Assembly: GCA_963575745.1 (NCBI GenBank)
Contig: CAUYUJ010016136.1
Coordinates: 60,001 to 124,000 of the forward strand
Source of the DNA: Prorocentrum cordatum
Lineage: Eukaryota > Sar > Dinophyceae > Prorocentrales > Prorocentraceae
Reading direction: 5' to 3'
Length of the DNA stretch: 64,000 nt
In this document: positions 1-64,000 of the stretch, piece by piece
Numbering within the stretch: position 1 is the stretch's first letter
Layout: every line of letters begins with the position of its first letter
Program-made: the position numbers and the translations under genes
Notes under the pieces: generated by a model
What the model was told of the DNA's origin: nothing
Seen by the model: only the letters and a program-made list of their open reading frames with translations
The model's database searches: none

Positions 1-115
1 TTCAAATGGACACAGGCCGCGGCGGCGTGGAAAGCGAGTCCAGTTCAGAATGAGCAGGAACTGCTGTTTGGCATTGTACCCATTATTTCCGTACCCATCT
101 CGTTCGTGCCGACAA
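1..115 (+). repeat. Partial inverted-repeat element at the window edge
   Basis: The first ~110 bases closely match 57773-57885, sharing the interior 'aaatggacacaggccgcggc' and the right terminal repeat. The copy at 57.7 kb has both ends. Here the left end lies outside the window. Confidence 0.6.
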
Positions 116-941
116 GAGGGGGGGGTCGCAAGGCTCGGCCCGAGGCGCATGCGCGGACGGCCAAGGGGGCATGTTGAAATGAGAAGAAGGGGCCATGGAA
201 CCCAGGGTGGACATCATGGCCCCGGCCGTGCTACCCCCTCCTGGTCACCACCCCTTGGACGATTCCGGCCCTCCTCTCCCGAGGACCCAAAACCTCCTCG
301 CGTCGTCACAAACATCTCGGCGTACATTGTTTTGTATTGCGTTTGCCTCGGGGGGCCCTCGCTGGGCATCAGGACCGTCAAACATAAGCGCAAGAAGAAA
401 CGCTGGTCCAGGGAAACGGATCGAGACCTCCGGGGATCGACGTTGCGAAAAAAGCTCAAAGTTGCGGGTCTGGGAAGAGAGGGAGGAGGAAGAGGAGGGA
501 GAGGAGCAGGAGGTTCGCCCCTCCGACCTCGTTCCTCCCCCACCCACTCGTCACTCGCTAATTCCACTCGCTCAATATCCTCTTCCTCCTCCTTCCCGTT
601 TTCCCTCCCTCCTTCCCTCCCTCTGTCCCCCCTCTGATCCCTATCCTCCCTGCAACTTCCCTCCTTTCCTTCCGATTCGTCCTCATCCATCCACCCTTTT
701 TTCGCAGACGCTACCGATCCAAACAACTTCCCAAACGATGTACCACTGAGTGCGTGCCGTCACGCTAAAAAGCCACTATTGCGACACGAGCTTCAGAATC
801 TCCACTGCCACGTCGGGCGCCCGTTAGGGCACGACCGAGGTTTCCAGCATCGGTTGTTGACCACGGCCCCTTCCAACCCAAAACTGCATTAGCAACATGG
901 CCTGCCAATGAAAAACACTTCTGGGATTTCACATGATCAAA

Positions 942-1426
942 TCAGAACTGGCAGTAGGCGGCCTTATCCCTTCCAATCAGAAACGCTCTAGACGACGACG
1001 AATACGAACGCAAAACGGTCGCCAAACAACCCCTTTCAATTGCGACCTCGCGCAGGAAAACTCCGCCGTCTGCTGGTTCTGTTTGCACCCAGAGGAGATG
1101 CCCGTCACGCTCCCATTGTTTTTCACTGAGTTTGGTCAACAAAACCAAGTCGACATCTGAACGGAACCGTTGAATTCGGCATCCTACCCTAAGCTCCCAG
1201 AAAGTCGCTGGCATCTGCAGAACTCACTTCTTGCATAAAAGTGTGATGAGTTCGCTCGGGAAACACAACCACTCCGAGTACGAAAAGAAAACCGTTTCAA
1301 TAGCCAACTGGGCACCCAAACCTCAAAAAAGATGCTCCCGCGTAGTTCGCTGATGTCCGTAATGGCTGCGCAAGCAAACCGAATTCCTTCTTTGCCCTTC
1401 CCTCCTCCATCCCCCCCAAAATGCAC
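942..1426 (-). CDS. Possible two-exon gene of unknown function
   Basis: A minus-strand frame is open from an ATG at 1426. A donor of the form GTGAGT lies at about 1230 and an acceptor ending CAAACAG at about 1077. Joined in phase, the exons give ~111 residues ending at 942 (second-exon start PADGGVFLREVAIERG). The unspliced frame from 1214 is also open and protein-like, and another frame of the first exon is equally plausible. No family is recognised. The model rests only on splice-site appearance and codon composition. Confidence 0.25.
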
Positions 1427-1439
1427 CCGTCTTGATTCT

Positions 1440-2110
1440 TAGTGATCCCTCCTCCTTCATTCCCCACTGTTCCTCTTGCATCTTCCGTCCGTCTACTTCT
1501 TCCTTCGTTCCTTCCCTCCCTCCTGCCTCCTTCATCATGTCCTCCCTCCCTGATCCGCCTTTCCCAAAAAACAATCCCGCTACTCCTTGTCTTCTTTAAT
1601 CCTACCTCTTACCATCACGCATCTCGTCCGTCAATCATCCGTCCATCTGTTTTCCTCCCTTCTCGCAATTTATCTTCCACATTCCCCTCGTTCCTTTTCC
1701 GCCGTCCTCCATTATCATACTGCTCCTCACGCTCGTTCTGTTCCTCCGGTGACTAGCTCCTGCTGCCCCTCCCACTCCTAGTCCCGTTGCTTTCCCCGAT
1801 CCTGCTCCGACTCCTTGTCTGCCGGTTTCTCATCTTCATACTGCGGTCCTCTCTCTTCCTCGTCCACCTCATCTGGCCTACCCTCCTCCCTCTTCCCGCG
1901 CCGAGCTCCTCCTTGCTTACCCTTCCCTCCACCCCTCCTTCCTTCAACTCGTCCTTCAACTCGTCCTTCCTTCCCTCCACCCCTCCTTCCTTCCCTTGCT
2001 TTCCGCCCTCGTCATTCCTTCAACTCCATCTGCTCTCAATTTCCTTTTGTCCATCTCCCACCCCCCTCACGCGCTCACCCGCCCGCTCCAAACCACACTT
2101 GTTGGCGGCG
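1440..2110. repeat. Pyrimidine-rich tract, no gene seen
   Basis: Long C/T-rich sequence with repeated CCTTCC and CTCCTT motifs. Frames are open on both strands only because of composition. Short near-duplications such as 'ttcaactcgtcc' occur at 1930-1960. Confidence 0.6.
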
Positions 2111-2189
2111 CGGCCCTGCGCGCAGCGGCAGGGCGCAGAAGGTCCAAACAAGCAGCAGCCGCGCGCGCGGCAATGCCCACTCGTTCCAA

Positions 2190-2800
2190 CACGCAGACAC
2201 ACACAAGCACAAACACACACAAGCACACACACAAACACACACACACACACGCTCACACATGCAGGCATGCATGCATGCATGCACACATGCATACAGGCAT
2301 ACACGCATACATGCATGCATGCATACATGCATACATGCATATATGCATACATACATACACATATACATACATACATACATGCATGCGTACATGCATGCAT
2401 ACGTACATACATGCCTACACCCATACCTACATACATACATACACATACACGTACATGCACACATATACATACATGTACATACATATACATATATACATAC
2501 ACATACATACATAAACAGATATAACCATAAACATACACACATATACATACATATACATACATATGCATACATACATATGCATACATACACATACATATAC
2601 AGACATACATATACATACATATACATACATATACATACACATACATACATATACATACATATACATATACATACATCCATATACTTACATACATCCATCC
2701 ATACAAACACACATACATGTACATATGTAAATCTATCATACATATTCATATATACATATTTCTATACATATGTGTTTACACACACGCACACACGGACACC
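2190..2800. repeat. Compound CA / CATA / CATG microsatellite
   Basis: About 600 bases of alternating purine-pyrimidine repeats: (CA)n, then CATGCATA and CATACATA units. All six frames stay open for long stretches and give repetitive HTYI or CMYV peptides, which are not genes. Confidence 0.95.
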
Positions 2801-3344
2801 TACGTACCCACGGCCGCATTCGCATCATCTGCGAGCTCAGACTCCGGGTATGGCCATTCGGCCGTTCGCGCGCTTGCCTGTACCCCCTCCCTCTCCTCTG
2901 CAGCGCAACCTCTCCTCGTCCCATGTCGTGAACTCCCTCGTCGTTATCGTTCTCCTCCCTTCGTTCCTTCCTTTCTTCCTTCCTGTCCGCGAAGTCGGTA
3001 CATGGCCAACCTGGATGTGCAATCATGCAGCGCACTGTCGTCCGCCCTCACACGGGATCCCACGACCTCAATGCGCTGCCTCGCCCAAGGCACCCATCCA
3101 ATTCCCTTTCGTGCCCAGACATACGGTCAACCTGCTAGAGGATCACAGCGCTGGCGGAGAAGGCATGTGAACGTGTATCCCTAGCCCGGCTGACCGGCCC
3201 TCGACTCGTGTGTCATCAACTTGGGCTGGCGGAGGCAAGTACGAGTGTGCTCCTGGTCTCGCCGGCAAGCCCTCGGCTCGCGCGCCACCAACTTGCTAAG
3301 TGCCCCGTGCACACACTGTCCACCACCACCCATGCAGCAATGTA

Positions 3345-3500
3345 TCAGGAGGGAAAGAAACACACAGACACAATGAATCGTCGACTCCCAGGAAAATATG
3401 CAAAAACTATGGGAAGTGGGGGGGAAGACAAAAACCCAAGAAATATGGGAAAATATGGGGAATGTTGTTATTTGTGTGTATTTATTTGTGTGTCCTGGGG
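3345..3500 (+). mobile_element. Dispersed ~160-bp element, family G, copy 1
   Basis: Carries the blocks 'aggagggaaa', 'acacacagacaca', 'gtcgactcccaggaaaatat' and 'gggggggaagacaaaaaccc', ending near 'gtgtcctgggg'. Diverged copies lie in reverse orientation at 30375-30535 and 54320-54485. No coding capacity; mobility is inferred from dispersal. Confidence 0.55.
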
Positions 3501-4194
3501 CCCCTTCAATGCAGTGCTACGCCTAGGTGCCGCCACCGCGCTTGCCACAGGGAGCGCCGAAGCAGGCACGGATGGGGATCCTCTGGCCACGTCGAGCCTC
3601 GGCCCCGAAGAGGCCTCCCGACCCAGGTCTGAGCGGCACGAGAACCAGAGAGCCCCTCCCAAGCCCCAAAGGGTCTTTAGGTTCAGCGTCCTGTGACTGT
3701 ACCTCGCCGTCGCCTATGTCCTCATGTATGTTCTGCGATGCCGCAATGAGGTGGCCACGGGCACTGGCCAACAGATTGGCGCGTCCGATATAGCCGTTTG
3801 TATATTATTCGCTCCCGTGACTTCGCCGCCGAACTCAGCGGGGCCTAACAGTCCTTACCCTTGCAAGGTCAATTGGAGCACTGGCCGCCCACGGGTATTT
3901 TTGTTACTGCCGCTCGCAGCGAGGTCGCCCACCGCCGCCGCCCGCTGCCCCTCCCTTCTTCGCCTCAACCTCCAACTAAGGAGCTCATAGAGGACATACG
4001 CGCCCACCCACGCGCATGAACACGGCCCCCCAATCCGCGAGACCAGCCGCGTGACATGAAACTCCGCGCAATGCGTATTCTCGAAACCAGCGCAACTTCG
4101 TGTACGGCCGTACCTCGACCTCGTACCTCGGCCCGACCGTACGCGCACGTCCTTCTTCCGCTCCTGCCAGGCAGCCGGCCCCTTCTATGCTTCT

Positions 4195-4512
4195 GCCTGG
4201 CGTGTCTCCCTACAGGGGGATTTTCGACGAACAAAAAAAACGCCCCAACGATAGTCAACAAATAATGAAAAACGAGTCCAGGGACCATGTTTGGAGTATG
4301 TGTTTACCTTTTGGGGGTATTTTTGGCGTATGTTTTATTTTTCTTTGAAAATCCATTAAAATGCAAACCAACTTTTAAAATACACCAAAAAGGTCAAAAC
4401 ATACGCAAACAATAGTCCCCAGGCTGTGTTTGTATTATGTGTTGGCTATTTCTGGGGGTATTTGTTTGTATTTTTCGTCGAAAATCCCCCTGTAGGGGGA
4501 CACGCCCGACAT
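4195..4512. mobile_element. TTAA-type inverted-repeat element (family T), copy 1
   Basis: Left end reads 'gcgtgtctccctacaggggg' then 'attttcgacga'. The right end is its complement: 'tcgtcgaaaatccccctgta' then 'gggggacacgcccgac'. The interior is A/T-rich and non-coding, with GGGGGTATTT motifs. Same termini as the copies at 6886, 9346, 26753, 32563, 40588 and 54072. A MITE-like element by structure. Confidence 0.7.
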
Positions 4513-4619
4513 AATTCGATGCGCAGCGCGGCTCCTTCGCCGCCACCCTGGCCTTCCGCTGCTCCTGCGGCCTCTCCTGGGGGGGCCCGCGAGGGGGTGG
4601 GGGGGAGGTCGAGGGCGGC

Positions 4620-5160
4620 AGCGGCGCAGGGCAGGGGGGAGGGCGGCGGAGGGGCAGGGAGGCGGAGGAGGAACGGGAGAGGAGGGGGCTGGAGAACAGA
4701 GAGTACAGGAGGAAGAGGAGGAGGAGGAGGAGGCGGAGGAGGAGGAGCGGAGAGGAGGGGACTGGAGAACAGAGAGTGCAGGAGGGGCGAGGGGAGGGAA
4801 GTGGAGGGAAAAGAGGGGCAGGGAGGATGAGGGAGTAGAGAATATTAGCGAGTAAAGGAGGGGCAGGGAGGAGGAGGAGGAGGAGGAGGAGGAGAGGAGG
4901 AGGAGGAGGGGGCTGGAGAACAGAGAGTACAGAAGGAGGAGGAGGAGGAGGCGGAGGAGGAGGAGCGGAGAGGAGGGGACTGGAGAACAGAGAGTACAGG
5001 AGGGGCGAGGGGAGGGAGGTGGAGGGAAACGAGGAGGAGACGGGAGCTGGGAGGCGGAGGGGGGAGTGGCGGGAAGGGAGCAGGCACGTGAAAGGGGGAG
5101 GGGAGGAGAGTGAGAAGAGGGAGGAAGAGGAAGAGGGCGATACTGAGGAAGAGCGAGCAA
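4620..5160. repeat. GGA/GAG purine-rich repeat tract
   Basis: GAGGAGGAG arrays mixed with three near-copies of a unit containing 'ggactggagaacagagagta' (around 4687, 4759 and 4979). Open frames here are Glu/Gly- or Arg-rich low-complexity peptides and are not called as genes. Confidence 0.85.
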
Positions 5161-5644
5161 CATTTCTGCGTCTGCGACAATGGACCCATCATCAATTGAT
5201 TCCGACCTGCAGCAAACTCTGGGCGCGACAACCCGTTGCAGCCTGTGGAGCGTTCGCGGGTCGTGCGAGCGGTGAATCCAAATTACATCAGCAACACGAA
5301 TGGTCACCAACGCCAACTTGCACCGGCAGGAGTTCCAAAGGTCTTGTGCGATATCGGAAGCACTCCTGGGTGGCCACATCACATGACGCAAAGGGGTATG
5401 TATGGCCCCTTCCTTTGACACCCGCCGCCGTACCCGCTAGCACGCCCAGGCGTGTTAGAATATAAATGCCTCCTTTTTCCCAAGGGCGACCCGCCCTCCC
5501 CTCAAGACTAGCCCAAGACGGTCTCCCAGACTGCCCTTCGAAATTGCTGATGAGCCCAAACTGGTAAAACGCCGTCCGAATTACATTGCCCATGGCTATG
5601 TCAATACGACCAACCAAACAATGGCCCCTAGACTCTAGACCTTC

Positions 5645-5872
5645 TCAGATGGCCTGGGCGATCCCTGACACATCTCGATTGCATGCATGCCTCGAGGCTG
5701 GTCGCGGATCGTCCGGTCTAGGCTCGTTGTCGTCGCAGAGGTAGACGTGGTCGCGCCGATCAGTAATCGGACGGCGCAAAGCCGAAATCGTTATCGCCGA
5801 GAGCATCCAAGCGATATCGTCGCGGAGATTCCGCTGCCACTCGAAACACGCATCGGCTCGTCTTGCTTCCAT
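5645..5872 (-). CDS. Candidate exon, unknown function
   Basis: A 75-codon minus-strand frame starts at ATG 5872, just after a pyrimidine-rich stretch ending CTCTCTGAG that could be an acceptor. Composition is balanced (RNLRDDIAWMLSAITISAL near the N-terminus) and G/C is favoured in third positions. It ends in TGA at 5645. It may be a terminal exon or a short gene. No family recognised. Confidence 0.3.
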   Translation of the reverse strand: MEARRADACFEWQRNLRDDIAWMLSAITISALRRPITDRRDHVYLCDDNEPRPDDPRPASRHACNRDVSGIAQAI

Positions 5873-6029
5873 CTCAGAGAGGCAAGAGAAGCGCTAGTGG
5901 AGAAGAATGCGGGTGACCAGCGTCACTTGGCACGGCCTGGCACAGGCGGAGGTGACGGCCCGACACTCTCCACCGCCAGCCCCGATTCAAAGGAGGGGCA
6001 GGCGATGGGAAATGCGTGGGATGGGGCGG

Positions 6030-6250
6030 GTGGACGGTTTCCCCCAGGGCCGTAGGCGACCCGAGGAGGGGAGGGCGAGGAGGAGGAGGAGGAGGACGAG
6101 GAGGAGGAGGAGGAGGAGGAGGAGGAGGAGGGGGAGGGGGAGGAGGACGGGGGGGGGAGGAGGAGGGGGAAAGAGGAGAACGGGGCGCCTAAGCCCTTCG
6201 GAAAAACCCTCCAGGGGGGGGGGGCAGGCTGGGCCGGGCAGGAAAGCTGC
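6030..6250 (+). repeat. Repeat with GGA core, shared with 57095-57350
   Basis: A unique left block ('ggtggacggtttcccccagg', then 'gccgtaggcgacccgaggagg') and a right block ('cttcggaaaaaccctcc') flank a (GGA)n array. The 57.1-kb copy has the same blocks in the same order and orientation, so the array is part of a dispersed repeat. Confidence 0.65.
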
Positions 6251-6573
6251 CGAGCAAGGCATCCGCTGACGGCCCACCGGGCTCGCAGGTCGCGGCGTGT
6301 TCAGGGCCCCTCTCCCCCGCAAATTACGGGGCTGGTGTACATGATGGGCCGCTGACGGCACCACCACTTTTACCTCCCGGTACTTCGCCTCCGGGCTCCT
6401 GTTCAAAGCGTTCCTTTGCATGCACTTCGCTTTCGGCACCGCCTGATCCCGGGGATTTGCCCTCTCATGGCCTTGACGGGAGGCCCCTCCGTCTGTCATC
6501 CTCCCTCTGTTAATTAAAGCTGCGCGCGGCCCGCTTAGCTTCGACCGGAAGAGGCTCGCTCTCGACCCGCAGA

Positions 6574-6696
6574 TCAAAAAAGTTCAGGGCCCCTGGAGGG
6601 GAGCCACGCGGAGGCGGCGGCCGCCTTCTTGAAAGACATGACGATAAGCATCGGGAACATGTCCTTACCGAAGGACTCGAGGCCGTCCGGGTAGGC
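6574..6696 (-). CDS. Candidate terminal exon, unknown function
   Basis: Minus-strand frame of 40 codons after a good acceptor (CCGCCGCAG then GCC), ending in TGA at 6574. The peptide (AYPDGLESFGKDMFPMLIVM near its start) has mixed composition with mostly G/C third positions, unlike the repeat-derived frames nearby. A possible internal donor GTAAGG after residue 10 is an alternative end. Upstream exons would lie beyond the (GGA)n tract at 6725-6815 and were not found. Confidence 0.4.
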   Translation of the reverse strand, partial: AYPDGLESFGKDMFPMLIVMSFKKAAAASAWLPSRGPELF

Positions 6697-6724
6697 CTGC
6701 GGCGGCAGCCCGTTTCCTTCAACT

Positions 6725-6815
6725 CATGCTTTTGTCCCTCCTCCTCCTCCTCCTCCTCCTCTTGTCCTCCTCCTCCTCCTCCTCCTCCTCCTCCTCCTCC
6801 TCCCTCCTTTCCTCT
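6725..6815. repeat. (CTC)n microsatellite
   Basis: Interrupted CTCCTC array. Probably intronic if the exon at 6574-6696 is real. Confidence 0.9.
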
Positions 6816-6885
6816 CCCTCATCACAAGCGAACGCTGTTCCACCCAAAAAATGGCTCGTAGAGCTCCCTTCAAGCCGTGATCTCA

Positions 6886-7040
6886 GGTCGGGCGTGTCCC
6901 CCTACAGGCGGATTTTGGACAACAAATTAAATATATCAAACAAATATCCCCCAACAAAAAACCTGATCAACAAATCGTCCCCTGACTTTGGTTAAAACTA
7001 TGTTTGAATATTCCTCCTGTAGAAAGACAGGGCCGACTTA
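6886..7040. mobile_element. Family T element, copy 2
   Basis: Left end 'gtcgggcgtgtccccctaca' then 'ggcggattttggac'. Right end 'gaatattcctcctgtaga' then 'cagggccgactta'. Short A/T-rich non-coding interior containing 'aacaaatcgtcccctgactt', also found in the copy at 9.4 kb. Confidence 0.65.
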
Positions 7041-7199
7041 GCCGTGATCCGATGTCTCGCAAGGTCTCACCCGCCGCGCTCGGGACAGATTGGACGGCAC
7101 GAGCCCGGGCACGTCAGCCGACAACGATTCGGCGCCGTGCCAGAGGCACGCTGGGGCGTGCTGTACAAATTAGCTGTTGCATGGTGAAAAAAATGTTAT

Positions 7200-7450
7200 G
7201 CTTTCATCGGAGATCCTCTGACCCGGGTCAATCCAGACCTGAGTCAGTCAAGCCTTGCAGACTCCCGCAAGATCCTGCAAGATCCTGCATCCAAACACGG
7301 CTCAACGCGAAAGATCCTGCAAGAATCTGCAGAATCCTGCACCCAAATCCGGGTCCATGCGACCCTGGCCCTGCAGGATCCTGCAAGACCAGGCGCTCTG
7401 GCTGACCCCCGCTTGCATTGGCCCCCGTCTCTTGAGCCCCGATTTCAGGG
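7200..7450. repeat. Diverged tandem motif, also found at 31510-31680
   Basis: Repeated 'gatcctgcaagatcctgca' units are followed by 'ctctggctgacccccgcttg', which recurs with few changes at 31645-31675. No gene seen in 7040-8330 beyond this and a decayed CCAAGAGG-type tract. Confidence 0.5.
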
Positions 7451-8332
7451 CCGCCCTCCCCCCCAGCCGCGCGTGGCCTCAGCCCCGCCCCCTCCAATTG
7501 TGCTCTCTGGAGTCTCTTGCTGACTCCAGGCGGTTCCAAGGCAGCCAGAGATCGCCCCACCTCAAGACGCCCAACCACCATCCGAAGACGGCCGACCAGA
7601 CTCCCGCACGCTCCAAGACCACATCGATATTCCGATAGGCCCTTCTGCTTCCGATAAGCCTAAGCATGATACCCCCGCAAGCTGGTTTCAAGATCGCCCA
7701 AGAGAGGCAAAAGAGGGGAGTAGAATCGCTTTCAGACGGCCACAAAGGCACCCCAAAGAGTCCCCACAGGGCCTAACGACACAATGTTCCGGGCTCCAGG
7801 TGGGGGACCCCGATTCAGGACCCTCCCGTTTTAGACCGATGGTCTCTAGGATGGCTCGAAGACGGCCACCACGGCCTCAAAGAGGGCCCCCGAAAACCCC
7901 CAAGGGTCTCAAATACTTCCGTAAGGCCCCCAAGAAACCTCCACGAAGACCCCAAGAGACCTCTAGGAAGCGTTCAAGGGTACTTAAGTTTAGCATGGTC
8001 GACCTGTCTGTTTCACTGTATGTTAATACACTTCCCTATTCCCGACTGATCGTCTAAGCATCATTTCCGGATGGTCTGCTGGGCATAGGGGAACGGAACG
8101 AATTAGGTTCACCCTCTCAGCTCTCGGAGGTCGGCGGAATGGCATCAGCGTCTTGAATTCTAAAGCGGACGTGAAGCATGCACACAATAATTGTCAATCA
8201 GTAGATGCACTTATGTGTACAAGTCAACAGGGACATAGTGAGAGTTAGAAAGAGAGAGAGGGAAGGACATCCAAAGTCATACACGAAAGCTGTTTGAGGT
8301 CCGCGCGGATGTCTCTTGGATCGGCGCTGGAC

Positions 8333-8773
8333 CTAAGCGCACCAAAGGCCACGCCAAAAACGCCGCTGGGGAGGGGGCAGCGCCGATCCGAGAAATCCGC
8401 GCGGACCATCGAACAACGATGTGGATGCAACTGTTGGTGCTGTTGTTGTTGCTGCTGCTGATGCTGTCGCTGTCGCTGTTGCTGTTGATGCTGCTGTTGT
8501 TGTTGCAGTTGTTGCAGTGCGGTTGTTCTTGGTGTTGTTGTTGTCGTTGTTGTTCTTATAACCAGGATTCGTCTTCTTCAAATGAGGGGAAACACCGCGC
8601 TGATCCTGGTCCATCTCCCGCTGACCTTGTTCTTCCCGAGCGGGAGGAGTCGTAGGATCCCAGACTCGGCGGGCCTCGTCGATCTCCTGCTCGCTGTAGG
8701 ACTTGCCGCTCCTGCAGACGAAATCGACCTCGCTCGAGCCGCAGGGGTTGGGGGGAAAGCCCGGGCCCAACAA
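8333..8773 (-). CDS. Candidate Asn/Thr-rich protein fragment
   Basis: Open minus-strand frame with a normal-looking N-terminal half (SGKSYSEQEIDEARRVWD) and a C-terminal half encoded by a GTT/GCT-type trinucleotide tract, giving Asn- and Thr/Ala-rich runs. Possible splice sites flank the normal part: TCGTCTGCAG at about 8714 and AACAAG/GTCAGC near 8626. The repeat-encoded tail may therefore be intron. No domain recognised. Confidence 0.4.
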   Translation of the reverse strand: MLGPGFPPNPCGSSEVDFVCRSGKSYSEQEIDEARRVWDPTTPPAREEQGQREMDQDQRGVSPHLKKTNPGYKNNNDNNNTKNNRTATTATTTAASTATATATASAAATTTAPTVASTSLFDGPRGFLGSALPPPQRRFWRGLWCA

Positions 8774-8852
8774 CGAACGGAGAGGGACGTACTAGTACTA
8801 TGCGCCCCCTTTGGACGCGCACGTCAAAACTGAACATGTAGTATTATGTTAC

Positions 8853-9019
8853 TCCAATCGCACTTAAGGACCACATCCCAGAAATAATTCCGAGCGCCCG
8901 GAGAAGAGTCGAAACAATTGTCTCCCAGGGCCCGACGCGTGAACACCCCGGAGTTTCGACACTTTTGGGTGCTCGAAATTCCTGCTGGTGCTCGAAGCTG
9001 AAGTGGGCTGGAACATCAT
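8853..9019 (+). mobile_element. Dispersed ~165-bp element, family D, copy 1
   Basis: Shares 'cttaaggaccacatcccaga'-type, 'gtcgaaaca', 'tctcccagggcccg', 'gtgctcgaaattc' and 'gggctggaacatcatg' blocks in order with 54878-55022 and 55428-55620. Non-coding. Confidence 0.65.
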
Positions 9020-9033
9020 GAACGTAGTCTCGC

Positions 9034-9154
9034 CATCGCTCGGACGTCCATTTCCCGTGCATTTGTCGGTTTCGTGCGTGTTTTTTTTTGCTCGATGGTC
9101 CAGGATGGTCCTCGATGGTTCTCGCCGAGAAGAAATGCACACGTCCGAGCGATG
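9034..9154. mobile_element. Family B inverted-repeat element, copy 1
   Basis: 121 bp with perfect 14-bp terminal repeats CATCGCTCGGACGT / ACGTCCGAGCGATG. The interior holds 'ttcgtgcgtg', 'aggatggtcctcgatgg' and an A-rich 'aaatgcac'. Copies at 18480-18600 and 30836-30945. Confidence 0.85.
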
Positions 9155-9345
9155 CCAGGTAGTACAACCATCCCATAGCAGACCGCTCCCCGAGCAGCGT
9201 GGCCAGACAGCGCCGGCCGCGGAACTCACACTGGAAGATACCGGAGCGTGCGCGCAGCCCGTGGGGCCGACGCACACACACCTAGCATAAGTTTGAGGTC
9301 GAAGCAAAAAGCATTAAACAATAGGTAAAAACAAACAAAAAAACA

Positions 9346-9485
9346 CCCACAGGCGGATTTGGGCGACAAATCAACAATGGTCAACAAATGCCCCCCAAAT
9401 AGTCCAACAATAATTAAACAGATCGTCCCCTGACTATGTTTTGGCTATTCTGGACTACTCGTTCTGTAGATGGACACGCCCGACT
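9346..9485. mobile_element. Family T element, copy 3
   Basis: Truncated left end ('cacaggcggatttgggcgac') and a clear right end ('ctgtagatggacacgcccgac'). The A/T-rich interior includes the 'gatcgtcccctgact' block shared with copy 2. Confidence 0.6.
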
Positions 9486-10068
9486 GAAAATTTGCGTGAG
9501 TTTTTTTGGGCGGTGCCGATGACGCCGCAAAGGAAAAGGCAAGATGCGGAGGGGGGGGAAGGGAGGAGAGAAAGAGCAGGGGGACGAGGACGCACAGGAG
9601 GAACGGGGGGGAAGGTATGAAGGGGGCCGATCCTCGCTCGGAAGCGGGGATGGGGGCGGGATCTAGGTGGTGGGTTATCGGAGAAACTTAGCTATTTTCA
9701 AATGCTTTCGCAACTTATGGGGGCGCTTCTCGTTTCGGGATGCTTCCCAAACGCTGCGCCTCGTCGAGATCCGCGGCGACGATAGGAGCGAATAGCCTAC
9801 GGGTAGGCATTACACGCATTCGCCCGGAAGCCGATTTGAATACATAGATCACCGGCGCACCTGAATACATGTATTGCTCTCCCCTGGGCTATTCGCCACT
9901 TTCGTTGCCTCTGACGAGATGCGGTCTGACGGTGCCCGAAAATCGTCTCCGGGTGGTCGCCAGAGGCCCCCGAACATGCTGGCCCGAAGGCCTTCCTGGG
10001 ACCGCTAACTTCGCGCCTCGCGCCCGGCGATGCGCGCCGCGTCATGCCGACGCCCCCATATTAAGTCG

Positions 10069-10360
10069 GGCCTGTCCCTCTAGAGGACGAATATTCAAAC
10101 AAAAATGTTCAGGGGGCGATTTTACAAGCATTGGTGCCCATTCTCAAGCCTCCAATTTCTCGACCAGACCAATTCCCATTGCAGCGCGCCCGCAGCGTGC
10201 CCCTAGATAGGGCCTGTCCCTCTACAGGGGGAATATTCACTTATAGTCAAAAAAAATGTCGGGTGACGGTTTTATTAGTTGACAATTTTTTAATGTGTCG
10301 CCCGACCTAACCGAACCTAGCCTAAACCCATGTAGGAGGACATGCCCGACCTAACCTAAT
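10069..10360. mobile_element. Nested or tandem family T ends
   Basis: Two left ends ('attaagtcgggcctgtccct' at 10065 and 'agggcctgtccctctacagg' at 10206) precede one right end ('gtaggaggacatgcccgacc' near 10332). This reads as two overlapping or nested insertions. Confidence 0.55.
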
Positions 10361-10660
10361 CAGAGAAAACCCGCCGCTCTGGCCTGGACCGCGACGCGCG
10401 AGGCGCGGTATTCGTCGCGCGCCCGTGGGTGACCTAGCGCGGATGGGGCTGGGATGCGACAGGTCTCCAACCGTGTACTCGCGATGAGAATCCCCTGGGG
10501 ATGATAGAGTTCGGGGCCCAGACACGATCATGCACTTTTTCCCGGAAATATCGATGTTAAGATGTATGGGTCGCGTTTCGCCTGAGACATCCTTACAATC
10601 AGAGCTCAACCCGGAACTTTGGAAGGGAACATAAACTTTGGCCTCCCCGCCTGCTTGGGG

Positions 10661-10663
<3 letters not shown>

Positions 10664-10700
<37 letters not shown>
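10664..10700. repeat. (GAT)n microsatellite
   Basis: Uninterrupted GATGATGAT array next to a SINE-like repeat. Confidence 0.95.
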
Positions 10701-10702
<2 letters not shown>

Positions 10703-10729
10703 ATTGATGTTGATATACCAACGTATTTG

Positions 10730-10875
10730 GCAATGACTTGTGCGAGCTCGGCGGGGACTTAGCACGACCCCCGCTGCGCCCTTGCTGTGCTGAGCGGATT
10801 CGAACCTGAGGGCCGCGGAACAAACAATATCACAATGCTGCTCTTGCGCAGAATGAGCTTTGTTTCAAAATTAAA
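10730..10875 (-). mobile_element. SINE-like repeat with pol III B-box match, copy 1
   Basis: Matches 16228-16372 over ~140 bp. On the minus strand it contains GGTTCGAATCC, a perfect match to the B-box consensus of tRNA-type promoters. The flanking bases do not fold as a T-arm, so it is not a tRNA gene. A tRNA-derived SINE is the likeliest reading. Confidence 0.45.
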
Positions 10876-11668
10876 ACCACCGGCCTACCCCTTCCAACCT
10901 CAAGAAACTGGACTGCATTGTAAGAACAGCTCGTCGCGCCCCACGCAACGGGAGACGAGTCTCGTTAGCAAGTAACGGTTTCCTAGCTTCCAAGTGGCCC
11001 TGAGACTGCACCCGGACATGCCGGACCACCTGGCACTGAGGCGACCCAAGATCGCAGGGGTACTCACGTTGTGCCACGCGCGGAAGAATGGATACACAAC
11101 ATGCATCACCCTTGCCTGCGGTGGCCAAGCAAAGTTTGGTTGATGGACAAAACGGATTGTAGAAGTAAAATGTAAAAGGGCCTCAGTACTGGAAGAACTT
11201 GCGCCTACTGCCCGAAGCCGCCGGGCGACGTTGCTGCGCAAGCGATAATACCGCGAAGACATCGCTGCAGGCCGCGCCCTGTGCGCAAATGGAGGACGCA
11301 GAGAACCACCGCCCAATGATATCCACTGCGACGCGCGCTTCACGCGCGCTCGATCATCCAAGGTGCCGCCTGAACAATCGGCGGGCCGGCGCACCTTTAC
11401 TTTTTAAAAATGCGAACTCGCACTCGCAAGCTCAACGGCAAATGGCCTCGCCCTCGTTGCCGAATCTCTCAAGAGCCGGTCTCTGTCCTGCTGCAAACCG
11501 TCGACAGTCGCAGCGATGTCGCCCTCGAAACAGAAATGTGCTGCCAGGCCAATAATGCCTGTGTGTTCGTCGTCCTACAACCAGCGGCTCTCTGCTAGCT
11601 GATAGAACGATGCATTCGAAACCTCTCCAGAGCATATCATGCCCATGCAAGACCCGCGCGTCACTTAC

Positions 11669-12324
11669 CAGAGCTCCGGGTCGTCGCAGCCCCGGACCGC
11701 GACATATTGGTTGGCCAGAACAAACTTCAATACAATCCGGCGCTGCTCGCGCTCATCACCACGAAAGAATCGCGATGGCTCCGTGACCAACGCATCATGG
11801 CTGCCGCTCGCGAATTATTCCTTCACGTCGATTCTTATCGCGGTCGCATTCGCATGAAGATTGGAAGCGAACTTCATCGCTGGGGGCAGCGGAGATTGAG
11901 GCCACGTGCAATGCGAGCCGCGCAGTGGCACCAAACTTGAGATATATGTCTTCAGGCGCGCCGCCGGCGCTCACCAGCGCGCGAAACAACTGCTGGTCCA
12001 TCTCTTCCTTGCCAACGCTTGCAATCTGGCGACGTACGCCACGGTGCTCAGCACACGCGTCTCGCGCATGCCGCCGCGATGCTTCCACGGGAACATAGCG
12101 CTGCCGGTCTTCGAGACATCATCCTTATCTGTCGGCAGTATACACCAGATGCCTCGCTTGAGCTTCTCAAAAGCCAACTTGAATGTGCGAAGAGGTTGCG
12201 GCAATTCGTCTGGTTGCTGCCGCGGACGCACCGGTCTCGAAGCAATGTGGCGCCATGGATTGGGCGGCTGATTTTTGAAGAGGCGCCGCCAAGCCAAAGC
12301 GCCCCCGGGACCCGGCGAAGCCAT
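11669..12324 (-). CDS. Candidate multi-exon gene, unknown function
   Basis: Exon 1 (12324-11975) starts at ATG and encodes ~116 residues (FKLAFEKLKRGIWCILP in the middle). It ends TG at a GTGAGC donor. Exon 2 (11800-11669) follows an acceptor GAGCGGCAG and completes the split codon in phase. It encodes ~44 residues (RRIVLKFVLANQYVAVRGC) up to a consensus GTAAGT donor. Exon 3 is uncertain: three frames are open after acceptors at 11.57-11.60 kb. A further orphan exon with acceptor and GTGAGT donor lies at 11108-11063 (ARVMHVVYPFFRAWHN). No family recognised. Confidence 0.45.
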
Positions 12325-12399
12325 GTTCTGTCAACGGTGTTGATATCTGCTGAAGGGACGGCTTCTGCACGAAGCCGTAGATATGCTTCCTGTGGCTTC

Positions 12400-13680
12400 A
12401 AAGCAAGAGCTCAACTTCCCACGCCAGTTGACCTTTTTTAGGCACCGCCGTGGTGCGAGTGACGGGATCGCACAGGCACGCGCCAAGGAGCCCTTTTCCA
12501 CGCTGCAGCGGTCGGGCAACATGTTCAACATCCATTCCCTTGATTCGACAAGCTACAGAACGCGTTAAACCAAGCGCTTGTGATGTGAGCAAGTCGGGGG
12601 GCACGAGGGGCTGCAAGGCGACAGACGATGGCGCCTGGACGCCCGGGCGCGAGTCTCGATGGCTACCATCCGCTGCCATTTCTTCCGCGGTGGCGAGCCT
12701 TGCCACGGCCTCTGCCCTTGCTCCGGCCGCGCCTATTGCCCCTCGAAGAGCCCTTGCCCTTGTAGGCGTCGCTCTTGGGCTTCCAGGTGCCTTTGCCCTT
12801 GCCTTTGTCCGTCGTCTTTCCTTTCCAAAACTGTGGCTGTCCTTGCCTTTGCCTCTGTTCTCGCCTGTGCCCTTGCGCTTGCCTTTGCCTTTCGCCTTCA
12901 TCTTGCTCCCGCCCGCAGCGAGGGTGGAATCGTTCTTTGGCAAGTCGTCCAATGCGAGATCCGAAGAAAGCTCGCCTGCTGCAGTGCGGGTGCACCACGG
13001 CGCAGGAACCGGCGCCGAGGCACTGGCACTACTCTTGGAACTTCCCTTCAATGCGTGGATCCGCGAAACGACGACCATAGTCAAGACTTCCTCCGGAGGC
13101 TTCTCAGAAACAGAGTCGGCAATATGTTTCCCACGCGCCTCCTCATTTTGTCTGCTGATCCACGCTCCTTTGCTTCCGAGCAGCCGCCTGGTCGAACACC
13201 TCGCGGCAAAACGCGGCAAGCTTCGGACGCAACGCATCGTGATCGACGCCGACTTCTCCGTCTTCGTCGAGACCAAGACAAGCGAAAGGGGATGATCTGG
13301 AGGCTTCCACGGCGAGGCACTTGGCTGCGAAGCTTTCGCGGGAGGCCTTCTGTTTCAAATCTGCTTGCTGCCTGTCAATGAGCAGGAGGTCGGATTTCTT
13401 CTGATGTGCCAGATGCTGCGTGCACGACTGACTTTGGTTTCACGGATAGACACGCCCCGCAAATCGGCATGCATCTGCAACTCGCTGGGGGTGATCTCGG
13501 AATCCAAGAACATGCTCTCGAAACTGACTGCGAAAGGACGGACGCCGGAAGGGATGAAATCACTGATCAACTTATCCTTCTGCTCCTCCTACTCTGCTTT
13601 TCGGCCAATCAACTCCTGAAGAGAATCACTACGAGCGAGCAGAGCCATGGATGCGCGCTTGATCTGTGGCTGGACTAAGA
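12400..13680 (-). pseudogene. Degenerate Lys/Gly-rich coding region, gag-like by composition
   Basis: Three well-composed minus-strand segments lie in different frames: 13.6-13.45 kb (DKLISDFIPSGVRPFAVSF), 13.4-13.15 kb (DLKQKASRESFAAKCLAVEA) and 13.15-12.4 kb, the last with KGKGKGTWKPK-type basic repeats. An in-frame TAG sits near 13.58 kb, and no plausible intron joins the first two junctions. Dinoflagellate copia-type gag proteins often have such KGKG tracts, but I see no zinc knuckle or reverse transcriptase. A decayed retroelement or gene is the best guess. Confidence 0.35.
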
Positions 13681-13918
13681 CGAAGCCGGGATCGGGGCAA
13701 AGTTTGACGGGGATAAAAATCATGCTCAGTTTTTCCAATCACCGGGGGCGCCGCCGAACGGGCCTGCCACGCCCTGGGCACCATCGGCTTCGCGAGGGAA
13801 GGAATGCGCCCCGGCGCGGACGAGGCCACGGTGCGTATATGGCCACGCGCGCGCCAAGCGACGCGCCGGGCCATAGGGAATTCAGCGCCAAGCGCCTTTC
13901 ACTCCAGAAGACCCGGCG

Positions 13919-14907
13919 TCAACAAAACAAACTTGAGGCCCCAAGGGGGCCCCAAAGAGGCGGACCGCCAAAACAATCGCGCAACCGACGCAACGAAAAA
14001 CACGTGTAAATCTCAAAAAGCGCAGTACTCAGTGACCTCTTCGGCCGCGCAACGCCGCGAGAATGCCCAAGGAGGCAGTGGAAACAGAGCCCGCGCGCGG
14101 CCTGGCGACTTCCCCGCGCCGCCCCAAGGTTCCCGAAGCGCGCCGAAATAACCGTAGAGGAAACCCCGGAAAGTCTCTGGAAGGCCCCCGCATCATGCAA
14201 TATCCGCCACCGAATAATTCCGCGAACGCCTAGCGCGTACGCGCGGGCGTCCACCACGGATGCCCAACTCCGGTTTCGGAGACAATCGCGCGCAACCGCC
14301 CGGGGGCTTCGGCAACCTCGCGATTGGCCCAGGGGCCCGCGGGCCCCAAGGAATCGAGGACCGAGTTCGCAACTCCGGAAGCATCGGGCGCGGCGCCAGC
14401 CAGTCGTTCGTCTCTGGCTGACAGTGGGGCGCCTGGAAATCCGGTACAACCTGAGGAACCGCTTTTCAGAGATTCACAGAACCAGAAAACGGGGCGCGCC
14501 AAATTCTCGCGTCCGAACTTCTCTGAGAATCTCTGAAAATCTCTGAACTAGACACCCCGCGTGAAACATTCCCATAAACCCAAAACCTCGGAGCTGGCCG
14601 AAACTCTCTGAGAGTTTTTCGGCCCGCGAAATTTGGCGCGCCCCGATTTCCCGTTCCGAGATTCTCTGAAATCGGCCTACGGCGGCGTCCAGCAGGTCCT
14701 CACGTGCCGAGGGTAGGGGCCGTGGAAATCGCAGGCCGCGATGGTCCCGACCACGAGGTCCTTCCTCCTGCCCCTCGACGAATCCACGCTCATGGACACG
14801 CTCTTTGCGCTAAGCGTGGACCGCGCCATCCGCCGGCACTTCTGCGCGACGACAGCCAACTGGCCGCCGACGGACAAGGCGATTCTTTTCCGAGCTGCAC
14901 GCGCCAC
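13919..14907 (-). CDS. Candidate gene split by a 217-bp inverted-repeat element
   Basis: An upstream frame at 14907-14685 ends DLVVGTIAACDFHGPYPRHV in almost purely G/C-ending codons and reaches a GT donor at 14682. After the element, acceptor TTCCTCAG is followed by a minus-strand frame open for ~176 codons to 13919 (ALGVRGIIRWRILHDAGAF in the middle). The phases agree (2 + 1). All three frames are open in part of the second exon and the plus strand is open at 14741-14923, so the frame is uncertain. No family recognised. Confidence 0.35.
14459..14675. mobile_element. Inverted-repeat element inside a candidate intron
   Basis: Both ends share ~50 imperfect bases: 'ttttcagagattcacag' onward at the left, 'gagattctctgaaatcgg' at the right. 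An almost perfect 'cggggcgcgccaaatt' core lies inside each arm. The short spacer contains repeated CTCTGA. A GT lies just outside one end and CAG just outside the other on the minus strand. Confidence 0.6.
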
Positions 14908-15312
14908 CGAAAACGCACAGTAGCCCCGGGCTCAGGGAGAAACACTTTCGAAGCATTTTCAAGCCGCCAGCGTCCCGGCTGCCGACCCGCCGCGCGCCGA
15001 CCGCGAGACTAGCTGGGCCAACTACGTCCACGGCGGCGGGCGGGCGCCCAAGAGAGCTGTCGCGACGGTGCGCGCGACGGGGCGCCCGCCCCACTGCAAC
15101 CTCACATGCGGCCTCCATGGCGCCACAGGCGTAATATGTGCGACGCACTCTCGGGCCCCCCATCGACGCATCGGCCAGCGCCCAAGCCCCTGAAACGCAA
15201 ACCTACTGCGCCCCCCGTGCAAGCCGCGCACCCGCTCCCAATGCTCGTGCACACCAGCTTTTCTGCCCGCCCTCAACAGTTTAATTGAGCGCCCATGCGT
15301 TACTTGGGCTCC

Positions 15313-16153
15313 TCAAGCCCTCGAACAGTCCTTGGGGAACTTCTGCGAATGCGCGCGCTGCGCTCCACAATTCGGCGTTCTATTTTTCTTTGGAACTCTC
15401 CCAGAATCTCTGGTTCCGATTGGTCCCGATCTTCCGCTCAACTGATGGACTTCTGGGCCCACGTAGCCCCTGAACATGCGCTCGATGTGCTCGCGGATTT
15501 CAAGGTAATCCACTCGGCCAGAATCAACTGCCATGAGCTCGCCGCCTGCCGATGCCGTCGCGGCCGGTCCTCCTGCCGCAGGGCGGAAGCCGGCCACCTG
15601 GCTGGCAGGAGTCAGCGAGCGAAGAACGGTATAACATATTTGCTTCGCCGTCGGGGACGCCTGCCCCTGGGCGGCTGGAAAGTTTATACCCCTACGGTGC
15701 CACCGCAAGGGTATAAACTTCCCAGCCGCCCAGGGGCAGGCGCCCCCGACAGCGAAAAAGTATCTTATACCGTTCTTCGCCCGTTAAAAGAGCCACGCCT
15801 GGCGACGCGGGTTCGCCACGGGGACTGCGCCGGGGGGGCTGCGCTCCCGACCGCCCGCAGGACCCGCAGGCGGGGCAAGCAGCTGCCGTCGCTGCCCGCC
15901 TCGCTCCGCCGACTGAGCTCCTGAATCAGGGGGACGTAAGACCTGGGTACAAGGGACTCGGAAATCCCCGACGATGTCGTCAAACAAATGACGAGGCCGA
16001 GCCTGCATTTTGACGAGGCCTCCCGCTGCAGACATCCCACGAAACTCCTCCTCGTCAAAATCCGAGGCGCGGTCGTCAAAAAACGATGGCGAACCCGAGT
16101 CCTGGCAAACCCAAGTCTTACGCTCCCCCGACTGAAGGCTCTTCTTCTGTCAT
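15313..16153 (-). CDS. Three-exon gene with two element-derived introns, unknown function
   Basis: Exon 1 (16153-16133) starts ATG and encodes seven residues, MTEEEPS. Exon 2 (15920-15799) encodes ~40 residues with nearly all G/C third positions. Exon 3 (15601-15313) contains VDYLEIREHIERMFRGYV and ends in a stop at 15313. Phases are 0 at the first junction and 2+1 at the second, giving ~143 residues. Intron 1 has GT and AG ends; intron 2 has GC and AG. Composition is charged with no membrane segment or recognisable domain. Later introns in exon 3 cannot be excluded. Confidence 0.55.
15602..15798 (-). other. GC-AG intron holding a long hairpin
   Basis: The core 15619-15780 is a near-perfect inverted repeat of two ~78-base arms (outer 'gcgaagaacggtataa', inner 'ctgcccctgggcggctgg') around a loop of a few bases. 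On the minus strand GCCAG ends the upstream exon, and a second GCCAG is the last five bases of the intron. It looks like a fold-back element that became an intron. Confidence 0.65.
15926..16128. mobile_element. Family A inverted-repeat element, copy 1 (forms intron 1)
   Basis: ~203 bp. Ends read 'cagggggacgtaagacctgg' and 'cccaagtcttacgctcccc', which are complementary. Flanks are CTCCTGAA and CGACTGAA, a probable 8-bp target duplication with two changes. The element plus flanks equals intron 1 (16132-15921). Copy 2 is at 25928-26129, with only scattered differences across its length. Confidence 0.85.
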
Positions 16154-16227
16154 GCCGTCACATGCAACGCGCAAGTAGGAACATCAAAAAGATGACGCGT
16201 TCGCTGCAAGTGCTATACCAGAGTGCT

Positions 16228-16372
16228 GGGCAGTGACTTGAGCGAGCTCGGCGGGGACATCGCACGACCCCCACTGCACCCTTGCTGTGCTGAGCGGGTT
16301 CGAGCCTGAGGGCCACGGAACTAACAATATCACAATGCTGCTCTTGCGCATCATGAGTTTTGTTTGAGCTTT
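16228..16372 (-). mobile_element. SINE-like repeat, copy 2
   Basis: Aligns with 10730-10875 over ~140 bp, including 'cttgctgtgctgagcgg' and 'caatatcacaatgctgct'. The B-box-like site carries two changes. It is followed by a GAGCTTTGTTT tandem at 16365-16450. Confidence 0.5.
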
Positions 16373-16445
16373 GATTGAGTTTTGTTGGAGCTGTGTTTGA
16401 GCTTTGTTTGAGCTTTGAGCTTTGTTTCAGCTTTGTGTAAGCTTT

Positions 16446-16476
16446 GTTTGAGCCCTGTAGAGGGACAGGCCCGACT
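16446..16476. mobile_element. Solitary family T end
   Basis: 'ccctgtagagggacaggccc' followed by 'gacttaa' matches the right terminus of family T. No partner end was found nearby. Confidence 0.5.
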
Positions 16477-16899
16477 TAATGCTTGCCGCATCCTATCCAG
16501 GGGCACGCTGCGGGCGCGCGGCTGTGGGACTCGGTCTGGTCGAAGAATTGGAGGTTTCAGAACAGGCGCCAACACCACAACAAGGGAGTGCGCCCACCGG
16601 GGGAGGATGATACTAGATTTCGGTGTCGGTGGTAATCTGTCGGCCACCTAGAAAGCCCGAATATTGCCACCATCACAGAGACCCGGATGATCTTCCTTCG
16701 GTATAGGTGCTCCGCCGGTATTGGTGTCGGTGCCAACCTCGAGGCCTCCGAAGGAGGGCGAAGACGATGAACCAACGGGACGAAGGCTTTAGGGACAGGT
16801 GCCCGTTCCTTTGGCAGGTGCCTGTCAGCCCTGCACCGGCCTTCTGGATGCTTCATCGGGTCCCGGGAATGGTTTCCTACTCGTTCCCAATGGTCGCAA

Positions 16900-16975
16900 G
16901 TGTTTACGCAGCTCCTGCGCAGCGCTTCCTGAGCACGCGCGCAGCTCCTATGCAGCGCTTCCTACACTGGGTGAA
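16900..16975. repeat. Short tandem duplication
   Basis: Two copies of a ~36-base unit containing 'gcagctcctgcgcagcgctt' and 'gcagctcctatgcagcgctt'. Nothing else recognised between 16480 and 17190. Confidence 0.5.
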
Positions 16976-17235
16976 TCGTTGCTAGTGAATGTTTGTCGGA
17001 TTGTGCGTGGGTTCGTGGCTGGGGCGCGGGCCACTCGCATGTCTGATAGTATTTGAAAAAGACTCGTCATTTGGCTCGTACAATAATTACGCGTGTGAAA
17101 TGATACAATCGTACAATGAATTGTCACATTATTTGAACACGTAATCAACCTCTACTTAATTCGGAAGCAAATCTTCGAATGCTATCCGCTACCCAGTTCT
17201 TCCCCGCGGGTAATGTACGAGTACTATCGCGAACC

Positions 17236-17700
17236 TCAGCGAGTCACATGGATTTCCAGACTGCGCGTCCCGGGCTGGTCTACGTTCACGGTAAACGCAG
17301 CTTGCCTGAAGTTCAGAACCAACAGGGCAGGTCTGGTAAACACGGTGGATGGACAAACAAGTGTCCACGCGCATCGCGCCAGGACAACGATGCGGCAAAG
17401 TGCATCCAACGCATCGATAGTCCCATCCCCCAAAAGCCAAAGTTGAAGGCAGTGCGCGCGAAGTCACGCGCGGAAGGCTAAACGTGGACACTTCAACTTT
17501 GGGCTTTGGGGAGGGGGTTGAGGCACTCGTTGTACAAAATGCTATCCAACACCACGTGATACGGTATTCGCGCCGTTGGGGTGGACACCTCTTGTCCGGT
17601 CACCGTCCAGGGGAGCATGTTTCTAGTGGCCTCGTTGGTGCCCGCATGCATGCGCGCATGCAATTCAACGCGAGTTTCCGCGTGCGTAGGCGCACGTGGA
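17236..17700 (-). CDS. Candidate two-exon gene with a non-canonical intron
   Basis: The upstream exon ends at 17508 with VLDSILYNECLNPLP. Its certain part reaches back to about 17700, although the frame stays open to 18338 through a Pro/Arg low-complexity tract. The downstream exon (17430-17236) encodes GDGTIDALDALCRIVVLARC and onward to a TGA, 64 residues. Between them lie 77 bases without GT-AG but with complementary ends. No family recognised; the start is unknown. Confidence 0.45.
17431..17507 (-). other. 77-bp intron with terminal inverted repeats, no GT-AG
   Basis: The arms 17428-17448 and 17491-17511 are complementary over ~20 bases (on the minus strand CCCAAAGCCCAAAGTTGAAG and CTTCAACTTTGGCTTTTGGG). 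An inner hairpin of GCGCGTGACTTCGCGCGC type lies between them. Removing the segment joins two well-composed frames in phase. Confidence 0.55.
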
Positions 17701-17839
17701 TTCACTGGATACCCGTGGAACCACCGCGGGACAACCCGGGAGGACAACCGCAGAGCCAACCACGGGACCATCGCGGGGCAACCGCGGGGCAACCCGCAGG
17801 GCAGCCCCACCCGCAGGACCACTACGACTGGAGTCTGGG

Positions 17840-18240
17840 CGCGAGCCCGAGCCCGAGCGCGAGCTTGAGACCAAGCCCGAGCCCGAGGAGAGGAGCGAGG
17901 CGGAGGAAGAAGAGGTGGAGGAGGAGGAGGTGGAGGAGCAGGAGGAGCCGGAGGAGGAGGTGGTGGAGGAGCAGGAGGAGCAGGAGGAGGAGGAGGAGCC
18001 AGAGACCGAGCCCGATCCCGAGCGCGCGCGCGTGCGCGCAAGACTCGTGCTCCCAGCGCGCTCCGCCGCCCGCGGCTTCCGCGTCCCCGTTCGTTCTGTT
18101 CCCGCTCCTGACTGCGCCAAATCTGGCCCCGCAGTGCCCCTCGGCTGCCTCCGACCGCGACTTGGTGCCACGCCGCTGCAACAAAAAGAATGCGCGTGCG
18201 CGCGCGCGCGCGTGCGCGTACGCTTCCGATGTTAACATGC
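17840..18240. repeat. GAG-rich and CG-rich low-complexity tract
   Basis: GAGCCCGAGC, GAGGAGGAG and CGCGCGCG runs keep several frames open on both strands (Pro-rich, Glu-rich and Arg-rich readings). Not called as coding on this basis. Confidence 0.7.
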
Positions 18241-18479
18241 GATGCAACAAGCCAGTACCGACAATATCCACCCGACTGTAGGCTCGTGGGCGGGGCCCAG
18301 GCTGCGCACCTTGTGTTCCCTCCTGGAAGGCCAACCACACTAGTGCGAGGGTTCCACCTCCAAAGCCAAGACGTCGCGATATGACCAGGGAGCTAGGTAA
18401 ACAAATGGTGAATAATGACGGAGCTCGGGACGCCTCACTGGGGAGGTATTCACCATTGACTTGGGAGGCAGAGACTCGC

Positions 18480-18600
18480 CATCGCTCGGACGTCCATTCC
18501 TCGTGTATTTTTGTATTTCGTGCGTGATTTTTTTCGCCAAATGATCAAGGATGGTCCTCGATGGCCGTCACCGAGAAAAAATGCACACGTCCGAGCGATG
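18480..18600. mobile_element. Family B element, copy 2
   Basis: 121 bp with the 14-bp ends CATCGCTCGGACGT / ACGTCCGAGCGATG and the same interior blocks as copies 1 and 3. Confidence 0.85.
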
Positions 18601-18859
18601 CCAAGGAGAGGTCGGATGACGGCAACTACACACATGCACCCTACACCGATCCTGGCTGAGCCCAGCCTGGGCCCAGGGTAGACCTGGCCAAAAGCGGTGC
18701 ACTAATGTATAACCGGCGTCCTCCGAAGAGATGCACAGCTCCCCGGAAGCTTCCCAATCGAACCTCGCACAAGGGGGTCCAACTTCTCCCGTGCACATGA
18801 ACTGGTGGCCATAGTGAGGGTCCTCGGAGCCGCTCGGCCTCTAGTGATGGTAGATTGCG

Positions 18860-19400
18860 GTGGGCATGGCGTCTGGCGCCTCCGCTCTGTACTATGGGAT
18901 GGGATGGTATGACATGCTCTGCTGCGCGGTGTTATACTCTGCGATGCAATGGTATGCGGTGGTCTGCTATATGACGCGATTGTACACCACGCGTCACTCT
19001 GATATGCAATGATATGCCTCGCGACGCCACGCTACGCTGTGCAGTCCAATACCATGCTATGCTGCGCTATGATGCCAGGATGTGCCATGTCGCACATGTA
19101 AGGTCATACTAACGCAATGATTGGCAATGCTACGCAATGATACATAATACTGCGCAATGACAAGCGGAGCTACGCACACAACGCTGCCGCTACCTCGTAC
19201 TATGGTATGAGGTATGACATGATTTGCTACGCGATGATACGCGGGTCAACAATGTGCCATACTTCTCAATTCTACACGCTACTGCAATGCCATCGTATGG
19301 TAGCCAGCGCAAAACACCACACGGCTATGCTAGTATAGTATGTGATGTGCACTGCATGTCATTGCGTTGCGTTTCCTCGCGTTGCCGATGTGAAACGTCG
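18860..19400. repeat. Degenerate ATG/TGC-rich repeat tract
   Basis: Loose repeats such as 'gggatgggatggtatga', 'gctatgctgcgctatgatg' and 'acgcaatgatac'. No gene seen. It lies downstream of the atlastin-like gene stop. Confidence 0.5.
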
Positions 19401-19550
19401 CCAACAGATAACATGTCCCAAATCGGGGTGCGCAAGGTTCAAGATGATTCCCTTTTCAGAATGGCCCACCTTCTTTCGCTCATCACGACCCCTTGTCTGA
19501 CGAACGGTGCCACCATCATCGAAGGCACGATGCAAATGCTCGACAGGAGT

Positions 19551-22500
19551 TCAATTGGACTTCTTCTCTTGGCATGGCCGTGCCCCCAAGGAGGCGAGGG
19601 CAATTCTTGCAAGGGCTGGCACATCTGTAAGCTTGAAACACTTCGCTGCATCTCCGTACACAATAAGCAATCTAACCATTTCCTTGCACATCTCCGCGAT
19701 TGCGCTAGCTACTGAAAGCTTCCCGCTGTCGCTGCCCAGGCGGTACACCTGCAGGACAATGTAGACAAGAATGCTGCAGTAGCCTAGGCACATCAGCTTG
19801 CTTAGATCGACGCACGTCTGCAGCCACCAATCGCAAACAATGTCGCTAGCACGGTCGACCATAAAGAAACATACGCCGAGCAACGCAACACCTGCAAAAG
19901 CGACAAGCCCCTGTCCGAGTAATCGTTCATTCTCAGCGCGGAGGGTCGTTTGCAAATCTTCCAAGCTATCCTCAATGCTCTTCCAAATGTCCCGTCTCAC
20001 GACGTCACCTCCAAAGATGAGCATCTGATCGAAATCGGCCTTCACCGTTTCCTTCGCTGCGCTGTTCACAGCGTCGAAGGCACCGTCGTTCAAGCCATGC
20101 TTGCTCTTCGATAACTCACCCCTGACAAATGTCGTATATGCCGTCATTGCGTGGTCCTTGGCGATTAGCTCTGTACTGCAGGCCATCGCCTGAATGAACG
20201 ACATGGCCTGTGGCGCCATGTCCTGGAACGCGGCGACAAATTTCTGCAGGATGAGCGGGAAAGTCAGCGTGCTCAACTCCTGGCCCAAGATCACCTTGGC
20301 ATCCGGAGCGCTGGAGAACACCTGCCTGACGTACGCATCGGCGAAACAAAGGAAATCCTGGTCGATTGCAGCGATGTCCGCCAACGCGCTTGCAGCGGAA
20401 AGTGTGACTCGAGTCGCTTGCTTAACTCATTGGAGGCGGGGGGGTGAGATCGCAGTGAAACGGAGAGCCCCCCACCAGGCAATCGGTTTCGGTTTCATGT
20501 CGTGCGTGCGGGCGAGGCGAAAGCTGCGTGGGCGGGCGAAAGGAATGATCCCGTCCTGGCTAGGGCGATACTGGGCTCACTGTGTCTCCTCCCCCCAAGT
20601 GGCCAGCGGTGGCCGAAGGGTGTGCCCCGCCGGTGACCCGTGGTGCTCAGAGGTGTCCCGCGGCGCGGTGTCCCAGGGTGTCCCGTGGTGTCCCGTGGGG
20701 GTCGATGGGGACATCGATAGTGGGAACGATTGTGATTTCGATTGAATAATTAGCGGACTGCACGGAGTCCGTCGCGCAGTGCGCAAACGGTACCGCAAAG
20801 ACAGGAAGGGCCACTTCGGGCCCCCCCAAAAAGCACTCGGCAACGCCGACCCCAATACGCCTACCCAGACGGGCTCACGGCGGGGACGGCGCACAAACGC
20901 GAAGGACATGTCACGCGAAGCGTTGGCTTCACACAACACGTCGGACAAACAAAGACAAAATGAAAGGAACCGCCCGAGCGAGAGCGCTGTATATGGTAAT
21001 ATGAAGGTGTTGCCTAAGGCGACACAGGTGAGAGCCAAATGTGCGTGAAGTAGCTTGTACGCATTGATCGATAGTGAGATCGATTGTGGGGTCGATCGTG
21101 AGATCGATTATCAGATCGACTATGAGGTTGATTGTAAGATATATATATATATATGTCTATAGCATGAAACCGACAAATGGAGGGAGATCGATAGTGAGAT
21201 CGATAGGTTCATGGCGAGTGAAATCGATCGTGTAGTCGATCGGTAAACTGAATGCGAGATCGATAGTGACTGAGATCGGTATACATGTATGATTACATAC
21301 ATACTTATATGTATACATATATATAATATCAATGCGAGATAGTTTGTGAGATCGATCGTGGGAACGAACATGACATCGACTGTGAGGTCGATAGATGGAG
21401 GGAGATCGAGAACTGGATCGACGGTGGTGTTCCGTGGTGTTCCGTGGTGTCTCGTTGCCTGGTATGTCCTTACTATGTTGTCCTACACGGAAGAGCGCCC
21501 GGGCAAATGGATGCCACCTGGTTCTGCTGGTTGCCCAGATGCTTTTTGATGTCCGGTCGGAACTCATGGGAGCCTCACATACCATCTTGTCGGCTCTTGC
21601 GAATCGACGCTAGTCGACGCTAAGTCGACGCTAATCGACGCTAACTCGACGCTACCCGACGCTAAATCGACGCTAAGAAGACGATGTATCGGCGCTATCT
21701 CATCGACTCCCAGACGCTAATCGACGCTGAAGGCATAATTGCGAGGGTACGCAAGGCTCTCATGATTTGCCACCCAATTGATGCGTGTCCCGAAAGATAG
21801 ATCCATAGCCAAACGGATTCCTCCCCCCCACACACACACAACAACCTCATCACCCGAAGGGTGATTGTGTAGCTGTGCTCTTAAGGGGCCCTGGAAACGA
21901 CAGGGCCGTTTTTTTACCGGTTCCGTTTTGCCGTTTTTTTACCGGTTCTGACGCCGTTTTCTTACCGGTTCCGTCGCCGCTGTTTTACCGGTTCCGGCTC
22001 CGGTTCCAATCCTGGAGCCGTTTTTTGGCCGTTTCTGGTCGCCGTTTTTGTTGCCGTTTCCATGTTCAAGGGACATTTTTTCGGCAACGGTGAAAAAACG
22101 GCCCTGCCGTTTCCGGGGCCCACAAAGGCTGTGCTTGAGGCTGAATCCTTGTGTTTGAAGGCGCACTCCGACGCGCAGTCATGGTGCTGCTGCGGGGACT
22201 GCCCCAGGGAACGCAGGGGCTTCCCTGGCCACGGCGAGCCCCAGCCACGCACGGGCTCCTCGACCTAGATCCCAGGAGCTGGTCGGAACCTACCAGTCGA
22301 GACGGATAGGCAGGTCGGCCCTGCCAATCGCGTGTCCTCTCGCGTGTCCTCTAATCGGCCCCGACTGTGTGACGAGGCCCTCCTGAGCCCAAAGTGGCTT
22401 TGATTTCAGCGTCTTGACTGGATGCCTATAACATAATGAACAACGTTTGGACCGTCGAGTGCGCCTCGTGGCGCCTGGGCCGCCGTGGTATCCAAGGACT

Positions 22501-25500
22501 CCCACGAGAGGGACCTGCCTTGGCAGCATCAGGACTGCCCAAGACCGCTCCAAGATGGGCCTCAAACGGCCCACGTCACTGGCCCGGGACGGAGAACGGC
22601 TTCACCGTCGCCTGGAAACAGCGGACTCTCAGAGACAGCTCAGCAACGCCCCAGGCTCGCAGAACTGGCCAAAACGGCCCCGAGGCCACCAGCAAGGGTC
22701 CGCGGTATCCCTTTTTGCTGTTTCCTTGGGGCCGGCCGACGGGCTCAAGATGGCCTCCGCTCAGCCTCCAGCTCGCCTCCGGACGCCCCGGACGGCATCC
22801 TGGCGGTCCAGGAGCCTCGCCCCCCGCGGCCAGAGTCCCAGCAAGGGACTCGAGAGCGGCCCAGCATGGCTCAAGAATGGACCAACAGCGGCCGCAGGGC
22901 CCCGTCAAGGCGACCCACAGAGGATGCAAGACGACTCAAGAACCAATCCAACAATCCTTCGACGCGCAGGACGGCCCCAAATGGGAAGCGGCCGGGGGGT
23001 CTGGAATGGATGTGCTGTTTTTCTCGCGACGCGGTCGTTACCGGCCCTGGTCCTCCCCCCTGCTCCTTGGTAACGTTAAGATTCGTGCTGGCGCCGTCTG
23101 CGAATGCCTAGGAATAGCCAAGAAAGCTCGGATAGCAGAGCTCGGATAGCAGATGCCTTTGAGAAGCGCCCAAGATGGCCTCCAGATGGCCCAAGAGGCC
23201 CCCAAGACGCCCCAAGAGGCCTCCAAGAGGGCCCCAAGAGGCAAATATCAGTGATAGTCCTTAGGTGCTTTGAGAATTTGGGGGCTCTCGCCTTTTCGTC
23301 TTTCCGACGCACCAAGACGGCCTAAGACGCCACCAATATCACCCCAAAACAATCGAAAGCCTCCAAGAGAGCCCCAAGACGGCCTCAGAACACCGCAAGA
23401 CGGCCCAAGAGGCGCCCCAGACGGCCCAAGAGGGCCCCAACACGGCCCCCAAAGAGGCCCAAGAGAGGGAACACGAGCCGAACATCCGAGCCTTCCGCCA
23501 TAAGAGGCCCCCAGGAGGCACCAAGAGGTGCCCAAGAGGCACCCACGAGGCCCCCCAAAGGCCCCAAAAGGCCTCCAAAAGGCCACAAGAGGATCCAATA
23601 TGGCCCCCACACAGCTGTCTCCAAGTGGCCCCCGAGAGGCCTCCCACGAGATCCCAACGAGCATCCAAAAGGATTCAGACCCACAACCCAGGCACGGTGG
23701 CGGGACTTGCCGTATGCAGCTGAACACGCAGGGCAGTTTTCAAGTTCCCAACGAGGAACACGATGACGACGACGAGGACGACGACGGAGGCAAGGATAAT
23801 GAGGAGCGATGGAGGAGCGAGGAGGAAGAGGAGGATGCGGCGGAGGAATGCGGCGGACCAGGGGGTGAAGGAGAAGGGAAGCGCTCTGCCGGAGCACCAG
23901 GGAGGCGCACCCCTATTGTATAGGTGTGCGCGCTCAGTCTTAGCATCTCTATAAGTATCTGTCATCCAGACTGTCTGTGCTTATTGCTAAGATTCGCAAA
24001 CGGCGCCGGCGCGGAACGCGACGTTGCGGGCCCCCCTCCAACCTGGAAGCGCCCGGTTTCGCCTGGGAGTAAGACACGCTCTCCATCATGGATCAAGCAA
24101 TATCCGTTTGAAACCTGTCCCCGGACTCCTCCTGGGGTCAAGCTGGTGCAGTGTTTCACCCCTGTTTTACAATCCTGAGGCCCTAAAACGGCCTCCGGAG
24201 GTCGAAAAAGGCAACAACAAACAAATCCCGAACCCAGAACCTCGAACCTACCCGCCCTTCTTGCTTGCCAGAACCGGTGCTGAGCCATCTCAGACCTCCA
24301 GGCGGCCCCAAGCCGCAAAATCCCCAAAGCCCCTGAAAGCCATCGGAAAGCCCTGGTCGCGCCACGCTGTGCAACGGAAGTGCACAGCAGCCTCGGGAAA
24401 AACAAGTGGCGGATGTGCGCGCGGCAACGCCACTGGATCGCCAGACCAAGTCTCCCTCTCGATCGCGAAGCCGGGATGTGGCAAACAGAAGCAGTCTATA
24501 CTCTGGAACATCCCGTTCAGCACCTCGGCGGTGCTGTTTTCCCTCACCCTGGCAGGATCGATGAAGCTGCGAATGTGCTGCTGCATCTGCTGTCTGCACT
24601 GATCGAAGCTCCATTCTGGCCGGAAATGCCTCCAGTCGCGCACTAAGAAATCGAGGGACTGGAACGGACGATCCAAATCTTCCTGAGAGAGCGTGCAACC
24701 CATCTCCGCTTGCTCAGTGCCAGCCGACCTGGAAAGCGCAGATCGGGCAAAACTAGCGAAGAAAGCGAGATTCTCGATCTTGTCCTCCTGCACCTGCATG
24801 TTTACGTTGTAGATCAACTTGGATGATAGCACAGCCGTGAGGCCAAACACCGTTGCCGACCACGGGAAGCAAAAGGGGTGCACCAACCTGCCCCATGCCT
24901 CTGGCGGGGACGAGGGAGGGAGGGAGGCTGGAGTAGGGACGGCGGGTACGGGTGCACGCGTTTTGCTCTCCAAATTGCTCCTTCGTCATGCTGCCGTCCC
25001 AAGCGCCCTGAGTATCCATGAGGATGACCGCAACACTCTCCGCGACAGGGCCCCGCTGCACGACGCGCACGAAGGGCTCCGACCACACCCAGATGCCCTC
25101 GTTTGGTTGACCCACAGGGGGGTTCAGCTGAAAGGGGGTGGTGCTATAGATGTGGGGCAATTGTATTGCAAATGTATTGCGCCAACTGAGGTATTGCACG
25201 CGAAAGTCCAACAATACATGTGCGCACCAGTCTGTATCGCACGTCCCACAAACCTAATGCCCCAAACAAATCAATTGCTCCAAACCTAATTTTTATCACC
25301 TCCTTTTCCGCTGGACCCCTTCTTTCGGCTACACGTAAGAGTGACCCTGGGCAAGAGCGGCCTTCGGTGAGCGGCTTAACGGGGGACGCGGGGTGGCCAA
25401 ATCCGGGCGCGCAAACTGCTGTTGCCTTTTCGCGCTCAGCGATGGGGGACCTCGTTGGGCCCGCACTGAAGGTCACTCCGGTGAAGGGTGACTCTGTTAC

Positions 25501-26527
25501 GTCTATAAAACGACACAAAGATCGGGACAAAATCGGATCGGGATCACTCGAAATCGCTGAGAATCGGCGGGTTTGGAGAGCGTATTGGGCGCCGCGGCCG
25601 CTCCAGAGCGTTCTGGAACGCTCTGAGAGCGCTCCGGAACGCTCTGCAGCGATTTATCCCGATCCTAGCCCTGTTTTAGTCTAGCCGAGTTTTTGGTCAA
25701 CCAGACCTCGGTGACCCCGTCCATGCCGCCCTTGGACCTGAAGCCCCCCGCGCTGCCCCCGGCGCCCTCGAGCAGGCCACCGCCGCTGCTCATCCACGGG
25801 GGCGGGGCGAGACCAGCGCCCGCCCCACGCGGGGGCGGGCCAGCCGAGCCGCGTGCTGCGGAGGGGAGGAAGACGAGGACCATGACTCAGACTGAGCGCG
25901 GGATTGCCGGCGTCGGTCTCGGTAATGTCAGGGGGGCGTAAGACCCGGGTACAGGGGACTGGGAAATCTCCGACGAGGTCGTCAAAAAATGACGAGGCCG
26001 AGCCTGCATTTTGACGAGGCCTCCCGCTGCAAACATCCCACGAAACTCCTCCTCGTCAAAGTCCGAGGCGCGGTCGTCAAAAAACGATGGCGAACCCGAG
26101 TCCTGGCAAACCCGGGTCTTACGCTCCCCCGGTAATGGTCCGTCCTGGCCATCGTCAATCCGTGGATCGCCGTTCCGAATCAGCGACGGCCGGCATTGGC
26201 CATGACCAGGATCGGCGTCGACAAGATCCCGCGACGTCTCGGTCATGGTCATCGTGCTCCTTCCCTCGATTCTGGGCCGCACCTCTTCTCGTGGCGGAGG
26301 AAGCGGAGAAACAGGTCCAGCAGGAACGACTTCCCCGTCCGGAAGGCCCCCATGACAGACACGACCGACACCCTCATCGGGCCGAGCGCCCGCAGACTCT
26401 GCTCCAGACGGCCAAGCGCTTCCTCGTCCACAACGGCTTTCCCCTCCGCCATGTCGAGCCGCACTATCTGCAGGGCCTGGCCCGTCAGCACCGACCCCGC
26501 GCTCGGACTGCCGTCGACTTCCAGCAT
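19551..26527 (-). CDS. Atlastin/GBP-like dynamin-superfamily GTPase
   Basis: Five exons: 26527-26281, 25855-25707, 25097-24975, 24859-24425 and 20381-19551, joined in phase to ~594 residues (atlastins are ~550). Visible in order: P-loop GAFRTGKS (60-67), the switch region leading to GIWVWSEPF, DTQG (160-163), the family's RD motif in LDFLVRDW (247-248), LPHPG at the end of the G domain, a helical middle domain, then two hydrophobic segments (about 475-493 and 511-531) and a short tail. Family knowledge: such GTPases dimerise and fuse ER tubules. The ATG at 26527 is the first in frame; an upstream exon is possible because the frame runs open to about 26630. Intron borders: 1 fits GC-AG, 2 GT-AG, 3 and 4 non-canonical. 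There are no stops inside the exons. Confidence 0.85.
21063..21420. repeat. GATCGATnGTGA minisatellite with AT-rich insert
   Basis: Units such as 'gagatcgatagtgagatcga' vary around a 12-13 base period, interrupted by TATATA and CATACATA runs. Confidence 0.8.
21603..21732. repeat. 12-bp tandem repeat CGACGCTAANT
   Basis: About nine units of TCGACGCTAA(G/A/C) with point changes, decaying toward 21730. Confidence 0.85.
21885..22121. mobile_element. Family E inverted-repeat element, copy 1
   Basis: Ends 'ggggccctggaaacgacagg' and 'cctgccgtttccggggccc' are complementary and followed inward by GCCGTTTTTTTACCG / CGGTGAAAAAACGGC. The interior repeats 'taccggttccg'. Copy 2 at 54618-54847. Confidence 0.8.
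22440..23690. repeat. Degenerate CCCAAGAGGCC-type repeat region
   Basis: Loose, diverged copies of 'gccccaagaggcccc'. All plus-strand frames stay open for 200+ codons because the motif lacks stop triplets. Related tracts occur at 7840-7980, 28590-29160, 48230-48600 and 61860-63190. Not coding by my reading. Confidence 0.6.
24860..24974 (-). other. 115-bp intron 3 of the atlastin-like gene, ends complementary, no GT-AG
   Basis: Homology places the exon ends after MTKEQ and before SATVFGLT. Near the intron ends lie ggtgcacgcgttttgc (24951-24966) and gcaaaaggggtgcacc (24869-24884), complementary at 14 of 16 positions. Neither GT nor AG occurs at the borders required by the protein alignment. 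Confidence 0.6.
25320..25680. repeat. Repeat shared with 56790-57070
   Basis: Blocks around 'gtgaccctgggcaagag', 'gggcgccgcggccgctccag' and 'cgttctggaacg' recur in order at 56.8-57.07 kb. This copy lies in intron 2 of the atlastin-like gene. Confidence 0.5.
25928..26129. mobile_element. Family A inverted-repeat element, copy 2 (inside atlastin intron 1)
   Basis: 202 bp, ends 'tcaggggggcgtaagacccg' and 'cgggtcttacgctcccc', flanked by a perfect 8-bp duplication CGGTAATG (25920-25927 and 26130-26137). Near-identical to 15926-16128. It lies in the 425-bp intron between exons 1 and 2. Confidence 0.9.
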
Positions 26528-26752
26528 GCCTGGCGACTCGCCCTGTCTGCCCCCGCTGACAGTGGCAGGCGGCGCCCGTGCAGAAGCTGCCCGGTCAGCA
26601 CCAAAGGAAGCAACCCATGGGAGGTCTTCGTGAGAACGATTGCAGGCTACTCATCCCGACCAGAGTACCACTGAGCCGGAGAATGCCGGACTGAGCACAT
26701 GAAGCCAGCTTGAGCAGGATCAAGCCAAATCTGCATGCGGGACCACGCTTAG

Positions 26753-27367
26753 GTCGGGCATGACCCCCTACATGCGGATTTTACGAGAAAAACGAAAATG
26801 TTCAAACAATGCTCCAAAGCAGTCAGAAATAATGATACCGGAGAAAAACTCCAATCATAATCCTGTTAGGGCTTTAAGGCTATGAGGCTATAAGGCTATA
26901 GGGTTAGAAGGCTATGGGGCTATAGGGCTACTGGGCCATAGGGCTATAGGGCTATAGGGCTATAGGGTTATGGGGCTGTAGGGCTATAGGGGGCTATAGG
27001 GGGCTATGGGGCTATAAGGCTATAAGGCTATTAAGGCAAGGCTATAGGGCTACAGGGCTATAGGGCTACAAGGCTATTATATAGAGCTACCGGGCACCTG
27101 GGCACCCAGGCACCCAAACACCCGTGCACACGGGCACCCGGGCACCCGGGCACCTGGGCACCCGGGCACCCAGGCACCCGGGCACCCGGGCACCCGGTCA
27201 CCCCCGGGCACCCGGGCGTGCGGCGAAAATCAGCGGCAAACCTGACCTAACCATGTGAATCCGTTAGGAACCCTACAGAGGCAAGCTCTGATTGGGGAAT
27301 CAAGGAATCGTCCCCAGTTTTTTTTTTGTTTTGACTTTTCCCCCTGCAGAGGGATAGGCCCGACTTA
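26753..27367. mobile_element. Family T element, copy 6, enlarged by internal minisatellites
   Basis: Left end 'aggtcgggcatgacccccta', right end 'ccctgcagagggataggccc' plus 'gacttaa'. Between them are a GGGCTATA array (26877-27080) and a GGGCACCC array (27086-27215). Confidence 0.65.
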
Positions 27368-27513
27368 AGACTACGCGGTACCTACAAGGGCCTCCGACCC
27401 AGGATGCTCAAGCGCCGATGCTGCACTTGACCTCCCAGGAGCTGCACCCTAAAGCACCAACCCCGCGCCAGGGCTCGAATTATCGTGGGCCTCCACCACC
27501 CAGACCCCCGACG

Positions 27514-27720
27514 TCATGAGCTCGCCTTCACAGCGGGACCGGATTTTCGTCCCGAGCTGGCCGCCGACGGTCCGAGGGCCTGGCGAGGGCCTCCAGAGGC
27601 CGAGCGCCCAACTCGAAACATGTTGTTGTGTTCAAGTGCGGTATGTTGGCCGAACTCTGCGAACGCAGAGCCGATGTTCTGGCAGATGCCAATGAGATGT
27701 GGCAGATAGTTTGTGGCTAT
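27514..27720 (-). CDS. Candidate terminal exon, unknown function
   Basis: After an AAG acceptor preceded by T-rich sequence, the minus frame encodes 68 residues (IATNYLPHLIGICQNIGSAF at the start, SSGRKSGPAVKASS at the end) to TGA at 27514. Codons are well mixed with G/C-rich third positions, unlike the T-rich sequence upstream. Earlier exons were not found. Confidence 0.4.
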   Translation of the reverse strand: MATNYLPHLIGICQNIGSAFAEFGQHTALEHNNMFRVGRSASGGPRQALGPSAASSGRKSGPAVKASS

Positions 27721-28589
27721 CTTTGTCAGGGCGTTGTTCGTTGGTGTTGGTTCGGTTGTAGCAAAACATGTAAAACAACAATAACCAAAACACATAAAGG
27801 CTTCCACGAACAAACAAGAAAACCTTCCAGGCTTGCATGGCTCTGTGCAAAAAAAACACGAAACACGCACAAACAAACCAACAAACAAACAAACAAAACC
27901 ATTGGCCGCGAAATTCCGAAGACAAGGGCCGCAAATTGCGAAAACCCTCCCGTCGCACAGTTGCTCAGCTCACCAGGGCTTGGCAGGCGGGTAATGCCTC
28001 GTGGCCTCTGGCGGCCGATCGGGGACGCCCAGGGCGCCCCCCGGAATACCCTCGGAGAGCCCCTCTCCCGCCGCCGGAAGACCGCCGCGAACCGCCGCAG
28101 AGGTCCGAGCACTTCAGACCACCTCGCTGACGTTTCTACGACTCGGGGGCCGTCCAGGGGGCGTCCGAAGGGGGGGTGGGGGCACAAATCACGGCCTGAA
28201 GCACGTGCGTGGCCCAGGGCCGAGGGGGGGAGGACAGAAATCATGGCCCGAAGCACGTGCGCGGCCCACGGTGGGGGGAGGGGCCTGGGGACGCATGGGA
28301 AGAAGAAGAAGAAGAAGCTGGAGAAGAAGACGAGGAAGAGGAAGAGAAAGGGGAAGGAGAAGAAGAAACAGATGAAGAATGAAGAGGCCCAGGAACACAC
28401 AAATCCGCAGATCCGGCGTGTGAGTTTCCAAGACCCTCAGAACAGCCTGAGCCTCAAGTCCTGAGCTTCAGCTTTACACGGGGGTGGGTGCCGGGGTGGC
28501 TCTGCCGGGGTAGGGGGAGGGGAGGGGGTCGATTTCATTCCCGGGGCGGAACCGGAGCTCCAGCTCACTCCAGGACGGCCCACTCGCTC

Positions 28590-29160
28590 AGGAGGGCCCG
28601 AACATGGGCCAAGAGGGCCCCGAGTCGCCGAAAAATCGCCACAAGACGCCCAAGATTTCCCGAAGACAGCTCCAGAAGCCTCCAAGATGCCCTCAGAAGC
28701 CCTGACAAGGCTTCCCAAGGAAGGCCCAACAACCAAAAAACATACCCTTTCCGTATGGAAAACGTACATTTTTAGCAGATTCGCTTCTTGAGCCTTTAGA
28801 GCTTCGCAAACGCCCCAAGAGAAGTCCAGAACGGACCAAAGAGCCGCCTAGAGGGCCCCAAGACGGCCCAATAAGGGCTCAAGATGGCCCAGGAGGCCCC
28901 CAGAAAGGCCCAAGAGGGCCCAACAAGCGCCTGACAGGGTACCAAGACGGCGGAAGAAGTGCAGAAGACGGCCCAAGAAACCCCCAACAGGCCCCCTGAG
29001 GCCCCCAAGAGGCCTGAGGCCCCAAAACGCTTCCAACTGGCCCCGAAGAGGCCCTGTGAAACCCCCTAAGGGCTTCAATAAATGCATCCAAGACGCCTTG
29101 CCTTCCCAGAGGCCTCCAAGCTGCCTCCAAGAACCCCCCCGAGAAGCCCAAAACTGGCCC
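28590..29160. repeat. Degenerate CCAAGAGGGCCC-type repeat
   Basis: Same motif as 22.4-23.7 kb. No gene seen from 27930 to 29230 apart from this and a GAAGAAGAA tract at 28300-28380. Confidence 0.55.
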
Positions 29161-29231
29161 CACAATGCTTCCACAACGCTTACGTCTGAACACAAGCGCT
29201 GCAATACAACAAGTTCCCCTATGCTTTCACA

Positions 29232-29471
29232 TCATCTCCCGTCTTCGGCGTCCTCCACATCCATGATATCGCAAAGACCCGCCGAGGACCGCGCGAAGGC
29301 CCCAGAGACCCCAAAAACATCGTGGTTTCCGGCATAGACCGGTGATGCACAAAGTTCCACAAAGAGCGGTGACGCAGACAAGTCCACCTCTTCGACCTGA
29401 TCCCCCGCCTCCATGTCCTTCTCTTCAAGTTCCACCTTCTCCTCCTTTTCCTTTTCCTCCTCCTCTTCCGA
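29232..29471 (-). CDS. Candidate terminal exon of an acidic protein
   Basis: An acceptor AATAG is followed by a 79-codon frame: a Glu/Lys run, then VDLSASPLFVELCASPVYAG and an acidic tail DIMDVEDAEDG before TGA. The strong charge bias and the hydrophobic middle argue for real coding. No family recognised. Confidence 0.5.
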   Translation of the reverse strand, partial: SEEEEEKEKEEKVELEEKDMEAGDQVEEVDLSASPLFVELCASPVYAGNHDVFGVSGAFARSSAGLCDIMDVEDAEDGR

Positions 29472-29859
29472 CTATTGCTCCCCCCTTCGCGTTCAAGAAG
29501 ACAGGCGCTGACAAGAGAACTCGCCCCACCCGGACACGAGCCCCCCAAACTCCCCAAGGCACCGCGCAACCTTCAACAAACAAGGCCAAGAAACGCACGC
29601 AACCCGGCCCAACCAAAAAACGAAACCAGTAAACGAGTTTTTGAATATAAAGTCGGATACATGACCCCTGAGAAGTCGAGTCTTAACACAACATCGCTTG
29701 GATAATGTGTTTTGCGCAGGCATTTGCAGCGTCGCGTTGGCGAATCAACATAACGTTTGAATATTTTGTACTGTTTTTCTTTGTTTTGTTCCTGCGGGTG
29801 TCCAGGATGGCCAGAAAACTCGTTCGGGCCCCCGCGGGGCCGTCTAAAACGGGTCCGGG

Positions 29860-29940
29860 GCGACGACGACGACGACGATCAACGACGACGACAACGACGA
29901 TCGACGACGACGACGACAAAACTCGACGACATCGCCGTTG
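29860..29940. repeat. (CGA)n microsatellite
   Basis: GACGACGAC array with AACGACGA variants. Confidence 0.9.
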
Positions 29941-30374
29941 CTTCGCCCGGCAGGCCGTGGGGTGGCCATTTCGTCGTTGCTGACTCGTTCCCTCAGGGGC
30001 CATTTCTCCGAAACCAAGAGTGCCCCCGAAGAGCCTTCGGCGAGGTGTCAATCCGAAGAGGGCCAACACCTGGCCCCAAAGAGGCTTTCCAACCACCGCC
30101 GAACATCTCCAACAACCGCCGACAATCTCTGCATCCTCGTCATGCTCCTTCTTCTCCCCCTCCCGCTCTTCCACATCCCGCTTCCCCCTGCTCCTCCTCA
30201 TCCTCAGAATCCTGCAAACTCCTGCCCCTACCCCCTCAAATTCCTCCCACCTCATCATGATCCTTGTCCTCCTCCTCTTCATCCTACTCCGTCGCCTCCA
30301 TTCCCACTCCTCATCATCATCCTCACCGGAAGCAACGGAAGCGTCCCCGATCGGCGGCACTGGCCCGAGGCCAC

Positions 30375-30535
30375 TACAATAAAAACACACAAATCCATGG
30401 TTCCCCATACTTTCCTATCTTTGCTGGATGTTTGTCTTCTCCCCCACACTTCCCATATTTCCCGAGATTCTCGTGGAAGTCGACATCTAAGTATGTCTGT
30501 GTGCTGATTCCCCCTCCTGGAAAAAAATCCTAAGT
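30375..30535 (-). mobile_element. Family G element, copy 2
   Basis: Reverse-oriented relative of 3345-3500, with 'acacacaaatccatgg', 'tgtttgtcttctcccccaca' and 'gtctgtgtgctgattccccc' blocks. Confidence 0.5.
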
Positions 30536-30835
30536 GCCGTGAGGTCTGGGGAGATGTCATGGCTAGGGCCATTGTATCTCCCCAGATCCCCCCCCCTCTT
30601 GGTGGACACCCCACCAATCCGCAGCCGCACATGCGACGTCCTGTCTCTTTCCATGCGCGGCCCCCCGAAGTTTCGACCCCTTCCCCGGGGCCGGCTCTTC
30701 ATCCTGGATCGTTTTTTTGGACGGTCTCGGGACCCTGCGAAGGCCCCCGGCCGACGCCGGCGGAAAACCTCCGGACCTGTTCGTTCCATGGCGCGAGCGT
30801 GTCTGGGCAGTCATCCCCCCCTCGCCATCGCTCGG

Positions 30836-30945
30836 ACGTCCATTTCCTGTGTTTTTTTGGTTTCGTGCGCGGCTTGTTCGCCAAATGATCGAGAATGCTC
30901 CTCGATGGTCCTCGCCGAAGGAAAAATGCACACGTCCGAGCGATG
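30836..30945. mobile_element. Family B element, copy 3
   Basis: 110 bp with the perfect 14-bp ends of family B and a slightly shorter interior. Confidence 0.85.
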
Positions 30946-31072
30946 CCAAGTGTTCGTTTCATGGCGCGAACGTGTCGGGCAGTCATCCCCCCCGCCTGGC
31001 CGCCCCCGAGCTCCACGACGCGAGGGGGCCTGGGCACGCCAGGCTCGCCCTGCCCGCCTCCAGAGGCCCCCC

Positions 31073-31270
31073 AGATGGGGTCGGAGTAGATGGGGTCGGA
31101 GAATTGCGCCGCATCGCCGATACATCGGCGATGCATCGGCGATGCACCAGCGATGCTCGACGTCGGCGGTGCGTCGGCGACGTCGACGTCGACGTGAAGC
31201 AAATCGGGCTCCACATCAAGCCACATCGGCGATGCATCGGCGATGCGGCGCGATCCTCCGACCCCATCTA
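31073..31270. mobile_element. Family C inverted-repeat element, copy 1
   Basis: Ends AGATGGGGTCGGAG and CTCCGACCCCATCT. The interior consists of CATCGGCGATG palindromic repeats and a GACGTCGGCG region. Copy 2 at 41964-42204. Confidence 0.8.
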
Positions 31271-31977
31271 CACGCCGGTCGGAAGAAGTGAGTAGAACCA
31301 CGAAGTAGGAAGGCGTTGAAGTAGATTGGGCTTCCTCCCGCCCCCTGAAGAGGAGGGAGGAAGGACACCTGTCGATCCTTGAAGTAGGAAGGCGCCCAAA
31401 ATAGATTAGGATCTGGGAGTCCAGAAATCGGGGATCTGCTAGACTGGGTCAATCAGACCCAGGTCAGCAAGAAACCAAAGAACTGCAATGCAAGAACAAA
31501 CAAAAAACACTGCAACGCAGGGTTTCGCAAACCCGGGTCAACCAATCTGCGCGGCCGCCTTGCGGCCACGAGCGGCTCGCTAACCCGGGTCAGCCAGAGG
31601 GGGTCTTCGCAGAATTCCTGCAGGATCTGGTGCCCTGGCTGACCCCGCTTTGCATTGACCCCCGCCTCTTAAGCTCCGGAGAAATTTTGGGCGTGGCTTC
31701 GTGGGGGGGTCAGAAACGGCCCCCTTTCGTCGTGCCCCTTTCGGGCCCCTCCGGAGCCCCAGGGGGCTCGTTGAGGCACCGTTTGGGTGCCTTTTCGGAC
31801 CACCCTCGCCCCCCCCCCCCCCCTTATGACACCCCCACTACGCAACGCCCAAAGAGACACTCCGGCGTCTGCTCCGGCCCCGTCTGGGAGGCCCAGAGCC
31901 CCCCCCCAGCTGGCGGTGGCAGGGCCGCGCGCCGCGGGCCCACGGCGGCTGCGAGCCGACGGCGGGGTCGACGCGGC

Positions 31978-32173
31978 GGAGCAGCCGGGCCACCGCGCAG
32001 GGGGAAGCTCGGCCACGCGACACGAGGACGACGACCACGAGGACGAGGACGACGAGGACGACGAGGACAACGGCCACGACAACGGAGGAGGCGGAGACGA
32101 CGACCACGCAGACGACGAGGATGACCACGACTGCGCGCATCCTGCTGCCCCTGCGCGGTGGCCAGGCTGCTCC
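31978..32173. mobile_element. Inverted-repeat segment with (GAC)n core
   Basis: The 26-base arms 'ggagcagccgggccaccgcg' and 'cgcggtggccaggctgctcc' face each other around an ACGAGGACGACGA array. On the minus strand both flanks are open in G/C-ending codons, so this may be another intron. I could not fix the exons. Confidence 0.45.
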
Positions 32174-32476
32174 AGAGCGCCCAGCGCGCGCGGCCGGAGG
32201 GGGGGGAAGTGAGAGGAGGCAGGCCTTCTCATGACTTCCCACCGGACGGCCCCAACCCAACCCGAAGGCATGGGTCGCGAGACACAGGACACAAGGGCAC
32301 CCTTGATGTGGCAGGGTCGACCTACTAATTAGGGCCGACTGTACGCAAAATTCTCGACGAAGATCCCCAGAACGGCCCGAATACCGGAGCCGCTCCCAAG
32401 CCCACCGGATGTCCTTCTTCCAGCGGCGTGGCTGTAGAACGAACGCGTACCTCTGCGGACAAGCGTCGCGGCCTAG

Positions 32477-32769
32477 CTTGTACCAGGTGAGCGAGGTCGT
32501 GGCCTCTAGATTCTAGCGTATTTGTACACATGCAATGCGAGAGAAATGAAACGTTAGGATTGGGTCGGGCGTGTCCCCCTAAAGGCAGATTTTGGACGAA
32601 CAATGGAAAATAGTAAAAAATGCTCCCGCATGGTCAAACATAGTAAAAGGCCATTTGTTGGACTATTGTTGAATATTCCTCCTGGCTTATACCAGGTGAG
32701 CGAGGTCGTGGCCTCTAGATTCTGGCGTACCTGTGCAAATGCACTGCGAGACAAATGAAACGTTAGCAG
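32477..32769. repeat. 83-bp direct duplication around a family T element
   Basis: 32477-32559 and 32686-32769 match closely ('accaggtgagcgaggtcgtg' in both). The family T element at 32563-32683 lies between, with a clear left end ('gtcgggcgtgtccccctaaa') and a truncated right end ('gaatattcctcct'). Confidence 0.75.
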
Positions 32770-32894
32770 GAGAGGCGAAGCAGGCAGGATACCCCATACT
32801 CGGATCGATAAGTCAGCTCGGCGATCGAAATGAATCGGGTCGGCGGACATCGGCAGCCGAGTCGGGAGGAGTCGAATCTGCAGAAATCGGCAGG

Positions 32895-33805
32895 CTAGTG
32901 GGCCTCCATCGAGAAATCGGAGCCCGAATCGGAATCCCAAATCGAGTCGGATCGGAATCGGAATACATTGTTATCGAATCGAACCGAACTAGAGGAATCG
33001 AAACGCCCCTGGGAGGAAGTCCTTGATGTCGGTGTAGGCGCAGAGTGAGGCAGGGTGGGGATCGGGAGCAGGAGCAGGAGGACCATGCCGCATGGTCGCA
33101 GCACGAAGGGCAGCAACAGCAGGGGATGAGCAGCAGGGAGAAAGAGGAAGGGGAAGAGACCACGGGGACCATGACCAATACTGCACGCGGAAGTGCTGTG
33201 CCGAGCTTGGTCGGCGTCGCTCTTGGTCAACGCCGACTCGTGCTTTTGGCAGGCACGTTCGAGCGACATGCGCGACCGTAGGCGCCAGAGGGGCGGCGCC
33301 CGACTCAGTCGGGCACCTTTGGCAACGCATTCCAGGGCTCAAGTTAAACAGTGTTTTCCGTTTTCGTTTTGTCTTCGTCATCCCTATGTCGTCGTCCCAC
33401 ATTTGCTGCAAAACGAAGGCAAAACAAAAACGGTCCACGAAATTGCCAAAACACCGTTTAGCTCGAGCCCTGGCGCACTCTGCTGCGCTGCCCCCAACGC
33501 AGCGCAGGCCGCCGAGGAGCAGCAGCGCCTGCCCCCGCGCCGGCAGGCCCCCGCGCTGGCAGCCGACTCCTGCACCGTCCTCACGAAGCGCCGACGGCCC
33601 GGCACGGACCACGACCAAGATCGGCACATGGGCAGGGTTAGGGGGCCACATGCGAACCCTACCCCTACCCCCCCCCCGATTTCAAAGGGGGAGGGTGGGG
33701 CTCCCACGATCTCCCAGTGAACCCCACCCTCCCCCTCAGAGATCGTGGGGGGCAGGGGTAGGGTTCGCATGTGGCCCCCTAAGGGTCCCGAGACGTCGTG
33801 GCCAT
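32895..33805 (-). CDS. Three-exon gene whose introns are inverted-repeat elements
   Basis: Exon 1 (33805-33782) encodes MATTSRDP from an ATG in GCCATGG. Exon 2 (33633-33474) encodes ~53 residues (AHVPILVVVRAGPSALRE at the start). Exon 3 (33331-32895) starts 62 bases before RMSLERACQKHESALTKSD and ends in a stop at 32895. Excising the two elements joins the frames in phase to ~206 residues. Without excision, exon 1 meets TAG at once. The last third has a Leu/Pro-rich hydrophobic stretch followed by a Ser/Asp-rich tail, and could hold another intron. No family recognised. Confidence 0.55.
33332..33473 (-). mobile_element. 142-bp inverted-repeat element acting as intron 2
   Basis: Ends 'ccagggctcaagttaaac' and 'gtttagctcgagccctgg' are complementary, continuing inward with GTGTTTTCCG and an ACGG...CAAAACACC counterpart. 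No GT-AG at the ends. Its length (not a multiple of three) is what brings the downstream RMSLERAC frame into phase. Confidence 0.6.
33639..33781 (-). mobile_element. 143-bp palindromic element acting as intron 1
   Basis: A near-perfect hairpin: ~60-base arms starting 'tagggggccacatgcgaacc' and ending in its complement, around a loop of ~20 bases. Flanked by the direct repeat AGGGT (33634-33638 and 33782-33786). Confidence 0.8.
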
Positions 33806-34119
33806 GGCCCCCGTGTGCCTCTCCCCTCGAGAGAGGAGGGGCCCCGGGCGGACTCCAGGACCACCCAAGAGAGAGAGAGAGCACCAGCAGAAGGGGAGAA
33901 CAAAACACGCCACAGACATACAGTCGGGGGCTTGACCTAAGGAACCCAAAATAAGGAACGAGGCTTCTTTTTTCCATGAGTTAAACTTCGATTTCCGATC
34001 GAAAACATAAGGAGAACCTGAGGCAAGCTGCGAAACACTTAAGGAACGCGGAGCCCCTCCCCAACGAAAAGGGTTCCTTCTTCAAGACCCCTACTGTAAG
34101 CTTTTGGCGCGCCACGCGG

Positions 34120-34230
34120 GTTTCTTGGATCTGCGCTGGACGCCCCTCCCTGGCGCGCGGAGCCCGCCAGGGGAGGCGCCGGAGGCGCCGCCAGGGGGGC
34201 CCAGCGCGGATCCAAGAAATCCGCGCGGAG
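34120..34230. repeat. Inverted repeat
   Basis: 'gcgcgccacgcgggtttcttggatc'-type sequence near 34107 is mirrored by 'ggatccaagaaatccgcgcgg' at 34206-34226. The flanked interior is GC-rich (GGAGGCGCCGG). Confidence 0.5.
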
Positions 34231-35819
34231 CGCAGGGAGGGCCATCAACGCTGCAGGACGGCCCCGCAGAAGGACGGCCCCGCAGACCCCCTGAGAGCTC
34301 TAAGAGGCTGTTCTTCGGGGGTCGACGTGTAGGGTGGGGGGCGGGCGGGAGAGCACTGAAGCCGCTCCCCATTTTGGATCGATGCCCCCCGAGGTGGTCC
34401 CTGAGAGAGTTCCACCAGAGCCACAAGAGGCTTTCAGTCTTGGCGGCGGGCACAAGGGGGTGGTCTTGGCGGCGCGCACAAGGGGGTGGAGGGAGGGGGG
34501 AAGGCTTGTTAAAGAAGGCTGCTTCTTAGAAGGCGCCGGCCTTACCTCTACAGAGGAGGCCCGCGCCTTCTAAGAAGCGGAGGTGCTTCTAAGAAGCCCT
34601 CCCCCCTCCCCCCACTCCCCTCTGCGCGTGGCTGACAGTCGGCGCCCCCACCCCAAAAAACACTACCTCACAATCATTACGGACTCTTCGGGCTCATCCC
34701 GCCATCAATTTCACTGGTCTCGGCCCTCTCGGCTTCACGATCAGATCCACTGCCGGTCTCAAGAGCGTTCCAAACCAAGATGGCCCCACGAAGTCATCGA
34801 GAAGCTCCCAGGCAGAAGATACACAAAATGTCTTCGGAGTCTGCTAAGGCCGATCCCAAATTTCGAATTGACGCCTACCCTCCTCGTGAACATCTCGCAT
34901 CCCATACTCGGAGACATCACCAATACCACTCGGGCCCATGAGAACGTCGCAACAAATCGAACCTTTCGGGTGCCTGTCCTGTGGCTTTGGCCAAGGATGA
35001 ACAATCCATGACAGACTGCTCGAAGCAAACAAGAACATCGGGACGGCTCAGCAAGGAGGAATGCCACCCTTACCATACCTGTGGCAAGTCATTACGCGCA
35101 AGCCCTTGCAAACGAGAATGTGGACAACGAGGTGGGGGAATAAGGACAAGGACGATGATGATGATGATGATGAGGCGGACGCGAGAGAAGAGGAAGGACG
35201 AGGAAGAAGGTAGCTAGCCCTGCAAGCATTTCCCGAGCTAGTGCAAGATAGCGATTAATATAATAATGCGGGGAACGACTCACAACCTAGCTTCTGAATC
35301 TTCGGCTTCTGCTTCGCTTCGGCTCCGTCGGGCCCGTCGACTGTCTAGGCACGCGCCCGAGGAAGACTGGGAGGGGAACGATTACAAAACAGCCTTACGA
35401 CAGAGATGCCGTTTTCCTGATCCTCCTCCCGGGCGCCGCCGCGTAAACACGACCCCCGGTAAGTTCTTGATCATCCTCCTGCATTCGTGAATCACCCAAC
35501 GGGTTGCCAATCAGCCATGATGGGCCTGTTCTCCACCACCACCGCCACCAGAAGTTGGATGGGGGGAAGGAGGACCAGGAGCAGGAGGACGAAGAGGAGG
35601 ACCAGGAGCAGGAGGACGAAGAGGAGGAGGAGCAGGAGGACGAGGAGGAGGAGGAGGAATCCCCCTCCCCATCCAGCGTGTGGAGGTGGTGGTGGCAAGT
35701 AGGCCCCTCAAGCCGACCCCTTCGCCCGTTCGCAAGCGCAGAGAGGCGCCCAGCCTTGACCGGGGGGGCGTACTCGCTCAGGCCGACCTGAGGGGCAGTC
35801 CCTGCCCCCTCTGCCCCCC

Positions 35820-35929
35820 CTGGGGGGCCTCCTCCTCCTCCTCCTCCTCCTCCTCCTCCTCCTCCTCTTTTTCTTCTTATTATTCTTCGTCCTCTTCTTC
35901 TTCTTCGTCCTCCTCCTCCTCCTCCTCCT

Positions 35930-35962
<33 letters not shown>

Positions 35963-35965
35963 TGG
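35820..35965. repeat. (CTC)n / (TCT)n microsatellite
   Basis: CTCCTC array with TTCTTCTTAT interruptions. Frames through it give Ser- or Arg-rich peptides. A matching GGA tract lies at 35550-35660. No gene seen at 34.6-36.5 kb. Confidence 0.95.
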
Positions 35966-36559
35966 GGGGCCCAAAAATATACACCACCACCTCCCTCCCA
36001 ACCTCCCTCTCGCTGGAGAGAGGAGAAGAGGAGTCGACGTGGTGGTGGTGGTGGTGTATATGCTTTGGGGCTCCACCCTCCTGTTTCGATACCCTCCTCC
36101 CGCTCCCTTCCAACCCCCCCCCCCCGCCCCATCTCCCTGCAGTCAGCGCGCTGCTGTAAGGAACGATCAACCAAGAACGCAGGGGCTCCCTTGGCCACGA
36201 CCAGCCTCGGCCACGAGCAGACTCCTGGATCGAAATCCAGACCCCTCGTGCGCGTCTTGACTGAGCTCCTTTTCCAGCCTCCCATCGCGCTCCTTGCACC
36301 CCCTTCCAGGGGGCGAACCGGCGATCAAACTACGAATGTCAAAGTAAGAGGGCCGAACGGTCATTCATTGTCCCTGGGTGCGTTGCTCAATAGGGAATTG
36401 GTGGCGAGAATTCTGTTTGTTGCGCTGTTGTGTTCATTGCTAAACGAATATTTTGGTTGGGCCCCTTACAGGCGCCCTGGCGCTCTCGCCGAAGCGCCGG
36501 TTGCATTTTCATTGAAAATGAGGCTCACGCTCGAGCGGTTTGGGGGACCGCCAAAACCG

Positions 36560-38006
36560 GCCCCCAAACAACAACACTCCCGTTCAAGACTTCCTCCCTT
36601 TTTACTCAGGGCCGGTGCTCTTGCTCGCCGCAGACAGCAGCCGTCTCAACAAAACCAGCGCTCCCGCTCGAGACGTCCTCCCGTTTTACCTTGGACAGGC
36701 GCGCTACTCTTTCTCTCCTCGGCGCCGCCCCCCAGCAACAACAACGCTCCCGCTCGAGACGCCCTTCCGTTTTTTACTCAAGGCGGTGTTCTTGCTCGCC
36801 GCCGACAGCCGCCGCCCCGACAAAACCAGCGCTCGCGCCCGAGGCGTCCTCTGGTTTTGCGCTGGGTGCTCTCTTTTGAATTGGCGCCGCTTCCAGCAAG
36901 AACAACGTTCCCGCTCGAGGCTCCCTCCCATTTTCCTCAAGTCGGTTGTGTTCCTCGCCGCCGACAACCCCCGTCAGCCCCCATCCCCACCAAGGCAATC
37001 CTGTCGCTCGATACTTCCTTGTGATTTACCTTTGGCTGGGGCTACACTGGCGGTCTCGCACGGCGCAGCAAGGCGACGGGCATGCGTTCTCGACGAGGGA
37101 TATGTTGAAATTCCTCGGAGGCGGTTTTGCAAGACCTCACTGGGCGAGATATTTGGGAATGGGAACAAAGGACCCCACTATAAAACAATAGTCCCCCATG
37201 ATGGGAATTGTTATCCTGATGGTCGCATGCTTCGTGTGGAAAAATCGCGCCTGAGGGTAAAAGGATGGTTGTTGATGTTGAACTCTAATTTCTCAGAATA
37301 ATTATGGTTGATCCCCCCACCGTTGCGCAGTGTTTTTCTCAATGAAAGTGTGCCCCTCGACGCTCGCACCTTGTTTTTTTGACCGGGAAAACCTTGATGC
37401 TCAAACTGTGCCCCTGGCCCCCGGGTTACAACAACAACGGCTCCCGCCTGAGCCTTCCTCACAATTTAGCCAGGACCCCCGCTCCCGCCTGAGACCTCCT
37501 CGCACTTTATTCAGGAGTCGCGCTCTCGCCTGGGACTTCCTGACAATTTATTCAGGAATCGCTCTCCCGGCGCTCTGGAGTCGCGCTGCTCTCGCTGGAG
37601 ACTTGCTTGCAACATACTGAAGAATAGCGCCCTTGCGCTGGAATGTCCTGCAATTTGCTCAAGCGCCGCGCTCCCGACACCCAGGCACCCAGGAATCGCG
37701 CCCGTTGTGGCCTCATGTGCGTGCCCTTCGTGGCCCCGGTGTCGCCGTTTGTGGCCCCCTCACTGTCCTACGTGGCCCAGTTGCTACCCTCAGTGGCCCC
37801 ATCGTTGCCTTCTGTGGCCCCGCATTATCTGCCCTTTGTGGCCCCCGCTCGTTCGCGCTCTTCGTGGCCCCATACGCGTTCCCTTCGTGTCCCCGCCGTC
37901 GCCCTTCGTGGCCTACTTCGTGCCCTTCGTGGCCCTGCTGTCGTTCTCTCTCGCTCTCGCTTTCGCTCATCGTCGCCGTCGTCGTCGTCGTCGCCGTCGT
38001 CGTCGA

Positions 38007-38042
<36 letters not shown>

Positions 38043-38321
38043 GGTCGGTCCACTGTCCGTCCCTCTTGGGGTCGGGTCGACGGTCCGCGGCCGCCCCGCC
38101 GATCAGCGCTGCCGCTGGCCAGGCCGACGGTCCGCGGCCGCCCCGCCGCTTGCCGGGGCCCGGCCTGCAGGGAAGAACGGTAAACCCCCCAAAGGGGCCC
38201 GATCGAAGACGAAGAGGGCGGGTAACGAGGGTGTGCGAAATACGCGTTATTGGAAACTCGAGCAGATAAGGGCGAACAATATTAAACATATTGTTGTTGT
38301 TGTGGTTTATGTTGTTGTTGT

Positions 38322-38368
<47 letters not shown>

Positions 38369-39410
38369 TTGAACTCTCATTCTTGAAGAATAATTATTGT
38401 TGATCCCCCCCCACCGGTGCACATTGATTTTTTTCGATTGAAGTGCCACCCCCGGGGCTCGCACCTTGTTTTTTCTCCAGGAAAGTCTTCCTGCTCAAAC
38501 TGTGCCCCTGCCCCCCGGGCTACAACAACAACAGATCCCGCCTGAGACTTCCTCGATTTTTACTCAGGACCCCCGTTCCCGCCTTAGACTTCCGCGCAAT
38601 TTACTCAGGAAAGGCGCTCCCGTCTGAGACTTCCTCGCAATGTAATCAAGACCCCTGCTCCCGCCTGAGACTTCCATGCAATTTACGTGGGAACGGCGCT
38701 CCCGCCTTAGACTTCTTCGAATTTTACCCAGGACCCCCGCTCTTGCCTGACATTTCCGCGCAATTGACTCAGGAACGGCGCTCCCGCCTGATACTTCCTT
38801 GCAATTTAGTGAGGACCCCCGCTCCCGCCTGAGACATCCGTGCAATTTGCTCAGGAACGGCGCTCCCGCTCGAGACTCCCTCGCAACTTAGTCAGGGCCC
38901 CCGCTTCCGCTTGAGATTTCCTCACAATGTACTCAGGACTGCGCTCTCGCGTGCGACGTCCTCACAAATTATTCTGGAATTGCGTTTCGGCGCTCAGGAA
39001 CCACGCACGCGCCAAGGACGCCTTCACAACGTGGTATCTTCCCTCTTCCTTCGTCCTTCCCCCTCCCCTTCCTCCCACTCTCCCTCGTTCTTCCCCTCCT
39101 CCTCTTGCAGGGCCCGCGCCAATTCCAATGGCGGGCAGAGAGATGTACGCCCCCGAAGGATTGTCCGCCCGTTCCGGTTTGCCCGTACGTCTAAGCCCGC
39201 CGGCCCCAGCAAAGAGAAATAATCCCCCCGAAAGGGGTGTGATCGAAGACGAAGAGGGCGGGTATCGAGGGTGTAGGGTATACGTGTTGAATGACTCGCG
39301 GGCAAGTAAGAGCGTACAGCCTTAAAAGGGTTGTTGTTGTTGTTGTTGTTGAACATTATTTATTCTAAAGAATAATTATTGTTGGGCCCCCTGGTGCGCG
39401 CCCCCCCTGC
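36560..39410. repeat. Composite satellite with ~1-kb period
   Basis: 'gaataattat'-type anchors at 37296, 38388 and 39370 define two full units. Each unit contains, in order: a conserved block with 'gctcgcaccttgttttttt'; a ~43-bp minisatellite (gctcccgcctgagacttcct then cgcaatttactcagga, about a dozen copies at 38530-38990); in the first unit TGGCCCC-rich sequence with (GTC)n at 37972-38040; the block 'gatcgaagacgaagagggcg'; and a (TTG)n array. A diverged ~60-bp version of the minisatellite fills 36560-37020. Confidence 0.75.
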
Positions 39411-39876
39411 GCCGCCTAGGCCGCAGCTACATTTTCATCATTTTCGTGAGGAAGCCTCAGAAAAGAGGGTGTGTACAGGATCCGGTTGTTTTGTTGTAAT
39501 CCGCTTTCCCTTGCAAAAAACAATAGAAAATGACATTTCTTGTTCTAATATAATCAAATTTCAAGAATCCCTTGCAAAAAATAAGGTAAAGTGGACATTC
39601 GCGCGCGCAAGACGAAATCCTTCCAAAACCTTAGTGTTCGCAGCGATTTTAACATAAAAACATCAAAAAACCAATGGTTTTTCAACAAAAAATTGTCAAA
39701 ATCTCATCCCGCGCGCTCTTGCGGATTCGTAGGAAACCCAACACTTTTTAAACATTTCTGTCAAACGGGCTTTTGCGAGCAACTTTTTCGAACTTCTGCG
39801 ACAACGGTTGCGCACCTGCCAGGGCCATCGTCCCTGTCAAATAATACCATGCGGGACACATTCGTTTTTTCTGGAA

Positions 39877-39960
39877 GGCTTAACAACTTCTGTGGGTTAA
39901 CAAGGCTTAACAACTTCTGTGGGTGTACGAACGTAGGCTTAACAACTTCTGTGGGTGTGT
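39877..39960. repeat. Three copies of GCTTAACAACTTCTGTGGGT
   Basis: Near-identical 20-base units at 39878, 39905 and 39936. They follow an A/T-rich stretch (39480-39800) with no recognisable gene. Confidence 0.8.
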
Positions 39961-40169
39961 ACTCCACGCCAGTGTAGTAGCCACGGTCGTCCGCAGGCCA
40001 CGAAGTGAAGTGTCCGAACGTCATAGGGCGGGAAGCTGGGTGTGGGTGGTGGCGAAGAGTCGTGTGGATATTTGGTAGAGCTTGCACTGCCCCCCCACAA
40101 AGTGGGGGTATTGGCTGGCGTCGCATGAAAACCCTGGCACTGGTGAGAACACTGAGCGTTCGGGTAAAG

Positions 40170-40171
40170 TG

Positions 40172-40214
<43 letters not shown>

Positions 40215-40425
40215 GTTGTCGTCGTCCCACCGCGTCCCACCCCGCGACCCGCGACCCACCCGCGACCGCGACCCCGCGACCCACCCACGACCCACCCGCG
40301 ACCCACCCGCGACCCACCCCGCGACCCACCCGCGACCCACCCCGCGACCCACCCGCGACCCACCCGCGACCCACCCGCGACCCAACCCGCGACCCACCCC
40401 GCGACCTACCCCGCGACCCACCCTC
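40170..40425. repeat. (TTG)n followed by a CGACCCACC minisatellite
   Basis: A TTG array to about 40213, then ~20 units of (C)GCGACCCACC. There are no unique spacers between repeats, so this is not a CRISPR array. Confidence 0.9.
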
Positions 40426-40587
40426 AAGGGAGGAGAAACCACCCGGACCCGACAATTGGCGTTTATTAAACGGCCTTGGGCGTTTACTAAACAGCCCTGC
40501 CCTGTTCGATCCATTCCTCGTGTGCGTTTACTAAACGGCTTCGCTTGTCGGGGTGATTAATATGGGGGGATTTTCTGCCCTCTACAC

Positions 40588-40700
40588 CCGCGACCCACCC
40601 TAATTTTGGGGGATATTTTTATGCCTTTTGGGGGTATGTTTGGGGTATCTTTTATTTTTCGTGGACAGTCCCCCTGTAGGGGGACACGCACGACTTAACT
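40588..40700. mobile_element. Family T element, copy 8 (right part)
   Basis: Contains GGGGGTATGTTTGGGGTAT as in copy 1 and the right terminus 'cagtccccctgtaggggg' plus 'acacgcacgacttaa'. The left end was not located. Confidence 0.6.
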
Positions 40701-41188
40701 TTAGGGCCCCTTTCTTCACCCCCCCCTCGGGGTCACCCCCCAGTCCACCCGCCCGACCTCCCAGTTTCTGGAGAACGCCTCTGGGGAACCTCTCCGCCTT
40801 CTTAGCAGGGCCCCTTCGCCTTCGCCTTCGCCGGAAGGCACCATCGCCTTCTCGGAACGCCTTCTGAAAAGGGCCCTAAGGCGCTTCGGACGCTTCGGTT
40901 GCAGCCAGGGCGAAGGATCTGCTCGACGTCCACAGATCGTCGGGTGCTTACGCGCAGACGCCGGCCGACGAGCAGCTGCGACGGATCCGTCGTCCGCAGC
41001 TGCCCGAGAGGGGGCGCGGGCGCGCTGCACGATGCGCAACTGCGACCGATCCGTTGTCAGCGGCTGTCGGGGAGTGGGCGCGGGCGCGCCGAAACAGAAA
41101 CTGGGCCCAAAGATTTCTTACTGCGCGTGGTCCTAGCAGACCCCGTGATCGAAGGAGCCCCGCGCTCCTGTCTTGTCCTGCTTGCACT

Positions 41189-41934
41189 TCACACAGTGCA
41201 GGTTGCGAGCCTGCCGTGACGATTGCAAGCGCTGGTGGCGTTTACCCAAGCCTCCTGACAGCTACGCGAACCCTAACTCCGTATGGGGCGTGCTGGTCGG
41301 CTTTCGTGCTCACCCTTTCACATCGAAGCCGGGATCCCTTGGGGGTTCCTGAACCATCTGACTGCGATCAGAGGTGGGGCTTTTTTTCAGCAAGAGGACC
41401 ACGATGCAGGATATGATGGTGGAGGCAAGGAAAACACCAATGAAGATGAGAAATCACTTTGGATAGCACTCTGCAAACACTTCTGGTCGCGACCCCTGAT
41501 TTGAAACACAACGAATGTCCATGACACGTACCTTTCGACAGACGACTGCATCTGATCTGGGTCATGACCTGGAGTAGCCTCGGACGCAATTTCGCCTCCA
41601 AGTTCTCCAGGTCGTCCACGCTTGCCGCTGGCAAATTCACCACGCACACCTTCAATGATGTAGTGACACCGAGAGGAGGCAATGGGGAAACAATGGCAAT
41701 CGCTCGCGCTGCGTACCCCGAAGGACGCCAATCCGCTGTGCGCGCCTCCAATAGCTACATGACACTTCCAGGTCATACCTGTTTGAATGGAACGGGACGG
41801 GACGAGGAGGATGAGGGTGAGACAAGACAGAGGGAACAATGAAAAGAAGAAGAAGAAGAAGCAGCCGGAGGACAAAACAGGAACAGCATCTTCACAACGC
41901 TCGCGAACTGGTCACTTGAACGCTCGAAACACAT
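41189..41934 (-). CDS. Candidate multi-exon gene, possible membrane protein
   Basis: Exon 1 (41934-41779) runs from an ATG (MCFERSSDQFASVVKML) to AACAG/GTATGA. Exon 2 (41649-41532) follows TTGAAG and encodes VCVVNLPAASVDDLENLEAK and onward to AAAG/GTACGT. The phases agree. Around 41440-41314 a frame encodes a clear membrane helix (FLASTIISCIVVLLLKK) and ends AAAGG/GTGAGC. A last exon (41210-41189) would end LATCTV. However, the only AG acceptor before the helix puts exon 2 into another frame that stops at 41368. The gene may be broken, or that acceptor is non-canonical. Confidence 0.4.
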
Positions 41935-41963
41935 ACCATGTTGGACCTTCGTCAAGATGGATA

Positions 41964-42204
41964 GAGGCCTCCTAGATGGGGACGGAGCAGATGGGGTCGG
42001 AGGATAGCGCCGCATCGCTGATACATCGGCGATGCATTGGCGATGCATCGGCGATGCACGGGCGAGAGAACGTCGACATCGGCGACGCATCCGCGACGTC
42101 GGCGTTGGGAAAATCGGGCTCCACATTGAACCGCATCGTCGATGCATTGGCGATGCGGCGCGATCCTCCGACCCCATCTACTCCGACCCCATCTAGGAGG
42201 CCTA
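41964..42204. mobile_element. Family C element, copy 2
   Basis: Longer than copy 1: the terminal repeats extend over ~60 bases, from AGGCCTCCTAGATGGGG inward to GCGCCGCATCG. It lies just upstream of the gene at 41.2-41.9 kb. Confidence 0.85.
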
Positions 42205-42439
42205 GGATGTAACAACACACCAGCACCATGACACCTACAGCCCGCCCCCTGTTCATGTGGGCCGTCGCGGCCACCCCAGTCGTCCCGACCATGCCCTCCT
42301 CTCTCTCTCTCTCTCTCTCCTCTGCCACCAGCAGGCGGTCCTCCCTACTCCTCGCCCCACTTGTCTGGCAGTCTCTGGCACCTCACCAGTGACCCCGCCC
42401 TCATCCCAGCCCCTGGGGCAAGTGGAAGGGCGAGATCAT

Positions 42440-42515
42440 GAGAGAAGCAAGACGGGGAGGGCGAGGAGGAGGAGGAGGAGGAGGAGGAGGAGGAGGAGGA
42501 AGAGGAGACAGAAGG
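42440..42515. repeat. (GGA)n microsatellite
   Basis: GGAGGAGGA array. Short (CT)n at 42300-42322. No certain gene in 42.2-43.1 kb, though a GTAAGT-type donor after SCAVLVLQFVQDRWGS on the minus strand (about 42700) hints at an exon. Confidence 0.8.
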
Positions 42516-43132
42516 GAACGAATGCTTTCGAACACGACCAGAAAGAACGCACGGGGCACTCTCATGAAGAAGTGGGGGCCACGCCCAAAAAGTTGCAGCT
42601 TGCGAGAGGATGTTGGTGGCTGCTGTGCAGCCAACGCAGCATCCAGGAGGCGTAAACGTGGGAGAGGGGGGGGTGCTGTTTGGCGTATCCATCCCCCCCG
42701 TGCGGCGGAGACAACTTACACTCCCCCAGCGGTCCTGCACGAATTGCAAAACTAACACGGCGCAGGAGCCCGTAGCCGCGCTGCGTGAATGCTCAGGCGA
42801 TCGTGGTTTGCGAACGCACCAAACACACTATTGCATCAACAGTTTGCACAGAACAGAGCAACTGCACCACATTTCTGGTGTCTTGCTGGGGGGTGAAGGC
42901 GCAACACCTTAGCCCGACGTGGGAGAAACTGGCGAGTTAGAGTCTATCAATGTCGGGGCTTCTGACTGCAAGTGCAGCGATCTGTTAGAGTTGGTCGCAC
43001 GAGCTCCCGTGGCAACCTTCTCAAGCTCGAGGGCGGTCGCCAACCAACGAATTTAGACTTTGTATCCTCTTCCTCGGGGGCCGAACGGGGGCCGCCAAGC
43101 CAAGGGACATTGCAAACTGTCATGCCGCTGCT

Positions 43133-43542
43133 CTATTTAGTACGCGCAATTTTTTTCGGACATGCCTTCGCCATCGCGATACACGCGAACGATTGGCCCA
43201 CGGGGGGGGTGTCCATCAAACGGCTCCCATCCAGGACCTGAATATCAGGCGTTCCCTGGCAGGGGCTCAGGCTGGGTCTCACGAAAACTTCCACGCCGTC
43301 GATCAACTGACACACACAACTAACACTTGCCTCCTGGGCGCCAGTCGTGATCAAGGTCAAGTGAAGAGTGGGGTCGGGCGGAGACTTGTTCCGTTCAGTT
43401 CATGTCGAATCCCCCATGCGCGCACGAAGGTGGGCCAATAAAAGGGCAGGAGGGGGAAATGATGTGCCCGCGCGCCGCGGGTTAAGAAAGCAAGATGCAA
43501 CGCCAACTCCGGCTGCACTGTGGAAAAGGCGGAAACAAAAAC
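43133..43542 (-). CDS. Candidate two-exon gene, unknown function
   Basis: Exon A (43542-43426) follows acceptor GCGACAG and encodes 39 residues (VFVSAFSTVQPELALHLAF). A GT-AG intron of 92 bases (43425-43334) follows. Exon B (43333-43133) encodes 66 residues (VCQLIDGVEVFVRPSLSPC, then DTPPVGQSFACIAMAK) to TAG. Both junctions are phase 0. The upstream exon and start were not found. No family recognised. Confidence 0.5.
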
Positions 43543-44059
43543 CTGTCGCTCGCCGAACGCGCTCCCCTCTCCGACGTGGCATGGCCTAAGCTTCAAGAGA
43601 CAACTGTTTCCGGGCAAAACTCCCCACACATGTTCTGCCGTATCTGCCCCTGCGACGCCCTCCTGCGCGGCTTCTTGTAAGGACCCGATGCGACTCGTAA
43701 GGCGAAGCGCCGTTGACTTCGCATCCCACGACGGAAAAAGGACGCCCTTGTGAGTGCGAGCCCAGCGGTGGCCAATTGAAGACCCCCCGCGCCCACCGCC
43801 CGGGAGGCAAACCCGGATATGTTTTCATGGGTTCCCTCGATCACGCGCGAATGAATGCTCCGTGCCGTCGATGTTTCGGGGCCTCTCGCGCTGCGCGCGC
43901 ATGCCAAGGTCGAGACGCGTCCACGCCCGCAGGCAGGCCAACGACTTTCCGCGCCGCACCAATTGCCTGAATGAAAAACTGCGGTTTCCGCGCACTGGCC
44001 CCGAAGCGCGCCGCTAACGTCGCGACTCAACCGACGTGCTCAAGGCGGCCAGTAGCATG

Positions 44060-46280
44060 TGATCTTCGGTCGCGTAATATTCCCCCGTGCCTTTTATATA
44101 TAAAAAATTAATACATACATACAAAAGCACTTGCTGCTGCCAGATGACATCCCGCGTCCAAAATGCGCGAGCCAGAACCGCCAACGGCCACCATGCACCC
44201 CAACCACTTCTGGGCAGCATCATAAAAGAAAATTCGGATCGCCGCGCCCGCCCGCGCGGATTTGTTCGGCGGCGGTTGCGTCTCCCTTGTCACGGCGTCG
44301 TCTTGGTCGCGTTCGGGGTGAATTGAACCCCTGCCAAATCGCCGACAAAAGCGCCCAACGACAACTTGTTTTCGCCCGGTGTGTTGGCGAAGTGTCGAAG
44401 TCGCCAGTAAGACGCACATTCTTTGAGCAAGCTTATGCCGTCGCCGAAATCAGGCCCCACATCTGTGACGCGAGCTCTCCATGCGCACGCGGCCAACTCC
44501 GCAACAAGGCTGAACGCGCACCCTCGGCGAACGCCAGCATTGACTGGGAATGCCTGGCGCTCGGTCCAACCGCCCAAGACTTCTCCTTCTTGGTCGCGGC
44601 GCGAAGGACGCATTGACCCTGTCGGATGGCCGCCGGCGCAGAGCCGCCGGATCGCCTCCCATAGCGCCAACCACGATGCCTGGTCGAATGTCTTCGACGA
44701 TTCTACGCTCGTTTTCATTGGGCAGCTTGCCGCGGGTGTCTTCTCAGTCGCGACGGCGGCTGTAAACGACTGCCCCCCCAAGCGCGGGCTGCGTCTGCGT
44801 CGGGGGGGGCCCGTCCATTTGCCGCGGCTCGAACGGGCGACCCTCGCGCCCCGGCAGAACGCGCGCGACTTGTGGACTTGGCGGACGCTCGCCACGGGTT
44901 GAAAGTTGCCGACTGGCGCGGGGCACATGTGTTTGGCCAGCGCGATGAACAACAATCTCGCGCGCGCCGCGATTCCAGAGCGACCGAGCCCGCGAGCGCC
45001 GCGCTGCGCGCGGCTAAGCGGCTACAGAAGACTTCCGATAATTCCGCGCGCGAATCCTCCATCGCCACCCCCGGGGCTCCGCGTGCGCCGCGTCGCCAGA
45101 TGCCCGCGTCGATCTCGCCCGCGGCGAGCGGCGCCCGACTCGGGCGAGGCGATCGCTGCTCGCCCGTAGCTCCCCCGGAATGTGCCGCGCCAGATTTATG
45201 CGACATCGCCGGGCGGCGGCCGCGGCGGCGCCCGCCTGTCCGACGCGGCCCGGATTGGTGCATCAGGCCCCGCTGGTGAGACGCAGCGTGCAAATGCCGC
45301 TGCAGACGCGCCGCCCACCGCGCCCTCCTCCGTCGGCAGTGCGTCTAGGGAATTAGTAGGGAATTAGCGGCGAGGGCTGCGCGCCTGCCCCTGCGGCGGA
45401 CTGCTGCTCGTCGCCGCGAATTATCAACGCCCTCGATAGAAGCGCCCGCAGGATTAGAGAGGGGCAGACATTGATGGGGCGACGCTGCGAGACGCGACAC
45501 ATCCAAACACAACGGCCAAATTTTGAAAATCCTCGGTCGCTGCGTGGCCACTGCTGCATCGCGCCGGCCCCAGCCACGGGCGCGCCGCGTCACTGCCGCG
45601 CCAACTGCGGACGCAATAAGAAGACCGTCGACGCATCCCCAAAACAAATCAATCTGGACATTGAGCCCATCGGAGGCGGGCAAGCAAAGCCGCGTGCCGC
45701 GGGCGCCTTGCGCGCCCAGCTGCCGCTTCAAAATTTGCAGCTTGCGCTCCAAGAGCCGCCGCATCAACGTCTGCCCGCGACGGCCGCGGGCGCCGCGCCC
45801 GCGCCCCAAACGCGTCGTCTGAATCGCGCCCCTGTAGTGGCGCGCCAATGGAAGCGCGGAAATCGCCGCCAGCGCTTGGGGGCGCGCCTGGGCGCTGGAC
45901 ATCGACGGCGAAAACGCGCAGCGCGGCCTGGACTTCCTCGGCCGCCAACGGCGCGCCCCAAGAAATCGAAAACGTGAGCGGATGCGAACCGATGGCGCGC
46001 GTCGCCGCGCCGCAACTCTTGCGAGCGGGATCAAACCTCCTACTCGGATGCACGGAAACGTCTCTCGACGCGCCCGCGCAAACGCCGCTGCGTCTCGACC
46101 GCCCGGCGAAATGCAGAATCACCCGCGGGCGCCTCGACGTTCTCCCCGCGTTCTTCTCGCCGTGCCCGCGTCGAGAAAGCGATGTCGCAAGTCGATCGGC
46201 CGAGCTCCGCCAAGAAGTCTTCCAACATAATGCCGTCGTGCGAGCTCCGTGCACTCCTCGCTATAAAAGGCGCGCTGGAA
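44060..46280 (-). mobile_element. Decayed non-LTR retrotransposon (LINE), endonuclease and reverse transcriptase
   Basis: Read 5' to 3' on the minus strand. About 46.25-45.35 kb is the endonuclease part, in several frames, with LGRSTCDIAFSTRARRE, then PPSAGGDF and a late IDLF segment. About 44.95-44.30 kb is the reverse transcriptase: PVGNFQPVASV, then TFDQASWLALWEAI (motif A, catalytic Asp changed) and NAGVRRGCAFS (motif B). The [FY]-A-D-D box is lost by frame shifts near 44.40 kb. QKWLGCMVAVGG at about 44.20 kb is the segment that follows RT in such elements. It is inactive by sequence. Confidence 0.65.
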
Positions 46281-46528
46281 AGATCAGCGGCCGCCTCGGC
46301 CGGCAAACGGCTCGCCAATCCTGGACTGCGCCCTGGGCCCTGCTGTCGTTGAAACGTTTCGTCCGCGAACTCGCCCGCGGCCGCTGTGGCCGCGCCGTCG
46401 ACCCCAGGGCCCCCCCATCCAGGCGCTGCGGCGACGCGCTCCCCAGCGCGTTCGCCGCGAGATACTAGCGCCAAACGGGCCTGCCATGTCGCTTGAGCTC
46501 TGCGTAATTGACCGCGAGGTGATCGGGG

Positions 46529-46941
46529 TCAACCCCGGCCACCCTGTCGACCCACATGATTTTGCGACATGCGAGAAATGCGTGCAGACTTCCTCTCCTC
46601 TGGAGTGCGGTTCTCAGAAGCAAACGAACGTGCCTCCTTGACTTTGCGACGTCGTGTCTGCGTCTTCTGGGGCCTCGTGGAGGTCGCGCTGCGGGGGGCA
46701 CGGGCGAACGCAACGGGGGGGTTCTCGCAGGATTGAATCGCAGAGAAGGGGCGCGACGTTGGCTGGCAACAAACAAAGGAATCGAGAAACCAACGCAAGC
46801 GGTAACTCTTTGAGTAGGAGAGGGCTGCGACTGTCTGGCGGCAGCTAAACGCGCAGCGACAGCAGACAAACCATTGCCACGCATCAGATCCTTCATCGGC
46901 GAGGTCAGGCCTGTCCATTCGGTGGCCAGTGTATTTTCCAT
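46529..46941 (-). CDS. Candidate two-exon small protein
   Basis: Exon 1 (46941-46807) starts ATG and encodes 45 residues (MENTLATEWTGLTSPMKDLM), ending at GTTACC. Exon 2 (46612-46529) follows CTTCTGAG and encodes NRTPEERKSARISRMSQNHV and onward to TGA. Both are phase 0, giving 72 residues, basic at the C-terminus. A competing frame of exon 2 (FLACRKIMWVDRVAGVDPD) is also well composed, so the end is uncertain. Confidence 0.45.
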
Positions 46942-47629
46942 TTCTCTAGCATGCGCGCGCCACTCAGCGCAGACTGGGCAGCAGGTCCAACGGAAGCGCG
47001 CTAGGTGATACCATCAAGACATAACCACACCACAATGAGTATGTAAATTGGACCGCAAACGTTGTCACCTGTATTTTGCTGCGTCGTAACACCCTGCCAG
47101 TTGAACGAATTCGCTGCGCCCGGGGCTCCTTCCATCGCGCTCGCGCCGCGCCGTCGGCGCGAACAGCGCCGCCACCCATCGTGGAATTGCGCCGCTGGGT
47201 CTCGCGCTGACATTTCGGACGACCAGAAGTGAATTCGAACTATCGGCATTGAGCCGCGCATATGGCATGTAATGGGCTGGGAAGAAGGGGGGGGGGGGGG
47301 GGAGGCGGGGTCGGCGGGTGTCTCGGGCCACCCGCGGGGCGCGCGCGCGCCTGCGCGCGCTCTGACCCGCGTGGAAAGAAACGTGCAGCGCGGGAAGGGG
47401 CGCCGCGCAGCGCCGCGCGGCGCCCTCGGGGGGGCTCGCGCGTGTGCAAACACAACGTGCGGGGCGCCGCGAAGCACTGAGCGGCGCCTCCCGCGCCTGG
47501 CCCCTGGGGGCGTCTTCCCCAGGGGTCTGACCCAGCGCTCGCAGCGTGAATCTAGCGCGTGGCCGACGGCTGTTAGAAGGTCCTGGAAAACAGAACCTCC
47601 CAAGCTTGACGCGCAACTATTTCCACTGG

Positions 47630-47974
47630 TTAGAAGGATATTGGATCCTGGTGCGCACCGCTGCGCCGCAATAGTGCACGCCGCCAATCCCGCACCTTGG
47701 GGGAGGGGACAGGAGGAAGTAGGCCACGAACCCGGAATATTGGCCACATGGGCGCCAGAAGGGGGGGGGCTACCAAAATGACCGCCCACCCCGCCTTGGA
47801 GAGCCAAGGTCCGCCGACAAACCGCCAGCGAAGATATAACCACCTAGCTCCGTCGATAGGAAGGAATGGGCCATGGTGCCAAGCGGTTTCCACTCCTCCG
47901 GGGTGGCCATCCACAAGAGCTGCTTGCCTGGGCGATGCATCAGCTGGGTATTCGTAATTAGCCACGGGGATCAA
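47630..47974 (-). CDS. Candidate ORF, unknown function
   Basis: 114 codons from ATG 47974 (MIPVANYEYPADASPRQAAL; then WHHGPFLPIDGARWLYLRW and a hydrophobic stretch AGWAVILVAPPLLAPMW) to a stop at 47630. A GTGGTT after residue 43 could be a donor. Another minus frame runs on to 47001 and ends VCGPIYILIVVWLCLDGIT, so this may be the first exon of a longer gene. Confidence 0.4.
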   Translation of the reverse strand: MIPVANYEYPADASPRQAALVDGHPGGVETAWHHGPFLPIDGARWLYLRWRFVGGPWLSKAGWAVILVAPPLLAPMWPIFRVRGLLPPVPSPKVRDWRRALLRRSGAHQDPISF

Positions 47975-48229
47975 TGAAAATTCTGTGCTTGGCCCGACCC
48001 GAAGATCCGCTACCGCACTTCACTGCGTAGTGGATGGCCCTGAGGCCCCTGCGGCCCTGAGAGGTTCCAGCGTTCGAAATTTCCTCGAAGGGACCGGAAC
48101 CCTCGTTTCCCAGGGGCCCAGGACCCTCGTTTCCCAAGCACCGCTGGGCCTTCTTGGGCGTTGCAGCGGTGTGTCGCGTGGGCCTCTGGGGCGGTGACCT
48201 GCCCAACAGAGCCCAAGATTGGGCGCAGA

Positions 48230-48600
48230 GGGCACGCAGAGAGCCCCAGGAAGCCCCAGGAAGGCCCCAAGAGAAAGAGAATTCATTGATTTTCGGTCGG
48301 TGTTTGAAAGATTTCAGCGTTCGAGCCTTTCGGCTTCCCTGCGTTCCAAGAAGGGCCGCGGGGCCCCCAAGACGGCCCAGGAGGCCCCAAAAACGCCCCC
48401 AACAGGGGGCCCATATGGGGAACCTGAACAACCATTTCGAGCCGTCGGCCCTGAGGGACCTCCATGGGGCCCCAAGGAGGCCCCCAAGAGGCCCCCCTAG
48501 AGCGCTCCGCAAACTGCCCCGAGAGGCCCCAAGAGGCCCCGAGAGGCCCCCGCAAACTGCCCCCAAGAGGCCCCCTAGAGCGCTCCGCTGATCCGAATAA
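48230..48600. repeat. Degenerate CCCAAGAGGCCC-type repeat
   Basis: Same family of sequence as 22.4-23.7 kb, including 'ggcacggtggcggga' at 48630, which is also at 23693. Confidence 0.5.
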
Positions 48601-49499
48601 GCATCTCTCAGAACTCCGCCCCACAATTCAGGCACGGTGGCGGGAAGGGCCGAAGGCCATTCGATTAGATCTCCTGGCGGTCTTCAAGAAATATGCTTGC
48701 CAAGGACTTCGCAACGCCCTGAACTAGAAACGGTGCAAAAACGTATCTGGCGCAACCAGCTAGAGCGTAAAAAAACACGGGGCGGATCACAACGTGGCTA
48801 TTGTGCACGCGCGCGCGCCCATACGGCAATGGATTACAGCGCGCATACAACCTTTCATGTATGGATTAACGCAGATGTTGTGTGTGCAACATGGCGTAAC
48901 ATGTGATCATGATACATGCACGCACATGCTGTCGTAGCTGCGGTAGTAGCTGGACCGCCGATCCGCACTCGTGAACATACTGTACAGCATGTCCAAGGTA
49001 CAACTTCAGCTGCACAGGCGACGTGAGAGCGAGAGGCAGCTCGTTCCCGTGCTGGCCCACGACCACGGAACATCTTCCAACCGACTTATCCTTTTGCAAA
49101 ATAAGCTTCATGGCAGAACTGGGTCCTGCGACTTTCTTCCAACATGTGGGCCCAAAGGGGCCACGAAATGGTTCCCCACGGCTCCCGAAATTGATGCCAA
49201 GTGGGGGTGTAGGGGTCAATCCTCCGCCTCAGATCCAAATGCCGAGCGATCGGGGCCACTGGCCCGTAAAAACTGGGGTCTCGCTGCAGGAACAAAACCA
49301 AGGTGGGGGGACCTAGACCCAGTTTTAAGTCTGAAGCATCGTCCAACAACCACCTGGGCTAAACCCCCTTCTTGACCAGAGAATCCGTGGACCTCGGCTC
49401 CGTAGTAACCTTGTAGCTGTCCAGTGATAAAAAAAAAAAAAAAAACTTCCCGATGTGCTCACATGGTGTCTGACGCAACTTGTGCATCTTTCTGATCTC

Positions 49500-51170
49500 G
49501 GAAGAGGACGCGGAGGAGGAGGAGGACGACGACGACAACGACGACGACGCGGAGAGGGAGGGGTGACGCCCCTCCTCCTCATCCTCCTCCACCTCGCCCT
49601 CCTCTTCCTCCGCGTCCTCCTCCTCCTCCTCCTCCTCCTCCTCCTCCTCCTGATCCTGCGCTGCCCCCGACACCAGAGTCTCCTCGCCCCCACCGCTTCC
49701 ACACGCGTCCTTCGCATGCTCTGCCGCGCCTGCCAGCCGTGGCTCCTGCCGCCCCTTCATGCCTCCTCCTCCTCCTCCTCCTCCTCCTCCTCAGGCTCCT
49801 CCTGCTAATGCCCCCGATGCCTCTCGGAGCAGGGCGAGGTGCGACAACGGCAATTCAAAATGGATCCCCAGCCTCCTCCCGGGGTCCAAACGCAGCAGTT
49901 GTTCGAGCCTCGCCCATCCGTGGCGACGGGAGCCCCCCTTAACAGGCCAGCCACCTTTGTCTCAGCTCGCCCTCCTCTCATCCTCCGGGGTCACCATCCC
50001 CTTACCCTACCTTCTCTGTCCTCTCGTGGCCCACGCCGCCCGTCGGGCGCACGGTGGTCGGGGGGGGGGCCGGCGCGGACAGCCACCGCCCCTCAAAAAG
50101 TGCAGTGCCCGCGGCGGCTCTCCTGACCCCTCCCTTCCTCCCCTTGCTTGATCCTGCTCTCCCGCTCTCCTCTCCCCGCCCCCACCGTCCTGCTTCTCCC
50201 CCTTCTCAGCATCCTTCTCATCCTCCTCATTCTCCTCCTACTTCTCTTCGCTCTCCTGCCCACAAGACGCTAGGCACACAGATGTCAAGGTCACACGTTC
50301 CTCCTCCCCCTCCTCCCCCTCCCCCTGCTACCCTTCCTCCTACACCTCGCCCTCCTCGAGCTCTTCAGCCTGGTCCTCCTCATACTGCTCCTCGGCCTCT
50401 TCTGCTCGCCTTTCCTCCTCCTCCTCCTCCTTGTCATCCTCCTCTCCTCCTCCTCCTCTCCTCCTCCTCCTCCGCCTCTTCCTCCTACTCCCCCTCCCCC
50501 TCCTCCTCCTCCTCCCCCTCCTCCTCCTCCTCCTCCTCCTCCTCCTCCTCCTCCTCCTCCTCCCTCCTCCTCCTCCTCCTCCGCTTCCCGCTCTCTTCCC
50601 GCTCTCCTCCCGCTCTCCTCCCGCTCTCCTCCCGCTCTCCTCCCGCTCTCCACTCGCTCTCCTCCCGCTCTCCTTCCGCTCTCATCCCACTCTCCTCCCG
50701 CTCTCCTCCTGCTCTCCTCTTACTCTCCTTCCGATCTCCTCCCGCTCTCCTCCCGCCCTCCTCCCGCTCTCCTCCTCCTCCTCCCGCTCTCCTCCTCCTC
50801 CTTCTCCTCCATCTCCTCCGCCTCCTCCTCCTCTCTTACGTCCCCCCTCACACTTCCAAAGGAAAATTCCCCTCGCCTTCCTCCTCTCCTCCTCTCCCTG
50901 CTCGCCGCAGGGGGGCCTCGGCCTCGCTGGGCTCCGGCTGCAGCCAGCGCTCGGGGGCGAAGCTGTCGGAGGCGGATGCGCCACCCCTGCCCTTGCCCTC
51001 TTCACCTCCAGTCGCACCCTGAGGTAGCGATGTTTGCACCCCCCCCCAAAACAAGCTGGTCCGAAATGCCCCCCCCTCCTCCTCCTCCTCCTCCTCCTCC
51101 TCCTCCTCCTCCTCCTCCTCCTCCTCCTCCTCCTCCTCCTCCTCCTCCTCCTCCTCCTCCCCCTGGGGCA
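49500..51170. repeat. Long CTC/GAG and GAC simple-repeat region
   Basis: CTCCTC arrays at 49615-49650, 49760-49795, 50420-50580 and 51070-51165; CTCCCGCTCT units at 50590-50790. Frames on both strands are open for hundreds of codons from composition alone. No gene called. Confidence 0.9.
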
Positions 51171-51829
51171 GTGAATGTTGCACGCCACCCCTGCAAACAG
51201 GCTGGCCCGGCACCACGTGCGCGCGCGGGGGCGGTGGCCACACGCCCGGCCGCCGGCACCCCCTCCATATCCCCCCCCATGCCTATCCCCTCTCGTGCCC
51301 CGCACCATCCTGTCCCTCCGCTCCCCGCTCTTCCCCCGCCCCCCCTTTTCTCCACTCCCTCCCCCCGTCTCCCGCTCTTGCGCATTCTCCTCCTCCCGCT
51401 TCCATTCCCCCGAGCGCCAGTCCTGCGCTCGTTCTGAGCCTGCCCCGGCCCCGTCCGCCCCCGTGACAATGACTGGACCAGCGTCTTGCTCTCCGCCGAC
51501 GTTCCACGCTGGGTCGGCTCGACTGTCCTGGACGCGTCGAAGAGCTCGTCACGCTGGCAACGTCGCCGCTCCCTGCTCGCTGCTTTTCCCCATCCTTGCT
51601 CCTCTCTTCTTTCCTCTGTCATTATGGTATCCCTTCCTCCTCCTCCTCCTCCTCCTCCTCCTCTTCCTCGTCCTCCCGCCCACCTCGTTCCCGCATCCCC
51701 CATCATCCCCCTTCCCTCCCCCGTCTCGAATCCATCATCTCCGCTCCTCCCAGTCGCCCTCCTCCGCCCCCCATCCTCAAAGCACCTGCCTGCTCCTCCC
51801 CAGACCCCTCCTACCTCCCTCCTGCCTCC

Positions 51830-52060
51830 TCCCTCTTTCTCAACCTCTGTCTCTCCCTCTCCCTCTCCTTCTCACTCTCTCTCTCTCTCACACTCTCCTT
51901 ATCTCTATCTCGCTATCTCTCTCCCTCTTCTTCTCTCTCTCTCACTATTTATCCATGGTTTGTTTTGTTTGTTTCTCTGCTTCTCTCTCTCTCTCTTTCT
52001 CTTTCGCTCTGTCTGTTTCTCTGGTTCTGCCTCTCTCTCTCTCTCTCTCTCAGGTTACAT
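51830..52060. repeat. (CT)n-rich tract
   Basis: CTCTCTCTC runs with CTCCCTCT and TTTCTCT interruptions. A similar tract lies at 52590-52680. Confidence 0.9.
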
Positions 52061-52329
52061 TCTCCTCTCTCCCCGGATTGCGTCCATAATAAATAGGGCC
52101 TTCTCCACGCACTGCTTTTACCCACACAATGTCGACACATGATGTTCTCATCGTTGTCACGTTCCGATTGTGTCCAGTGTTTCGGAATGATGCTCCTGCT
52201 GCAGCGTGACTCACGTCGTTCAGCATAGCGCTCTCGAGGCTCTCGCCCTAGAGCGCGCAACTGTTCTGGATGGGTGGTTTGTTATCGTTCTCGCCCCCCT
52301 CATTTCCTCGCTGCCGCCATCCCCTGGTC

Positions 52330-53335
52330 GTCTTGCACCACAAACGCCTTCCACTCCAGCTCTTGCTGCTGCTGCTTGTCCTCCGGTTCCTCCCTTCTCA
52401 TCTTCCTTGTCCTCCTGCTCATCCGCCGTCTACTCCTTCAATGTACGCAACGCATGTGTGCCGATTGCGCACAACACGATGGGGCCCGTGGACAAAACAA
52501 GTAGCGCAATGGGAAGGGATACGTGGGAGGGGTAGGATATCAGATATAGCACGTGCGCGCCTAGCTTGCCCTCTCCCTCAACACGCGCTCCATCTCTCTT
52601 TCTCTCTCTCTCTCTCTATCTGTCTATCCCTCTCTCTCTCTCTCCCTCCTTCCCTCTCTCTCTCTCTCTCGCTCGTTCCCGTTTCCATGACTAGCCAATG
52701 AATACTACTTCCCCCTGTCCCCAGAGAGATGCCCGGGGAATCCCCCGCCCCCCCTCAGCGTACCGTGGTTGCACACGGGACTCTACCAGCCTGCCTCCAG
52801 GTGCCTCAGACAATTCCGTCGGAGCGTCTTCGGCGCCTCCACGTGATGCTCCCCGCTGCAGCGGTGGCCGCATGTCAGAGTCGGCGCCGTGCTCCAGCCG
52901 TTGGGAGTGCTGCTCTCGCCCCAGCACGCACCACTCCTCTGAGCCCGAGCCCTTTCTCATCTTGGTCGCCCCCCCTCCCCCGCCCTTCCCTTCCCTCGCC
53001 TTCCCCTGGCCCTCGTGCTCCTCCCGCTCCTCCCGGTGGGGTTTCGCTGCTGCTGTTCGTCCTCGTCCTCCTCTGTCCTCGTCCTCCTGCTCCTGCTGCT
53101 CATCCTCCTGCTCATCCGCCCCCTCCTCCTGCTCTTGTTTCCCTTCCCTCCTGTGCACGCAGCTCGCCTTTCCCGATTGCGCTTCGCACGGTGAAGGCTT
53201 TGGCGGGAGCTCCGGGTCCGCTGTGACAAGCGTCCGCGGTCAGGCAAGACTAAGCGCAATGGGAAGGTATGCGCGGTAAGGGTGGGATGTCAGATATGGC
53301 GCGAGCGCGCCCAACTTGCCCTCCTCCCCTCTCCT
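52330..53335. repeat. Two diverged copies of a ~0.2-kb segment
   Basis: 52430-52580 and 53120-53335 share 'gattgcgc' and 'gcgcaatgggaagg', then a 'ggatatcagatat'-like block followed by cgcgcc and cttgccctc, in order, ~750 bp apart. No gene called. Confidence 0.4.
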
Positions 53336-54071
53336 GCTCCTCCCTCGTGCAAGATCCCGCTCCCCTTCGTTCCCTGAGCAGGGACCAACCGTCCTGGCAT
53401 TCTTATAGTCCTACCACGAAATGTCCTTAGAACCCAGAAATGTTTTAATAACATATACAGTTTTCTTACCACATAAAGCCGATGTGTCAATTCAAGACAG
53501 CCCCAGCCAGACATGTTCCAAGAACATTTCGTGCAAACCTCAAAAGGTTGTTAGAACATTGTTTAAACACACGTGCAACGTAACATCGTGTACAGCTAAA
53601 GAACTGCTTTCTGGCCGTCGTCGAGAGAGCACAAAGGCACCACAACCCTTCCCGAACCTCTCCAAAACACGTCCGTCTCACACGCGGAATGCTAAGGACA
53701 AGCTCGGACAGTCGGGCTGCAGCGCGAAAGTAAATATTCTGTACAATGCAAACAACTGCAGGACGAATTGATGGCTGGTCGCAAATCGGCGCCGTGGGCT
53801 CCACACCCTCCCTGACCCTCTCTAAACCACTCCTGACTCACAACATGCGGAATCTCGAACTCCAAGCTCAAACTCGGACAATAAACATAACAACTTCAGG
53901 CTTGCATTGTTGATGCTTTGCGCCCCGCCGTGCGCTACACGGCTCAGACATGTATACGGGGCCAAGACCCCCGTGTTTCAGGCCCTCCCCGGGGATCATC
54001 GCGAGACTTTTCCAAGGCGGCCTCGGGAGCGCGGTTCTGATTCAACACTTTCCAAGATGGCTTAAGAGATT

Positions 54072-54236
54072 CTTAAGTCGGGCCTGTCCCTCTACAAGAG
54101 GAATACTCAAAAATAAGCACAAAATAACCCGGGTACGATGTTGTTCAATATTGTTGGCCATGTTTGGTGTATTTATTGCCAATGTTTTATTTTCCGTCCA
54201 AAATGCCCCTGTGGGGGGATGCACCCGAGGGCCAGT
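54072..54236. mobile_element. Family T element, copy 9
   Basis: 'ttaagtcgggcctgtccctc' and 'tacaagaggaatactc' at the left; 'gtccaaaatgcccctgtggg' and 'gggatgcacccgag' at the right. Copy 1-like interior ('gtttggtgtattta'). Confidence 0.65.
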
Positions 54237-54319
54237 CGAAGAGGCGCTTGAGCCGCAAGGGCCACAAGACAGCCCCACGACAGCCCACGTCGACCCCACG
54301 AGATCGAGAGGATGAGGGG

Positions 54320-54485
54320 GTCCCAGGACAAACATACAAACACATACAAATCCCAGGATTCTCCACATGTTCTTAAACTTCCTGGGTTTTCGTCTTCCCC
54401 CCCACTTCCTATATTTTCCCAGATCTTCCTGGCAATCGACGATTCATTGTGTCTGCGTGCTGTTTTCTCCTCCTGGGAGGAGAGA
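54320..54485 (-). mobile_element. Family G element, copy 3
   Basis: 'acacatacaaatcccagga', 'gggttttcgtcttccccccc' and 'cctggcaatcgacgattc' are the complements of the blocks at 3345-3500. Confidence 0.55.
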
Positions 54486-54617
54486 TGCCGCAGATTCCTT
54501 CTGAGCTTAAGGGCCCCGAGTCACCACACTGTGTGCTTCGCTGGCAGGGTGGCGGCACTTACAGCAGGAAGCTGAGCAGGGTAGGGAGGGTGGAGAGAGG
54601 AGGGACGAGAACTTCAT

Positions 54618-54847
54618 GGGCCCTGGAAACGACAAAGCCGTTCTTATACCGGTTCCGTTTTGCCGTTTTTGCCGGTTCCGGAACCGTTTTTTAACTGGTT
54701 CTGTCGCCGTTGTTTTACCAGTTCCGTCTCGGGTTCCAATCCTCCAGCCGTTTATGTTTCCGTCACTGGTCGTCGATTTCTGTTTGCCACTTTTATTTTC
54801 AAGACTTCGTAATCGGTAAAAAAACGGCCCTGTCGTTTCTGGGGCCC
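54618..54847. mobile_element. Family E element, copy 2
   Basis: Same ends as 21885-22121 ('gggccctggaaacgacaaag' and 'ccctgtcgtttctggggccc') and the same repeated 'accggttccg' interior. Confidence 0.8.
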
Positions 54848-54877
54848 GCTAAAGACGAAGAGCGAGAAATGTGTTCC

Positions 54878-55022
54878 CATCGTACTTAAGAAACACATCC
54901 CAGAAATAAATTCGAGCACCCAGAAGTGTCGATAAGTGTCGAAACAGTGCTGGAAAGGTACTTTTTGGTGCTCGAAATTCTTTCTGGTGAACAAGGATAA
55001 ATTAGGTTGGAACATCATGAGG
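54878..55022 (+). mobile_element. Family D element, copy 2
   Basis: Contains 'acttaagaaacacatcccag' and ends near 'ggttggaacatcatga'. About 30 bp downstream of a family E copy. Confidence 0.6.
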
Positions 55023-55427
55023 CGAGAGGAGAAGACGCAGACAGTGGCCCAGACCTCCAGTGCGTGGGCTCCAGAGATCGGCCCCAGGGCCATGTTCTCG
55101 TGCTGGCTTGTTTCCTGATCTGATGGCCCCCTGGGGACCGACAGCGGCCCCAGAGGAAGTCGATCGCTTCGGCGCGAATTCTGCTTACGTCGCCGGGAGG
55201 GCTGGTGGTGGCCCAAAACATGGTGCAGTAACACGCCGTGCGGTGACCTCGAACTCCCGAAGAACCCCGCCGCACGGTCCGCACGGATTTTTGGGGGCGG
55301 CCAAGAGGGAGGCGTCCAAGAGGGGGGGGGGGGCGCAAGTCGTGGCTGGCGGCATGCGCGCGGCCCAGGGGGGGGGGGACGTAAAGAACTGAGAAGAGGC
55401 GCCATGAGATCTGGGGCTATGTTGCTC

Positions 55428-55620
55428 CCACCGTACTTACAGATCATATCCCAGAAATAATTTCGAGCACCCGGAAAAATGTGGAAAGAGTGTCGAAAGA
55501 GTGTCGAAACAGTGTCTCCCAGGGCCCGGCACGCGAAAACCTTCGAGTTTGGAGGTATTTTTCTGGCGCTCGAAATTCGTGCTGGCGATCGAGGCCAAAG
55601 TGGGCTGAAACATCAGAAGT
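55428..55620 (+). mobile_element. Family D element, copy 3
   Basis: Contains 'gtgtctcccagggcccgg' and 'gtgggctgaaacatcag', closest to copy 1 in its middle, with a short GAGTGTCGAAA tandem. Confidence 0.65.
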
Positions 55621-55849
55621 CTGGGGAGATCTCATGGCCCCCGCCATGACACCCCTCCCCCTGGTCATCACCCCCCTCGTTACCGACCCCGAGTTTGGGG
55701 GGCCCTGGAGGCCCGGGTTGTCGGAGACATCCTCGGAGAACGGCCCCAGGCCCCCAACACCGTGCGCGCACCCCGGATGCCAGACGACGCACCGCACGGT
55801 GTTGTCACCGCACCGCATGGGGCCTCCGAGAAGACGGAGAAGACCTCCG

Positions 55850-56275
55850 AGTAGGAGGAGGACGACGACGACGAGGAGGAAGAGGAGGAGGGGGGGAGGA
55901 AGGAGGGAGAGGAGGAGGAGGACAAGAAGGAGGAGAAGATGAAACTCCTGGATGCCGATGGAGCCAGAAGGCTTCATGACGACCCGAAGGCCTCAGGAAG
56001 CCTTTCGAGGGCCCAGGACGCTCCAAGTTGCCGCAAGATGGCATTCTCTCCTGGTCGATCCGACGAGGGGGAGAAGGCCAGTCGCGCAACGATTCGCCCC
56101 CGGCGCCGCGTGGGAATGTTTGCCAATGGCTGGGTCCCAGACGGCGCCTGCACGAATCGTGAGGTGACCAGGTGTGTGGGAGGGGAGAGGTTTTCATCCG
56201 CGGGTTGCAAATCGACCCCAGACGGCCGACAATGGCCTCCAGTGCAGAACACAGCAGACCCACGGACCCCCGCCG
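55850..56275 (+). repeat. Inverted duplication, arm 1
   Basis: A GGA array, then ~350 bases starting 'gatgaaactcctggatgccg', matched in reverse orientation at 58755-59215. The frame starting MKLLDADGARRLHDD is open in both arms, but frame-shifting indels occur further on. No known domain. Confidence 0.75.
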
Positions 56276-56789
56276 TGTTCTTCTCACGACGGGGGTTCGT
56301 GGGCCAACCGTCGAGCCCTGGCCCTCTCCTGGGGCGCGCTCTGACCAGAACTTCGAGGCCCCTTGGACGCGACCCCATCATCACGGGCTGGGTCCCTGGG
56401 CCGCGAACCCATAGAAGCGGGGCGCTTTTTCAACGTGCCGCGCGGAACGTATCCATGAGACCGCGTACGGCAGATTCGTGCCGTGCCGACTTCGGCGTTG
56501 GTTTGTGACACCGCGGGGATCGTTCAGCCTTGAACGATCGGCCGTTTCCGAAATGTCCAAATCGTTCCACATCGAACGATTCTGGGTCGCCCGTGGCGTT
56601 CAACGTCGAACGCCGCTGGCGGGGTCGCCGCCAGTCGACACGACACGAACCTGCCGCATCCGCGGGATCGCGCTCAGAGTCCAGACCGCGAGGGCGCGGA
56701 TGCGGACACGTTCGCCCCTCGTCACCCAAGACGATCGGAGACCTCCACAGAAAACGCTCCTCGACCCTCCAGCACCCGATTTGTGCCGA

Positions 56790-57070
56790 TGTTGGCTAGA
56801 CGCAGGAGCGACCCTAGGCAAGGGTGACCTTTGGTGCGCGGCTGTAGGAGGGGGGCCGCGGGGACGCTAAACCCAAGCGTGCAGGCCATTGCTGAGGGGA
56901 TCCTGGTGGTAAGACGAAGCCAAGATGAGGATAACATCGGGTGAAAGGTCAATCGAGAATCTTTAAGATCGGACGGCTCTGGAAGATGTCTCGGGCGCCG
57001 CGGCCTTCTCAGAGCGTTCCGGAGTGATCTGAGACTGAGCGCGTTCTGGAACGGTCTGGAACGAACTTAT
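56790..57070. repeat. Repeat shared with 25320-25680
   Basis: 'gcgaccctaggcaaggg', 'gggcgccgcggcc' and 'gcgttctggaacggtctgga' blocks in the same order as in the atlastin-like gene's intron 2. Confidence 0.5.
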
Positions 57071-57094
57071 GCTCGTACCAGCCCAGAACGATGT

Positions 57095-57181
57095 GGGCCC
57101 GCACCACAGGTTGGACGGTTTCCCCCGTGGCCGTAGGCGACCCGAGGAGGAGGGGGAGGGGGAGGAGGAGGAGGAGGAGGA

Positions 57182-57213
<32 letters not shown>

Positions 57214-57350
57214 GAGGAGGAGGAGGAGGAGGAGGAGGGGAGGAGGAGGAGGAGGAGGAGGAGGAGGAGGAGGAGGAGGAGGAGGAGGAGGAGGAGGAGG
57301 AGAAGGAGAGAGAAGGAGGACGGATCGCCTGAGACCTTCGGAGAATCCAG
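57095..57350 (+). repeat. (GGA)n array in a dispersed repeat
   Basis: Same flanks as 6030-6250 ('ggttggacggtttcccccg', then 'gccgtaggcgacccgaggagg'; and 'accttcggagaatcc'). Confidence 0.8.
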
Positions 57351-57668
57351 CCACAGGTCAGTCCAGCGAGAGGTCACTCTCACGCGTAGCTGACGATTAT
57401 GTGTGCCTCTGCTTTTTCCCCTCCCGAATATCCGGGTCAACCAGAAGAGTATAGCTGACCCCCGGTACGTGAGCCCTGGGGGAACCGAAAGCTAACGACA
57501 CCGCTACTCCCCAGACATTTCCTGGAACGCGTTCTGTCCTGAACTTCGAGGCCAATCCAACGGTGGCGATCAAGGCATCCCAAGAGGACCGAAAAGGCGA
57601 AAACAAGGGGAAGAAAACGGTATGGATACTTCCCTCATCCGAGACCCCGATCCGTGAGCCCCGCCCCT

Positions 57669-57884
57669 TTTTGGACGCCCGAAATGGGCAGGGAAACAAT
57701 GGGTACACTGCCCAACAACAAATGTTGCCCCTAAACCAACAGCGGCCGCTGTTGGGCAGGCGGCCGTCTGTCTCAAATGGACACAGGCCGCGGCGACACC
57801 AACAGCGAGTCCTGCTCAGAATGGACAGGAACTGCTGTTGGGCATTGTACCCATTCTTTCCGTACCCATTTCGGGCGTCCAAAC
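57669..57884. mobile_element. ~216-bp inverted-repeat element
   Basis: Left 'tttggacgcccgaaatgggc' and right 'cccatttcgggcgtccaaa' are complementary, with the pairing continuing through 'aatgggtacactgcccaaca' / 'tgttgggcattgtacccatt' (about 48 bases per arm). The start of the window is a second, partial copy. Confidence 0.8.
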
Positions 57885-58018
57885 CCTTGCCCAGCCCTTC
57901 TCTCATGCTCTCCGGCAGCGAGAACTTCCCGCCCAGCTCGGGCACCTGCGCGCGCCCGCGCCGTCAGCAGAGCAGAGGGGGGGCGCGGGCTTCTCCTGCC
58001 GCTCGCGCCTGGGGGCCC

Positions 58019-58430
58019 GCCGCTCGGGTGCTGCTGGAAGCGCGCTGTGGCCCAGGGTGCCCCAGGATCTCCAAGAAGGCCCCCACCTCTAAGGCACCCC
58101 ATCACGAGGCCCAGGGGGCCACAGGGGGCTCCATGATGGCGCAGCTGGGGCCCGCTGCTCGGGTGTTTGCTGGAAGTGCGCCTGGCCCAGGGTGCCCCAG
58201 GATCTCCAAGAAGGCCCCCCACCTCTAAGGCACCCCATCACGAGGCCCAGGGGGCCACAAGGGGCTCCACGATGGCGCAGCTGGGGCCCGCTGCTCGGGT
58301 GTTTGCTGGAAGTGCGCTGTGGCCCAGGGTGCCCCAGGGTCTCCAAGAAGGCCCCCCACCTCTGGAGCACCCCATCCCGAGGCCCAGGGGGCCACAGGGG
58401 GCTCCATGATGGCGCAGCTGGGGGCACCTT
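58019..58430. repeat. Three tandem copies of a ~135-bp unit
   Basis: Units begin at 58019, 58154 and 58290, each with 'ccagggtgccccaggatctc'-like and 'gaggcccagggggccacag' blocks. A fourth starts and breaks off at about 58425. Confidence 0.85.
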
Positions 58431-58754
58431 GGGCCAAGGGCACCTCTGGCACCCCCCGAACAACCAAGGGCCCATTAGACTCATTAGACCGCCGATAGGG
58501 GTCTGATCGCCCCACACCGCCCAGGAACGCGCCGACTTCGCCATCGGGGGCCTACCGCCGACCTACGGGCGATGCATCGCCGATTCCAGGTCGATGCTTC
58601 CCCCCTGTTGCCACTCCCCCCAGGTTCTTTGCCAGAGAAACGATCGCGAGGACGCCCGTGAAGGGCCCCGCCCCCCTCGAACCCGAGGCTCTCGTGGCCA
58701 CGGCAGGACGCGTCTCGAAACTCTGGTCACGACGCGCCCCAGGGGAGGCCCGTC

Positions 58755-59215
58755 ATGGAACAATCACGGCGGGAGATTGGGTTACTATGTTCTGCCTGGG
58801 GGGGCCCTCGCCGGCCTTCTGGGGTCGATTTGCAACCCGTAGGCAAGAACCTCTCCCCCCTCACACCCCTGGTCACCTCACGATTCGCGCCGGCGCCGTC
58901 TGGGACCCAGCCATTGACAAGCATTCCCACGCGGCGCCGGGGGCGAATCGTTACGCGACTGGCCTTCTCCCCCTCTCCGTCGGATCGACCAGGAAAGAAT
59001 GCCATCTTGCGGCAACTTGGAGCGTCCTGGGCCTTCGAAAGGCTTCCTGAGGCCTTCGGGTCGTCATGAAGCCTTCTGGCTCCATCGGCATCCGGGAGTT
59101 TCATCTTCTCCTCCTTCTTATCCTCCTCCTCCTCCTCCTCCTCCTCCTCCTCCTCTCCCTCCTTCCTCCCCCCCTCCTCCTCCTCCTCGTCGTCGTCCTC
59201 CTCCTACTCGAGCGC
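58755..59215 (-). repeat. Inverted duplication, arm 2
   Basis: Reverse complement of 55850-56275, including the (CTC)n array (GGA on the other arm) and the sequence after it. The two arms are ~2.5 kb apart. Confidence 0.75.
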
Positions 59216-59637
59216 GTCCCCCCTTCGACCCCCCCCCCCCCGGAGGAACGCGGCGAGAACGCGCAAAAGGAACTTTTTTTTGCTCCGCTGCGCCGCGGCG
59301 GCAGACCGACAGCGCGGCGGGCGACCTCCATCCCGCTGCCTCCAGAGGCCTCTCGCTCGGGGGGGGGAGCTCTTTGGAGCGTCTTGTGCCCCGCACGGGG
59401 GGGGACTCCCGTGGCCTCCTGGGGCATCGCGCTGTGGCCTCCCAGAGCCTCCCGGGGGCCTCGTGCTGTGGCTCCCTGGAGCCTCCCGGGGCCTCGCGGG
59501 GTGAACGTTGGTGCCCTCTTGTCCCCAGTACTTCCAAGCTCTTGTTCTGCAGAGGTGCGAACGGCTTGCGTGTGTGTCGACATGTGCGGACATGCGCATC
59601 TACATGTACAGCGCACGCCTATGTAGTGCAATGTTCA

Positions 59638-59704
59638 AGTGTGCGTGTGTGCGTGTGTGCGTGTATGTGTGTGTGTGTGCGTGTGTGTGTGTGTGTGTGT
59701 GCGC

Positions 59705-59752
<48 letters not shown>

Positions 59753-59882
59753 GTGCGCGTGCGCGTGCGCGTGCGTGTGTGCGTGTGTGCGTGTGTGCGT
59801 GTGTGCGTGTGTGCGTGTGTGCGTGTGCGTGTGCGTGTGCGCGTGCGTGTGCGTGTGCGTGTGCGTGTGTGTGTGTGTCGGG
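59638..59882. repeat. (GT)n / (GC)n alternating microsatellite
   Basis: GTGTGC, GCGT and GCGCGT units. Frames give Cys/Val or His/Thr runs. Confidence 0.98.
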
Positions 59883-60244
59883 CCATCAAGAGCGCACGTC
59901 CAGCAGCATCTGAGCAACTGACCGTGGCCTGTACCAACGGGAGGCCACTGAGGCCAGGCACACTCTTATAATCAAAACGCGAAGCGAATCGATATACAAT
60001 GCATCAAATAATGCAAAGTGTGCACGTGCTTGTACGGCCAAGCGAAGCCCTACTGCCGTCTACTGGGGACCGCGCCCCAGCACGACAGGCATCCCAACGT
60101 CTACCAGGGACGGCGTCCTGGCACGAAGGGGCATCCGCCCAGCATCGCACGGATAACTGGCGGGAAACAAAATTGTACAAGGAAAAACGCCCAGAGCTCG
60201 ACTCGAGGAGGAGCACCACCGCGTCTGCCTTGCAATGGCCAGGC

Positions 60245-61230
60245 TCAGCCATCGCCGCCGCTGCAGCCTGCACCAGCGCTGGGGCCCAGGGGCTCCAGGA
60301 GGGAGCGAGGAACCCTGAAGACCGCGCCCGTGCCGTCAGGGTCGATCGCGACGTCCATGCCCTGGTCCGTGGCGTCCCAGATCACCTCCGCCGCTGCTCC
60401 GTCCAGAGCCGTGCCCATGCCGCGGACCCGCACCCGCAGGCCTGCGGGCAGGGCGGCACGTGCGCCTGGCCCCAGCGCAGGCGGGGACGGCCTGGCGCTC
60501 TGCACGCCGACGTGCATCGCGCCACGCTCTCGTCATCGCGGGCGTCGCCGACTTCGACGGGCACCTGCACGAGCGCGAGGCCCGTGCGCTGCCCACCAGC
60601 GCCGTCGCCGCCGTCCACGGCCGCCACCGCCTCGCGAATGGGCGGCACGCCCGCCGCGGCCGCCGCAAGGCCTGCCGCTGCTGGGCGCCCCCCATCCGCC
60701 CAGGAGTCGTCCTCCATGGAGGCGTCGTCGTCGGCCGCCGCCGCACCGTCGCCACCAGGAGGACCCGCCGTCAGCGCGCGCGGGGGCCGCCTGCGGCGTC
60801 GCCGCCGCCGAGCCCGCTCCGCAGCGTCCGCGCCAGGGGCCCCGCCCTGCGCAGCCGCTGCGCCTGCCGCTCCTCCAGCTCCTCCCTTCTGCTCCTGCTC
60901 GTCGCCGTCGTGGGCCCGAGGGGCGCCAGGCGGGGCCCCCGCGCCGCGCCCCGCGCGGCCGCGCGGCCGGCGGCGCCGCCCAAGGCGGCCCGCGGCAGCC
61001 GGTGCCGGGGGGGCGGGCGCAGCCCTCGCGCCAAGGGCCACGATGGCCGCGCGGAGCAGGCCCTCGGCCGCACGCAGGAGGCGGGTCCCGCGTGGAGACG
61101 CCGCCTCGACTGCGAGGCCGCTGGCGGCGTGGGCCGCCAGGAGGGCGCCGCGGGCCGACTCGAGGGCCCTGCGGCGCGCCGCATCAGCGCTGCCAGCGTC
61201 GGCACGCGCAGCAGGCCCAGCGGTGGCCAT
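60245..61230 (-). CDS. Candidate two-exon low-complexity protein
   Basis: An ATG at 61230 (GCGATGGCC) opens an Ala/Arg-rich frame with an Arg run, then an acidic [11 protein letters not shown] patch and [20 protein letters not shown] second exon after CCGCAG (about 60456) encodes [19 protein letters not shown], then [17 protein letters not shown] and LLEPLG to TGA at 60245. The second exon resembles small beta-barrel modules of the form hydrophobic-R-V-x-G-L..G..V-x-W-(D), as seen in some dinoflagellate proteins. That likeness is weak. The donor is uncertain (no GT fits the phase; GC would). Confidence 0.5.
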
Positions 61231-61283
61231 CGCGAGGACGGCGGCCGCGGGCCCAGGCGAAGCGCAGCTTGAGCCGAGGCAGC

Positions 61284-61344
61284 TGTGTGTGTGTGTGTGC
61301 GTGCGTGCGTGTGTGTGTGTGTGTGTGTGCGTGTGCATGCGTGC

Positions 61345-61377
<33 letters not shown>

Positions 61378-61440
61378 CGTGTGCGTGTGTGCGAACGTGT
61401 GTATGTGTGTGCGTGTGTGGGGGGGGGGGGCTGCGTGCGT
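61284..61440. repeat. (GT)n microsatellite upstream of the candidate gene
   Basis: GTGTGTGCGT array and a G10 run at 61421-61430. CATA/GTAT-rich sequence continues to about 61760. Confidence 0.95.
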
Positions 61441-61859
61441 GTGCATACCAGTGTGTAAGTATGCATGCACGGATGCATCCGTATATATAACTCTACAGAT
61501 GCATATGGTCAGGTGTGCGTCGGGTATATGTATGCATATATGTATGTATGTTAATGAACATGCGTACACACTTAAACATACAACTGATCATACACATTCA
61601 CACGTGTATGACCATACACATATATACATAACGTATGCCATCATATCAGTATGAACGCGTCCAACCATGTATATACATACATGCGCACACACGTGCGGCA
61701 CAACGCAACAACAACACCAACAACCTATAACTTAAATGTGTTTGTATGCATGACGACAAATGCACTTGTTCACACGTGTTTAACATACGCGTGCAAGTAC
61801 GGCTTCGCGTCAACGTGACGGGGGCGTTCAGAACGGCAAGTGCAGTGGGAGCCGAACGA

Positions 61860-63190
61860 GGCGGAATGGGCTCCCCCAAAAGGGTAAAACAATTGCCCAA
61901 GAGAGGCCCGAGTGGGTCTAAGAAAGACAGTAACACGGCTCAAGAAAGTCAAGAGAACCCTAAGAGAGCCCCAGAGGAGACCTGCAATTTTCGTGAGGAT
62001 GTCCCGAGCGAAACCGCCGATACCGACCAAGTCTGGTCGGGATGGGCTCCCCCCAAGGGGCCCAGAGATGGCCTGAGAAGAGCCGAAGGAGGGCCTCAAG
62101 CGTGTCTGAGAAGGCCTGCAAGACGGCCCAAGAGAGTCAAGCGAGCCCAAAGACAGCCCCATAGGATTCCTGCAGATGTCGCGAGGATGGCCCAAGAATA
62201 AATGCCGATACTGACCAAGTTTGGTCGGGATGCGCTTCCCCAACACGGCCCAAAGATGACCCAAGAGGACCCCACTCCGAGGGAGGTCCAAGAGGGCTTC
62301 CAAAACGGCTCAAGAGAATCAACAACAACAAAAAAAAACCTACTATGTTAATCGGAAAAATCACCCAATAAAATGAAACCGGACAACCCCCTGGACAATC
62401 CGGACAACCCATGCTAATTAATGAAGGTGAAACGACCTCCCACGACAGCTCCTTGGACAACCCAGCGGGGATCTGGACAACCCCACCGCACAATCCCCCT
62501 TGTACAAGCCTCCCCGGCATTCTTCTTCCGTAAAATCTGATAAGACAGCCCCAGAGAAGCCCGGCAGATGTTGCGTGGATGTCCCGAGCGAAATCGCCGA
62601 TACCGACCAAGTTTGGTCGGGGTGGGCTTCCCCAAACGGGCCCTAATATTGCCCAAGAGGAATCCAAGAGGGGCCCAAAAACAATCCGAGGGGATCCAAG
62701 AGACAAAGTTTGGTCGGGATGGGCGTCCTGCAGCGGGCCAAAAGATTGCCCAAAAGGACCCCAAGACCGGCCCAAAAACGATCCGAGGGGGGTCCAGGAG
62801 AGACTCGAAGTCGGTCCAAGAGAGCCACGAGAGTTCCAAGAGAGCCCCATGGGGCCTGGCCAATTTTGTCAGGATGTCCCGAACAAAATCGCCGATACCG
62901 ACTAAGTCTGGTCGGAATGGGCTTCCCCCAAAGGGCATAAGGGCGCAAACCCTGCCCGGGCGGGCTCCAAGAGGACCTGGTCCAGACGGCCCAAGAGGAG
63001 TCAAGAGAGCCCTAAGACAGCCCCATAGGATGCCTGCAGATCTTGTGAGGACGTCCCGAATGAAGCCGCCGTCGAGATGGACTTCCCCCAAAAGGGCCCA
63101 AAGCTTGCCCAAGAAAACCCAAGAGGGGCCCGAGGGGTCTAAGAAGGCCTCCAAGACTGCCTTAGAGAGTCAAGAGAGCCCTACCAGAGG
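61860..63190. repeat. Array of diverged ~0.2-0.3 kb units with CCAAGAGG spacers
   Basis: The block 'ccgataccgaccaagtttgg' followed by 'tcggg.tgggcttcccc' recurs around 62017, 62203, 62601, 62708, 62895 and (worn) 63068, each preceded by a 'gatgtcccgagcgaaa'-like block. Minus frames give repeated PxRPDLVGIGDFARDI peptides, but they are interrupted and I do not call them coding. Confidence 0.6.
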
Positions 63191-63419
63191 AGCCCCGCAC
63201 TTACAATGCCCTGTACCCTTCCTTTTCTCCGCCTTCTTTCGCGCCAGTATCGGTGCCTACCTGGGCCTCTCTGCATGGGGTGTTGCTTAGATGTTTATGT
63301 GTTGACGCGTATGCTCGTGTATGGATTTTCGTGTGTATGTGCATGTCCATGTACATGTACCGTATGTTTACACACATAAAGAAATGAGCTAGCCAGCGTG
63401 ACCCCCGAAAGTGACTTCT

Positions 63420-63820
63420 TGCCGTCGATGTGGTGAAATCTAGGTGGTGCAGTCAACTCTATGTCGTGCAATCTAGGTGGTGCAGTCATTATGTGCAATA
63501 TTATATGTAGTGCAAAGCGATGCAAGGCAATTCAAAGCAATGCAAGGCGATGTAACGCAACACAAAGCAATCTATGTGGTGCATTATAACAGCGGCGACG
63601 ATAGGCGAGAATGTAGCCGCCACTGCGGAATGGGCGGCGAGGCGGCGACGGGGCGGCGCCGGCGAGCACATAGCCGCCAGACAGGTACAGTTCCTCAGAA
63701 AAAGTAAGAAGCCCTAAGTTCAAGCACTGTTGTTTAGAGATCTTTGCGGTGCACTCTATTTGGTGCAATATATGTTGTGCAATCTAGGCGGAGACGGAAT
63801 GGGCGGCGACGAGGCGGCGA
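63420..63820. repeat. GTGGTGCA / GCAATGCAA and GGCGGCGA repeats
   Basis: 'aggtggtgcagtca' units, then 'gcaaagcaatgcaaggcgatg' units, then GGCGGCGACG units around 'agccgcca'. No gene seen to the end of the window. Confidence 0.6.
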
Positions 63821-64000
63821 TTGGTCGGCCACATACAGTAGGAGCTCGACCACAAGAAACCTTCCACAAGAAACCCAACCCTGGAACCCCAAGACGTCCA
63901 TCTACGTTTCGTGTGGGAACGTCACGCTTTCCCCAACAAAACCATCGAAACCCAATAAACCCAGGGCACCCTGGAGGCAAGCAGGGTGTTTCTTGGCATG

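Follow-up and report, generated by a model that had tools for sequence, protein, structure and literature searches.

Two unrelated MITEs and a probably coincidental reading frame in repeat-rich DNA of the dinoflagellate Prorocentrum cordatum

The window analysed here is a stretch of 64,000 nucleotides from Prorocentrum cordatum with a G+C content of about 60%; the published assembly of the species is given as 4.15 Gb with 59.7% G+C (PMC10666404, cited here from excerpts). An atlastin/GBP-like GTPase gene lies on the minus strand, and its two pieces were the only matches to Pfam among 20 open reading frames of the window. Further along are two short fold-back elements, called element 1 and element 2 below, which an earlier note had read as transposon-derived introns of a minus-strand gene (Table 1). 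By our own criteria the window holds 21 fold-backs against 0, 2, 0 and 0 in four shuffled versions, so the elements are not a product of chance. Two other fold-backs, at 21886-22121 and 54618-54847, share the ends GGGCCCTGGAAACGACA and probably belong to one MITE family, and a long inverted repeat at 55848-56240 and 58800-59195 has arms of 229 and 176 nt, 86-89% identical and about 2.6-2.9 kb apart. A tRNA scan found none, and no match to Rfam reached the gathering threshold; a lower threshold gave 23 matches near the locus, almost all of them to microRNA families, and as none reached the gathering score of its family we took them as chance matches to hairpins.

Table 1. Positions of the features discussed in the text, in window coordinates
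Feature	Position	Strand	Remarks
Atlastin/GBP-like GTPase gene, five exons	19554..26527	-	Used as a positive control, both for the coding score and for introns
Atlastin intron 4, 4061 nt	20379..24439	-	GT/GC/GA-AG not possible; complementarity of the ends unremarkable
Atlastin intron 3, 115 nt	24860..24974	-	Fold-back; none of the cuts that the apparently transcript-derived protein permits has GT/GC/GA-AG
Atlastin intron 2, 609 nt	25098..25706	-	Has a short terminal inverted repeat and a duplication, CGAGG; can be read as GT-AG if the AG is taken from the duplication
Atlastin intron 1, about 416 nt	25857..26272	-	Strong inverted repeat near the ends; borders inferred from another species' protein
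Claimed spliced frame, 206 codons after both excisions	32895..33805	-	Judged coincidental
Dispersed repeat	32895..33017	.	At least 39 other places, 82-88% identity; right-hand limit of individual matches varies from 33003 to 33017
Element 2 target duplication, left copy ACGCATTC	33325..33332	.	Decayed; 8-bp rule from relatives
Element 2, hAT-like MITE, 140 bp	33333..33472	.	Terminal inverted repeat CAGGGCTCRAG...
Element 2 target duplication, right copy GCGCACTC	33473..33480	.	6/8 equal to left copy; 8-bp rule from relatives
Element 1 target duplication, left copy AGGGT	33634..33638	.	
Element 1, palindromic MITE, 143 bp	33639..33781	.	Terminal inverted repeat TAGGGGGCCACATGCG...; relatives with the same ends
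Element 1 target duplication, right copy AGGGT	33782..33786	.	

Element 1 is the palindrome that had been described, at the same 143 positions and with an AGGGT direct repeat on either side. Its RNA folds at -136.9 kcal/mol (z -15.2), a value that none of 200 shuffles equalled, and among 40 places scored of 2421 candidates it recurs at 39 others in the same genome with 84-88% identity. The 20 copies that we fetched end in TAGGGGGCCACATGCG or near variants; with that of the window they form palindromes of 139-157 bp (n=21), and 16 of the 21, the window's included, carry a duplication of exactly 5 bp. In a larger set the duplication was exact in 27/40 copies, and the borders of 9 of the remaining 13 look misplaced inside the element. 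Using another copy as query, we found a young subset at 39 or more other places with 96-98% identity; of 35 further copies, our script assigned 15 a duplication of exactly 5 bp, 14 one of another length and 6 none. The two halves of the window's element are 82% alike as against 86-100% in the other 39 copies, and it is therefore an older copy. Short, repeated and devoid of coding capacity, with terminal inverted repeats and a target duplication of constant length (5 bp in most copies), element 1 has the properties of a MITE, and we classify its family as a high-copy palindromic MITE with mostly 5-bp target duplications and a recent burst.

Element 2 belongs to a different family. Its fold is likewise far more stable than expected (z -10.5, with 0/200 shuffles as good), and among 40 places scored of 2798 candidates 39 others in the same genome are 90-93% identical to it. 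Twenty relatives define its boundaries as CAGGG..CCCTG; the fold-back that had been placed at 33332-33473 (142 bases) is thus real, with true ends at 33333 and 33472. An exact 8-bp duplication flanks 25/40 copies, the remaining 15 having other lengths, and that of the window's own copy has decayed to 6/8 matching positions. The ends fit the pattern YARNG, which like 8-bp duplications is a feature of hAT-type MITEs, and we class the family as a hAT-like MITE with mostly 8-bp duplications. The earlier suggestion that both elements are of transposon origin is borne out, as each has at least 39 relatives, terminal repeats typical of its family and target duplications of a single length in most copies. 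The exact terminal-repeat patterns of elements 1 and 2 occurred 0 and 0 times in viral contigs.

The reading frame itself can be reconstructed as proposed. On the minus strand an ATG at 33805 opens the sequence MATTSRDP and runs into a TAG that consists of the first bases of the palindrome; removal of the palindrome and one AGGGT continues the frame into AHVPILVVVRAG, and excision of 142 bases at 33332-33473 leads into the frame of RMSLERACQKHES, giving 206 codons in total (204 codons in the same frame if element 2 is excised by the corrected rule). The statement that element 2 interrupts the frame did not hold, since the minus strand from 33681 to 32992 is open for 230 codons straight through it, and the same ATG gives 222 codons when element 1 is taken out and element 2 kept, against the 206 claimed. 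Frame restoration alone cannot demonstrate splicing, because removing a transposon and one copy of its target always recreates the sequence before insertion. As a control we removed two blocks of the sizes of the elements at random places, counting as a success any ATG-initiated frame of at least 206 codons. This was reached in 326/1500 double excisions on one strand and 537/1500 on either strand, and in 287/1500 (one strand) when the excisions lay outside low-complexity DNA. Joined flanks of other copies behave similarly (flank lengths 500 and 300 bases, longest of the six frames; masked bases occur in two copies): all 20 of 20 other element-2 copies are open for at least 105 codons across the junction, as against 212 in the window, and 20 other element-1 copies for 72-199 codons as against 198.

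We then compared the claimed exons with those of the atlastin gene. For the claimed exons we obtained -0.098 and -0.146 bits per codon, values that 16% and 20% of random open segments equal or exceed. Atlastin exons 1, 3 and 4 lie in the range +0.165 to +0.254 bits per codon, a level reached by 0 to 0.13% of random segments. The score, whose third-base use was trained on atlastin exons, has low power and misses one in four real exons: atlastin exon 2, at -0.045 bits per codon, is equalled or exceeded by 9.7% of random segments. When each atlastin exon was scored by a model trained without it, the true frame ranked first of the six in 5/5 cases; the claimed frame ranked first for neither claimed exon. 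A screen for coding flanks on both sides gave p 0.47 for element 1 and p 0.22 for element 2, with scores of 1.3 and 2.0 as compared with 9.4-12.5 for the known atlastin introns 2-4, whose exons had trained the model. By the flank screen and the exon scores, neither element appears to lie at this locus between coding exons as an introner would. The dispersed repeat accounts for the stop codon and for roughly the final 36-40 of the 206 codons, and a search of 5.8 billion proteins returned no relative of the spliced product at E<=10 among 1154 candidates scored, which may still be compatible with an orphan gene.

The atlastin gene also provides introns of known position. In a tree of atlastin-like proteins the window's gene and a P. 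cordatum one form a single well-supported clade within the dinoflagellates. The protein P0010 is identical to atlastin exons 2 (from an internal Met) to 5 with the introns absent; its source is a set of JGI contigs, the longest of 1928 bases, and we infer that it derives from a transcript. P0010 fixes introns 2, 3 and 4, while intron 1 was placed by a protein of another species (P0011) and was left out of the counts below. That all real introns here would be GT/GC-AG, as intron 2 had suggested, was ruled out, as P0010 leaves introns 3 and 4 no such option: intron 3 can only have the borders AT..TG, TT..GG or TT..GT, and intron 4 only CG..GC, GA..CG, AT..GG, TC..GA or CC..AC. Introns 1, 2 and 3 fold with paired ends, at z -8.4, -6.1 and -2.6 against 100, 20 and 200 shuffles respectively; for intron 3, 2 of the 200 were as good. 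Compared with random segments of the window, end complementarity gave p 0.006 for intron 1 and p 0.28 and 0.46 for introns 2 and 4; the value for intron 3, p 0.10, comes from a null that held failed folds. As a repeat family intron 3 is single copy, and nearly all copies found for intron 2 belong to an element nested in it and not to the intron's own ends. This nested element, at 25501-25682, is of very high copy number, with 6966 candidates at first look and mostly 92-96% identity.

A paralogue of the atlastin gene on another contig (C13533) extends these observations. The transcriptome protein P0016 fixes eight introns there, seven of which allow GT, GC or GA with AG, and the eighth, the last, allows only AT..GG, TC..GA, CC..AT or CA..TC. 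End pairing is not unusual in any of the eight (p 0.07 to 0.89, the last included). The deposited P. cordatum protein P0018 matches the contig in nine pieces, seven at 87-98% and the other two at 63% and 74%, and has two extra residues (QR) at the join of the last intron shown by P0016; it differs from P0016 at two further places. In all, 3/11 introns placed by transcript-derived proteins have no GT/GC/GA-AG option, and from these alignments the genome seems to splice some introns with other borders. RNA editing, assembly errors or, for P0010, an intron-free gene copy may also be sources of such borders. According to the excerpts of the genome paper, introner elements are reported in introns of P. 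cordatum: the introns were screened close to their ends for inverted repeats (8-20 nt) and direct repeats (3-5 nt), and those carrying them were counted; gene prediction was adapted to GC and GA donors (PMC10666404). A prediction adapted in this way may have missed or misplaced other borders, as at the last intron of the paralogue in P0018. A review, likewise cited in part, lists GT, GC and GA with AG for Symbiodiniaceae and other borders mainly for Amoebophrya (PMC11453091); the papers listed by our narrow search of open-access literature showed no report of P. cordatum borders other than GT/GC/GA-AG.

To see where the two families sit elsewhere, we applied the coding-flank screen to 74 other element-1 copies, of which 72 are distinct (L046 and L047, and L061 and L062, have identical flanks and were counted once each), and to 39 other element-2 copies. 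The null comprised 3487 random sites and, with low-complexity proteins left out, had its 99% point at 5.3 and its maximum at 10.1. Two of the 72 element-1 copies stand out, L046 with a score of 13.1 and L068 with 8.5, corresponding to p 0 and 0.0006 (0.0027 and 0.0084 with a null that keeps low-complexity sites, maximum 20.4); as these values are uncorrected for the 113 other copies screened, we relied on paralogues and Pfam in judging the two loci. No element-2 copy (0/39) has clear coding flanks, the best, at the 99% point of the null (5.3), being of low complexity. At L046 (L046:301-454 and L047:301-454, on contigs C8983 and C5955) a copy flanked by the duplication ACAGC cuts into a PDZ-like frame, which there meets a TAG, as happens at element 1 in the window. 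All eight non-self loci compared (L095-L102) align over the junction with gaps elsewhere and none at that point, and the join reads QWNS|RNEKAEV where the uninterrupted paralogues L095-L098 have QWNDRNEEARV. Pfam assigned no family to the whole joined protein, and an uninterrupted paralogue gave only weak PDZ matches below the Pfam cut-off. At L068 (L068:303-456; C3437:23745-23898) a copy with a CGAGT duplication lies in an OGFOD2-like frame that is open for 503 codons past the junction. The joined protein matches the OGFOD2-like family PF25238 at 1.9e-19 over residues 40-155 with the junction after residue 57; the right part on its own does nearly as well (1.7e-18), which makes Pfam better evidence for the gene than for its join. 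Exact interruption of conserved coding frames was found in the element-1 family and in none of the 39 element-2 copies screened. At neither L046 nor L068 did reading the sequences by eye reveal GT/GC/GA-AG at cuts within the duplication. Each of the two copies may be a hairpin intron or may have landed recently and disrupted its gene. Coding DNA makes up a few percent of the genome, so two in 72 is about the level expected by chance for random insertion.

Taken together, we consider it probable (about 0.86) that the locus holds two unrelated MITEs inserted in non-coding, repeat-rich P. cordatum DNA and that the open frame after their excision is a coincidence. Family membership, ends and target duplications identify both elements, and the frame does no better than the controls. 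Element 1, a nearly perfect palindrome, belongs to a family that duplicates 5 bp on insertion and element 2, hAT-like, to one that duplicates 8 bp; transposases of fuller elements presumably moved both copies, and the open frame would be a product of stop-poor DNA with 60% G+C. The gene that seems to be interrupted is most likely a chance reading frame, and we infer that nothing is transcribed and spliced at this locus. The proposal of the earlier note, that both elements are introns of a minus-strand gene, strikes us as improbable. Such a gene would be an orphan, and its hairpins would bring the intron ends together for a join inside the target duplication, a mode known from non-canonical introners in Amoebophrya. 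In favour of it are the exact 5-bp duplication and the immediate TAG at element 1, the very stable hairpins and the element-1 relatives in coding frames elsewhere; lack of splice signals is compatible with intron status because, judged from transcript-derived proteins, other introns of this genome seem to be spliced with no GT/GC/GA-AG option. Against it, element 2 does not block the frame and needs no removal, flank and exon scores are non-coding, the C-terminus is repeat-derived, homologues are absent at E<=10 among the candidates scored, and a similar frame effect is frequent at random places (about one in five). Dinoflagellate genomes contain many gene remnants, and the MITEs might have inserted into a former coding exon and inactivated it with no splicing involved; insertion with target duplication always leaves a restorable frame, but the same absence of protein relatives (1154 candidates, E<=10) and scores that are not coding-like make such a decayed gene very improbable. 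A last reading makes element 1 an introner of the plus strand, in which the AGGGT duplication supplies GT at one end and AG at the other of a GT-AG intron in some unknown transcript (..AGG|GTTAGG....CCTAAG|GGT..). It agrees with the arrangement that the excerpted source describes where introners draw their splice sites from the duplication (PMC9860276), but is hardly credible given a strongly non-coding plus-strand frame (-94.6 bits over 282 codons), a join that leaves one extra base relative to the empty site and a duplication of a kind that chance can produce.

Several known systems bear on these elements, each cited here from excerpts of the papers. The hairpin introners of Amoebophrya are bordered by direct repeats of 3-5 nt, and their splice dinucleotides are not fixed (Farhat et al. 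2021, PMC7789003). Element 1 resembles them in anatomy, being a fold-back with short direct repeats at its borders, and atlastin intron 3 resembles them as a fold-back without GT-AG; in Amoebophrya, however, splicing was seen by RNA-seq (PMC7789003), whereas the flanks of elements 1 and 2, known from DNA, do not look coding. Introners of algae and dinoflagellates have been described as non-autonomous DNA transposons with terminal inverted repeats and target duplications, from which their splice sites may come (Gozashti et al. 2022, PMC9860276), as is possible in atlastin intron 2. Those introners recur as introns of genes (PMC9860276), whereas clear coding flanks were found here for only 2/72 element-1 and 0/39 element-2 copies. 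The nonconventional introns of euglenids and diplonemids similarly have ends joined by a hairpin, no GT-AG and a suggested MITE origin (PMC6221363, PMC12621601); they belong to an unrelated lineage, and nothing points to shared machinery.

For the biology of the organism, the locus is in the first place a caution that frame restoration is poor evidence of splicing, as it occurs at about one in five random sites in this stop-poor DNA. The splicing mechanism that had been claimed, improbable at this locus, may still apply where members of the element-1 family sit in real genes. Tentatively, and with the odds against it, the family may be an active introner in a core dinoflagellate: where a copy lands in a coding exon, the RNA hairpin would be cut out with the join inside the 5-bp target duplication and with no GT/GC/GA-AG, making every insertion a neutral intron from the outset; the copies in the PDZ-like gene (L046) and the OGFOD2-like gene (L068) would then be fresh examples and atlastin intron 3 an older intron of the same mode. 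The case is testable: members of a young hairpin family lie within coding frames, and transcript-derived proteins from the same genome imply some introns without GT/GC/GA-AG. If true, this reading would extend non-canonical splicing of the Amoebophrya type to Prorocentrum.
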